Part shown: piece after piece, positions 1 through 46,862 of the stretch
How the letters are laid out: each line of letters opens with the position of its first letter
Position numbering within the stretch: the stretch's first letter is position 1
Origin: Archangiaceae bacterium
GTDB taxonomy: Bacteria > Myxococcota > Myxococcia > Myxococcales > Myxococcaceae
DNA length: 46,862 nt
Assembly (NCBI GenBank): GCA_016879935.1
Contig: JAACJQ010000131.1
Span: forward strand, 1-46,862
Reading direction: 5' to 3'
The notes under the pieces: model-generated
Seen by the model: only the letters and a program-made list of their open reading frames with translations
Databases searched by the model: none
What the model was told of the DNA's origin: nothing
Translations under genes and position numbers: made by a program

Positions 1-259
1 AGAGCCCAAGGGCCATGGCACCGGCCAGTGGATCGAGGGGAAGACCTCGCTCGCCGATGGGGCCGAGGTGGCGATCGTCGAAGACGTGATCACGACTGGC
101 GCGTCGACGATCAAGGCCATCGAGCGGGCGAGGGCCGAGAACCTGAAGCCTGTGGCTGCGTTCGCGCTCGTCGATCGCCAGGAAGGCGGCCGCGAAGCGA
201 TCGAGGCGCTCGGGGTGAAGGTGTACTCGTTGTTCACGCGCGAGGATTTTCCTCGATGA
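1..259 (+). CDS. pyrE: Orotate phosphoribosyltransferase, C-terminal part (5' end outside window)
   Basis: Reads from the window edge in the frame starting at base 2 and ends at TGA 257-259. It joins orotate to PRPP to make OMP in de novo pyrimidine synthesis (cytosol). Visible are the family stretch KGHGTGQWIEG, which forms part of the active-site loop, and the PRPP-binding motif VAIVEDVITTGAS, followed by the final Rossmann-like strand and helix. About 85 residues remain of an enzyme that is usually 180-215 long. The stop overlaps the next start (ATGA at 256-259), so the lipoprotein downstream is translationally coupled. Identification is firm; the missing N-terminus is only due to the window boundary. 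Confidence 0.93.
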   Translation, partial: EPKGHGTGQWIEGKTSLADGAEVAIVEDVITTGASTIKAIERARAENLKPVAAFALVDRQEGGREAIEALGVKVYSLFTREDFPR

Positions 260-855
260 CGCGGGTGGCGCTCGTGGGCCTCGCGCTGGCGCTGAGTTCG
301 TGCGCGAACGCCCGCATTCCGCGCGTGGGCGGAGACCCTCCGCCAGCCGACACGGACGCCGCCTTCGAGTCGGCGTATCAGCAGACGCTCGAGCGCTACA
401 CGCGCAGCCAGGGCGTCTTCGACTTCTTCGACACCAAGCTCTTCGTGCACGCCACGTGGGAGTCTGCGCCGTTCATGGAGGCGCGGGTGAAACGCTTCTC
501 ACGCTTCCGCGCGATGCCGGTCGAAGAGGAGCGGGCCGCGATGGAGGCCGAGCGGCAACGCCTCTCTGACGTGACGGAGTTCCACCTCGCGGTGCACGCG
601 AACGACCCGAAGATGGACGACTTCGATCGCGCAGGCTCGATGTGGCGCATCGCGCTGGTGGCCGACGGCAAGGAGTACACGCCGAAGCTGATCGAGCGCA
701 TCGGGCGCACCACGACCGAGCAGCGATCGATCTACAGCTACATGGAGCCGTTCTGGGTGGGCTACCGCCTGCGATTCCCGAAGACGAGCGGCCCGATGAC
801 GCTGAAGATCGCGTCGTCTGCAGGCAAGGCCGAACTCCAGTTCCCGGGGGAGTGA
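256..855 (+). CDS. Predicted lipoprotein of unknown function
   Basis: 199 residues starting MTRVALVGLALALSSC; the lipobox cysteine is residue 16, so a signal peptidase II lipoprotein is predicted. The ATG at 256 overlaps the pyrE stop and is preferred to an upstream in-frame extension that would run antiparallel in content to pyrE. The mature part is a mixed alpha/beta domain rich in Arg and Glu, with no motif I recognise. It may face the periplasm or be anchored in the outer membrane. It lies 6 nt before the transporter fusion gene and is probably co-transcribed with it. Function cannot be assigned. Confidence 0.8.
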   Translation: MTRVALVGLALALSSCANARIPRVGGDPPPADTDAAFESAYQQTLERYTRSQGVFDFFDTKLFVHATWESAPFMEARVKRFSRFRAMPVEEERAAMEAERQRLSDVTEFHLAVHANDPKMDDFDRAGSMWRIALVADGKEYTPKLIERIGRTTTEQRSIYSYMEPFWVGYRLRFPKTSGPMTLKIASSAGKAELQFPGE

Positions 856-861
856 CGCCGC

Positions 862-3800
862 ATGGCGCGCTCGTGGGCACGACGGCTGGCGCCTGCGGCT
901 GCGTTTCAGTTCTGCTTCATCGGCGCCGTCGCGATGCTCAAGCCCGCAACCAACGCGCTGGTGCTCTCTCGCTTTCAGTCGACCGCGATGCCGTGGCTGT
1001 ACCTCACGGCCGCCATCGTCACGGGCACGCTGGCCATCGCCGGTGCGCGGCTTGGTGGGCGACGACGCAGCCCCGGTTTCCTCGCGCTCCTGGGTGGCGT
1101 GGCGTCGTTCGCGTTTCTGCTGGCCGTGAAGTTCGACGTGCCCTTCACCTCGCTCGGCGCGTACCTCTTCACCGAAGCGCTGGCGACGCAGGTGTCGTTG
1201 GCCTTCTGGGGCACGGTGGGCGAGGCCTTCGACGCGCGGGAGTCGCGGCGGGCCTTCACGTGGATCAACGGCGTCGGCATGTCGGGAGCGATCGCGGGCG
1301 GCTTCCTCGCGCAGGTGGCGGCGCGGGTGGCGGGGGCTCCGGCGCTGTTGTTCGGCGGCGGAGCGCTACTGCTCGCGGGCTTCGCGGCGTTCCGGTTTCA
1401 CCAGAGTGAAGGCGCGTCTGCTCCGATGGCCCGCGGTGGGCTCGCGTCGGTTCGCACGGTGCTCGAGATGCCGTACGCATCGCTGCTGGCGGTGCTGGTG
1501 CTGGGCTTCTCGCTCATTCAGCAGCTGACCGACTTCGTGTTCCGTCAGCGCGCGGTCGAGCTGCTCGGCGAAGCCGACATGGCCGACGTCTTCGCCTCGC
1601 ACCAGCTGTGGACTGGCGTGTTCTGCGTCGTCTTTCAGTTCGTCGCGGCCGAGCCGTTGCTGCGGCGCCTCGGCATTCTTCGCTACGTCGCGCTCGTGCC
1701 CGGCTTCATCGCAGTGCTCACCCTCGTGAGCTGGGCGTGGCCTTCGGTCTGGGGCGCGTGGGCGCTCAAGCTGTTCGAGAGCGCGGCGAGCTGGTCGTTG
1801 CTGCCGGTGGCCGTGCAGCTGCTCTACGCGCCGCTGCCTGACGACGTTCGCGACGGGGTTCGGCGCACCATCGACGGGCTGCTCCGCAAGGCAGGCATGG
1901 GCGTCGCGGGTGTGCTGCTGCTGGCGGTGTCGGCGACGGTCGGGCTCTCGGGCGTGCTGGCGTCGGTGCTCGTCGCGTGCGCGGCGCTGGGCGTGGTGCT
2001 GTGGCGCATTCGGCCGCGCTACCTCGAGGCGCTGCACGTTCGGGTGGCGGGCGTCGAGACGAACAACCTCGTGGGCACCGAGCAGCTGCTCGCGGAGGCC
2101 TTGCGCGCGCCGTCTCCCGAGAAGGCGCTCCGGGCCGCCGAGCTGCTCGAGTACGCGAACGTCATCGACGAGACGCACATTCGGCTCATGCTCGCGCACC
2201 CTCACGAGCGGGTGCAGACGCGAGGCGTGCAGCTCGCGGAGCGGCTCCAGACGACGGCGGTGGCGAGGCAGCTCGAGGTGCTGGTCGGTACCGGGGCGAG
2301 GCGCCCGCGAGATGCCGCGGTCTGGGCGCTGGCACGGCTCGCTCCCGAGCGAGCGCGGGTGGTCCTGCCGCCTTTGCTGACGAGCGAAGACGTCGGGGTC
2401 GTCACGGCCGCCGTTGGCGGAATGCTCTCGTTGCCCGGCCAGAAAGATGGGCGGGCGGTCGCCGCGTTCACGAAGCTCGTCGAGCGGGCGGGCAGGGCCC
2501 CCGTCTCTGAACGCCGTGAGGTCGCGCGGTTGCTGGGGCGCCTGGGCGATCCCGATCACTCCGCGATTCTGGGGCGCTACCTCGACGACGCCGATGGTTC
2601 GGTTCGCCAGGTGGCGATCACCGCGACGGGAGAAGGGCTTCACCTCGAGCTCGCGCCGAAGCTCTTGCGGTTCCTCTCGTGGCGAGACGAGCGCCGGTTC
2701 GCGCGTGATGCGCTGGCGGCCATGGGCGACGATCTCGTTCCGCTGCTCGCGATGACGCTCGACGATCGCAGCCGCGCGCTGTCGTTGAGAACACAGCTGC
2801 CACGCGTGCTGCGTCGCATCGGTACTCAAACGGCCTTCGACGCGTTGCTGCAATCGAACGCGCGAGACGACGCGTCGCTGCACTACCGCGTGGGCGCTGC
2901 GCTCGCGCGAATTCACGATGATCACCCCGAGTTCGACGTCGACCGAGGCCGCGTGATGGAAGCGCTCGTGCGGCGCCGCCACACGCGCGAGGAGTTGCTC
3001 CCGGCGTTTCGCTCGGTTCGCGCTGCGCTCGGAGATTCTTCACTGCTCACACGAGTGCTCGGCGATCGGCTCGATCAGGCCTTCGAGCTGTCGCTGTGGC
3101 TGCTGGGGCTCTTGCACGATTCCCGCTCGTTGCGGCGCGCACACGCCCACCTCACGGGCAACGACGGCAAGCGCAGGGCGTGGGCGCTCGAACTCGTCGA
3201 CAACCTGCTCTCCGACGACGAGAAAGAGCTCATCGCCGAGGTGATCGAGACCCCGCATCGCGCCCAACCCCTGGGTGACGAAGACGCGGCGCGGGTGTTC
3301 GTCGAAGAGCTGTGCCTGAGCACCGACTTCACGTTGCGGGCGTGCGCGAGGCGGGTGGGGCGGGTGATGGGCGTCTGGACGAAGCCCCCGAAGGAGGACG
3401 ACATGAGTGACGTGACGGTGAAGCGGCTCTTCGCGCTCGAGGGCGTCGAGATCTTCGCGCAGAGCGACGTCGACGATCTCGCCGCCGTGGCCGGCGTGGC
3501 GAAGGAGCAGACGTTTCGCAAAGGCGAGCGCATCTACGCCGAGGGCGACCCTGGCGACGCGCTCTACGTCATCGTCGACGGCTCGGCCGAGGCGCGTCGC
3601 GAGAACGAAGTCGTGCTGACCATGAAGGCGCGCGAGAGCTTCGGCGAGACATCGCTCTTCGACGGCGCGCCCCGCATCAACGAGGTCATCGCCACCAGCG
3701 ACACGTCGGTGCTGGTGATCGATCGCCGCGACTTCCTCGATCTGCTCGGCGATCGGCCGGAACTCCTCGGCGGCATGTTCCGGGTGATGTCACGGCAGCT

Positions 3801-3903
3801 GAAGACGATGGTCGTCGAAGTCGCCGCCCGTCGCGCGAACACGGGTGATCTGCCAGCGGTTTCGATGCCTCCCGTCTCGGAGACCGATCGAAACGTCTTC
3901 TGA
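862..3903 (+). CDS. NTT/MFS-like membrane transporter fused to HEAT repeats and a cyclic-nucleotide-binding domain
   Basis: 1013 residues. Residues 1 to about 380 hold roughly ten to twelve membrane segments and resemble ATP/ADP-translocase-like (NTT/TLC) and MFS carriers, with an N-terminal LKPATNALVLSRF stretch and a later EAFDARESRRAFTWINGVG stretch. Residues about 400-830 are HEAT/armadillo-type helical repeats (for example ALARLAPERARVVLPPLL, EVARLLGRLGDPDHSAILG). Residues about 855-975 form a cNMP-binding (CAP_ED) fold: FRKGERIYAEGDPGDALYVIVDG followed by the phosphate-cassette-like FGETSLFDGAPRINEV. The natural reading is a carrier gated or scaffolded by a cytosolic nucleotide sensor. 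The substrate is unknown, and similarity to nucleotide transporters does not prove nucleotide transport. Confidence 0.82.
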   Translation: MARSWARRLAPAAAFQFCFIGAVAMLKPATNALVLSRFQSTAMPWLYLTAAIVTGTLAIAGARLGGRRRSPGFLALLGGVASFAFLLAVKFDVPFTSLGAYLFTEALATQVSLAFWGTVGEAFDARESRRAFTWINGVGMSGAIAGGFLAQVAARVAGAPALLFGGGALLLAGFAAFRFHQSEGASAPMARGGLASVRTVLEMPYASLLAVLVLGFSLIQQLTDFVFRQRAVELLGEADMADVFASHQLWTGVFCVVFQFVAAEPLLRRLGILRYVALVPGFIAVLTLVSWAWPSVWGAWALKLFESAASWSLLPVAVQLLYAPLPDDVRDGVRRTIDGLLRKAGMGVAGVLLLAVSATVGLSGVLASVLVACAALGVVLWRIRPRYLEALHVRVAGVETNNLVGTEQLLAEALRAPSPEKALRAAELLEYANVIDETHIRLMLAHPHERVQTRGVQLAERLQTTAVARQLEVLVGTGARRPRDAAVWALARLAPERARVVLPPLLTSEDVGVVTAAVGGMLSLPGQKDGRAVAAFTKLVERAGRAPVSERREVARLLGRLGDPDHSAILGRYLDDADGSVRQVAITATGEGLHLELAPKLLRFLSWRDERRFARDALAAMGDDLVPLLAMTLDDRSRALSLRTQLPRVLRRIGTQTAFDALLQSNARDDASLHYRVGAALARIHDDHPEFDVDRGRVMEALVRRRHTREELLPAFRSVRAALGDSSLLTRVLGDRLDQAFELSLWLLGLLHDSRSLRRAHAHLTGNDGKRRAWALELVDNLLSDDEKELIAEVIETPHRAQPLGDEDAARVFVEELCLSTDFTLRACARRVGRVMGVWTKPPKEDDMSDVTVKRLFALEGVEIFAQSDVDDLAAVAGVAKEQTFRKGERIYAEGDPGDALYVIVDGSAEARRENEVVLTMKARESFGETSLFDGAPRINEVIATSDTSVLVIDRRDFLDLLGDRPELLGGMFRVMSRQLKTMVVEVAARRANTGDLPAVSMPPVSETDRNVF

Positions 3904-3906
3904 CGT

Positions 3907-4239
3907 TCAGGGAGCGCCGCAGCGCAGATAGGTGAGCACCCGCGCCTTCTCCATCGCGCTCAAGGCGAACCCCTCTGGCATCGAGCCTCGACTGATCTCA
4001 GACGTCACGCGCGACAGCGAAGCCTTCACGCTCGCCTGGGTCTGGTACTGCGCGGGGTGGCAGCGGTTGCAGTTCGCGGCGAAGAACGTCGAGCCGTACG
4101 CGCTCCAGGTGTCGGCGCAGGCGCTTCCGCCATCAACCCCCGACGTGGTGGTCACCGTCGCACTCGTGGTGACCGCATCGTCAGGTTCCACACCGCACGC
4201 TGCGATCGTGAACGCCGCCACCATCAGAATGCGCTTCAT
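3907..4239 (-). CDS. Small c-type-cytochrome-like lipoprotein
   Basis: 110 residues. The N-terminus MKRILMVAAFTIAAC gives a lipobox with Cys15. A Thr/Ser-rich tether (about 20-40) leads to a compact domain with one haem-attachment motif CNRCH at residues 57-61 and a plausible axial Met ligand in GSMPEGF (Met87). This is the minimal layout of a class I cytochrome c: CxxCH near the start, MP loop, final helix. It would be anchored to a membrane and carry electrons in the periplasm; the partner is unknown. It follows the poly-Ser barrel gene by 32 nt on the same strand, so both are probably one transcript. A non-redox role is possible. Confidence 0.75.
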   Translation of the reverse strand: MKRILMVAAFTIAACGVEPDDAVTTSATVTTTSGVDGGSACADTWSAYGSTFFAANCNRCHPAQYQTQASVKASLSRVTSEISRGSMPEGFALSAMEKARVLTYLRCGAP

Positions 4240-4271
4240 GCCCGCTGGTGATCAGCGGGCCTCTCGATCGA

Positions 4272-5240
4272 TCAGAACGCGATGCCCACGCCGACGTAGG
4301 GGCCCATCACCACGTCGCGGCAGCTCCAGTTTCCATTCGTGAGCTGGGTGCAGCCGCGGGTGTCTTCGGGCGTTCCACCGATCACGCCGCGGTCTTCGAG
4401 GATCTGCGAACGGAAGCCCGCGCGAATGCCGATGGAGTCGATGCCGAGCACCAGGCCAGCGCGCATGTCGAGCTGCCAGATCGGCCACGGCGTCGCGAAC
4501 ACGGCGCCCTCGATCGCGAACGGCCCCGCGATCCACAGCTGGCCCGAGAGGCCGCCGGTCGGCGCCATGATGATCAGATCTTGCGCGAAGAACGTGTCGG
4601 CGCCGAGCTCGGCGCGCAGGCGGCCGTATCGGCCAGTGAGGAACGCGAACGTGAGGTGGGCGTTGAGCTGCGACATCTGGTTCATCTGCGTCTGAATCGT
4701 CTGGCCCATCAGCGACACGCCAAAGCGCTCACCTTCGAAGAGCCCGGTGAGCCCGAGCACGTACCCCGAGCCGTTCGTCGTCGAGAGCGAGTACAGCCCT
4801 TCGACGCCCGCCGTGACGCGAATGCCCGACGGCTCCTCGCGCACCGACTCCTGCTGGCCCTGAACGACGACCGCGCCTGGAGCCGGCGTCCAGTACCCGT
4901 AGCCGTAGCCGTACGTCGGCACGAACGCGCCGGAGTAATAGCCGTAGCGGTACGGCCGGTACGAAGGCCCCCAGCCGTTGGACCAGCCGGTGTACCCGCG
5001 CGAGTAGCCCGAGCTGTACGAGCTCGACGACCCGCCCGAACCGACGGGAACGGCCCCGTGATAGTTGCTGCCCGACGAGGACGACGAGGACGACGAGCTC
5101 GAACTCGAGCTGCTGGAGGATGAGGAGGACGAGCTCGAAGAAGACGAGCCGCTCCCGCGTCGGCCGAACCGGGCCTCGGCGTTTCCAGCGACCAGCATCG
5201 ACACCACAAAACCGACCGACAGCGCGCGGCGTAGGCTCAT
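4272..5240 (-). CDS. Poly-serine outer-membrane beta-barrel-like protein
   Basis: 322 residues. The start is set by ATG 5240 with a GGAG Shine-Dalgarno about 7 nt upstream; the frame stays open far upstream, but that part is the antisense of other genes. Order: signal peptide (MSLRRALSVGFVVSMLVAGNAEA), Arg/Gly patch, 25 consecutive serines (codons 5073-5147), a Gly/Tyr/Ser-rich low-complexity section (GYSRGYTGWSNGWGPSYRPY), then about 190 residues of alternating strands ending in GPYVGVGIAF with terminal Phe, as in barrels inserted by BamA. The Ser/Tyr/Gly segment is probably surface-exposed or crosses the periplasm. No enzymatic motif is seen. Confidence 0.78.
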   Translation of the reverse strand: MSLRRALSVGFVVSMLVAGNAEARFGRRGSGSSSSSSSSSSSSSSSSSSSSSSSSSGSNYHGAVPVGSGGSSSSYSSGYSRGYTGWSNGWGPSYRPYRYGYYSGAFVPTYGYGYGYWTPAPGAVVVQGQQESVREEPSGIRVTAGVEGLYSLSTTNGSGYVLGLTGLFEGERFGVSLMGQTIQTQMNQMSQLNAHLTFAFLTGRYGRLRAELGADTFFAQDLIIMAPTGGLSGQLWIAGPFAIEGAVFATPWPIWQLDMRAGLVLGIDSIGIRAGFRSQILEDRGVIGGTPEDTRGCTQLTNGNWSCRDVVMGPYVGVGIAF

Positions 5241-5303
5241 TGGAAGACTCCTTCGACAACACGATACGAAAACGGCGGGAAAACATTCACTCCGGAGCCA
5301 CCT
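5241..5303. promoter_or_regulatory. Divergent promoter region between poly-Ser barrel and SGNH hydrolase
   Basis: A 63-bp spacer between divergent starts, clearly more AT-rich than its surroundings (ACGATACGAAAACGG, GGGAAAACATTCAC). It carries the Shine-Dalgarno sequences of both genes (GGAG for the minus gene, CCGGAG near 5292 for the plus gene). On the minus strand TATCGT lies at a position compatible with a -10 element. Promoters in both directions are inferred from gene orientation and base composition, not shown. Confidence 0.4.
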
Positions 5304-5954
5304 GTGGGATGGAAAACACTCGCGGTGCTGGTTGGTTTGGTCAGCGGGGCTGATGGGCCCACCGAGGCCATTCGGTACCTCGCCCTCGGAGACAGCTTCA
5401 CGATCGGCACCAGCACGCCCGAGAACCTGAACTTCCCCAGTCAGTTGAGCGCGCTGCTCAAGAAGCGCGGCCGAACGGTGCGCCTCGAGAACGTCGCGGT
5501 GAACGGCTACTCGACCAAGGAGATCATTCGCGACGAACTGCCTGCCCTCGACGTGGTGAAGCCAACCCATGTCACCCTCGCGGTCGGCGCGAACGACATC
5601 GTGCGCGGTAGCGGCCCGACTGAGTACCGGACGCGGTTGAAACAGATCTTCGCGAAGCTGAGCGCGGCAGGCCTTTCTGGCAACCGGCTGCTCGTGATTC
5701 CCCAGCCCGATTGGAGTCAGGCGCCGATCGCCGAAGCCTTCGGCGATCGCGACGAGCTGCGAGGCCGCATCGAGACCTACAACGGCATTCTGGCCGAAGA
5801 GACGAAGCTGGCCGGTGGCGTCTACATCGATCTGTGGCCGCTGATGATGGAGCAGGGGGCGAAGAAGTTGTTCGCCTCCGATGGCCTGCACCCGAACCAG
5901 AAGGCGTACACTGCCTGGGCTCAAGCGCTGGTCGAGCGCTTCGATTCCAGGTGA
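5304..5954 (+). CDS. SGNH/GDSL-family hydrolase (lipase/esterase-like)
   Basis: 216 residues from GTG 5304, with CCGGAG about 10 nt upstream. Block I is LALGDSFTIG (nucleophile Ser), block III is LAVGANDIV (Gly/Asn of the oxyanion hole), and block V is SDGLHPNQKAY, supplying catalytic Asp and His. These are all the SGNH landmarks in order and at usual spacing, so an active serine esterase, thioesterase or lysophospholipase-type enzyme is expected. The N-terminus (MGWKTLAVLVGLVSGADG) looks like a weak signal peptide, so the enzyme may be exported. It is 3 nt before the glycosylase gene and likely the first gene of the 5304-12240 run. The substrate cannot be told from sequence. Confidence 0.88.
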   Translation: MGWKTLAVLVGLVSGADGPTEAIRYLALGDSFTIGTSTPENLNFPSQLSALLKKRGRTVRLENVAVNGYSTKEIIRDELPALDVVKPTHVTLAVGANDIVRGSGPTEYRTRLKQIFAKLSAAGLSGNRLLVIPQPDWSQAPIAEAFGDRDELRGRIETYNGILAEETKLAGGVYIDLWPLMMEQGAKKLFASDGLHPNQKAYTAWAQALVERFDSR

Positions 5955-5957
5955 GGC

Positions 5958-6890
5958 ATGCCCGAGTTCCCCGATCTCGAGTGTTACCTGTCGGCGCTCG
6001 AGCCGCGCGTGAAGGGTCAGGTGATCGAACGCGTTCGGCTCGCGAGCCCGTTCGTGCTGCGCAGCGTGGAGCCGCCGCTCTCGGTCGTTCACGGCAAGCG
6101 CGTGCTCGGCTTTCGTCGCGTCGGCAAACGCATCGTCTTCGAGCTCGAAGAAGGGTTCTTCCTCGTCATTCACCTGATGGTCGCCGGCCGGCTGTACTGG
6201 AAAGAGGCGAACGCGAAGATCCCCGGGAGGGCGGGCCTCGCGGCGTTCGACTTCGCCAACGGTACGCTGCTCCTCACCGAGGTCAGCACGAAGAAGCGCG
6301 CGTCGATTCACGTCGTGCACGGTGAAGCCGCGCTCAAGCAGATGGATCGTGGGGGCCTCGAGGTGATGACGGCCCACCTCGATCAGTTCGCCGAGCGGTT
6401 GCGCCAGGAGAACCACACGCTCAAGCGGTCGCTCACCGACCCACGCCTGTTCTCGGCCATCGGCAACGCGTACTCCGACGAGATTCTGCATCGCGCGAAG
6501 CTGTCTCCCGTGAAGCAGTCGAAGTCGCTCACCGGCGAAGAGATCGCCCGGCTCTACGAAGCGACACGCGCGGTGTTGACCGAGTGGAAAGACCGCCTCA
6601 CCGCCGAGATCGGCGACGGCTGGCCCGAGAAGGTGACCGCGTTTCGCCCCGAGATGGCAGTGCACGGAAAACACAAACAGCCGTGCCCCGTCTGCGGCGC
6701 GGCGGTGCAGCGAATCGTCTACGCGGAGAACGAGACGAACTACTGCGCGAAGTGTCAGTCACAGGGGCGGCTGCTGGCCGATCGCTCTCTCTCTCGGCTG
6801 CTCAAAGACGACTGGCCGACCACCCTCGACGAGCTGGAGGAATATGTGGCCACTCGCGGGGCGACTCCGATAGGAAGGCGTCGACCATGA
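5958..6890 (+). CDS. Fpg/Nei-family DNA glycosylase homologue
   Basis: 310 residues. It opens with MPEFPDLE, matching the Fpg/Nei start where Pro1 (after Met removal) is the Schiff-base nucleophile and Glu2 is catalytic. GFRRVGKRIVFEL carries the conserved beta-hairpin Lys. LTDPRLFSAIGNAYSDEILH is the helix-two-turn-helix. The C-terminal zinc finger is CPVC...CAKC. It would excise oxidised bases and cut the DNA strand. Odd points: the zinc-finger Arg of E. coli Fpg (QRATFYC) is replaced by Asn here (ENETNYC), and the protein is about 40 residues longer than usual. The stop overlaps the next start (ATGA 6887-6890). Confidence 0.88.
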   Translation: MPEFPDLECYLSALEPRVKGQVIERVRLASPFVLRSVEPPLSVVHGKRVLGFRRVGKRIVFELEEGFFLVIHLMVAGRLYWKEANAKIPGRAGLAAFDFANGTLLLTEVSTKKRASIHVVHGEAALKQMDRGGLEVMTAHLDQFAERLRQENHTLKRSLTDPRLFSAIGNAYSDEILHRAKLSPVKQSKSLTGEEIARLYEATRAVLTEWKDRLTAEIGDGWPEKVTAFRPEMAVHGKHKQPCPVCGAAVQRIVYAENETNYCAKCQSQGRLLADRSLSRLLKDDWPTTLDELEEYVATRGATPIGRRRP

Positions 6891-8590
6891 CGCGTTTCAT
6901 GAGGCTTTCCGGGGGGATGCTGGCGGTCGCGCTCATCCTCTCGTCCCCCGCATTCGCCGAGACGACCCTGTGGTTGGTGCGACCGCTGTACCCGGGTCAA
7001 GAGGCGCTCGTCGATCGAACCGAAAAGGCGATCGACAAGCTGATCTCGTCGGCCGATCGCAAAGAGCACATCATCGGCCGCACCGAGCTCGCAGCCGCGC
7101 TCAAGGGGCGCAAGGTCGAAGAGATTCCGTGCCTCAGCACCACCGAGCGCTGCGCTGATCCAATCGATCCCTTCGTGGCGACGCTTGGTTTCGGCCGTAT
7201 CGTGATGGTGCAGGGCGGGCAGGACGAAGCGGGCTTCAAGTTTCGCGTGGTGTCGTACGAGGCGGCGCTGAACAAGGTGGTGCCTGCCACCTCGTCGGCG
7301 CCCGTGCTCGAGAAGGCGCTGCTGGGCGCGGTCGCCAAGGTCGTGCCGGTTGCCTCGACGCTCGAGGTGAAGTCCGAGCCGCCGGGCGCGACCGTCTACG
7401 TCGATGACACGAAGATGGGCACCACGCCGCTCACCACGCAGGTGTTGCCCGGTGAGCGCGTCATCAAGCTCGACCTGAAGCTTCACCAGCCGATCGAAGA
7501 GACGCTGATCGTGCCCATCAAGGGCTCGGCCTCGCTCGACAAGACGCTCGAGAAGGTCGCGGCGCGGCTGATCGTCACGGCAGCTCCGGCGGGCACGACG
7601 ATCTTCATCGACGGCCAGCCGCTCGGGAAAGATCGCGTCGATCGCGGCATTCTTCCCGGCCAGCACGTGATTCGCCTCACCGCCGAGAACCACAAGGCGT
7701 TCGAGCAGACGATCAGCGTGAAGCCCGACGAGCAGTACGTGCTCGACAAGACGCTCGAGCCTCTGCCTGGCGCCGTCGTGGTGAACCCCGTGAACCCGAT
7801 GAAGCCGCCCGACAACGTGGTCGTGGTGGTGAAGAACCAGCAGCCCGATCAGGCCGTGAAGGTGACGACGCCACTGCCTCCGCCGCCTCCTCCTCCGTCA
7901 GAGACCGACAGCACCTACGAGAAGCGTTCGTACTTTCAGCTCTCGTACGAGTACGGCTCGCTGCTCGGCAACTCGCTCGTGGGTCGTCGCTGGGGCAACG
8001 CGGGAACCGGCCGCACGACCGACATCCAGTCCAGCTCCCGGCTCCTCATGGGCGGCTCGCTCGAGTACGGCACGGGCGGCAAGTACTTCGGCGTCGCGGT
8101 CGTCGGCCTCAGCTATCTCACCAACGTCGAGCGGTTCAGTCTCGGCGTTGGCTATGCGCCCGGAGCTCAGCGTGAGGTCGACATGGGCATCGCGGGCCCG
8201 ACGCAGATCGACCCCGTTCGCGTGCACATGGTCACGATTCGCGCGCTGCAACCCCAGCTTCGGCTGGCGGCCTGGCGGTTCATGTTCCAGCTGCAGATCG
8301 GCGCCGAGTTCCGCACCGGGCAGATCATTCAGACCGGCACCACGTTCTACAAAGACGGCTTCATGATCCTCGACCTGCTCGCGGCCGCGCGGCTCAACGT
8401 GCGCTTCTTCATCGTCGAGGGGCTGTACTTCTACGGCAGCGGCAACTTCACCTATTACATCCTCGGTGAGACCTCTCGCATGGAGGCTCCGAACGATGGC
8501 GCGGAGCCGCCGAACGCGACGGGGCCCGAGCCGCAGTTCAAGAACTCGCACCAGTGGGGCTTCAACGTGGGGTTGGGTTATGGCTTCTAA
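6887..8590 (+). CDS. PEGA-domain protein with C-terminal barrel-like domain
   Basis: 567 residues from ATG 6887, with TAGGAAGG about 10 nt upstream. A signal peptide ends at PAFA (about residue 24). Residues 25-150 form an alpha/beta region. Two PEGA domains follow at about 157-220 (EVKSEPPGATVYVDDTKMG) and 226-292 (VTAAPAGTTIFIDGQPLG). A proline-rich hinge PLPPPPPPPSETD is near 328, then about 220 residues of alternating strands end in WGFNVGLGYGF. The terminal aromatic and strand pattern suggest an outer-membrane barrel holding PEGA domains in the periplasm, where PEGA domains are thought to bind surface or peptidoglycan-linked structures. It overlaps the next gene by 11 nt. Function is structural or unknown. 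Confidence 0.8.
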   Translation: MTRFMRLSGGMLAVALILSSPAFAETTLWLVRPLYPGQEALVDRTEKAIDKLISSADRKEHIIGRTELAAALKGRKVEEIPCLSTTERCADPIDPFVATLGFGRIVMVQGGQDEAGFKFRVVSYEAALNKVVPATSSAPVLEKALLGAVAKVVPVASTLEVKSEPPGATVYVDDTKMGTTPLTTQVLPGERVIKLDLKLHQPIEETLIVPIKGSASLDKTLEKVAARLIVTAAPAGTTIFIDGQPLGKDRVDRGILPGQHVIRLTAENHKAFEQTISVKPDEQYVLDKTLEPLPGAVVVNPVNPMKPPDNVVVVVKNQQPDQAVKVTTPLPPPPPPPSETDSTYEKRSYFQLSYEYGSLLGNSLVGRRWGNAGTGRTTDIQSSSRLLMGGSLEYGTGGKYFGVAVVGLSYLTNVERFSLGVGYAPGAQREVDMGIAGPTQIDPVRVHMVTIRALQPQLRLAAWRFMFQLQIGAEFRTGQIIQTGTTFYKDGFMILDLLAAARLNVRFFIVEGLYFYGSGNFTYYILGETSRMEAPNDGAEPPNATGPEPQFKNSHQWGFNVGLGYGF

Positions 8591-9551
8591 GCGCGCGCTG
8601 GTGGTGATCGCGGTTCTGCTCTCGTCGCTCGTCTCGGCCGAGCCGCTCGTCGGTGCCGGCGTGGGCAACGCCGACGCGCTGATCTCGGAGGCGAGCCGGC
8701 TCTACAACAAGAAGCAGCACGTCAAGGCCGTCGACCTCTACCTCAAGGCCACGCGGGTCTCTCCGACGACGCTCGCGACGTACCTCCAGCTGGCGCGCTC
8801 GTCGGTGCTCGCCAAGCAGCTGCAGCGTGGCTGCTACGCGTACCGCGTGTACCTGAAGGCCAGCCCTGACACGCCGGAGCGCAAGAAGGCCTCGGCCGAG
8901 AGCGATCAGTGCGAGCGGCAGCTCAAGAACGCCAAGGGCCAGCCGCCCGATCTCTCGCAGAAGTACGTCGAGACCCGCGCTGCCTTCTTCGCGCAGCTCG
9001 ACAAGGGCGTGGTGCTCGGCCCGACCGGCGCCTCTGAAGAGCTGCGTACCCTCGTGAAAGACGGCTTCCTGGGCGTCGAGCTCGCCGACATGGCGCAGAA
9101 GCTTGGCTCTGCGGCCGTCGCCGAAGCCGAGGGCATTCACAAGCGTGCACTCGCCAACGAGAAGCTGCCCTCGGAGCAGCTCCGGAGTGCGCGCCCGCTC
9201 TTCCAGATCGCGGCCGACTGCGGCGTGATCGCAGGGAACTCGGGCGGCGTGACTGCCTTCCTCGACGGGCTCGCCGAGTTCACCGAGAAGGACTTCAAGC
9301 GGGCGACCCAGCTCTTTGGCGAGGCGGCCAAGCTCGACGCCGCCAACAAGGAGTACGCGTTCTACCGGGGCCTCTCCCTCTATCAGGCAGGCGACAAGCT
9401 GGCGGCGCTCAAGGCGCTCGAGACCGATCTGAAGGACGACCCCCGGACGGCGGTGTTGCGTACGGCGCTCGCGCTCGGCAATTCTCCCGAGGTCGGGGCC
9501 AGCGAGCTCGAGCGGTTGCTCTTCACCACGCGCTTCCCTGCAGAAAAGTAA
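8580..9551 (+). CDS. Exported TPR-repeat protein
   Basis: 323 residues from ATG 8580, inside the last codons of the PEGA gene, so translation is coupled. It has a signal peptide (MASKRALVVIAVLLSSLVSAEP) and a TPR unit at about 30-75 (ISEASRLYNKKQHVKAVDLYLKATRV), and again at about 225-300 (FKRATQLFGEAAKLDAANKEYAFYRGLSLYQAGD). TPR arrays mediate protein-protein contacts; no catalytic motif is visible. Position between a PEGA barrel and a Ser/Thr kinase suggests a periplasmic scaffold in the same envelope system. That role is inferred only from context. Confidence 0.8.
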   Translation: MASKRALVVIAVLLSSLVSAEPLVGAGVGNADALISEASRLYNKKQHVKAVDLYLKATRVSPTTLATYLQLARSSVLAKQLQRGCYAYRVYLKASPDTPERKKASAESDQCERQLKNAKGQPPDLSQKYVETRAAFFAQLDKGVVLGPTGASEELRTLVKDGFLGVELADMAQKLGSAAVAEAEGIHKRALANEKLPSEQLRSARPLFQIAADCGVIAGNSGGVTAFLDGLAEFTEKDFKRATQLFGEAAKLDAANKEYAFYRGLSLYQAGDKLAALKALETDLKDDPRTAVLRTALALGNSPEVGASELERLLFTTRFPAEK

Positions 9552-9574
9552 GTCTCACTCTCGCGGGAGTCCGG

Positions 9575-11332
9575 GTGGCGTTCTTCATCTGTCAGGCGTG
9601 CGGCGAAGAGTACGAGGCTGAAGCGCCGAAGTGCCCGAAGTGCGGCCGCTCCGAGACGATTCGCCTGAACCGCGCCGATCGCATGGTCGATCGGATGATC
9701 GCGGGCCGCTTCAAGATCATTCGCAAGCTGGGGCAGGGCGGCATGGGCGCCGTGTACCTGGCGGAGCAGGTCGGCATCGGCCACCGCGTCGCCATCAAGT
9801 TCCTCAAGAGTGAGTTCTCGACCGACGTCGAGATCGCGCGCCGCTTCCTCAACGAGGCGAAGACGTACGCGAAGGTCGTTCACCCGAACGCAGTCACCTT
9901 TCACGAGTTCGGCCAGGATGACGAAGGCAACCTCTTCATCGCGATGGAGTACTGCGAAGGCGTCGATCTGAAGAAGACGATCGCCGAGCGCGGGCACCTG
10001 TCGATCGTCGAGGCCATCGAAGTGACGACGCAGGTCGCCGACGTGCTGGCCGACGCGCACGACAAGCAGATCGTGCACCGCGATCTGAAGCCCGAGAACA
10101 TCATGATCCGCAAAGGCCTGCGGGGCATGCACGCCAAGGTGCTCGACTTCGGCATCGCGCGCCTGATGGACGCGAGCACCAAGCTGACCGTGGCTGGCGC
10201 GATCGCGGGAACACCGCGGTACATGTCGCCCGAGCAGGTCGAAGGCCGTGAGGTCGATCGCCGCGCCGACATCTACTCGCTGGGCATCGTGTGCTTCGAG
10301 GCGTTGACTGGCCGGCAGCCGTTCGATGGCGCCACCATCGCCGAGATCATGCGCAAGCAGGCGCTGGAGCCGTTGCCTCGGCTCTCCGACATCGCTCCCG
10401 AGATCGACTTGCCGGCGTTGCAGGCGGTGCTCGACAAGGCCTGCGCCAAGAACCGTGAACAGCGCTACCCCGACATGATCGCGTTCGCGAGCGCGCTGTC
10501 GCAGGCGATTCCCACGCAGTTGCACATGTCGTTGCCGCCGCTGCAGCGAATGGCCACGAACGCAGGCCGCGCGGCGGTGGCTGCGGCGACGCCGGCTCCT
10601 GGCAAAGCGACGGGCATGGCCCTGCCGGGCACGAACGCCGGCGCCGAGGCGCTCGACAGCACGATGCTGCAGGGCTCGACGCCCGCGCCGAGCGTCACGA
10701 TTCAGGACAGTGGCCAGAGCGCGCTGACGCAGCAGCCAGGCATCGGCTCCATCAGCCCGAGCGGCTCGAAGTCGCCCGTGCCCGACGTCTCGCTGCCGCC
10801 GAGGGTCGAGAAGTCGAAGGCCCCGATGATCGCAGGGGTGGTCGTGCTGCTGGTGCTGATCGGTGGCGGAGTGGCGGTGATGGCGGGCGGCAAGGACCCG
10901 GGGCCTCAGCCCAACGTTCCCGAGATTCCGAAGGTGGTCGAGGTTCCGAAGCCGATCGAGCCCCCCAAAGTCGACGACACCGCGACCATCGTGGCAGCTG
11001 CGGCGGCGAAGGTGGTTCACGAACAGGCCGCGTACGAGAAGCTCAAATCTGCCCAGACCAACTGGGAGAAGGGCGATCTCAACACCGCGAAGATCGACCT
11101 CGACAACATCGCCACCGACACGCCCGCACGCGCCGAGGCCGAGAAGCTGCTCGCGAACATCAAGATCGTTCAGGACGCCATCATGGCCGGTGACAAGGCC
11201 CGCCAGCGTGGTGACTGCGACGCGGCGATGAGCGCCTACCGGAACGCGTCGAAGCTCAACGGCAACGTCGACGCCGTGAAGCGGGGCATGGGCGCGTGTA
11301 CTGCGGCCGCCATTCCCGGACAGGCCGAGTGA
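9575..11332 (+). CDS. Zinc-ribbon transmembrane Ser/Thr protein kinase
   Basis: 585 residues from GTG 9575, preceded by CGGGAG. A zinc ribbon with Cys 6, 9, 20 and 23 is followed by a Hanks-type kinase at about 46-310. It shows glycine loop GQGGMGAV (53-60), VAIK Lys75, HRDLKPEN (catalytic Asp170), DFG (191-193) and SPE, so it should be active. A Pro/Ser-rich juxtamembrane linker (about 315-410) leads to one membrane helix (about 417-437, MIAGVVVLLVLIGGG) and an outer TPR-like helical region ending with paired Cys. It likely senses an envelope signal and phosphorylates cytosolic targets. The stop overlaps the acyltransferase start (GTGA). Confidence 0.93.
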   Translation: MAFFICQACGEEYEAEAPKCPKCGRSETIRLNRADRMVDRMIAGRFKIIRKLGQGGMGAVYLAEQVGIGHRVAIKFLKSEFSTDVEIARRFLNEAKTYAKVVHPNAVTFHEFGQDDEGNLFIAMEYCEGVDLKKTIAERGHLSIVEAIEVTTQVADVLADAHDKQIVHRDLKPENIMIRKGLRGMHAKVLDFGIARLMDASTKLTVAGAIAGTPRYMSPEQVEGREVDRRADIYSLGIVCFEALTGRQPFDGATIAEIMRKQALEPLPRLSDIAPEIDLPALQAVLDKACAKNREQRYPDMIAFASALSQAIPTQLHMSLPPLQRMATNAGRAAVAAATPAPGKATGMALPGTNAGAEALDSTMLQGSTPAPSVTIQDSGQSALTQQPGIGSISPSGSKSPVPDVSLPPRVEKSKAPMIAGVVVLLVLIGGGVAVMAGGKDPGPQPNVPEIPKVVEVPKPIEPPKVDDTATIVAAAAAKVVHEQAAYEKLKSAQTNWEKGDLNTAKIDLDNIATDTPARAEAEKLLANIKIVQDAIMAGDKARQRGDCDAAMSAYRNASKLNGNVDAVKRGMGACTAAAIPGQAE

Positions 11333-12240
11333 CAGCGGTCGTCACCCGCAAACCAGACATCACTCCCGGTGGCCCAGTCGGACGGCTCGTCGTCGGGCTC
11401 TTCATGCGATGGCTCCGCTGGCTGTCGTCTGCGACGCGCCGGGGCCTGGCGTTCTTCGTGGCACGGCTCGCGTTCGGGCTCGGCATTCGTCGCGCGGTCG
11501 CCCTCGACAACCTGAAGCACGCCTTTCCCGAGCGGTCCGAGGACGAGCGGCTCGCCATCGCGCGCGGCGTCTACCGAAGCCTGGCGCTCGCGGCGATCGA
11601 GGCGGTGACGTCAGATCTGCTGCCTGACGATGAACTCAACCGAGCCGTCGAGGTGGTCGACTGGAAAGGGCTCGACGTGCTGCTCGACGCCCGCCAGCCG
11701 GTGCTGATCGCCTCTGCCCATCTCGGCAGCTGGGAGCTCTTCGCCGAGGTGATGGCGCGCCGCCGGTACGTCTTCAGCGCCGTGGTGAGGCCGCTCGCTG
11801 GCGCCTTCAACGAGTGGGTGGTGAACAACCGCAAAGCGGCGGGCGTGGAGTTGATTCTGCAGCGCGGTGCGCTCCGCAAGATGCTGGCCGCGCTCGAGCG
11901 TGGTCGCGCGGTCGTGCAGCTGATCGACCAGGTGCTGCCCGCGAGAGACGGGGTCTTCGTGCCGTTCTTCGGGCGGCTCGCGAGCACGACGCCAGCGGTA
12001 TCGATGGCCGCGCGCGTGTCGAAGGCTCCGGTCTACGTCGTCGCGGCGGTGCGGGAAGGCGAGCGGCTGCGCATGTTCGTCGAGGGCCCGGTGCCCTTCG
12101 TCGACTCGGGCGATCGGGATCGTGATCTGGTGACGCACACCGCGGCGCTCACGGCGATCATCGAGGGGCTCGTTCGCAAGTACCCCGATCAGTGGTTGTG
12201 GTTGCACCGGCGGTGGAAGGTGGCGCCTCCGCAGGGCTGA
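11329..12240 (+). CDS. LpxL/HtrB-type lauroyl/lysophospholipid acyltransferase
   Basis: 303 residues from GTG 11329, which overlaps the kinase stop; a longer in-frame start exists but lies inside the kinase gene. The HxxxxE catalytic motif is in SAHLGSWELF, and DNLKHAFPERSEDER is the typical LpxL-family N-terminal signature. Later motifs VQLIDQVLPARDGVFVPFFGR and YPDQWLWLHRRWK match the family's substrate-binding and C-terminal blocks. It would add a secondary acyl chain to lipid A or a related lipid at the inner membrane. Being coupled to a kinase gene is unusual and may indicate envelope co-regulation. Chain specificity cannot be predicted. Confidence 0.88.
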   Translation: MTAVVTRKPDITPGGPVGRLVVGLFMRWLRWLSSATRRGLAFFVARLAFGLGIRRAVALDNLKHAFPERSEDERLAIARGVYRSLALAAIEAVTSDLLPDDELNRAVEVVDWKGLDVLLDARQPVLIASAHLGSWELFAEVMARRRYVFSAVVRPLAGAFNEWVVNNRKAAGVELILQRGALRKMLAALERGRAVVQLIDQVLPARDGVFVPFFGRLASTTPAVSMAARVSKAPVYVVAAVREGERLRMFVEGPVPFVDSGDRDRDLVTHTAALTAIIEGLVRKYPDQWLWLHRRWKVAPPQG

Positions 12241-12250
12241 GCGGTTCTGG

Positions 12251-12263
12251 CATACTGGCGGTA
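12251..12263 (+). promoter_or_regulatory. -10-like element CATACT directly before a start codon
   Basis: CATACT (12251-12256) lies 6 nt before ATG 12263, in a 22-nt spacer with no Shine-Dalgarno. It matches the pattern YAnnnT-N6-10-ATG seen before several other unit heads here, so a leaderless transcript is predicted. Confidence 0.35.
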
Positions 12264-12682
12264 TGGGTGCCGTTCACGTCACGCTCGATCTCGAGAACAC
12301 CACCGACGCAGACAACGCAGAGGTCGGGTTGACTCCTTCGACAGCGGTTCGACGGCATTCGGTGCGCGCCCTGGTCGACACGGGCGCGGTGCTGCTGGTG
12401 CTGCCACACGACATCGTTGACCACCTTGGGATTCGTCGCCGAGGCAAGAGCGTCGTGAGTTTTGCCGATGATCGAAAAGTCGAGTTGGAGACAGCCGGGC
12501 CCGTGACCGTTCGAATCGGCAACCGTGCGGGGGTCTTCGAGTGCCTCGTTGGTCCGCCGACGTGCGAGCCGTTACTTGGTCAGATTCCTCTCGAGCGATT
12601 GGATCTGCTGGTCGATCCCGTTCACCAGCAGCTGGTCGTTCGACCCGAGTCTCCGATCTACCCGCTCTATTCGGTGAAATAG
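12263..12682 (+). CDS. Retropepsin-like aspartic protease (clan AA)
   Basis: 139 residues. The catalytic loop is ALVDTGAVLLVLPHDIV (D-T-G-A in the hydrophobic-hydrophobic-D-T-G setting), and the fold ends with LLGQIPLERLDLLVDPVHQQLV, the conserved second hydrophobic block of single-lobe bacterial retropepsins. Only one DTG is present, so the enzyme should act as a homodimer. No signal peptide is visible, so it is cytosolic. Such stand-alone proteins are widespread in bacteria, with few known substrates. It appears to have its own promoter (CATACT just upstream). Domain confidence is good; cellular role is unknown. Confidence 0.82.
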   Translation: MGAVHVTLDLENTTDADNAEVGLTPSTAVRRHSVRALVDTGAVLLVLPHDIVDHLGIRRRGKSVVSFADDRKVELETAGPVTVRIGNRAGVFECLVGPPTCEPLLGQIPLERLDLLVDPVHQQLVVRPESPIYPLYSVK

Positions 12683-12708
12683 CGGCGCGCGCGAGGCATG
12701 GTGGCCGG

Positions 12709-13254
12709 GTGAGCGGCCCGTTCTCGGCACGAGTGCAGACCCTGACCTTCGCAGAGGGCGCCGCGGCCGACGCGGTTTCGTTGCTCAAACGCTTCGATGA
12801 CTTCGTCGTGCGCAGCCGGCGCATCAAGGGGCAAGTCCGCCTCGGGCTCTCGGTCTCGCTCGCGATCGGCCTCGCCTGCGTCGCCAGCCGGGTGGAGCAA
12901 CCGCTCGCGGTGGGCCTCTGTGGAATCGCCCTGCTCGGCGTGGTGTGGCTCGCGACCGCCATCATCGTGCCCATGAGTCTCATGGGCCGCGCTCAGCTCG
13001 CGAACGGCGGTGGAGCGACGATGCAGTCGGGTGTGGCCGTGGCTCTCGAACCGCGCGGGCTCTCGGCGGGAGACGACGTGTTCGGCTGGGCGTGCATCTC
13101 CTCCGTGAGGGTCGACGGTGGCGGCGTCACCATCGAGGGCGTCGACGAAGCGAGGCGGCGCGTCTTTCGCATCGAGCTGTCGCCGCGCAACTTCCTCTCG
13201 GCGGAGGGCCAGCAGTCGGTGGTGGCCGAAGTCGAGCGGCTGCGGCGGCAGTGA
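12709..13254 (+). CDS. Two-pass membrane protein of unknown function
   Basis: 181 residues using GTG 12709, the in-frame start nearest the end of the protease gene. A longer reading would overlap that gene by 140 nt. An N-terminal amphipathic section (about 1-40) precedes two membrane helices (about 45-60 and 66-90: LGLSVSLAIGLACVAS and VGLCGIALLGVVWLATAIIV). The C-terminal half is soluble, with a PH-like strand pattern (GWACISSVRVDGGGVTIEGV...RVFRIELSPRNF). I do not recognise a family beyond resemblance to bacterial PH-domain membrane proteins. The 90-nt spacer after it carries a paired CACGTG element. Confidence 0.7.
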   Translation: MSGPFSARVQTLTFAEGAAADAVSLLKRFDDFVVRSRRIKGQVRLGLSVSLAIGLACVASRVEQPLAVGLCGIALLGVVWLATAIIVPMSLMGRAQLANGGGATMQSGVAVALEPRGLSAGDDVFGWACISSVRVDGGGVTIEGVDEARRRVFRIELSPRNFLSAEGQQSVVAEVERLRRQ

Positions 13255-13313
13255 ACCAACGCGGGGCTCTGGTTCTTCGGAAATGGGCTGCACCGCCGGG
13301 CGTTACGGAGCAA

Positions 13314-13331
13314 CACGTGTGCGTTCACGTG
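13314..13331. promoter_or_regulatory. Paired CACGTG palindromes upstream of the export operon
   Basis: CACGTG occurs at 13314-13319 and again at 13326-13331, exactly 12 bp apart, separated by TGCGTT. Each copy is a palindrome, so the pair could bind a dimeric regulator. As RNA it could instead fold into a 6-bp stem with a 6-nt loop. It ends 13 nt before the Yip1-like start, in a 90-bp spacer with no other clear feature. Confidence 0.4.
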
Positions 13332-13344
13332 AGGGAACCTGCGA

Positions 13345-14130
13345 ATGTCGAACTCGATGGGCGAGGGGAAGAGTAAGGCGCCAGGCATGCGCGCGTTGCG
13401 GCCCCTCGCCGTCATCGTCGACCCCCTCGGAGCGGTGCCCCGGGCCGTCGAAGCCCGAGGCTGGGTCGTTCCGCTGTTGCTCGCGATGAGCCTGTCGGCG
13501 GGAGCGTCGGCGGCGATCGCCACGCGGCTCGACACCTCGCGCATCGTGATCCCCAGACTCGAAGCGGCCGGAGAGCTCTCGAAGGTCAGCGAGCGCGAGA
13601 TCTCGGAGCAGGTCGAGCAGGCGCAGCGCCTGGCGATCGTCGGCGGCGTTGCCAAGGGCGTGTTCCTGGTGCCCCTGCTCGCGCTCCTCGGCGCGGCCGG
13701 CCTGTGGTTCTGCAGCTGGCTCTTCGGTGGGCGCGGAACGTTCGCCGAGCTCTTCACCGTGGTGTGCCTCGCGTTGCTGCCGATGGCGGTGGCGCAGGGC
13801 ATCACGCTCGCGTCAGCGCTCCGACAGCAGAGCCTGACCCCGAAGCTGGCGACGAGTCTGGTGCCCTCGTCTTTGAGCGCGGTGATCGACGAACCGGCGC
13901 CGATCGAGCGGCCAGGCTGGAAGGCCACCGCGACGAAGTCGCTGATTGGCCTCGTCGACTTCTTCCACGTCTGGAGCGCGTTGCTGCTCGGGCTCGGCTT
14001 CGCGGCTGCGACGAAGCGCTCGCGCTGGTTCGCGACTCCGTTCGGAGCGCTGCTCTACTTTCTCGTCATCGCGGCCGTGACCATCGGGTTGCCCGGGCTC
14101 GGCGACGGCGGTGGCGGAGGCCCCCGATGA
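13345..14130 (+). CDS. Yip1-like multi-pass membrane protein
   Basis: 261 residues. It follows the bacterial YIP1-family plan: a short cytosolic N-terminus containing VDPLGAVPRAVEARGW, a first membrane helix (about 42-60), a helical soluble stretch with EISEQVEQAQRLAIV, then four more hydrophobic segments, including LVPLLALLGAAGLWFCSWLF and LLYFLVIAAVTIGLPGL. The stop overlaps the TolC-like gene start (ATGA at 14127-14130). It is therefore probably the first gene of the export operon, though it is not a usual MacAB-TolC component. A membrane-organising or assembly role is a guess. Confidence 0.75.
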   Translation: MSNSMGEGKSKAPGMRALRPLAVIVDPLGAVPRAVEARGWVVPLLLAMSLSAGASAAIATRLDTSRIVIPRLEAAGELSKVSEREISEQVEQAQRLAIVGGVAKGVFLVPLLALLGAAGLWFCSWLFGGRGTFAELFTVVCLALLPMAVAQGITLASALRQQSLTPKLATSLVPSSLSAVIDEPAPIERPGWKATATKSLIGLVDFFHVWSALLLGLGFAAATKRSRWFATPFGALLYFLVIAAVTIGLPGLGDGGGGGPR

Positions 14131-15455
14131 TCATCGCGCTGTTGCTCACCGCCACGCCGATCACGCTGGACGAGGTACGGCAGGCGTCACGGCAGAACCT
14201 CGACGCGATTCGCGCCGAGCTGTCCGTCACCCGCGCTGGGCTCGATCGCACCGACGCGCGCTCGGTCTTGTTTCCCCAGGTCGATCTCACGCTCGGCTTC
14301 AGCGAGACCCTGGCCGGGCCGCAGCGACGCTTCACGACGGCTCCGCAGATTCAGCCCGACGGCTCCCTGAGCTTCGTGCAGAAGCCCGTCGACATTCCGT
14401 CGTTCGCGCAGGGCAACTTCCAGCTCGGCTTGAGCGTGCAGCAGCTGCTCTACGACGGCGGTCGCTGGTGGAATCAGCTCGCGAGAACAGGAGCGCTGGA
14501 AGAGGCGGCGAAAGGGCAGCTGGTCGAGCAGCAGGCCGCGAGCGAGCTCGAGGCGGTGCGAAGGTTCTACGAACTCCTCCGTGCGCAGGTGACGCTCACG
14601 GTGCTGGAGGGATCGGTCAAGCGCAGCACCGATCTGCTCGAGCGCGCGAAGGGCCTCTTCGAGGCCGGCCGAGCGCAGAGACGCGACGTGCTCGATGCCG
14701 AGGTGAACCTGGGGAACGATCGCATCGCGGTGATTCGTCAGCGGCAGGCGATCGTCACGGCGCAGGCTTCGTTGCTCCAGTGGTTGGGCCAGCCGCCGCG
14801 AGACGTCGAGGCCGTGACGCCGCCGGGGTTTCAGGGTGTGCTCGCGCCCGTCGTCCCCGAGGCGCCGAAGCTGCTGTCACTGGCTCGGGAGCGGCGGCCG
14901 CTCTTTCACGTGCTCGATGCACAGGGCCGGGGCGCGAAGCTGGCCGTGGAGATTGCGCGCGCCGACTACCTGCCGCGGCTCACCGCGAGCGCGAACTACA
15001 ACCGCACCGCGCCTTCAGCCGAACTCTTCATCGACCCCACCAAGCAGCACGCGGTCTCTCTTGGCGCGAATCTCTCGTGGGATCTCTTCAGCGGCTTCGC
15101 GACGGACTCGCAGGTGGCCCGTGCACAGACGCAGTTGACCGAGCTCGAGAAGCAGCAGCGACAGGCGACCATCGAGCTCGAGTCCGAGATCGTGCGCGCG
15201 ACGAGCGCGCTCTCGGCGCAGGGAGAGATCGCCGTGCTCGCAGCGAAGAACCGGCAGCTCGCCGAAGAGAGCTTCTCGGCCGAGGAGCAGCGCTACACCG
15301 CAGGCGCCACGACCAGCCTGTCGGTGCGTGATGCCCAGAACCGCGCGCTCCAGGCCCAGCTCACGCAGCTGCAGACCCGCGTCGATCTCGAGATCGCCAC
15401 CGCCGCGCTCGAGCGCCTCGCCGGTGGCCCCATTGCCGTTCAGGAGAAGCCATGA
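14127..15455 (+). CDS. TolC-family outer-membrane efflux protein
   Basis: 442 residues from ATG 14127, overlapping the preceding stop. A short hydrophobic leader (MIIALLLTATPITLDEV) runs into the typical TolC opening helix (ITLDEVRQASRQNLDAIRAE). Two long coiled-coil repeats follow: ELEAVRRFYELLRAQVTLT...LFEAGRAQRRDVLDAEVNLG in the first half, and ELEKQQRQATIELESEI...RYTAGATTSLSVRDAQNRAL in the second. This is the internal duplication of the family. The usual length is 420-480. It forms a trimeric channel across the outer membrane and periplasm, serving the adaptor and ABC genes immediately downstream. The leader is unusually short, so the true N-terminus could differ. Confidence 0.92.
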   Translation: MIIALLLTATPITLDEVRQASRQNLDAIRAELSVTRAGLDRTDARSVLFPQVDLTLGFSETLAGPQRRFTTAPQIQPDGSLSFVQKPVDIPSFAQGNFQLGLSVQQLLYDGGRWWNQLARTGALEEAAKGQLVEQQAASELEAVRRFYELLRAQVTLTVLEGSVKRSTDLLERAKGLFEAGRAQRRDVLDAEVNLGNDRIAVIRQRQAIVTAQASLLQWLGQPPRDVEAVTPPGFQGVLAPVVPEAPKLLSLARERRPLFHVLDAQGRGAKLAVEIARADYLPRLTASANYNRTAPSAELFIDPTKQHAVSLGANLSWDLFSGFATDSQVARAQTQLTELEKQQRQATIELESEIVRATSALSAQGEIAVLAAKNRQLAEESFSAEEQRYTAGATTSLSVRDAQNRALQAQLTQLQTRVDLEIATAALERLAGGPIAVQEKP

Positions 15456-16719
15456 CCTGGTGGAAAGCCCTCATCGCGCTCGCGATTCTCGGAGGCCTCG
15501 CCGCAATCACCGTCGCCGGCCTCAAGGAGCGCCCACCTCCCGCGACCGAAGTGCAGCTCGGCACCGCGAAGCGCGCACCCATCACGCGAACCGTCACCGG
15601 CGCCGGCAAGGTGCAGCCCGCGACCACCGTGAAGATCAGCTCGAGCATCTCGGGCGATCTCATCGAGCTCACCGTCAAGGAGGGCGATCACGTCACGAAG
15701 GGCCAGGTGCTGGGCCGCATCGATCGCCGCCGCTTCGAGGCCAACGTTCGCCAGGCACAGGCTGGCCAGAACGCCGCGAAGAGTGACGTGGCCACCTCGC
15801 AGGTCGAGGTCGAGCGCACGCAGCGCGAGCTCGAGCGGGTGCAGGGGCTCGCCAGCAGAGGGCTCTCGTCTCAGGCCGAGGTGGAGTCGGCGCAGTCGGC
15901 GCTCGCCGCCGCGAAGGCCCGTGTGGCGGCGCTCAACGATCGCGTCAACCAGCAGCAGGCCATTCTCGACGAGGCGCAGAACAACCTCGCGAAGACGACG
16001 CTCGTCTCTCCGATCGACGGCACGGTCATCGAGCGCAACCGCGAGATCGGCGAGCGCGTGCGTGGCAGCGACTTCAACGAAGACGTCGTGATGTCGCTCG
16101 CGGCGCTGGCTTCGATGGAGGTGAAGATCGAGGTCGGCGAACACGAGGTCGTTCACCTCGCGATGGAGCAGAAGGCCGACGTGAAGGTCGACGCCCTGGA
16201 GGGGCAGACCTTCGACGGCAGCGTCGTCGAGATCGCGCAGAAGGCCCTCATTCGCAACGCAGGCTCGGAGCAGGAGACGACCAGCTTCCCGGTCACGGTG
16301 GCGCTCACCTCGCGGCCGCCCGGCGTGATGCCCGGCATGAGCGCCGAGGTGCGCATCACCGCCGAGCAGCGCGAGTCTGCGGTCGTCGTGCCCGTTCAGG
16401 CCGTGACCGTGCGCCCCGAGTCGTCACTGAAGGACGCGACCGTGCCAGTGGAGGGCAAGCCGATCGAAGCGAAGGGCCGCACGGGCGAGCGGTTCGCCAA
16501 GGTCGTCTTCGTGGTGGGCAAGGATCAGAAGGTCACGCTGCGCCGCGTTCGCACGGGCATCGCCTCGGACACCGACATCGAGATCCTCGAGGGGCTGGAA
16601 GAGGGTGAGCGCATCGTCGAAGGCCCGTACCGCACGCTGGCGAAGGAGCTCAAAGACGGCGACGCGGTCGAAGAGGTGAAGCCGGGGCAGGGCGGCAAGT
16701 TCAAGGGCAAGCGCGGCTG

Positions 16720-16720
<1 letters not shown>
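15452..16720 (+). CDS. MacA/HlyD-type periplasmic adaptor
   Basis: 422 residues; ATG 15452 overlaps the TolC stop by 4 nt. One N-terminal membrane helix (about 5-22, [20 protein letters not shown]) is followed by the first lipoyl half ([19 protein letters not shown]) and a long coiled-coil hairpin (about 90-175, [21 protein letters not shown]). The second lipoyl half ([13 protein letters not shown]) and beta-barrel/membrane-proximal domains follow. It bridges the inner-membrane ABC permeases to the TolC channel. The coiled-coil is of the length seen in MacA-type adaptors. Its stop overlaps the ATPase start by one base (TGATG), indicating tight coupling. Confidence 0.92.
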
Positions 16721-17444
<724 letters not shown>

Positions 17445-17448
<4 letters not shown>

Positions 17449-18667
17449 GCCTGCGCATCGATCTCGTCGAGGGCGCGTCGATCGCGGTGCGCTCGCTCTT
17501 CGCGCATCGATTGCGAACGGTGCTGACGGTCATGGGCGTCGGCATCGGTGTCGCCACCCTGCTCGCGATTCTCGGCATCACCCAGGGGCTCGACTCGTCG
17601 TTCGAGAAGCAGCTCGCGACGCTGGGCTCGAGCTCGGTCTTCGTCTCGCGGCAGCCGTGGGTGCAGCTCGGGAACTGGTGGGAGTTTCGCAACCGCAAGA
17701 ACATCACGCTCGCCCAGGTCGAGGCGGTGCGTGCGCAGTGCTCGTTGTGTGACTCCGTCATTCCGATGGTCGACGACAACGCCGACGTGCAGTTCCTCGG
17801 CAACGAGCTGTCGCAGGTCGTCATCTCGGGCGCGTCGGAGGAGTGGCCGAAGGTGAACGGCTTCGAGGTGAGCCAGGGCCGCTTCTTCAACCAGACCGAC
17901 GACGACAACCGCCGGCTGGTGGTGGTGCTCGGCGCCGACGTCACCGACACGTTGTTCCCAGGGGTGAGCCCGATCGGTCAGACGATGCGCATCGGCAAGA
18001 AGCCGTTCACCGTCGTGGGCACGCTCGGTCGCAAGGGCAAGCTGCTCGACAGCTCGCAAGATCTTCGCGCCGTCATTCCGTTCAACACCTTCACGAGCTT
18101 CTTCGCGGGCAGGCGCAGCTACACCATCGGCGTCTCGGTGAAGAACCCCGATCAGCTCGACGCGGTGGAGGATGAGCTGGTGGGCGTGCTCCGGCGCGTG
18201 CGCAACACGCCAGCCGACAAACCCGACGACTTCGCCATCAACCGGCCCGAACAGCTCGCGAGCACGTACCAGCAGCTCACGGGCGCGCTCTACGCCGTCG
18301 CGCTCGGCATCGGCTTCATCACGCTGCTCGTCGGTGGCATCGGCATCATGAACATCATGCTGGTCTCGGTTCGGGAGCGGACACGGGAGATCGGCGTTCG
18401 GCGCGCGCTCGGGGCCCGCAAGCGCACCATCATCATTCAGTTCATGCTCGAGGCGATGGTGGTCTCGGCGGTCGGTGGGGCGCTCGGCACCATCGTGGGC
18501 CTCGGCGGCGCGAAGATCATCAGCCTCATCACGCCGCTCGCCGCCACGGTGAAGCCGCTCACCGTCGTCTTTGGCGTGCTCTTCGCGGCCCTCGTCGGGC
18601 TGCTCTTCGGCATCTGGCCCGCCGCGCGCGCTGCCAACCTCGACCCCGTCGAAGCGCTCAGGCAGGA

Positions 18668-18671
<4 letters not shown>
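17445..18671 (+). CDS. MacB/FtsX-type ABC permease 1
   Basis: 408 residues from GTG 17445. Membrane helix 1 is about 20-45 ([22 protein letters not shown]). A periplasmic domain (about 50-275) contains typical MacB_PCD stretches ([22 protein letters not shown]). Three C-terminal helices make the FtsX domain, with the characteristic [20 protein letters not shown] followed by [17 protein letters not shown], which couples to the ATPase. Length matches the permease half of MacB. It lies between the ATPase and a second permease, overlapping both by 4 nt, so the natural complex is an ATPase dimer with a permease heterodimer. Confidence 0.93.
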
Positions 18672-19921
<1,250 letters not shown>

Positions 19922-19931
19922 CCCGTGGAAT

Positions 19932-19965
19932 CGACAACCCCTTGAATCAACGGGGCAGGGTGTCG
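19932..19965 (+). terminator. Hairpin after the export operon
   Basis: An inverted repeat follows the permease 2 stop. Outer arms are CGACA (19932-19936) and TGTCG (19961-19965). The inner arms CCCCTTG and CAAcGGGG (one bulged C) enclose loop AAT. No run of T follows, so this is a weak intrinsic terminator or a 3'-end stabilising structure rather than a textbook terminator. Confidence 0.45.
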
Positions 19966-20044
19966 TCAAAGGGCGCCGCTCTTGCGGTTCTGCGCCATTT
20001 CAGGTGTTTGTCGTACGAAGTCCGACTTCTTGGGAGCCTCACCC

Positions 20045-23000
20045 GTGAACTCACTCAAACTGTTCCTCTGCGCCGTCGCGCTGTCGGTCGTGGCCTGTAC
20101 GCCTCCCGTGCGCCCGTGCAGCTCCGCGACGTGTTCGACCGGCTGCTGCGACGCGAACGGCCAGTGCCAGAGCGGCAACTCGGTCACGGCCTGTGGCGCC
20201 CAGGGCAACGAGTGCCGCACGTGCTCGACGACGCAGACCTGCAACAGCGGCCAGTGCACCATGCCGAACAACACCGGCGGCGGGTCGGGCCAGACGGGCG
20301 GAGGCTCCGCCATGGGTGGGGGCCAGGCAGGCTCGATGGGCGGCGGCTCGGCGGGCGGGCAGGCGCTGACCTGTGCGAACGGTCTCACCCTCTGTGGCAC
20401 CTCGTGCTTCAACACCGCGACCGACTACAGCAACTGCGGCGCGTGCGGCCGCACCTGTGCGGCGGGCCAGTACTGCTCGGGGAGCACCTGCCTCAACGTT
20501 CCCACGTCGTGCACGCCGGGCCCGAACGCCTGCCCGACGAACTTCTACTGCGACGCGCTCACCAGCAAGTGCCTCTTCGGCTGCCAGACGAACGCGCACT
20601 GCAGCAACGGGCAGATCTGCGACACCCAGCGAAACACCTGCGCGTGCCCGACGGGTTCGAACCTGTGTGGTGGCTCGTGCGTGCCTGCGAACACGCCGAC
20701 GGCTTGCGGCTCGCAGTGCCTCTCGTGCAGCGGTGGGCCGAACTCGATTCCGTCGTGCACCAACGGCACCTGCGACTTCACCTGCGTGACGGGCTACCAC
20801 CGCTGCGGCAACGTCTGCGTCTCGAACTTCGACGCGATGACGTGTGGAACGCGCTGCTCGGCCTGTCCGGCGCTCCCCAACGCGACGCCGACCTGTGATG
20901 GCAATGACTGCGGCTCTGCGTGCTCGCAGGGCTTTCACCAGTGCGGCCCCGACTGCGTCTCGAACTTCGACGTCGCGACCTGCGGCAACAGCTGCAACCC
21001 GTGTCAGGCGCCCGCGAACGCCGTTGCGCAGTGCATGTCGGCCGGCGCCGGCCAGCCACCTGCCTGCACCTTCCAGTGCAACCCGGGCTTCGTGCGCTGC
21101 GGCAACACGTGCGTCGCGGAGTCGATCACCTCGTGCGGTGCCAGCTGCCAGACGTGCACGCCGCCGGTCGGCGCGACCAACCCGCAGTGCGTGAACGGCG
21201 CCTGCCAGTACACGTGCGCGGCCAACTTCCACCAGTGCGGCAGTCAGTGCGTGACAAACACCGCGGTCGCCACCTGCGGCAGCCTCTGCACGCCGTGCCC
21301 GACGCCGGTGAACGGCACCGCCACCTGCAACGGCACGACGTGCGGCATTCAGTGCAACGTCGGGTACCACGAGTGCAACGGGCAGTGCGTCTCGAACTTC
21401 TCGACCAACACGTGCGGCAGCCGGTGCGCCCCGTGCCCTGATGGGCCGATGGGCAGCGGCACCACCGTCACCTGCGATGGCCTCAACTGCGGGCTGCGCT
21501 GCGCCTCCACCACCACGCCCAACTACTGCGGCAACGTGTGCGTCGCCGACTCCATCACCTCGTGCGGCCCCAGTTGCCAGACGTGCGCGCCGCCGGCGAA
21601 CGGCACCGCGACCTGTGTCAGCGGCCTCTGTGACTTCACCTGCCAGTCGGGCTTTCACCGCTGCGGCACGCAGTGTCTGCCCGACAGCTCGGTCGACAGC
21701 TGCGGCACGGCGTGCTCCGCCTGCCCGGCAGGGCCGCCGAACACCACCACCACCTGCACCAGGGCGACGGCGACGGCTCCCTACGCCTGCGGGTGGGACT
21801 GTGGCGCCGGCACCAACCGCTGCCCGGCCGGTGGCTCCCAGTGCGTGCCCTCGGACTACACGCTCGCGTGCGGCCCCACCTGCGCGGTCTGCTCCTCGTC
21901 GGTGGCGAACGAGCGCGGCGTGTGCGGCTCCAACGGCATCTGCAGCACGGGGTGCATCACCTCGTGCGGCGGCACCTGCGTGAACGCGCAGACGAACACG
22001 ACCCACTGCGGCACCTGCAACAACACCTGCAGCGCGACCGATCGCTGCACCCAGGGCGAGTGCCGTGCGTTCTGCGCGAGCGGCGTCGGCCTCTCGTCGA
22101 TGGTGCCTTCGGTGACGACCTCGTCGTCGACCTTCCCCTTCCTGCTGGTCGACGTGAACGGTGACGGCCGCAACGATCTCGTCACTGGCGAAGGTACCTA
22201 CGTCTACGTGCGGCTCGGGCTCGCGAACTCGAGCGGCACCGGCCCCTCGGGCACCTTCGGCACGCCCAGCTCGTACTACGTCAGCTACACGGTGGCGCAG
22301 TTGGTGGCCGGCGACCTCACCGGCGATGGCCGCCCCGAGATCGTCGCGCTCACGACGTCCTTCTACATGTCGGTGCTGCGCAACTCGGGCACGGGCACCT
22401 TCACCGCGTACCTGACCTCGCTCTCGTACACGCCCACCAGCGCGACGATTGGCGAGTTCTCGGGCGCAGCGCCAGCCGATCTCTTCGTCAGCTTCAACAC
22501 GACCGCGGTGACGGCGCCGCTGTTCGTGGGCAACGGAGCCGTCTCGGGCAACCCGATCACCATCACGGCGACTGGCGGGGTGGGGCTGGGCATCGGCACG
22601 GTGTCGAACGTGCGCGCTCTCTCGGCGAACGCCGACAGCAACAGCGACGTGCTGGCCACCGCCGCGACGAACGCGATGTACCTGTACCTGGGCACGGGAA
22701 CGGCTGCGACGCCGGTGAACTCGGCGAGCGCCGTGCTGCAGCAGCTGCCCGCTGGAGAGACCTTCACCTCTTCGGCCGCCGGCACCGCGTTCATGATGGA
22801 GGTGGCCGACGTGACGGGCGACTCCATCTCCGACGTGATCGTCCCCGTCGTCTCGGGCGCGACCTCGGGCGTGCGGGTGTACCCGCTGACGTCGACCCCG
22901 GCTTTCGGCACCTCGACGTTGCTCTCGCTGCCCGCGCCGGCGCGCATGATCGTCGCCTCCGACGTCAACGGTGACGGGCGCCGCGACGTGGTGGTCGCCT

Positions 23001-24574
23001 CCTCCGACGTGCGCGTGTTCCTGGGTCAGGTCGGCGGCACGTTCTCGGCGGCGCAGGTGCTCGGCATTCCCTTCGCGGCCACCTTCTTCAACTCGCTCGC
23101 GGTCGGCGACGTGACGGGAGACGCGCGGCCCGAGATCTTCGCGCCCTCGGGCACCACCATCGTCACCGCGGTCAACAACGGCAGCGGCGGCTTCACCGGC
23201 ATCACGGGCACCGCGGTCGCGAACGCGACGCGCATCGCAGCGGGCGATCTCAACGGCGACGGCGTGAGCGACGTCGCGGCCAGCTCACCCACCACGACCG
23301 GCCCGATCATGGGCACCAACATTCGTCTGGTCGACACGACGTACACCGCCACCAACAGCGTGCGCGGCCGCGTCGAGGTCTTCTACAACGGGCAGTGGGG
23401 CACCGTGTGCAACTCGGGGCTGTCGACGAGCTACGAGGTGCCGGTGCTGTGCCGCTCGCTCGGGTTGAGCAGCGCGGTGACGACCTTCACCACGCCCAGC
23501 CCCTCCACGCCGCCGGGCATCACGGGCTTCTTCTGCAGCAGCAGCTCGGTCGCCTCGTGGTCTTCCTGCTCCTACAGCCCGTCGACCTGCACCAACGCGA
23601 GCGATCTCGGCATCGAGTGCCTCACCACCACCTCGGTCTCACAGGACACGACGACCCAGGTGCTCTACGGCGCCACCAACGGCACCTTCACCACGGGTCA
23701 GTCGTTCAACACCCGCGGCGATCGGGTGGCCATCGGCAACCTCAACGGTGACACCGCGCAGGATCTGGTGACCAGCGCGATGGGCACCCTCGACGGTGGC
23801 TCGGCCCCGGTCATCGAGGTGCGCGTGGGCGCGACGAACAGCACCATCAGCCCGGCGACCCAGTACCCGGCTCGCGCGATTCCCACGTTCGTGCTGGTCG
23901 CCGAGGTCTCGAACGACTCTGCGCAGGACATCATCGTGGGCTCGAGCCTGGGCGTCGACGTGTACCGAAACCTCGGCGCCGGCACCTTCGCCCCACCGCT
24001 GACCGTGCACACCAGTGGTGTCTCGAGCATCGCCGTCGCCGACTTCATCCTCGACGGCCGGCGCGATCTCGTGGTCGCGAACACCGCTGCCAATCAGCTC
24101 ACCCCGCTGATGAACGTGGGCCTGCCCGGCACCGCTGGTTTCCTCACGGGAACGGCGATCTTCCCGGCGACGGCGACGAACTTCAGCGTGCTGGCGGCCG
24201 ACGTCACCTACGACGGCAAGCCCGACCTGCTGTTCGGGCGCTACGTGTACCAGGGCAGTGGCTCGGGGGCGTTCACCCTCTACAGCTCGAGCATGCCGAT
24301 TCAGCCGCCGCGGCAGGTGCTGCTCGATCTCGACAATGACGGCTCGCTCGATCTCGTCGGCGCCGGGAGCGCGAGCTCGGTGCTGTCGGTGCTGCCGGGC
24401 ACGTCGACCACCGCGTTCGGCTTCGCCACCACGCCCAACGGCTACTCCTCGGGCGCGGTCGTCGAAGACGTCGCCGTCGCGAAGATGAACACCGACGCCC
24501 AGCGCGACCTGATCGTCCTGCAGGGGGCCTCGGGGAGCCGGTCGATCATCGCGGCGCCCGGCGTCTGTCGCTGA
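20045..24574 (+). CDS. Giant Cys-rich lipoprotein with FG-GAP/VCBS repeats and an SRCR domain (copy 1)
   Basis: 1509 residues from GTG 20045 (GGGAG 9 nt upstream). Lipobox LSVVAC has Cys18. A first Cys module and a Gly-rich hinge (about 80-110, GGGSGQTGGGSAMGGG) precede a stalk to about residue 680 made of repeats of about 45 residues, of the type FHxCGxxCVSNFxxxTCGxxCxxC. The head holds about twelve FG-GAP/VCBS calcium-loop repeats (VDVNGDGRNDLV, DLTGDGRPEIVAL, DLNGDGVSDVAAS, LDNDGSLDLV). Between two repeats sits an SRCR domain (about 1091-1196; RVEVFYNGQWGTVCNSG, PVLCRSLG, C...GIECL). It is probably an outer-membrane-anchored adhesin on a disulfide-rich stalk. Tandem paralogue of the next gene. 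Confidence 0.88.
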   Translation: MNSLKLFLCAVALSVVACTPPVRPCSSATCSTGCCDANGQCQSGNSVTACGAQGNECRTCSTTQTCNSGQCTMPNNTGGGSGQTGGGSAMGGGQAGSMGGGSAGGQALTCANGLTLCGTSCFNTATDYSNCGACGRTCAAGQYCSGSTCLNVPTSCTPGPNACPTNFYCDALTSKCLFGCQTNAHCSNGQICDTQRNTCACPTGSNLCGGSCVPANTPTACGSQCLSCSGGPNSIPSCTNGTCDFTCVTGYHRCGNVCVSNFDAMTCGTRCSACPALPNATPTCDGNDCGSACSQGFHQCGPDCVSNFDVATCGNSCNPCQAPANAVAQCMSAGAGQPPACTFQCNPGFVRCGNTCVAESITSCGASCQTCTPPVGATNPQCVNGACQYTCAANFHQCGSQCVTNTAVATCGSLCTPCPTPVNGTATCNGTTCGIQCNVGYHECNGQCVSNFSTNTCGSRCAPCPDGPMGSGTTVTCDGLNCGLRCASTTTPNYCGNVCVADSITSCGPSCQTCAPPANGTATCVSGLCDFTCQSGFHRCGTQCLPDSSVDSCGTACSACPAGPPNTTTTCTRATATAPYACGWDCGAGTNRCPAGGSQCVPSDYTLACGPTCAVCSSSVANERGVCGSNGICSTGCITSCGGTCVNAQTNTTHCGTCNNTCSATDRCTQGECRAFCASGVGLSSMVPSVTTSSSTFPFLLVDVNGDGRNDLVTGEGTYVYVRLGLANSSGTGPSGTFGTPSSYYVSYTVAQLVAGDLTGDGRPEIVALTTSFYMSVLRNSGTGTFTAYLTSLSYTPTSATIGEFSGAAPADLFVSFNTTAVTAPLFVGNGAVSGNPITITATGGVGLGIGTVSNVRALSANADSNSDVLATAATNAMYLYLGTGTAATPVNSASAVLQQLPAGETFTSSAAGTAFMMEVADVTGDSISDVIVPVVSGATSGVRVYPLTSTPAFGTSTLLSLPAPARMIVASDVNGDGRRDVVVASSDVRVFLGQVGGTFSAAQVLGIPFAATFFNSLAVGDVTGDARPEIFAPSGTTIVTAVNNGSGGFTGITGTAVANATRIAAGDLNGDGVSDVAASSPTTTGPIMGTNIRLVDTTYTATNSVRGRVEVFYNGQWGTVCNSGLSTSYEVPVLCRSLGLSSAVTTFTTPSPSTPPGITGFFCSSSSVASWSSCSYSPSTCTNASDLGIECLTTTSVSQDTTTQVLYGATNGTFTTGQSFNTRGDRVAIGNLNGDTAQDLVTSAMGTLDGGSAPVIEVRVGATNSTISPATQYPARAIPTFVLVAEVSNDSAQDIIVGSSLGVDVYRNLGAGTFAPPLTVHTSGVSSIAVADFILDGRRDLVVANTAANQLTPLMNVGLPGTAGFLTGTAIFPATATNFSVLAADVTYDGKPDLLFGRYVYQGSGSGAFTLYSSSMPIQPPRQVLLDLDNDGSLDLVGAGSASSVLSVLPGTSTTAFGFATTPNGYSSGAVVEDVAVAKMNTDAQRDLIVLQGASGSRSIIAAPGVCR

Positions 24575-24671
24575 CGCGGGTACAAGGTTCTGCCCCATGG
24601 GTCTTGCGGCGGTGTGTCCTTGATGGCACGCACGCCTCTGGCCGCCGTCTCTTGTCGTGGGGATTCGCCTC

Positions 24672-27600
24672 GTGAACTTCTTTCGCCTCGTCGTGCTCGC
24701 CGCCGTTCTTCCGGTGGCGATCTTGTCGTGTACGCCGCCCGTTCGCCGTTGCACCGCCGCGACCTGCAGCACCGGCTGTTGCGACGCGAACGGCGAGTGC
24801 CAGTCGGGCTCGGGCATCGCGGCCTGCGGCTCGAACGGCAACGAGTGCCGCACCTGCAGCACTGGGCAGACGTGTCAGAGCGGGCAGTGCACCTCGACGA
24901 TGATGGGTGGCGGGAGCGCTGGGGGCGGCAGCGCGGTGGGCGGTGGGCAGGTCGGTGACGGCGGCCTCGGAGGAGGCACCGGAGGCGGCGGCGAGACGAT
25001 CACCTGCTCTTCGGGCCTGACCCTGTGCAGCGGCTCGTGCGTCAACACCCGCTCCGACTTCGGCAACTGCGGCATGTGCGGACGCGGCTGCGCGGCAGGC
25101 CAGTATTGCGACAACAGCCAGTGCACCCGGTTGCCGACGATGTGCACGCAGACGCCGGGGTCGTGCCCGCCGAACTACTACTGCAACGCCAGCAGCACGT
25201 GCACCTTCGGGTGCCAGACGAACACGAACTGCTCGGGCGGGCAGATCTGCGACCCGATGCGCAGTCAGTGCGTCTGCCCCGCGAACACCAACCTCTGCGG
25301 CGGCAGCTGCGTTCCCCCGACGACGGTGACGGCGTGTGGCTCGCGCTGTCTCAACTGCGCCGGGGTGGCGAACGCGACGCCCAGCTGTACCGCAGCGGGC
25401 ACGTGCGACTTCACCTGCAACACGGGGTACCACCGCTGCGGCAACCAGTGCGTCTCGAACTTCGCGCCCGAGACGTGCGGCATCAGCTGCACTGCCTGCC
25501 CGGTCGCGCCGAACTCGATGGCCACGTGTGACGGCAACGTCTGCGGCCTGCAGTGCGCCATGGGGTTCCACCAGTGTGGCAACGACTGCGTGTCGGACTT
25601 CGACGTGGCGACCTGCGGCAACCGCTGCCAGGCCTGCGCGGTGCCGGCGAACGCGGTCGCCCAGTGTCTCTCGGCCGGCGCCGGGCAGCCGCCTGCGTGT
25701 CAGTTCCAGTGCAACCCGGGCTTCGCGCGCTGTGGCAACTCGTGCGTCGCCGAGTCGGCGACCTCGTGCGGCGCTTCGTGTCAGACGTGCACACCGCCAG
25801 CGGGCGCGACCAACCCGCAGTGCGTCTCCGGTCAGTGCCAGTACACCTGCGCGACCGGCTTTCACCTCTGCAACTCGGCGTGCGTGTCTGACACCGCGCT
25901 GTCGTCGTGCGGGAGCGCGTGCACCCCGTGCCCCGTGCCCGTGAATGGAACCGCGACCTGCAACGGCACGACCTGCGGCATTCAGTGCAACACCGGCTTC
26001 CACGAGTGCAACGGCCAGTGCGTGTCGAACTTCTCGGTCGCCACCTGCGGCAACCGCTGCGTCGTCTGCCCCGACGGCCCGATGGGCAGCGGCACCACCA
26101 CGACGTGTGACGGGGTGAACTGCGGCCTGCGCTGCGCGTCGACCGCGACTCCGAACTACTGCAACAACATGTGCGTCGCCGACTCGATCACCTCGTGCGG
26201 CCCGTCGTGTCAGACGTGCACCCCGCCGGCGAACGCCACCGCTGCCTGCGTGACGGGCGTGTGTGACTTCACGTGCAACTCCGGCTTCCACCGGTGCGGC
26301 ATGCAGTGCGTGGCCGACAACTCGGTCGACGGCTGCGGCACGGCCTGCTCGCCCTGCGCCGATGGCCCCGCCAACTCCACGCGCACCTGCACGCGGCCCA
26401 GCCCGACGTCGGCGTACGCCTGCGGGTGGGACTGCGCGGCTGGCAACAACCGGTGCCCGGTGGGCGGCATGCAGTGCGTGCCTGCTGACTACGTGCTCGG
26501 CTGTGGCCCGACGTGCGCGGTGTGCAGCAGCGCGACGGCGAACGAGCGTGGCATCTGCGGGAGCAACGGCATCTGCTCCACCGGCTGCATCACCTCGTGC
26601 GGTGGCACGTGCGTCAACACCCAGACGAACGCGTCGCACTGCGGCTCGTGCAACTCGGCCTGCGCCGGCGCCGATCGATGCAGCCAGGGCGAGTGCCGGG
26701 CGTACTGCGCCAGCGGCGTCGCCTTCCGCACCATGCTGCCCGTCATCACCGCCTCGACGTCGTCGAGCTTTCCCATGCTGGTGGTCGACGTGAACGGCGA
26801 CACGCGGCCAGATCTCGTGACGGCCGAGAGCTCATTCATCTCGATTCGGTTCGGCCAGGCCTCGGGTGGGTTCTCTCCGACGGCGTCGACGACGGTGAGC
26901 GCGAGCGTGACGCCGACGTTCCTGGTCGCGGGCGATCTCACGCAAGATGGCAGACCCGAGATCGTCGCCATCGGCAGCTCGACCATTGCGGCAGTGCTGC
27001 GCAACAACGGTTCGGGCTCGTTCACGAACTACGCGGTGACGGCCAACCCGCTGGCGACCTCACTCGTGCCCACCAGTGTCACCATCGGTGAGTTCACCGG
27101 CGCCGCGCCGGCCGACGTGCTCTTCGGGTTCAACACCAGCACCGCTTCACAGGCCGCCATCTTGTTCCCCGGTGTCTCGGGGAGCACCAGCAACCCGATC
27201 TCGCTGGGCGCGTCGGCCAACATCGGCATCAGCCTCATCACCAACGTGCGCGCGGTGAACGTGAACGGCGACGGCAACAGCGACGTGGTCGCCACGGCCG
27301 CCACCAACGCGATCTACCTGTTCCCCGGCACTGGCGTTCAGGCCACGCCGTTCAACACCGTGAGCGCGGCGCTGGCGCAGCTGCCGGCTGGCGAGACGTT
27401 CGTGACCACCCAGGGCACGCCTTTCCCCGTCGAGGTCGGTGACGTGACCGCCGACGGCGTGGCCGATGTCGTCGTCTCGAGCACGGTCGGCGGAGGTTCG
27501 TTCCTCGCGCGCGTGTTCCCGATGACCTCCGCGGCTGCCTTCGGCACCAGCACGGCGCTGGCTGCGCCTTCGGCGGTGAAGGTGATCTCGCTCGCCGACG

Positions 27601-29210
27601 TGAACCAGGACTCGCGGGTCGACGTGGGAGTGGGCTCTTCCGATCTGCGCATCTTCCCCGCGACGACCATGGCGACCTTCGGTGCGGCGCAGGTGGTTGG
27701 CGTCAGCGTGACGAGCACCAGCCCGCAGTCACTCGTGCTCGCCGATCTCACCGCCGACAGCCGCCCCGATCTGACCAGCCAGAGCGGCTCGACCATTGTC
27801 ACCGTGCCCAACGAGGCGGGCACGTTCCCGGCGCTCCAGGGCGTCAGCGTCGCCAACGGCGATCGGGTGGTGACGGGCGACCTGAACGGAGACGGGTTTG
27901 GCGACGCCGTGGTGACGCCGGCCACCGCGACGGTGATGAACGCCGAGGTCTTCTTCGGCAGCGCGAGCGGCGGGTTCACGGTCGGCCCGGTGATTCCCGT
28001 GCGGGGCGATCGGGCGGCCATCGCAAGACTCAACGGAGACACCTTCGGCGATCTCGTCACCATCGCGCTGGGGCCAGACGCGAGCGTTCCCGACGGCGGA
28101 GCGGGCCCCACGTCGCCCGACATGCGCATCGTCGAGACCACCACCACGGCCACGACGATCACGGGGCGCATCGAGGTGTTCCGCGCGGGCGGGTGGGGCA
28201 CCGTGTGTGACGACGTCTGGCCGGTGGCGAACACGCTCGTGACGTGCCGGGCGCTCGGCTACTCCGAGGTGGGCGCGTTCATGGTCAGCCCTGCGGGCAC
28301 GCTGCCCGGCACGCTCCCGATTCTGATGGACGACGTGAGCTGCGTCGGCACCGAGTCGAGTCTGCTCGGCTGCTCGTACATCACCGCGCACAACTGCTCG
28401 CACTCCGAAGACGTGGTGATGACGTGCTCGACGGTCGGCATCGTGCCCGCAGTGCCCACGGCCGTGGAGGTGCGGTTCGGGTCGGCGGCGGGAACGTTCA
28501 GCGCTCCGGTTCGACTGACGACGCCCACCTCGGCGACCCTGGTGGCGACGGGCGACCTCAACGGCGACACCAACGTCGACGTCGTCGTCAGCACGGGCAC
28601 GACGCTCCACTGGTTCCGCAACCTCGGCGGTGGCGCGTTCGCGCCGGCTGCGTCGATCGGCTCGCAGGGCGCGAGCTCGGTCGCGGTGGTCGACGTCAAC
28701 AACGACGGGCGCATCGACGTGCTGGCGGTGAACCCCTCGTTCACCACGATGACGCCCTTCATCAACGTCGGAGGCGGGTTCGTCGCGGGCACGGCGGTCA
28801 CGCTCAGTGGCGCGACTGGCACCAACCTCACCGCGGCCGATCTCAACAACGACAGCAAGATCGACTTCGTGATCGGCGGGCGGCTCTACCGCGGCGACGG
28901 CAGCGGCGGCTTCGTCTTCCAGGCGACGCTCACCACGCTGCCGGCGCGTACGGTGTTGCTCGATCTCGACAACGACTCGGCGCCCGATCTTGCTGCCGGC
29001 GGTGGTGGCAGCTCGGTGTTGTCGGTGCTGCGCGGTGACGCGGTCGCTGCGTCTGCCTTCACGACGACGCCGATCAACTTCAGCGCCGGGGCTTCGATTG
29101 CCGACGTCGCGCCCATCACCCTCAACGGTGACGCGCAGCGCGATCTCGTCGTGCTGCAGGGCAACGCGGGAGCCCGCTTCCTCGTCGCACTGCCCGGCGT
29201 CTGCCGCTGA
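24672..29210 (+). CDS. Giant Cys-rich lipoprotein with FG-GAP/VCBS repeats and an SRCR domain (copy 2)
   Basis: 1512 residues. GTG 24672 with GGGGA 9 nt upstream is preferred to in-frame GTG 24657, by analogy with copy 1. Lipobox VAILSC (about Cys18) is followed by a Gly-rich hinge, a Cys stalk and an FG-GAP head as in copy 1, closely similar through the stalk and more diverged in the head. The SRCR domain (about 1149-1254) is more canonical: GRIEVFRAGGWGTVCDDVW, LVTCRALGYS, DDVSCVGTESSLLGC, HNCSHSEDVVMTC. These give six cysteines in the group A order. FG-GAP loops include DVNGDTRPDLV, DLTQDGRPEIVAI, DLNGDTNVDVVVS and DLDNDSAPDLA. It is likely a surface receptor or adhesin; the ligand is unknown. 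Confidence 0.88.
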   Translation: MNFFRLVVLAAVLPVAILSCTPPVRRCTAATCSTGCCDANGECQSGSGIAACGSNGNECRTCSTGQTCQSGQCTSTMMGGGSAGGGSAVGGGQVGDGGLGGGTGGGGETITCSSGLTLCSGSCVNTRSDFGNCGMCGRGCAAGQYCDNSQCTRLPTMCTQTPGSCPPNYYCNASSTCTFGCQTNTNCSGGQICDPMRSQCVCPANTNLCGGSCVPPTTVTACGSRCLNCAGVANATPSCTAAGTCDFTCNTGYHRCGNQCVSNFAPETCGISCTACPVAPNSMATCDGNVCGLQCAMGFHQCGNDCVSDFDVATCGNRCQACAVPANAVAQCLSAGAGQPPACQFQCNPGFARCGNSCVAESATSCGASCQTCTPPAGATNPQCVSGQCQYTCATGFHLCNSACVSDTALSSCGSACTPCPVPVNGTATCNGTTCGIQCNTGFHECNGQCVSNFSVATCGNRCVVCPDGPMGSGTTTTCDGVNCGLRCASTATPNYCNNMCVADSITSCGPSCQTCTPPANATAACVTGVCDFTCNSGFHRCGMQCVADNSVDGCGTACSPCADGPANSTRTCTRPSPTSAYACGWDCAAGNNRCPVGGMQCVPADYVLGCGPTCAVCSSATANERGICGSNGICSTGCITSCGGTCVNTQTNASHCGSCNSACAGADRCSQGECRAYCASGVAFRTMLPVITASTSSSFPMLVVDVNGDTRPDLVTAESSFISIRFGQASGGFSPTASTTVSASVTPTFLVAGDLTQDGRPEIVAIGSSTIAAVLRNNGSGSFTNYAVTANPLATSLVPTSVTIGEFTGAAPADVLFGFNTSTASQAAILFPGVSGSTSNPISLGASANIGISLITNVRAVNVNGDGNSDVVATAATNAIYLFPGTGVQATPFNTVSAALAQLPAGETFVTTQGTPFPVEVGDVTADGVADVVVSSTVGGGSFLARVFPMTSAAAFGTSTALAAPSAVKVISLADVNQDSRVDVGVGSSDLRIFPATTMATFGAAQVVGVSVTSTSPQSLVLADLTADSRPDLTSQSGSTIVTVPNEAGTFPALQGVSVANGDRVVTGDLNGDGFGDAVVTPATATVMNAEVFFGSASGGFTVGPVIPVRGDRAAIARLNGDTFGDLVTIALGPDASVPDGGAGPTSPDMRIVETTTTATTITGRIEVFRAGGWGTVCDDVWPVANTLVTCRALGYSEVGAFMVSPAGTLPGTLPILMDDVSCVGTESSLLGCSYITAHNCSHSEDVVMTCSTVGIVPAVPTAVEVRFGSAAGTFSAPVRLTTPTSATLVATGDLNGDTNVDVVVSTGTTLHWFRNLGGGAFAPAASIGSQGASSVAVVDVNNDGRIDVLAVNPSFTTMTPFINVGGGFVAGTAVTLSGATGTNLTAADLNNDSKIDFVIGGRLYRGDGSGGFVFQATLTTLPARTVLLDLDNDSAPDLAAGGGGSSVLSVLRGDAVAASAFTTTPINFSAGASIADVAPITLNGDAQRDLVVLQGNAGARFLVALPGVCR

Positions 29211-29249
29211 CGTGGGAACCACCAGCCCCGCCCGGGCGTTCGAGGCGAC

Positions 29250-29921
29250 GTGCTGACACTCGTCCTCCTCACGCTTGGGCAGCTCGACGCAGGCTCGGTC
29301 GGCTCCGGCGTCGAGGCGTCGCTCGAGCTGCTGGGCACGCCGTACGAGTGGGGCGGGCGGCTGCGAAGGAAAGAGGGAATCGACTGCTACGGCGTGGTGC
29401 TGGCCGCGGCCGAGCGTGCCTCGGGGTGCGGCTGGAGATCGTACCCGGTGAAGCCGACCGAGATCGTCGCGAAGCAGTTGTGGGGCGCTCCGGTCGAAGG
29501 GCTCTCGCCGATCTCGACGAAGGCCCTGACGCTCGAGTCACTCCAGGCTGGCGACGTGCTGATGTTGATTGGCCCAGCGGAGAACCCTGCGGAGCCGGCC
29601 GTGGGCCTGCTCGATGGAACGCCCGTCTGGGTCTGGCACGTGGGGCTGTACCTTGGCGACGGGAGGTACGTCGTCGGCGATCACCACGCCGGCAAGACCG
29701 TGATCGAGCCGCTGCTGCCGTACCTCGAGGCCCATCGTGACGAGTACGCCGGGGTCTTCGTCACGCGCGGCCCTGCGAAGAAGCCTGCGAACTGCCGGCG
29801 CCACCCACCGCTCGCTCCAGCGCGAATCAGAACGCGAGCTGGAGCTGCAGCCGAACCTGCCAGCTCCCCACGTCGAACCGTTCGCCGACGGGGAGCCAGA
29901 ACACGTCGCTCTGCAGCTTGA
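29250..29921 (+). CDS. NlpC/P60-type cysteine peptidase with low-complexity tail
   Basis: 223 residues from GTG 29250. Catalytic Cys46 lies in the classic GIDCYGVVL setting after TPYEWGGR. The His is H130 in VWVWHVGLYLGDGRYVVGDHH, with H145 or D144 as a possible third residue. Such enzymes cut D-gamma-glutamyl-diamino acid bonds in cell-wall peptides, or act on other amide bonds. The N-terminus is hydrophobic (MLTLVLLTLGQLDAG) and may be a signal. The last 30 residues or so are Arg/Ala/Pro-rich and antisense to the porin 3' end (29827-29921). They look like an accidental extension after a lost stop, so the functional protein probably ends near residue 185. Confidence 0.78.
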   Translation: MLTLVLLTLGQLDAGSVGSGVEASLELLGTPYEWGGRLRRKEGIDCYGVVLAAAERASGCGWRSYPVKPTEIVAKQLWGAPVEGLSPISTKALTLESLQAGDVLMLIGPAENPAEPAVGLLDGTPVWVWHVGLYLGDGRYVVGDHHAGKTVIEPLLPYLEAHRDEYAGVFVTRGPAKKPANCRRHPPLAPARIRTRAGAAAEPASSPRRTVRRRGARTRRSAA

Positions 29922-31062
29922 GATCGTGCTTCTTCGGAAACCAGCCGACGCCGAGGCCGAGCTCACGCTGGTGCTTGAAGCTCGGGTCGGTGCCCACGAA
30001 CGGCCGCAGTTGCGACCAGCGCGCGCTCACCTCGAACGACTTCACCGGCGAGTAGCCGGCCTGCACGAGGCAGCCCCAGCCCGCGCGAGCCCACTCGGTG
30101 GTGCTGGCGCCCACCAGCGAGGGTCGTTCGGCGTAGCGGAGCAGGGCTTCGCTCTCGAGGGAGAAGCCGCGCCACTTGAACATCACATCGGCGCCCACGT
30201 GATCGTAGGTGACCGAGCCGTTGTGAAACGTGGTGCCGATGGTGCTTCGCTGGCGAACGGTGGCGACGTTGCGGGCGGCTGCGATGCCGATCGCCAGCCG
30301 GGGGTTCTCGAGGCGCTCGAGATCGCCGCCGACGAGATCGTCGAACTTTCCGAACGGGCTCACCTGGGCGCGCGCGACGTAGAGCAGGCCGACGTTGGTG
30401 CCCAGGCGGTTGCGCCCGTCGCCACCCATCACGCCGATGGCGTACGAGAGCCGCCCGCCCAGACCGAAGAGATCGTCGCTGCGGAGCAGGGCGCCGACAT
30501 CGCGATCGAGGCTCAGCTCGCCGATGATGATCGACCGATCGACCATCTGTTGACTGCCTGACGAGATCACGCGCTGGCGACCGAACGGCACCTTCATCTG
30601 CCCGACGCGCACGTTGAGATCGCGCAGCCCAGACCACGTCAGGTACGCATCGCGCAGCACGTTGGGCGCGTCGGACTCCATGTCGAGCGTCGCGAAGGCG
30701 AGCTGAACGTTCATCGTCCACACGTCGGTGTACTTCGCGACCAGGCTGAGGCGAGCCCGCCTGACGAGGATCTGGTTGACCCGGGCCACGGTGGAGCCGG
30801 GCATCGGTACCGCTGCCTCTGCCCGCACCTGCACACGCCCACGCATCTGCAGCGAGAAGTCGCCCGACTTGAAGACGACGCCTTCTCCCCACTTCGCCTC
30901 GACGCTGGCCGAGGGCTTTGGGGCGTGGGGGAGCTGGACGACACCCGCATCGAACGTCACGCCCGCGTCGACTTCTGGTGGCAGAACCGTCTCGACTCCG
31001 GCGTCCACGTCCTGCGCGAGCACCGTCATCACCGCGAGTGTCACGATCATGTCGCGACTCAA
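29827..31062 (-). CDS. Phosphate-selective-porin-like (OprP/OprO-type) outer-membrane protein
   Basis: 411 residues. The listed start is TTG 31062 (SRDMIVTLAVMTVLAQ, giving a charged leader); ATG 31050 is the alternative. After a signal and an Asp/Pro linker, the barrel begins with GDFSLQMRGRVQVRAEA, continues with LSLVAKYTDVWTMNVQLAFAT and LNVRVGQMKVPFGRQR, hallmarks of the phosphate-porin family, and ends in VRLQLQLAF with terminal Phe. It would form a trimeric channel for anions or polyphosphate, though the substrate is not proven. Divergent from the TGA-containing thioredoxin-like gene; the 93-nt spacer has four CGTCAC copies. Confidence 0.85.
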   Translation of the reverse strand: MSRDMIVTLAVMTVLAQDVDAGVETVLPPEVDAGVTFDAGVVQLPHAPKPSASVEAKWGEGVVFKSGDFSLQMRGRVQVRAEAAVPMPGSTVARVNQILVRRARLSLVAKYTDVWTMNVQLAFATLDMESDAPNVLRDAYLTWSGLRDLNVRVGQMKVPFGRQRVISSGSQQMVDRSIIIGELSLDRDVGALLRSDDLFGLGGRLSYAIGVMGGDGRNRLGTNVGLLYVARAQVSPFGKFDDLVGGDLERLENPRLAIGIAAARNVATVRQRSTIGTTFHNGSVTYDHVGADVMFKWRGFSLESEALLRYAERPSLVGASTTEWARAGWGCLVQAGYSPVKSFEVSARWSQLRPFVGTDPSFKHQRELGLGVGWFPKKHDLKLQSDVFWLPVGERFDVGSWQVRLQLQLAF

Positions 31063-31066
31063 TGCC

Positions 31067-31145
31067 CGTCACGTCACGGACCGACCAGCAACATGTCCGT
31101 GGCGAGTCGCACGCTCGCGTTGCGGTCGCGTCACGGCGACGTCAC
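31067..31145. promoter_or_regulatory. Divergent spacer with four CGTCAC copies
   Basis: CGTCAC occurs at 31067-31072, 31072-31077, 31129-31134 and 31140-31145 between the divergent porin and thioredoxin-like genes. The two outermost pairs overlap or lie 11 nt apart, about one helical turn. For the plus gene a TTGCGG (31120-31125) lies 17 bp before CACACT (31143-31148), which is 7 nt before ATG 31156, a plausible -35/-10 pair with almost no leader. Confidence 0.35.
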
Positions 31146-31155
31146 ACTGCGCGGC

Positions 31156-31560
31156 ATGATCCGCCTCATGTCGATCGCCACGCTCCTGCTCGCTGGCTGC
31201 GCGAAGACCCACTCGGCCCTGCCCGGAGAAGCCGAGGGCGAGCAGATGGTCGTCACCTACTACTACTTGAAGTTCTGACGCGTCTGCGACGCGACGCGGG
31301 CCGCCGTGCGCGTGCTCGACAGTGAGTTTCAGGGAACGGTGACGTTTCGAACCGTCGAGCACCTCGAGCCCGAGGCGGTCGAGGCGGTGGCGCGCTACGG
31401 CTGGAACAGCCACGGCGCGGTCGGCTACCGCGGCAAGAAGCTCTTCTACCGCGCGGGCGATCACCGGGTGAACGCGAACGACATTCACGAGCGGCTGCGG
31501 GAAACGCTGGGCCTGCCGCTCGACTGTCGCGAGCTGGCTACAACAAACCGCGCGCCTTGA
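31156..31560 (+). CDS. Candidate selenoprotein: thioredoxin-fold lipoprotein with UxxC motif (in-frame TGA 31276-31278)
   Basis: Read through one in-frame TGA this is 134 residues. The first 40 give a lipobox (MIRLMSIATLLLAGC, Cys15) and strand MVVTYYYLKF. TGA is codon 41, followed by Arg-Val-Cys, making Sec-x-x-Cys in place of a CxxC redox centre. The part after it continues in the same frame (first codons CGC GTC TGC GAC GCG, all G/C-ending) with helix DATRAAVRVLDSEF, strand GTVTFRTVEHL, helix PEAVEAVARYGW, strands GAVGYRGKKLFYRAG and a final helix NANDIHERLRETLGL. This is thioredoxin-fold order. A bSECIS-like hairpin starts 10 nt past TGA. A recent nonsense mutation is the main alternative. 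Confidence 0.72.
31289..31313 (+). promoter_or_regulatory. bSECIS-like hairpin downstream of in-frame TGA
   Basis: ACGCGACG (31289-31296) pairs with CGTgCGCGT (31305-31313), giving 8 bp with one bulged G (31308). The apical loop CGGGCCGC (31297-31304) begins 18 nt after the TGA. The distance, loop size and G within the first two loop bases fit the published bacterial SECIS model. The pairing is my manual folding; the region is GC-rich, so alternative folds exist. Confidence 0.5.
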
Positions 31561-32857
31561 TGTCGAGGTAGGCGTTCACCGCAGCGGGGCCGAACTCCTT
31601 CGCAGGCGTTCTCACCACACGGGCGCCCGCGTCTCGCAACCTCGCGACGGTCGTCTTCGCGTCGGTCTCGAGCTGGGCGGCGACCCGGCGGCGGTGGGCG
31701 TCGAGCACGGTCACCGGCGTCATCGTCGCGGCGGCGTGCACAGCCTCGTCCGACATGGAGGCGATCAGCGGCAGGTGTCTGGGCACGAGCCGTCGCGCCC
31801 GCTTGAGCAACGCCTGCGCCGCGTCGGGGTCGACCAGGTCGGTCATCATCAGCACGAGGGTGCGCTTGGCGCCCTTCGAGAAGGCGAGATCGATCGCACC
31901 TCCGTAGTCGCTCTCTTCGAGGCTGGCGTCGACGCGATAGAGCGCCTGTGCGATGGCACGCAGCTGATCGGCTCCCTTCCGCGGAGGCAGCCAGGTCTTC
32001 ACCTCGGTCGCGAACGCGATCACCCCGACGAGATCGCCCTGATCGAGCGACACCTTCGCGACCCGCAGCGCCGCGTCGACCGCGTGATCGATCTTTCGGC
32101 GACCGTGCACTTCGCCCGCCATGTGGCGCCCGCAGTCGATCATCAACAGCACGACCTGGTTCCGCTCGGGCTGATGAACGCGAACCATGGTGCGGCTTCG
32201 GCGAGCCGACGCCTTCCAGTCGATGGAGCGGCGATCGTCTCCCAGTCGGTACTCACGCAGCGACTCGAACTCGCGCCCCTCGCTCCGGAGCGGAACCCGC
32301 CTGCGCGCGTCGTCTTCGTTGGCGCGGGCGAGGGCGAGGGCGTCTTTGGTGAGCGCGGTCAGATCGGGGAACACCTTCACCGTCTGCGCGCACGGAATCG
32401 AGAGTTGCCGCGAACAGAGCCCCCACGGGCCCTCGAGCCGGAGGAACACGTCACCGAACGAGAGATCGCCGCGCGCGGTCGCCTCGAGCCGGTACTCGAT
32501 CGTCGTCGAGCCTTCGAAGTCGAGCGGCGCGATGTGGCCCTCTGCGATCACCCCGGGTGGGAGCTCGTCTCGGACGAGGCCACGAACGAGCCCCGAGGTC
32601 CCTGCGCGTTGCTCGATCAGCAGCTTCACGCGGGTGGGGCGGTGCGACGACAGCACGGGCTCGACGTCGCGGGCGACATGAAGGTCGTCCACCTTCCATG
32701 CACGGAAGAAGTCGACCGCGATGGCGATGAGCAGCGCCGCGTCGAGCACGATGCTCCCGAGCGCAACCGAAGGCGCGAGCACCGCGAGGCCTGCTGGCAG
32801 CAACCCCACCGCGGCGACGACGAACGCGCGCTGCGTGGGCACCGGCCGGCCGATCAT
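31538..32857 (-). CDS. DUF58 protein with vWA-like C-terminal domain
   Basis: 439 residues. Two N-terminal membrane helices (about 10-50, FVVAAVGLLPAGLAVLAPSVALGSIVL) are followed by a beta-rich section and the diagnostic DUF58 block SEGREFESLREYRLGDDRRSIDWKASARR (about 200-230), here cited as its key residues. The C-terminal part has a von Willebrand A-like fold with LLMIDCGRHMAG in place of a MIDAS DxSxS, so metal binding may be lost. It partners with the MoxR ATPase, whose stop overlaps its start by 4 nt. MoxR/DUF58 pairs act in protein or cofactor maturation at the membrane. It converges on the thioredoxin-like gene with 23 nt overlap. Confidence 0.88.
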   Translation of the reverse strand: MIGRPVPTQRAFVVAAVGLLPAGLAVLAPSVALGSIVLDAALLIAIAVDFFRAWKVDDLHVARDVEPVLSSHRPTRVKLLIEQRAGTSGLVRGLVRDELPPGVIAEGHIAPLDFEGSTTIEYRLEATARGDLSFGDVFLRLEGPWGLCSRQLSIPCAQTVKVFPDLTALTKDALALARANEDDARRRVPLRSEGREFESLREYRLGDDRRSIDWKASARRSRTMVRVHQPERNQVVLLMIDCGRHMAGEVHGRRKIDHAVDAALRVAKVSLDQGDLVGVIAFATEVKTWLPPRKGADQLRAIAQALYRVDASLEESDYGGAIDLAFSKGAKRTLVLMMTDLVDPDAAQALLKRARRLVPRHLPLIASMSDEAVHAAATMTPVTVLDAHRRRVAAQLETDAKTTVARLRDAGARVVRTPAKEFGPAAVNAYLDIKARGLL

Positions 32858-33783
32858 CTCGGCACTTCCACCCGCTCGAGCAGCTGCCGTACGACGTCTT
32901 CGCTGCTGATGCCTTCGACCTCGGCTTCGGCGCGCACGATGAGCCGGTGATTCAAGACCGACGGCGCGACCGCCTTCACTTCGTCGGGCGTGACGAACTC
33001 GCGGCGCTCGAGGGCAGCGCGGGCGCGGGCAGCGGCGAGCAGGCTCTGGGCCGAGCGGGGCGACGCTCCGAGGCGCAGTCGGCGATCGTCACGCGACGCG
33101 CGCACGATGCGAACGACGTACTCGAGAATGCTGGGCTCGCAGGTGATGTTGAAGGCGCGGGTCTGCAGCTCGGCGAGCTCTTCGGTCGAGAGCACGCGCG
33201 GCACCGAGGGCGTGGCGCCACGACGCTCGTGGTACTTGAGCAGCATCGTCTGCTCGGCCTGCTGATCGGGGTAGCCGACCTTCACGCGCATCATGAACCG
33301 ATCGAGCTGTGCCTCAGGGAGCGGGTAGGTGCCCTCGAGCTCGAGCGGGTTCTGCGTCGCGACGACGAAGAAGGCGTTGGGCAGCGGGTGCGTGGTGCCG
33401 TCGATGGTGACCTGCCGCTCCTCCATCGCCTCGAGCAGGGCGGCCTGCGTCTTCGGCGGCGTGCGGTTGATCTCGTCAGCGACGAGCACCTCGGTGAAGA
33501 CAGGGCCCTTCACGAGCTGAAACGAGCCGTCCTGCGGGCGGAAGACGCTGGTGCCGACGACGTCGGTCGGCATGAGATCTGGTGTGAACTGAATGCGGGT
33601 GAACGTCAGGCCCAGCGCCTGCGCCATGGTGCGCGCGGTCAACGTCTTGGCGACGCCGGGCACGCCCTCGAGCAGCACGTGGCCCCGCGCGAGGAACGTC
33701 GTCATCAGATCGGCCAGCACCTTCGGTTGCCCGACGACGACCTGCGACAGCGCCGTCTCGAGGCGCGTCAACGCATCGCTCAT
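32854..33783 (-). CDS. MoxR-family AAA+ ATPase
   Basis: 309 residues from ATG 33783, with AAGGGGAAG about 10 nt upstream; the frame is open further up but crosses the neighbouring gene. Walker A is LLEGVPGVAKT (G-x-x-G-x-x-K-T form), Walker B is VLVADEINR, sensor 1 is VVATQNPLELEGTYPLPEAQLDRF (typical MoxR), and an arginine finger region and the C-terminal lid follow (RLRLGASPRSAQSLLAAARARA). It is a hexameric chaperone-like ATPase that works with DUF58/vWA proteins. It sits directly between the zinc-ribbon membrane protein and DUF58, all on one strand, and so probably one operon. Confidence 0.95.
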   Translation of the reverse strand: MSDALTRLETALSQVVVGQPKVLADLMTTFLARGHVLLEGVPGVAKTLTARTMAQALGLTFTRIQFTPDLMPTDVVGTSVFRPQDGSFQLVKGPVFTEVLVADEINRTPPKTQAALLEAMEERQVTIDGTTHPLPNAFFVVATQNPLELEGTYPLPEAQLDRFMMRVKVGYPDQQAEQTMLLKYHERRGATPSVPRVLSTEELAELQTRAFNITCEPSILEYVVRIVRASRDDRRLRLGASPRSAQSLLAAARARAALERREFVTPDEVKAVAPSVLNHRLIVRAEAEVEGISSEDVVRQLLERVEVPR

Positions 33784-33785
33784 GA

Positions 33786-34619
33786 TCAGCTCTTCCCCTT
33801 GAGGCCCAGCACCGTGCCGAAGCCGGTCAACGCTCCGCCGAGCACCGCGAGAATCACCCCGAAGGAGGGCTTCGAGACCCAGACCTCCTGGTTGCCCTCG
33901 ACGGCGCGCGCGAACGTCGGGTCCCACGACTGGGTGATCGAGACGACCGCCCACAGCACGCCCATCGACAGCGTGCCGAGCTGCGCCGCCCAGAGCAGCA
34001 GCTCGTTCACCTTGAGCGTCTTGTTCACCCGGAGCGTGAGCACCACGAGCGTCAGACACGCCATCATGAAGGTGACGAGGCCAGGGCCGGCGAGCCCGAG
34101 CACGTCGCCGTCGACCACGGTCTCCTTCCACGGAAAGGAGCACGAGAGAATCGTCGCCACCGCACCGAAGAACGAGAGCTTGTCGCCAGCCGAGAGGGAG
34201 TCGACGAACTGGCGCAGGCCACCGATGAAGTCGTCGGCGTCGATGGCCTTGTCGGGTTGAAAGTCGTTCGCGCGCGGGCCCGGTGACGCGCCTTGCGGCT
34301 GGGTCCAGTCTTCGGGGTCGACGCGGCTGCGCCAGTCACCGGCGCCGCTCGACGGGCCCGTCGTCTCTCCGGTGTCGGCGGCCGAGGGCTTTGGCGCCGG
34401 CTTCTTCTTCACCGCTGCCTTCTTCACCCCAGACACCGGCTTCTTCGCGACGGGCTTCACGCCGCTGCGGGTGGGCGGGCGTTTGGGGGCGGCGGGTTTG
34501 GAGGGGCGAGGGGAGTCGTCGAACGCCGAGGGATCCACCACCGCGTCGCAGTGGGGGCAGATGGCGACGCCCTCATCGATCTCTTCGCTGCACGAAGGGC
34601 ACTGCATGCGGCGCAACAT
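33786..34619 (-). CDS. Zinc-ribbon multi-pass membrane protein
   Basis: 277 residues from ATG 34619 (AAGGG upstream; ATG 34607 is an alternative). A zinc ribbon with two CxxC pairs (MQCPSCSEEIDEGVAICPHCDA) is followed by a long basic, Ala/Pro/Lys-rich linker (about 35-90, KKPVSGVKKAAVKKKPAPKP). The C-terminal half (about 150-275) has four hydrophobic segments, including LVTFMMACLTLVVLTL and ILAVLGGALTGFGTVLGL. The basic linker could contact phospholipid or nucleic acid. It ends 2 nt before the MoxR start, so it is coupled. I see no enzymatic site; a role in the MoxR/DUF58 complex is inferred from position only. Confidence 0.75.
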   Translation of the reverse strand: MLRRMQCPSCSEEIDEGVAICPHCDAVVDPSAFDDSPRPSKPAAPKRPPTRSGVKPVAKKPVSGVKKAAVKKKPAPKPSAADTGETTGPSSGAGDWRSRVDPEDWTQPQGASPGPRANDFQPDKAIDADDFIGGLRQFVDSLSAGDKLSFFGAVATILSCSFPWKETVVDGDVLGLAGPGLVTFMMACLTLVVLTLRVNKTLKVNELLLWAAQLGTLSMGVLWAVVSITQSWDPTFARAVEGNQEVWVSKPSFGVILAVLGGALTGFGTVLGLKGKS

Positions 34620-34633
34620 ACCGGGCCCTTGGG

Positions 34634-34670
34634 TTCACCGTTGTGAAGAAATTCCTCACTCGACTTCACC
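34634..34670. promoter_or_regulatory. TTCAC-N4-GTGAA palindrome in a divergent spacer
   Basis: A perfect palindrome TTCAC-CGTT-GTGAA occupies 34634-34647; a further TTCAC half-site is at 34665-34669. It sits in the 76-bp spacer between the divergent zinc-ribbon gene (start 34619) and the HEAT-cyclophilin gene (34696), where a dimeric repressor or activator could control both. The plus gene also has TAGGTA 7 nt before its ATG. Confidence 0.4.
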
Positions 34671-34695
34671 CACCGGTGTTTCTAGGTACACCGCC

Positions 34696-36816
34696 ATGCA
34701 GCGAACGATCCTTTTGTGCAGCCTCGTCGTCCTGACCCTTGCTTGCCAGACCCAGAAGTCTGCGAAGAAGCCCGCGAACAACGGGAAGCAGAACCAGACG
34801 CAGGTCGAAGCCGCTCCCAAACTGCCGCCCGAGTTCATCGAGGTCGCCTCGCTTGAGGACCGTCGCTCGTTTGGCGAAGGCAACAAGCTGCTCACGTGGG
34901 CGCTGACTGCGAATGATCCGGCGCTCCGTGGCCGCTCGCTGCTCGCGCTGGGCCGCATTCAAGACGTCGCTGCTGCCGACACGCTGATCAAGGGTCTGAC
35001 CGATCCCGATCCGGGTGCGCGCTCCGAGGCGGCCTTCGCGATCGGCCTGCTCGGCCAGTCGTGGAGCCCCATCGCCGACGACGTGAAGAACAAGCTCACC
35101 GATGCGCTGAAGGCGACCGAGGCCGAGGAGCAGGACGTCGGCATCAAGCTGGTCATCATCGAAGCGCTGGGCCGGCTCGCGTCGCCTGCCGCCGTCAACC
35201 TGCTCGTCGATCGGCTCACCGTTCCCGGAGACGTTCAGGCGCGAGCGGCGCTGTCGATCGGCATCGCGGCTCGCACGCCGGGCGTCACGCTGCCGCCCAA
35301 GACGTTCAACGCGCTCGCCGGCCTCATCAAGAAGGAGATGCCGCCCGTCGCTCGCTACGGCGCGGCGTACGCGCTCGCGCAGTCGAAGAACCCTTCCGCC
35401 CGCACGTGGCTGCTCATGTGCGCTGGTGACGACGCCTCCGAGATTCGCGCCATCTGCGCCAAGGGCCTCGGCGACGTCGGCCAGGATGTCGATGCGGTGA
35501 CGCTCAAGAAGCTGCTCGACGACCCCGACTATCGCGTAGCGGTCGAGGCGACGAAGGCGTTGGCGAAGCTGACGAACCGCTGCAAGGGCTCGGCGTGCGC
35601 GGCCCTCGGCGCGTTGGCGGATCTCTCGCTGCGCGTCGAGCGTCTGCTCCGTGGTGACTCGGCCGGTGGCGGTCAGCCGCTGCTGATGCTCGCCCAGACG
35701 GGGCTGCCGATGTCGGGTCGCCCGCTGCTCCAGTCGCTGCGTCAGGAGCTGCTCAACGGCGTGCGTCAGGTGCAGGACGCCCGCATTCGCCAGGACATCG
35801 CCAACGTGGAGTGCCGCATCGCCGCCGCGCTCGACAAGCAGACCGGGTCTCCCCAGGAGGTCCTCAACTGCGGCGGCAACCTGATCAGCGAGCCGCAGCG
35901 CCTGTCGATGGTGCTCAAGGAGCTGGCGACGGTGACGGCCGCCGACCCCAACAAGCGCGCCGCCGAGATCGGCTCCTTCGTCTTCCACAACGACGCCCGC
36001 GTGAAGGTCGCGGCCCTCGAGGTGCTCGGCGAGACGAAGTCGCAGACGTCGATCGACAAGGTTCGCACGCAGTTGCTCAACGCCGATCCCGTCGTCGCGG
36101 CGTACGCGGCGTCGGCGGCGGCGAAGCTCGGTGACAAGGGCTCCATCGCGACGATTCGCGGCCTCGCGATGAAGGCGATGACCCAGGTCGACATCGCGCC
36201 GACGGTGGCCGAGGCCCTGGCGAACCTCGACGCGAAAGAGGCGATTCCCGATCTCGAGCAGTGGCTCACCTCGACCAACGCGACCATTCGCAACTCGGCC
36301 GCTTCGGCGCTCTCACGGCTCAAGGGCACGCCGGTGGTCGCCGCTCGCGTGGAGCGCCCGGACGACAAGGTGCGCCCGCCCAGCCTGCCGAAGGAGGCGC
36401 ACCTGCTGATCAAGACCGAGAAGGGCGAGTTCGACGTGAAGCTCTTCACCCAGGAGTCGCCGCTCACCGCACTCAACATGTACACGCTCGCGCGGAAGAA
36501 CTTCTTCAAGGGCCTCACCTTCCACCGCGTGGTGCCTGACTTCGTCGCACAGGGCGGCGACCCCCGTGGCGATGGCGAAGGCGGCCCGGGCTACACGGTT
36601 CGCTGCGAGGTGAATCACCGCGTGTACGCGCGTGGCGTCGTCGGCATGGCGCTCTCGGGCAAGGACACGGGCGGCTCCCAGTTCTTCGTGACCGCCGCGC
36701 CCCAGCCCCACCTCGACGGCAAGTACACGGCGTTCGGTGAGGTGGTGAAGGGCCAGGAGGTCGTCGACGCGCTCCTCGAAGGCGACAAGATCGTCGAGAT
36801 TCGCGCCACGCCGTAA
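34696..36816 (+). CDS. Lipoprotein with HEAT repeats and a C-terminal cyclophilin-type peptidyl-prolyl isomerase
   Basis: 706 residues from ATG 34696; the frame runs open upstream but only as antisense of the zinc-ribbon gene. Lipobox LTLAC gives Cys17. Residues about 50-555 are HEAT-type helical repeats (RGRSLLALGRIQDVAAADTL, RSEAAFAIGLLGQS, RYGAAYALAQSKNPSA, RNSAASALSRLKG). Residues about 568-706 are a cyclophilin: TEKGEFDVKLF, FHRVVPDFVAQGGDP with the catalytic Arg, SGKDTGGSQFFVT, and LDGKYTAFGEV. The usual Trp of human CypA is His here, as in many bacterial forms. It probably folds or guides envelope proteins at a membrane surface, with HEAT repeats as the client-binding scaffold. Confidence 0.9.
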   Translation: MQRTILLCSLVVLTLACQTQKSAKKPANNGKQNQTQVEAAPKLPPEFIEVASLEDRRSFGEGNKLLTWALTANDPALRGRSLLALGRIQDVAAADTLIKGLTDPDPGARSEAAFAIGLLGQSWSPIADDVKNKLTDALKATEAEEQDVGIKLVIIEALGRLASPAAVNLLVDRLTVPGDVQARAALSIGIAARTPGVTLPPKTFNALAGLIKKEMPPVARYGAAYALAQSKNPSARTWLLMCAGDDASEIRAICAKGLGDVGQDVDAVTLKKLLDDPDYRVAVEATKALAKLTNRCKGSACAALGALADLSLRVERLLRGDSAGGGQPLLMLAQTGLPMSGRPLLQSLRQELLNGVRQVQDARIRQDIANVECRIAAALDKQTGSPQEVLNCGGNLISEPQRLSMVLKELATVTAADPNKRAAEIGSFVFHNDARVKVAALEVLGETKSQTSIDKVRTQLLNADPVVAAYAASAAAKLGDKGSIATIRGLAMKAMTQVDIAPTVAEALANLDAKEAIPDLEQWLTSTNATIRNSAASALSRLKGTPVVAARVERPDDKVRPPSLPKEAHLLIKTEKGEFDVKLFTQESPLTALNMYTLARKNFFKGLTFHRVVPDFVAQGGDPRGDGEGGPGYTVRCEVNHRVYARGVVGMALSGKDTGGSQFFVTAAPQPHLDGKYTAFGEVVKGQEVVDALLEGDKIVEIRATP

Positions 36817-36842
36817 GGCAACACTCTCGGGGCCCGGCGCGG

Positions 36843-36859
36843 TATGCTGCAACGCGCCA
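36843..36859 (+). promoter_or_regulatory. -10-like TATGCT directly before a start codon
   Basis: TATGCT (36843-36848) ends 10 nt before ATG 36859. It overlaps an alternative in-frame ATG at 36844, which argues for 36859 as the true start. No Shine-Dalgarno is visible, consistent with a leaderless or near-leaderless transcript. Confidence 0.35.
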
Positions 36860-37329
36860 TGGCCTCCGAGACCCCGCAGCAGCCCGACATGGATCCGTTG
36901 GACGACGACGCCACCGACGAGCAGCGGCGGGGCGGCGTCACCGACTTCGTTCGACGGTTCGCGGCCGCCAGCCTCGGTGCGGTCGTCATGAGCGAAGAGG
37001 GCATTCGCAAGGTCGCAGGCCAGCTCAAGCTGCCCAAAGAAGTGCTCGGCCTCGTGCTCGCGCAGGCCGACAAGACGAAAGAAGACATCGGCCGCGTGGT
37101 GACGGAGGAGGTTCGCAAGTTCCTCCAGAGCGATCGCATGCGCGACGAGTTCCTCAAGATGATCGCTGGCATGACGATCGAGGTTCGCGCCGAGGTGAAG
37201 CTCGTGCCCGATCGCGTGAAGGATCAGTCGCCGTCGCTGCTGCCCAAGATCACGGTGAACGAGCTGAAGACGAAGTACGAAGTGCCGAAGAAGGACAAGA
37301 AGAAGCACGACGGTGATGAATCAGAGTGA
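36859..37329 (+). CDS. Small soluble protein of unknown function
   Basis: 156 residues from ATG 36859. An acidic N-terminus (MASETPQQPDMDPLDDDATDEQ) leads to an amphipathic helical domain with GVTDFVRRFAAASLGAVV and EGIRKVAGQLKLPKEVLGLVLAQADKTKEDIGRVV. A short beta segment (MTIEVRAEVKLVP) and a Lys/Asp-rich tail (KKDKKKHDGDESE) follow. There is no signal peptide, and the amphipathic helices could associate peripherally with the membrane. I do not recognise a characterised family. It overlaps the next gene by about 14 nt, so the two are likely made together. Confidence 0.72.
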   Translation: MASETPQQPDMDPLDDDATDEQRRGGVTDFVRRFAAASLGAVVMSEEGIRKVAGQLKLPKEVLGLVLAQADKTKEDIGRVVTEEVRKFLQSDRMRDEFLKMIAGMTIEVRAEVKLVPDRVKDQSPSLLPKITVNELKTKYEVPKKDKKKHDGDESE

Positions 37330-37699
37330 AGGCAGGGCCTCGCAGATTCGGCGTCGCTTGCCGCTCGTCATCGCGCTGATCGTCGGCACCATCGTCTGGA
37401 AGGGCGGCTTCGGGTTCTTCGCGACCTCGCGTGACGTCACCTGGCGCTTCAACGTGCCCTATGGCGACGTGCGCAAGGTCGAGCTGCAGGTGTGGCGTGA
37501 AGAGACGCTGCTGCGCCGCGAGGAGCGCATGTTTCCCTCGGGTGTTTCGGAAGAGCTCAAGCAGCAGGTCGTGTTGCGCAGCGGCCCGCACCGCGCCGTC
37601 GCGATGGTGTGGCTCAAAGACGCGGCTGACCCGCGCGTGTTCCAGAAATCGTTCGATCCTGGCGGTGCCGAAGCGCTGGTGATCGAGCCGACACCCTGA
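37316..37699 (+). CDS. Single-pass membrane protein of unknown function
   Basis: 127 residues from ATG 37316; the preceding codon GTG 37313 is an alternative. The basic N-terminus RASQIRRRLP precedes one membrane helix (LVIALIVGTIVWKGGFGFF). The rest is a small beta domain: VTWRFNVPYGDVRKVELQVWREETLLRRE and RAVAMVWLKDAADPRVF. The pattern suggests a periplasmic Ig-like or PEGA-like fold, but I cannot name it. It overlaps the previous stop by 14 nt. No operon partner downstream is evident; 181 nt follow before the TPR lipoprotein. Confidence 0.72.
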   Translation: MNQSEGRASQIRRRLPLVIALIVGTIVWKGGFGFFATSRDVTWRFNVPYGDVRKVELQVWREETLLRREERMFPSGVSEELKQQVVLRSGPHRAVAMVWLKDAADPRVFQKSFDPGGAEALVIEPTP

Positions 37700-37734
37700 C
37701 GCAACCTCCGTTGGTGGCTGGCCGATAACCCCTC

Positions 37735-37902
37735 ATGCGGTTGTTCGTTCGGCTCGAGCTCACCCTTCGTTCCACACTCGAGCGCATCGAACGGGCGTTG
37801 GTGTGCTTCGTGCCGTCGCCTCCGCCCGCGCTGATCGTCGTTCCCGTGTCCACCCCTGCTCGGGGACACAGGAGACGATCATGTTCAGAACGCTGGCGCT
37901 GA
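37735..37902 (+). CDS. Possible 55-residue leader ORF
   Basis: ATG 37735 opens a 55-codon frame, too short for usual gene callers, that ends at TGA 37900-37902 inside the TPR lipoprotein gene. The peptide (MRLFVRLELTLRSTLERIERALVCF...) has weak amphipathic character and only moderate G/C at third positions. GATAAC lies 5 nt before the ATG. Its stop is past the next start, and a hairpin plus Shine-Dalgarno lie inside it, so it could couple or attenuate translation. It may equally be chance. Confidence 0.25.
   Translation: MRLFVRLELTLRSTLERIERALVCFVPSPPPALIVVPVSTPARGHRRRSCSERWR
37846..37869 (+). promoter_or_regulatory. Hairpin abutting the Shine-Dalgarno of the TPR lipoprotein
   Basis: GTGTCC (37846-37851) and GGACAC (37864-37869) are perfect inverted arms around ACCCCTGCTCGG, which can add C-G pairs. 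The AGGAGA ribosome-binding site follows at once (37870-37875), 5 nt before ATG 37881. Folding could modulate access to this site; no trigger is known. Confidence 0.4.
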
Positions 37903-38603
37903 GCGCCGTGGTGTTTGCGACGGGCTGCCCGAACCGCGCCCCGCCGAACGATGCTGCAGTCGAATACAACGCCCGCTGCGCCAACGCGCTCGCGGCCGGA
38001 GCGCTCGATGACGCCGAGGCGCTCTGCGATCACTCACTCGAGTTCTGCGACTACTACTGGGACGCGCAGACGAACAAAGGGCTGATCCGAAAGCTCCGTG
38101 GCGATCGTGAAGGCGCGAAGGGCTGGTTCATCAAGGCGCTGCGCAACTTCCAGGATCAGGCGCAGGCCGCGAACAACCTCGGCATTCTGTACCTCGAGGA
38201 GAACCGGCTCGCCGAAGCAGAGGGCGTGCTTCGCCAGGCGCTCAAGACGAACCCCGACTACGCCGAAGCGCGCTTCAACCTCGCCCTGCTCAAGCTGAAG
38301 CAGAACAAGCCCGCCGAGGCCGAGAAGGCCTATCGGCAGTTGATCATCTCGGCTCCGAACGTGACCGACGGCCACCTCGGCCTCGCGCGCGCGCTCGGGC
38401 TGCAGAAGAAGATGACCGACGCGTTGCCGGTCGCGGAGCGTGCGGTGCTGCTCGAGCCGGGCAGGGCGGAGGCATGGTTGCTGCTCGGGGTGATTCACAT
38501 CGAGCTGGCTCAACGCGTCGAAGCGAAGGAGGCGCTCGGCCGGTGTCTCGACGAAGATGGCTCGCAGCCCGAATGCCGACAGTTGATGCGCGAGCTTCAG
38601 TGA
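37881..38603 (+). CDS. TPR-repeat lipoprotein
   Basis: 240 residues from ATG 37881, with AGGAGA 5 nt upstream deciding this start over upstream options. The lipobox is VVFATGC (Cys16). Four or more TPRs follow: ALDDAEALCDHSLEF, AKGWFIKALRNFQDQAQAANNLGILYLEE, AEAEGVLRQALKTNPDYAEARFNLALLKLKQ and AEAWLLLGVIHIELAQRVEAKEALG. It resembles PilF/PilW-type and other outer-membrane TPR lipoproteins, but is not clearly orthologous to any. It is likely a scaffold on the outer membrane's inner face. Its stop overlaps the next gene's ATG (TGATG). Confidence 0.85.
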   Translation: MFRTLALSAVVFATGCPNRAPPNDAAVEYNARCANALAAGALDDAEALCDHSLEFCDYYWDAQTNKGLIRKLRGDREGAKGWFIKALRNFQDQAQAANNLGILYLEENRLAEAEGVLRQALKTNPDYAEARFNLALLKLKQNKPAEAEKAYRQLIISAPNVTDGHLGLARALGLQKKMTDALPVAERAVLLEPGRAEAWLLLGVIHIELAQRVEAKEALGRCLDEDGSQPECRQLMRELQ

Positions 38604-38977
38604 TGCACCGGTCGCCGACGAACCTCGTCGCCGTGGGGTCGTTTCTGGCCGTGGTGTTGACGGTCGGCCTTCCCAGCATGTGGTACGCGCTCGAGGTTCG
38701 CCGGTTGGCTGCCGGTCAGGTGCTGCCCATCGGAGCCTCGATCGGCCAGGTGCTGTCCGTGGTGCTCCTGGTGTGGACACTGGCCGCCATCGCGCTCGTC
38801 GCGCGCGCCGTTCGTCGACCCATCGAGCCCGGCTGGTTCGTCGTGTTGATCGTGCTGACGGTGCTGCTGGGCGGCGTGCACCTCGAGCTGGTGCATTCGA
38901 CCGTTCACGTGGCGTGCGTGGAGGACGGGCCGCTCGGGTTCACCGTGAACTGCGCGCCGTGGCTGCCGCATCGGTGA
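38603..38977 (+). CDS. Small three-pass membrane protein of unknown function
   Basis: 124 residues from ATG 38603, overlapping the TPR lipoprotein stop by one base. Hydrophobic segments are near 8-28 (LVAVGSFLAVVLTVGLPSMW), 46-66 (GQVLSVVLLVWTLAAIALVA) and 77-95 (WFVVLIVLTVLLGGVHLEL). The C-terminus has two cysteines (HVACVEDG, VNCAPW) that could form a disulfide in the periplasm. No family is recognised. It may be a partner of the TPR lipoprotein. Confidence 0.7.
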   Translation: MHRSPTNLVAVGSFLAVVLTVGLPSMWYALEVRRLAAGQVLPIGASIGQVLSVVLLVWTLAAIALVARAVRRPIEPGWFVVLIVLTVLLGGVHLELVHSTVHVACVEDGPLGFTVNCAPWLPHR

Positions 38978-39000
38978 CCGTCGACTCGTTCTGGCCGCGT

Positions 39001-39018
39001 GCTATCTGCCCGCGCATG
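39001..39018 (+). promoter_or_regulatory. GCTATCTGCC-CGCGC-ATG element before the hydroxyacyl-CoA dehydrogenase
   Basis: GCTATCTGCCCGCGC (39001-39015) directly precedes ATG 39016. An almost identical element, shorter by one C, directly precedes the acyl-CoA dehydrogenase at 45147-45160. TATCTG would serve as a -10-like element with nearly no leader. No convincing -35 is visible. Confidence 0.4.
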
Positions 39019-39864
39019 TCCACCAACCACATCGTCGTCATCGGCGCCGGGCAGATGGGCGCCGGCATCGCGCAGGTCGGCATCACCTCGGGTCACCAGG
39101 TCACGCTCGTCGACGTCTCGCCCGACGTCGTCGCGAAGGCGAAGGCCGGCATCGAGAAGGGCCTCGGCAAGCTCGTCGAGAAGGGCAAGCTCGCTGATGC
39201 CGATCGCACGGCCGCGCTCGGCCGCCTCGCCACCGCGAACTCGGTGCTCGACGTGAAGAATGTCGACGTCGGCATCGAGGCCGTCTCTGAGAACGAAGAG
39301 CTCAAGAAGAAGATCTTCCGCGATCTCGACACCGTCGTTCGCCCGGGCGGCGTGCTCGCCACCAACACCTCGTCGATTCCCATCACGCGCATCGCGTCGG
39401 CGACGAAGCGCCCTGACGCCGTCATCGGCATGCACTTCATGAACCCGGTGCCGATCATGCAGCTCGTCGAGATCATTCGCGGCGCGGCCACCAGCGACGC
39501 CACCTACGCCACGACGAAGGCGCTCGCCGAGAAGATGGGCAAGACCACCGTCGTCTCGAAGGACTTCCCCGGCTTCATCGTGAACCGCATCTTGATCCCG
39601 ATGCTGAACGAGGCGTGTTTCGCGCTCCACGAAGGGCTCGCCAGCCCGCAGGACATCGACACGGCCATGAAGCTGGGCACCAACCAGCCCATGGGCCCGC
39701 TCACGCTCGCCGACTTCATCGGCCTCGACACGGTGCTCGCCATCGCGAAGGTGCTGCACGAAGGCCTCGGCGACGACAAGTACCGTCCCAGCCCGCTGCT
39801 CAAGCAGTACGTCGACGCAGGCTGGCTCGGCAAGAAGACCGGCCGCGGCTTCTTCACCTACTGA
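39016..39864 (+). CDS. 3-hydroxyacyl-/3-hydroxybutyryl-CoA dehydrogenase
   Basis: 282 residues, the normal length of the stand-alone (Hbd/PaaH-type) enzyme. NAD-binding GAGQMGAGIA lies at 10-19. NTSSIPI and GMHFMNPVPIMQLVEII carry the catalytic Ser/His/Asn-Glu set (the His in MHF, the Glu in EII). DFPGFIVNRILIPMLNEA begins the C-terminal dimerisation domain, ending GKKTGRGFFTY. It oxidises L-3-hydroxyacyl-CoA to 3-ketoacyl-CoA, or the reverse in synthesis. Enoyl-CoA hydratase follows 15 nt later and supplies its substrate, so they form one operon and pathway. Confidence 0.95.
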   Translation: MSTNHIVVIGAGQMGAGIAQVGITSGHQVTLVDVSPDVVAKAKAGIEKGLGKLVEKGKLADADRTAALGRLATANSVLDVKNVDVGIEAVSENEELKKKIFRDLDTVVRPGGVLATNTSSIPITRIASATKRPDAVIGMHFMNPVPIMQLVEIIRGAATSDATYATTKALAEKMGKTTVVSKDFPGFIVNRILIPMLNEACFALHEGLASPQDIDTAMKLGTNQPMGPLTLADFIGLDTVLAIAKVLHEGLGDDKYRPSPLLKQYVDAGWLGKKTGRGFFTY

Positions 39865-39879
39865 TCCCCCGGAGCCACC

Positions 39880-40662
39880 ATGACCGCCGAGTTCGTGAAG
39901 CTGGAGTTCGAAGGCCCCGTCGCGCTGATCACCATCGATCGACCCAAGGCGCTGAACGCGATCAACCTGCAGGTGCTGACCGAGCTCGATGGCGCGCTGA
40001 CCCAGATCCTCGCGCATGCCGACGCGCGCGTGCTGATCCTCACGGGCGGCGGAGAGAAGGCTTTCGTGGCCGGCGCCGACATCGCCGAGATGGCGAACTT
40101 CACGCCCATGCAGGGCCTCGCGCTGTCGACGAAGGGCCACCAGGTCTTCGCCCGGCTCGAGGCGCTGCCGATTCCCACCATCGCGGCGGTGAACGGGTTT
40201 GCGCTGGGTGGCGGGCTCGAGCTCGCGCTGGCGTGTGATCTGCTCTACGCGAGCGAGAAGGCCAGGCTCGGGCTGCCCGAGGTGAGCCTCGCGGTGATTC
40301 CCGGCTTCGGTGGCACGCAGCGCCTCACCCGCCTGGTCGGCCGCAACCGCGCGAGGGAGCTCGTGTTCACGGGCGACGCCATCGACGCCGCGAAGGCGAA
40401 GGAGATCGGGCTCGCGCTCGAGGTGCTCGCTCCCGAAGCGCTGTTGCCGCGTTGCAAGGAGATCGCCCAGAAGATCGCCTCGCGTGGGCCGGTCGCGCTC
40501 GCGCAGGCGAAGCGCGTGATGGAGGCCGGCGCCGATCTGCCGCTGAAGGACGCGAACGAGATCGAGCGTCAGGCCTTCGGCCTGCTCTTCGGCACCGACG
40601 ATCTGAAGGAAGGCATGCGCGCCTTCCTCGAGAAGCGCAAAGCCGCCTTCAAGAACGCCTGA
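39880..40662 (+). CDS. Enoyl-CoA hydratase (crotonase family)
   Basis: 260 residues, with GGAG 6 nt before ATG 39880. The oxyanion-hole segments are KAFVAGADIAEM and NGFALGGGLELALACDL. The two catalytic glutamates of true hydratases are present: one in GGGLELAL, the other in LPEVSLAVIPGFGGTQRL. It should therefore hydrate trans-2-enoyl-CoA to L-3-hydroxyacyl-CoA, rather than act as an isomerase or other crotonase variant. It supplies the dehydrogenase just upstream. The acyl-CoA dehydrogenase at 45161 makes its substrate, completing a short-chain beta-oxidation or butyryl-CoA route. Confidence 0.95.
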   Translation: MTAEFVKLEFEGPVALITIDRPKALNAINLQVLTELDGALTQILAHADARVLILTGGGEKAFVAGADIAEMANFTPMQGLALSTKGHQVFARLEALPIPTIAAVNGFALGGGLELALACDLLYASEKARLGLPEVSLAVIPGFGGTQRLTRLVGRNRARELVFTGDAIDAAKAKEIGLALEVLAPEALLPRCKEIAQKIASRGPVALAQAKRVMEAGADLPLKDANEIERQAFGLLFGTDDLKEGMRAFLEKRKAAFKNA

Positions 40663-43476
40663 TCATTCGCACGGCCCGGTGAGCACGGGCTTGGCGCCCG
40701 TCACGCGCCCGGTCGTCGTCGAGATGTAGAGCTCATCGCCCGTCGAGAGCAGCCGGGCGGTGCTGGTGACGTCGAGCGCCTGGACCGAACTCCAGGTCGC
40801 GAGCCCGCCGTCGGCCGAACCCTGAAGCGTTGAGAGGGCGACTCCACCCGGCTGTTGCACCAGCGCCACGGTCGTTCGGCAGACCCGCGCGGTGTCGATG
40901 ACGGCGCCGCCGGTCGCGACCGAGACCGGTACCGCGGTGGGCAACGAGAGCACCAGCCCCGAGTTCGTCAGGGCGAATGCGCTCTGGGCCGTCGCCCAGG
41001 TGGCGACCGCAGAGCCCTCGAATGGCCCGAGCGGAACGCGAACCGACGTCCATCGGCGCAGGTCGTCGCTCGTCGAGAGGAACACGCCCGTGTCAGTCAC
41101 CGTCCACAAGCTGGTGACGCCGCCGTCGCCGGCCTCCTGCGCGGCAACGCTCCGAATCGGAAGGCCGGGGGCGGGAACGGCGGCGACGCGAAGCTCCGTC
41201 GGCGGGTTGAGCGAGGAGATGAGGTTCTGCTTCACGTTGCCGACGTAGAGCGTGTCGGCTGCCGCGATGACGAGCAGCTCGCCCTGCAAAGTGCCCGACG
41301 CCGGTGTTCCGAAGCGGCGGCCCGAGGGGGGAATGGCCACCGCAGGCGGAATGTCGGTCTGCACCACCTGCGGCCGGCCATCGTAGATCTGCGTGGCGCT
41401 CACCACCCACGCGCGCTGGCCGGTGACCGAGGCGATGGGTGAGAAGTCGGCGGGGAACTGGTTCTGCGCGAAGAACCCAAGCTGCTCGTCGAAGGCGTAC
41501 AGGGTGCTCCGGCTGATGATGAAGAGCCGCTCCTGCCCACCGACGAAGACCCGCGCTCCGACGTCGACCGTACGATCGAGCAGCCACGGCACGAAGCTCC
41601 CAGGTGATGGATCGAGCGGGTCATTCGGGGTCTGCCAGTACCAGGCCCGGCCCTGCGAGGTGGCGACCGCCGGCAGGTTCGCCTGCGAGGCATGCGAGAC
41701 GAACGGGTCCTGGAACGGTGTGGTTCCGTCCGTGTCGAACACGCGATCGAAGGACCATTGGCAGGTGCCTCCGCTTCGCGGAGAGATGATCCACGTGCCG
41801 GTGGCGACACCTGCGTCCATCAAGGTGGCGGCGGGGCAGCGCGCGAGCAGGGCAGGCCCCGTTCCATCGCGGGTGCCTTCGTGGTTCATCACGAACTCCG
41901 GGTCGAGGTTTCCGGGGCAGACGGCGCAGGGCCCCGAGTTCTGCGTGGGGGTGATGCCCACCATCGGGTCGTTGCGAATGACGGTCGAGAGGTAGCGTCG
42001 CGCGCCGCCATCGAAGGCGAGCTCGAAGGCGAGATGGCCGGTGATGTCTGCTCCTCCTTGCGGGTCGACCAGGAGTCGCGTCGCGACGCCCGCGTCGAAC
42101 TCACGAAAGAAGGTGGTCGTGGGCGGTGCGCCCGTCTGAACGCAGTAGCCATGCTCGAAGAGCTCGATGAGCTGTCGATTGTGCTGCGCGACGTCGATCA
42201 GGCGCCCGGTCGGGCCCGAGAAGGCCGCGGCGCAGAGTTGATCGCTCCACACGAGCGGCGCCGGTGGCTCGTCGAGAATCAGCTGCGTCACCGTGCCGGC
42301 GTCGGCGTTTCGCCAGAGGGCCACCGGCCGCCCATTGAACCGGCGCAGCATCCGATCTCTTGCGCTCGCGAAGCCGGGAATGGCGAAGAGACCCGTGCCA
42401 CCATCGGCGGTGGAGAGCACGCCCAGGCCACCGTCCTTGAAGAGCACCCACGCCTGCTGCGGCGCTGCGACGACGTCTTCGATCTGATCCGCGCTCCACG
42501 TCGTGGTTCGGATCAGGATCTGCACCGAACCGCCGTCGGGCAGCGGCATCGGGTCGGTCAACCTCGTGACCAGTCGAACCCCCGACGAGTCGGCGCTGAC
42601 GAAGGAGCGGCCGGTGCCGTTGTTGCCGAAGGCGCCGCTCACGCTGAACGTCGACGGCACGCCGGCGTCGAGGAGCGGGCTCATCGGCCTCAAAGCGAAG
42701 CCCGAGAGCGCGGTGGGCAGTGGAGGTGCCGGTGGCGCCGTGCAGCGCAGCTCGACCGGGTTGCAGCGCCAGCCTTCGCAGTGACTGTCGGCGTTGCACG
42801 CCCACGGCCCACCGATGCCGACGGGCTGGCAGCGGCGGCGGCGATCGACGTCTTCGATGCCGCAGCGCCAGGCGGTCGGGCACTGATCGTCACGCACGCA
42901 GTCTGGGCCAGCCCCAGCGTCGGGTGAGCGCGTCGGCGCGAAGCACAGCCCATCGAGCCCGCAGCGCTCGCCAGTCGAGCAGTGGAGCGCAGGGTCGGTG
43001 CACTGCCGCGCGCCGCCGTCAGCGATCGTCGCAGCGGGGTCGAAGCAGAGCCGATCGATGCCGCAGCGCCAGCCCTGCGGGCAATGGAGGAGTGGGTCGG
43101 CGCAGGCACGTCGCGGCCCATCGAAGCGCGCGGGGTCGAAGCAGGTGTTGTCGAAGCCACAGTGCCAGCCCGTCGGGCAATGAATGAGCGGGTCACTGCA
43201 GCCTCGCACCGGCCCATCGACCGCGGAGGGATCGAAGCAGACCTTGTCGAAGCCGCACTTCCACCCGCCGCCGCACCCCGTCTGGGCCGTCTCGCAGGCC
43301 CGCGCGAGGCCTGCGTCGGGGTCGAAGCACCGCAGGTCGTCTCCACAGAGCCAGCCCTGGGTGCAGCCCGTCACACCGCCGTCGCGCGAACAGGCGTACG
43401 CACGCCCACCCGACAGATCGATCGACGACCGGCACCCGATCAACGCGAGCACACTCACCAACGCGAGCCGCTTCAC
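40663..43476 (-). CDS. Cys-rich lipoprotein with CFDP repeats and a propeller-like head
   Basis: 937 residues from GTG 43476. Lipobox LALIGC gives Cys15. Residues about 28-245 contain about seven Cys-rich modules of roughly 38 residues, with the pattern C-HC-x-x-GW-x-CG-x-D-x-x-CFDP (LLHCPQGWRCGIDRLCFDP, LIHCPTGWHCGFDNTCFDP). After a proline linker (PAPPLPTALSG), about 680 residues are rich in beta strands and resemble propeller or sialidase-like repeats (AWVLFKDGGLGVLSTADGG, LSTSDDLRRWTSVRVPLG). No catalytic residues are evident. It is coupled to the gene before it (GTGA overlap at 43473-43476). It is likely surface or periplasmic, another stalk-plus-head lipoprotein. Confidence 0.8.
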   Translation of the reverse strand: MKRLALVSVLALIGCRSSIDLSGGRAYACSRDGGVTGCTQGWLCGDDLRCFDPDAGLARACETAQTGCGGGWKCGFDKVCFDPSAVDGPVRGCSDPLIHCPTGWHCGFDNTCFDPARFDGPRRACADPLLHCPQGWRCGIDRLCFDPAATIADGGARQCTDPALHCSTGERCGLDGLCFAPTRSPDAGAGPDCVRDDQCPTAWRCGIEDVDRRRRCQPVGIGGPWACNADSHCEGWRCNPVELRCTAPPAPPLPTALSGFALRPMSPLLDAGVPSTFSVSGAFGNNGTGRSFVSADSSGVRLVTRLTDPMPLPDGGSVQILIRTTTWSADQIEDVVAAPQQAWVLFKDGGLGVLSTADGGTGLFAIPGFASARDRMLRRFNGRPVALWRNADAGTVTQLILDEPPAPLVWSDQLCAAAFSGPTGRLIDVAQHNRQLIELFEHGYCVQTGAPPTTTFFREFDAGVATRLLVDPQGGADITGHLAFELAFDGGARRYLSTVIRNDPMVGITPTQNSGPCAVCPGNLDPEFVMNHEGTRDGTGPALLARCPAATLMDAGVATGTWIISPRSGGTCQWSFDRVFDTDGTTPFQDPFVSHASQANLPAVATSQGRAWYWQTPNDPLDPSPGSFVPWLLDRTVDVGARVFVGGQERLFIISRSTLYAFDEQLGFFAQNQFPADFSPIASVTGQRAWVVSATQIYDGRPQVVQTDIPPAVAIPPSGRRFGTPASGTLQGELLVIAAADTLYVGNVKQNLISSLNPPTELRVAAVPAPGLPIRSVAAQEAGDGGVTSLWTVTDTGVFLSTSDDLRRWTSVRVPLGPFEGSAVATWATAQSAFALTNSGLVLSLPTAVPVSVATGGAVIDTARVCRTTVALVQQPGGVALSTLQGSADGGLATWSSVQALDVTSTARLLSTGDELYISTTTGRVTGAKPVLTGPCE

Positions 43477-44267
43477 GGGAACACCCCCGCGAACGCGAAG
43501 CCATTCGACGTGGGAACGATCAGCGCGGTCGAGCCGCCCACCGGCCGAATCGCGAAGAAGACACCCGTGCCCACGAGGGCCGCCCCGGTGATGAGCGAGG
43601 CGATCGAGATCGTGCGCTGCAGGCCGAGGCGCTCGGCGTCTCGCTGGTACTGCTCCAGACGAAGGAAGCTGCCCGTCGCCGGGTCTTTCGAGAGATCACG
43701 GTTGATGCCGTTCTCTTCGAGCAGCGTCGAGAACCCGACGATCGAACCCGCGATCAGCGCGGCGGCTCCCACGCTGATGAGCGTGATCGGCAACACGCGC
43801 GAAGGCGGCTGCGGCACGGGCGTACCGGTCGCTTCGGCGGTGGCCCAGGGGAGCTGTTCGGCCAGCTCCTTCACGTCGGAGGCGATGCGAATGCTGCGAC
43901 CCACGGGTTGAGACTTCTGCGTGTCGAGCGTCTGCAGTGACAGTTGATAGGCGTCGCCGAGCTTCGAGAGCGTGCCGCTCAAGACGAAGCGTGCTCCCAG
44001 CGCTCCGGCGAGCTCGGCGGTGCAGCTGGTCGAGTCTTCGGCGCACCCCAGCAGCTGTCGTTGCCGCTCCATGCCGAGCAGCGTTCGAATGTCGGCCGAG
44101 GCGATGACCTGGAAGAACTCGCGCTTCGACACCTGCTGCGTGATCGCGTCGGTGAGCGCGGTGCCTTCTTCGGGGGCCGCGCCGCTCACCTGCAGATCGA
44201 GCACTGCCAGCTTCGGCTTCTCGGCCGCCGTCAACGACAACGCGACCACCATCGCCAGAATCGTCAC
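43473..44267 (-). CDS. CsgG/TolB-like domain protein with two membrane segments
   Basis: 264 residues from GTG 44267, with GGGGGAAGC upstream. A signal-like start (MTILAMVVALSLTAAEKPKLAVLDL) leads to a CsgG/LpoB-type alpha/beta domain (about 20-135: LTDAITQQVSKREFFQVIASADIRTLLGMERQRQ, ELAGALGARFVLSGTLSKLGDAYQL). Such domains occur in lipoproteins that stimulate peptidoglycan synthases or build secretion pores. Two hydrophobic segments follow (LISVGAAALIAGSIVGFST, SIASLITGAALVGTGVFFAI). It overlaps the CFDP-repeat lipoprotein gene and so is probably produced with it. Which CsgG-like role it has is unclear. Confidence 0.75.
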   Translation of the reverse strand: MTILAMVVALSLTAAEKPKLAVLDLQVSGAAPEEGTALTDAITQQVSKREFFQVIASADIRTLLGMERQRQLLGCAEDSTSCTAELAGALGARFVLSGTLSKLGDAYQLSLQTLDTQKSQPVGRSIRIASDVKELAEQLPWATAEATGTPVPQPPSRVLPITLISVGAAALIAGSIVGFSTLLEENGINRDLSKDPATGSFLRLEQYQRDAERLGLQRTISIASLITGAALVGTGVFFAIRPVGGSTALIVPTSNGFAFAGVFP

Positions 44268-44336
44268 GCGCTTCCCCCTCGCTGTGAGGAGGCGAGGCTA
44301 GCGAGCTGATCGTCCGCCGCACAGCACCACGCGCTG

Positions 44337-44909
44337 TCAGGCGTTCGCCATCGAGAGCAGCAGATGTCGTTGACGGTGGGTGCGATCGATCGCGAAGGCG
44401 TCTCTGACGGCGACCAGCGGCGCCGCGGCGAGGATGACGAGGTCGAGCACGCGCTGGCCGTTGAAGTCGGCGACGAGGGGCGGCACGAGCACGATCGAGA
44501 CGAGCGCGAGCGACACGAGGCTGCCGATGAAGGCCAGCGGCGCCAGCGGCCGCAGCAACAACCCGAGCCCGCAGGCGAAAGGAATCAGCCACGCGGCGAG
44601 GAAGGAGATCTGCTCGGTGTTCAGCGTACGCAGCGGCGCGCCCTTCGACGCGAGCGCGAGCAGACACCCGATGCCCACCAGCGGCAGCAACACCAGCTTC
44701 CACGCCGCCCGTCGAGAGAGCCCGGGCAGCGTCTGTGTCGTCACCGTCATCGCGCAGGAGTGGCAGAGCGACCGCTCCGACGGCGTCACGCAGAGCTCGC
44801 ACTGAAAGCTGCCGCAGCGGGAGCACACGCTCTCGGCCGTTCGATCATGCTCTGCGCAGGTGGCTCGAGGTGGGCTCTCGTACCACATCTCTTCGTCGGG
44901 GAGCGCCAT
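44337..44909 (-). CDS. Zinc-finger (B-box-like) membrane protein
   Basis: 190 residues from ATG 44909; GTG 44930 and ATG 44888 are in-frame alternatives. The N-terminus has a Cys/His cluster resembling a B-box or zinc ribbon: CAEHDRTAESVCSRCGSFQCELCV and LCHSC. Four hydrophobic segments follow, including WKLVLLPLVGIGCLLALA, FLAAWLIPFACGLGLLL and IGSLVSLALVSIVLVPPLV. Family resemblance is to bacterial B-box zinc-finger membrane proteins, whose function is unknown. It lies alone on the minus strand; 69 nt separate it from the CsgG-like gene, and both may share a transcript. Confidence 0.7.
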   Translation of the reverse strand: MALPDEEMWYESPPRATCAEHDRTAESVCSRCGSFQCELCVTPSERSLCHSCAMTVTTQTLPGLSRRAAWKLVLLPLVGIGCLLALASKGAPLRTLNTEQISFLAAWLIPFACGLGLLLRPLAPLAFIGSLVSLALVSIVLVPPLVADFNGQRVLDLVILAAAPLVAVRDAFAIDRTHRQRHLLLSMANA

Positions 44910-44930
44910 GCCCGGGCCATGACACCACAC

Positions 44931-45146
44931 CCGGCTTCGGCGTTCCCGTGGCCGGCGATTTCAAGGCGAGCCGCGCCCATTGTCCTGCGGTCTGAGGCTG
45001 ATCGACTGTTCGTGGAGCAGGCTCGAGATCGTGGTCGTGGGGCACACCTGCGAGCGGGCGCAGGTCGAGATCGACATGCGCTGAAGGGTGGCGGAACCAT
45101 CCCTGATGAGCGCCTCCTCGTTGCCTGTACCAGCGCGGGCCGGGCT
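44931..45146. other. Noncoding gap of about 215 nt before the acyl-CoA dehydrogenase
   Basis: Between the divergent zinc-finger and acyl-CoA dehydrogenase genes I find no credible gene. The long frames crossing it on either strand are Arg/Ala-rich shadows of neighbouring genes, with no motif. Low-GC tracts and clear hairpins are also absent. TTGCCT (45121-45126) is the only -35-like hexamer but is too far (22 bp) from the -10-like element. Confidence 0.5.
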
Positions 45147-45163
45147 GCTATCTGCCGCGCATG
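45147..45163 (+). promoter_or_regulatory. GCTATCTGCC-GCGC-ATG element before the acyl-CoA dehydrogenase
   Basis: GCTATCTGCCGCGC (45147-45160) immediately precedes ATG 45161. It matches the element before the hydroxyacyl-CoA dehydrogenase (39001-39015) except for one missing C. This suggests that both metabolic units use the same short-leader promoter type and perhaps the same control. Confidence 0.4.
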
Positions 45164-46303
45164 AACTTCGAGCCGTCGGAGATCCAGAAGGACATTCAGA
45201 CGATGACGCGGGAGTTCGCCGCGAAAGAGCTCATTCCCAACGCCCGCAAGTGGGACGAGCACCACGAGTGGCCGGCCGAGGCCGTGAAGAAGCTGGCCGA
45301 GCTGTCGCTGCTCGGGGTCGCGGTGCCCGAGAAGTGGGGCGGCGCCGGCCTCGACAACGTCTGTTACGCGCTCGCGATGGAAGAGATCAGCCGCGGCTGC
45401 GCCTCGACCGGCGTGATCATGTCGGTGAACAACTCGCTCTACTCCGACCCGATCATGAAGTTCGGCACCGACGCGCAGAAGGAGAAGTGGCTCGCTCCGT
45501 TCGCGCGTGGCGAGAAGCTCGGCTGCTTCGGTCTCACGGAGCCGCAGGCTGGCAGTGACGCTGCGGCCCAGCAGACCGTCGCGGTGAAGAAGGGCGATCG
45601 CTACGTCATCAACGGCTCGAAGAACTGGATCACGAACGGCCCGAAGGCCGACGCGATCGTGCTCTTCACGATGACGAACAAAGAGGCGGGCCACAAAGGC
45701 ATCACGCCCTTCATCGTGCCCACCGACACCAAGGGCTTCCGCCGCATGCCGCCCGACAAGAAGATGGGCATCAGCGCCGCGTGGAGCTGCACCATGTACT
45801 TCGAAGACATGGAGGTGCCCGCCGAGAACATGCTGGGCAAGGAAGGCGACGGCTTCAAGGTGGCCATGTCGACGCTCGACGGCGGCCGCATCGGCATCGC
45901 GGCGCAGGCACTCGGCATCGCGCGCGCGGCCCTCGAAGAGGCGGTTCGTTACTCGGGCGAGCGCAAGTCGTTCGGCAAGTTCATTCGCGAGCACCAGGCG
46001 ATTCAGTTCATGCTCGCCGACATGGCGACCGAGATCGACGCGGCCCGCCTGCTCGTTCACCGCGCCGCCGTGCTGAAGGACAAGGGCGTTCGCCACTCGC
46101 AGGAGTCGGCGATGGCCAAGCTCTACGCCAGCGAGATGGCCAGCCGCGTCGCCAACAAGGCGCTCCAGGTGTTCGGCGGCATGGGCTACTCGAAGGAGAT
46201 GGACGCCGAGCGCCACGTTCGCGACGCGCGCATCACCGAGATCTACGAAGGCACGAGCGAGATTCAGCGCATCGTCATCTCCGCCAACATGCTCAAGGAC
46301 TGA
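45161..46303 (+). CDS. Short-chain (butyryl-type) acyl-CoA dehydrogenase
   Basis: 380 residues, the usual length. The FAD/CoA-binding signature is GCFGLTEPQAGSDAAAQQT; a second family block is SKNWITNGPKADAIVLFT; QVFGGMGYSKEMDAERHVRDARI is the C-terminal signature. The catalytic base Glu363 lies in IYEGTSEIQRIVI, the place used by short- and medium-chain enzymes. It oxidises acyl-CoA to trans-2-enoyl-CoA, passing electrons to an electron-transfer flavoprotein not in this window. Together with the hydratase and dehydrogenase at 39016-40662 it gives three successive steps. Short-chain preference is inferred from resemblance to Bcd/SCAD and not certain. Confidence 0.94.
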   Translation: MNFEPSEIQKDIQTMTREFAAKELIPNARKWDEHHEWPAEAVKKLAELSLLGVAVPEKWGGAGLDNVCYALAMEEISRGCASTGVIMSVNNSLYSDPIMKFGTDAQKEKWLAPFARGEKLGCFGLTEPQAGSDAAAQQTVAVKKGDRYVINGSKNWITNGPKADAIVLFTMTNKEAGHKGITPFIVPTDTKGFRRMPPDKKMGISAAWSCTMYFEDMEVPAENMLGKEGDGFKVAMSTLDGGRIGIAAQALGIARAALEEAVRYSGERKSFGKFIREHQAIQFMLADMATEIDAARLLVHRAAVLKDKGVRHSQESAMAKLYASEMASRVANKALQVFGGMGYSKEMDAERHVRDARITEIYEGTSEIQRIVISANMLKD

Positions 46304-46306
46304 CCC

Positions 46307-46774
46307 ATGATTCTCCTCTCGACGCTCGTTGCGCTGTCGCTGCACGCCGACCCGAAGGGCGGCAAGAACACGATGAAGGATCTGGTGAAGAGCGTCGGCT
46401 CTGCCGCGACCGTGAGCGCCGATGGCGGCGCTTCGGCGACGGTGGTGAACGGCATCGACATCTCGAAACTGCCGTTCACGCCCGACTCGATCAAACAGGT
46501 CGTGCTCTCGTACCAGCCGCAGATTCAGTCCTGCTACGAAGAGACGCTCGCCGCGAAGGACAAGGCGGTCGAGGGGTCGCTCAAGACGGCGTTCTCGATC
46601 ACCGGCGACGGCATGGTGACGGGCGCGAAGGTCGACAAGAAGACGAGCAGCCTGAAGGACCCGCGCCTGCACGACTGTGTGGTGTCGGTGCTCTCGACCA
46701 TGCAGTTCCCCTCGCCGCCAGACGGCAAGGCGCACCCGATCGAGTTCCCGTTCAACCTCAAGGCCGTGAACTGA
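46307..46774 (+). CDS. AgmX/PglI C-terminal domain protein
   Basis: 155 residues, 3 nt after the acyl-CoA dehydrogenase stop. A short hydrophobic leader (MILLSTLVALSLHADPKGG) is followed by a linker and the AgmX/PglI-type domain: LSYQPQIQSCYEETLAAKDKAVEGSLKTAF, SITGDGMVTGAKV, DPRLHDCVVSVLSTMQFPSPP and a final strand HPIEFPFNL. The two cysteines (SCYEE, HDCVV) are conserved in the family and probably pair. The fold is TonB-C-like. In myxobacteria such domains occur in gliding and envelope proteins. Here it stands alone; its role is unknown and its link to the preceding enzyme is only positional. Confidence 0.82.
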   Translation: MILLSTLVALSLHADPKGGKNTMKDLVKSVGSAATVSADGGASATVVNGIDISKLPFTPDSIKQVVLSYQPQIQSCYEETLAAKDKAVEGSLKTAFSITGDGMVTGAKVDKKTSSLKDPRLHDCVVSVLSTMQFPSPPDGKAHPIEFPFNLKAVN

Positions 46775-46862
46775 GACCCGTGAGATGAAGCCGAAAGCGA
46801 AGACGCGAGCAGAGCGCACCTTCGTGCCCTGAATCACTTCCGCGCGACGCGAGGTCTGAGCG
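46775..46862. other. Window end with no recognisable gene
   Basis: After the AgmX-type stop, 88 nt remain. ATG 46785 opens only 15 codons before a stop, rich in Lys and Arg, with GTGAG just upstream. I see no hairpin with a T-run and no start of a longer gene. Confidence 0.4.

Follow-up and report, generated by a model that had tools for sequence, protein, structure and literature searches.

The window analyzed here, a 46,862-nucleotide stretch of contig JAACJQ010000131.1 from an Archangiaceae bacterium (assembly GCA_016879935.1), carries on its forward strand a single open reading frame of 1013 amino acids (862..3903). This frame fuses an NTT (TLC)-type membrane domain (residues 1–400, 862..2061), a HEAT-repeat region (about residues 406–836, 2077..3369) and a C-terminal cyclic nucleotide-binding domain (cNBD). 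All three were scored above their Pfam cut-offs: TLC/NTT (PF03219) with 24 bits on the whole protein against a cut-off of 21, and 29.6 bits with the N-terminal 400 residues alone; HEAT_2 (PF13646) with 33 bits; and cNMP_binding (PF00027) with 65.4 bits against 27.5, at residues 883–962. An earlier note, made from the sequence alone, had described one polypeptide combining a transport domain, HEAT repeats and a CAP_ED-type domain and had proposed a domain search and structure prediction as checks; the frame and the Pfam matches bear this description out. In the AlphaFold2 model of the fused protein (mean pLDDT 70.3, pTM 0.46), the membrane domain is helical with mixed confidence, alpha-helical repeats occupy about residues 406–836 (pLDDT 72–93 for ten-residue blocks between 411 and 840), and the C-terminal portion is cNBD-like with low confidence.

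A lipoprotein-like ORF without a Pfam family (256..855, +) lies 5′ of the carrier gene, its stop 6 nt before the carrier start. Relatives of this ORF lie upstream of the carrier at the closest loci and at some distant ones (e.g. L033, L034, L040, L099, L110–L116 and L145); none was found upstream at L036–L039 and L041–L098, some of which include only a short upstream stretch. From this comparison, the ORF and the carrier gene probably form an operon in close relatives and also in certain other families. On the 3′ side, in the part of the window described here (up to about 9 kb), we found a minus-strand ORF of 110 aa, which likewise has no Pfam family, and genes for a GDSL lipase, an Fpg-type DNA glycosylase and a PEGA-domain protein. 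The minus strand at about 4270–5290 also contains a frame in which a long serine run precedes a Gly/Tyr-rich stretch.

Among named records, the closest come from Myxococcaceae and Archangium MAGs (12 loci). Since 90 of 96 host-family genomes gave a match at E ≤ 1e-20 (G082, one of the 90, with weak matches only) and 80 distinct orthologues could be aligned across the HEAT–cNBD junction, the fusion is not a chance frame. In the phylum as a whole, 153 of 195 genomes matched at E ≤ 1e-15, host family and split paralogues counted in. A search of plasmids for relatives of the carrier gave no match, and the NTT family was absent from 14 control genomes, so that fusions in other phyla were out of reach by that route. 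The comparisons below use a host-family set of 85 distinct sequences (the 80 aligned orthologues plus L144–L148), an outside set of 31 fused frames from beyond the host family, and an alignment, A2, of 31 membrane domains (the window protein and 30 relatives).

In cyclic nucleotide-binding domains, a cassette glutamate contacts the ribose and an arginine contacts the phosphate. The cassette of the window cNBD, FGETSLFDGAPR (residues 927–938, 3640..3675, +), contains both, as Glu929 and Arg938. The earlier note had pointed to a phosphate-cassette-like sequence here and had named cassette residues incapable of holding a cyclic nucleotide as evidence against its reading; because Glu929 and Arg938 are both present, the claim stands at the level of sequence, and the geometry of the loop is low-confidence. 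Structure prediction delivered membrane helices and HEAT helices and fell short at this loop, which is largely below pLDDT 50 both in the fusion model and in a second AlphaFold2 model of the cNBD alone (pLDDT 63). The solved structures that best match the cNBD are PKA-R and CRP domains, several of them with cAMP.

It could be argued that the cNBD has a structural or protein-binding role and holds no cyclic nucleotide. The fused relatives beyond the host family lend weight to this possibility, since the cassette glutamate is present in just 7 of 31 and lost in 24, and the arginine is kept in 22 and replaced by histidine in 9. Against it, the host family retains Arg938 in 84/84 covered sequences and an acidic residue at 929 in the same number (63 Glu, 21 Asp), and the best solved matches are the PKA-R and CRP domains; we therefore regard a ligand-free cNBD as rather doubtful. 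Nine sequences of one family (L117–L125) have a cassette of the LGGVSLLDQKPH type, with arginine changed to histidine and glutamate to glycine or serine, which suggests another ligand or none. Cyclic-nucleotide binding by the window cNBD appears somewhat probable from its residues; it is plausible here and not constant across the architecture. Gating of the carrier by a second messenger is a proposal that may not generalize, as the cassette residues are often lost beyond the host family. Class III cyclases of the same genome, represented by 17 Guanylate_cyc domain matches, could supply the ligand.

The linker between the HEAT repeats and the cNBD reads AAG GAG GAC GAC ATG AGT GAC. It contains a Shine-Dalgarno (SD)-like AAGGAGG (3391..3397, +) followed, after ACGAC, by an in-frame ATG (3403..3405, residue 848), the whole AAGGAGG-ACGAC-ATG spanning 3391–3405. 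This ATG opens a nested frame (3403..3903, +) predicted to encode a free cNBD of 166 amino acids. Residue 848 is encoded by a start codon in all 85 host-family sequences (57 ATG, 24 TTG and 4 GTG). When the residue is leucine, its codon is TTG in 24 of 24 cases, and TTG makes up just 9.4% of all leucine codons in those genes. Among the 116 alignment columns that are leucine in all 24 sequences, 848 included, it is the only one that is entirely TTG; the next highest reaches 54%, and none of the other 115 is constant for this codon, though 69 contain some TTG. Likewise, of 52 columns that combine methionine with leucine or valine (848 included, each kind in no fewer than 5 sequences), only 848 has a start-like codon for every leucine and valine. 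Parsimony on a tree built without the site places 6 codon changes at 848 within the host family, with every observed state a start codon. A hydrophobic position could partly explain the Met/Leu/Val mixture, which leaves the TTG unexplained, and some other constraint on the DNA at this codon might also act. The residue that follows is Ser in 77, Asn in 5 and Ala in 3 of the 85 sequences, as at many protein N-termini.

Beyond the host family the linkers are divergent. A start codon is found at the exact aligned column in 20 of the 31 outside sequences and within an 8-codon window in 29, mostly with an SD-like sequence; L113 and L114 have no start codon in that window. The combination of start codon and SD scored better than 95% of windows from the same gene in 28 of 31 (L130 gave p 0.056). 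Over the 18 outside sequences less than 60% identical, 15 of which fell below 0.05, Fisher's combined p was 5e-21; these p-values are rough, because the windows overlap and the sequences are related. The same test gave p<0.05 in just 59 of the 85 host-family sequences. As a control, other placements of a cNBD inside long frames of the same genome (10, at 8 loci) gave p<0.05 in 1 of 10, several of the anchors being placed by weak alignments.

Hybridization to the anti-SD was strong at the internal site, with a mean energy of -8.9 kcal/mol compared to -2.6 over 992 columns and -2.55 at 1436 other internal ATGs. The site ranks second among the columns, behind only the adjacent one, which uses the same SD. 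When synonymous codons were resampled in all 85 host-family sequences, an SD at least as strong as that observed arose in 422 of 500 draws; with 27 representatives the figure was 5 of 500. The synonymous-codon test on the full set of 85 thus gives no support for selection on the SD at the DNA level; most of its strength is set by conserved amino acids, so that the start codon, and not the SD, is the strongest evidence for an internal site. By our reading of the counts, 83 of 85 host-family sequences share one codon register for the SD core and 2 use another; outside, the first register accounts for 16 of 29, the second for 11, and 2 are ambiguous. Since the SD recurs in differing registers, nucleotides recur and not amino acids alone. 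The mRNA around the site is less structured (-9.3 versus -14.9 kcal/mol, 41 representatives), a difference that is not significant in these representatives after G+C correction (p 0.24).

A second copy of the system in the same genome is split (L002:24-5065, contig C18). It consists of three genes, of which the first encodes a transglutaminase-domain protein, the second an NTT-HEAT protein of 985 aa and the third a cNBD by itself; a GDT1-type gene lies between the second and the third on the opposite strand. At 11/11 distinct loci of the split paralogue, the frame of the free cNBD contains a start codon aligned with the internal one (10 ATG, 1 GTG), and further loci have an aligned ATG in 3/3, for a total of 14/14. 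The free cNBD frames extend 13–141 codons further upstream, and an SD is mostly slight or lacking (about -5 in 2 of the 11 loci and -2.3 or weaker in the rest, with little at the likely start in the genome studied here), so these starts are ones that we infer. Fused and split arrangements would differ in how they are translated. In one genus, a third and distant clade of fused genes (L149, L160 and L161) has TTG after GAGGAGG, with adjacent leucine codons that vary.

Collectively, the conserved internal start, its SD-like sequence and the aligned starts of the split paralogue point to two proteins: the gene probably yields the carrier together with the free 166-aa cNBD, and we consider translation from the internal start likely. 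Alternatively, the gene could encode an ordinary single-product carrier as already published, with the tethered cNBD alone tuning transport by cAMP and the internal start persisting as an unused relic of a separate cNBD gene. Both the architecture and the regulatory hypothesis are indeed in print (PMC5381601, in the part we draw on), and SD strength follows mostly from amino acids. The HEAT–cNBD junction is open, with no stop, in 116 fused frames, and this fits translation of the fusion as well; the frames were selected for spanning the junction, and a few are truncated by contig ends. A relic should decay, yet the start codon has been retained in 85/85 host-family sequences through its 6 codon changes, TTG is used without exception where leucine is encoded, and 29 of 31 sequences beyond the host family keep a start in the window. 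For these reasons we find a single product unlikely and favor the two-product reading.

The membrane domain is related to solved nucleotide transporters. A profile of the 31 domains matched NTT structures from Chlamydia pneumoniae (9j3n, E 4e-14) and Arabidopsis (9j3j, E 2e-10), and 21 of the 31 rows of A2 matched TLC (PF03219) at E ≤ 0.01. With our moderate-confidence model as query, Foldseek retrieved 9j3m and 9j3n (TMt 0.60, rmsd 6.5–6.6). In plant NTT1, binding of ADP has been linked to Lys155 and that of ATP to Lys527, and Glu245 has been connected with translocation and not with binding (PMC3306366, in the part relied on here). In the HMMER alignment to 9j3j, Lys155, Glu245, Glu385 and Lys527 of AtNTT1 face Tyr47, Glu105, Asp224 and Met346, respectively; the AtNTT1 residues fit chain positions 71, 161, 301 and 443 by an inferred constant offset of 84, and the stretch around Lys155 is weakly scored. 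Glu385 is a further residue of AtNTT1 singled out in other work. Throughout A2, the Lys155 column is Tyr in 31/31, the Lys527 column is Lys in 0/31, the Glu245 column is Glu in 27 and Asp in 4, and the Glu385 column is Asp in 31/31. ATP/ADP exchange is doubtful because the two lysine positions are occupied by Tyr47 and Met346, and a plain ATP importer was rejected, as both binding lysines are absent. From these columns, the NTT mechanism looks partly retained and the classical nucleotide site does not; that the domain carries something other than ATP or ADP seems to us an evenly balanced proposition.

The same substitutions would fit a membrane part that no longer transports and serves as anchor or receptor, the protein acting as a signaling scaffold by way of its HEAT and cNBD parts (a "transceptor"), because the Lys155 position is uniformly Tyr and the Lys527 position uniformly non-Lys. 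The Glu245 and Glu385 positions nevertheless stay acidic, the former being the one tied to translocation in the part of PMC3306366 cited above, and the fold resembles solved NTTs, which makes loss of transport improbable.

Major et al. (2017, PMC5381601) described both NTT-HEAT-cNBD fusions and a split form, with the cNBD encoded by a gene of its own after the NTT-HEAT gene. Such fusions are found in many bacteria. In the part of that paper used here, what they do is stated to be unknown, and binding of cAMP by the cNBD is suggested as a possible means of adjusting ATP uptake; the gating idea of the earlier note was therefore already in print. The window gene matches these fusions in all three domains and in their order and is a member of this published type. 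The nested start is a new addition to it: that part of the paper does not mention an internal start inside the fused gene, and we found no description of one inside NTT-HEAT-cNBD genes in the open-access literature, where papers naming Myxococcus xanthus and ribosome profiling likewise included none on the subject by title. On the whole, the earlier interpretation is partly supported, its reading of the domains being right.

Several known systems share parts of this arrangement. The single-domain transporters AtNTT1 and C. pneumoniae NTT1 (9j3j, 9j3m and 9j3n) have a homologous membrane domain and are alike at the acidic Glu245 and Glu385 positions; AtNTT1 differs in having Lys155 and Lys527 where the window protein has Tyr and Met, and the latter carries HEAT repeats and a cNBD in addition. 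The top Foldseek matches by E-value are to the sperm Na+/H+ exchanger SLC9C1, also a secondary transporter, for which structures with cAMP and with cGMP have been solved. SLC9C1 carries its cNBD at the C-terminus, and it has a different transport fold and no HEAT arm. Its matches give TM values of 0.10–0.14, with no common fold along the whole chain, and homology was rejected on these values. Internal in-frame starts are found in the genes for CheA and IF2. Another case is cas8b, in which initiation at an internal methionine gives Cas11b as a second in-frame product (PMC11899642, in the part drawn on here); those proteins are unrelated and from an archaeon, and internal initiation was demonstrated there by experiment and is proposed here from sequence.

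As a whole, the explanation that we favor, and hold to be reasonably probable, is a two-product NTT-HEAT-cNBD gene whose cNBDs regulate the carrier. The full-length product would be an NTT-type carrier with 11 or 12 long helices, a HEAT solenoid, presumably facing the cytoplasm, and a tethered cNBD. Its substrate would be a phosphorylated or other small metabolite, and probably not ATP and ADP in classical exchange. The second product would be the free 166-aa cNBD initiated at the ATG at 3403. Cyclic nucleotide would be sensed by the cNBDs and signaled to the carrier via the HEAT arm, a route of coupling that we put forward tentatively. Free cNBDs may associate with their tethered counterparts or act as a buffer for the ligand, and the ratio of free to tethered domains would therefore set the response. 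More speculative still is the idea that across the phylum this carrier gene retains, nested within it, a complete gene for the carrier's own regulatory domain, and that free and tethered cNBDs together form the sensing unit of a secondary carrier controlled by cyclic nucleotides; we think this broader form rather improbable as it stands.

If this broader form is true, one mRNA would set the dosage of both carrier and sensor, in a dual-product carrier of a kind undescribed in the literature searched. Given the conserved internal start, experiments confined to the fusion may overlook half of the system. Such a gene would tie bacterial cyclic-nucleotide signaling to a secondary carrier.
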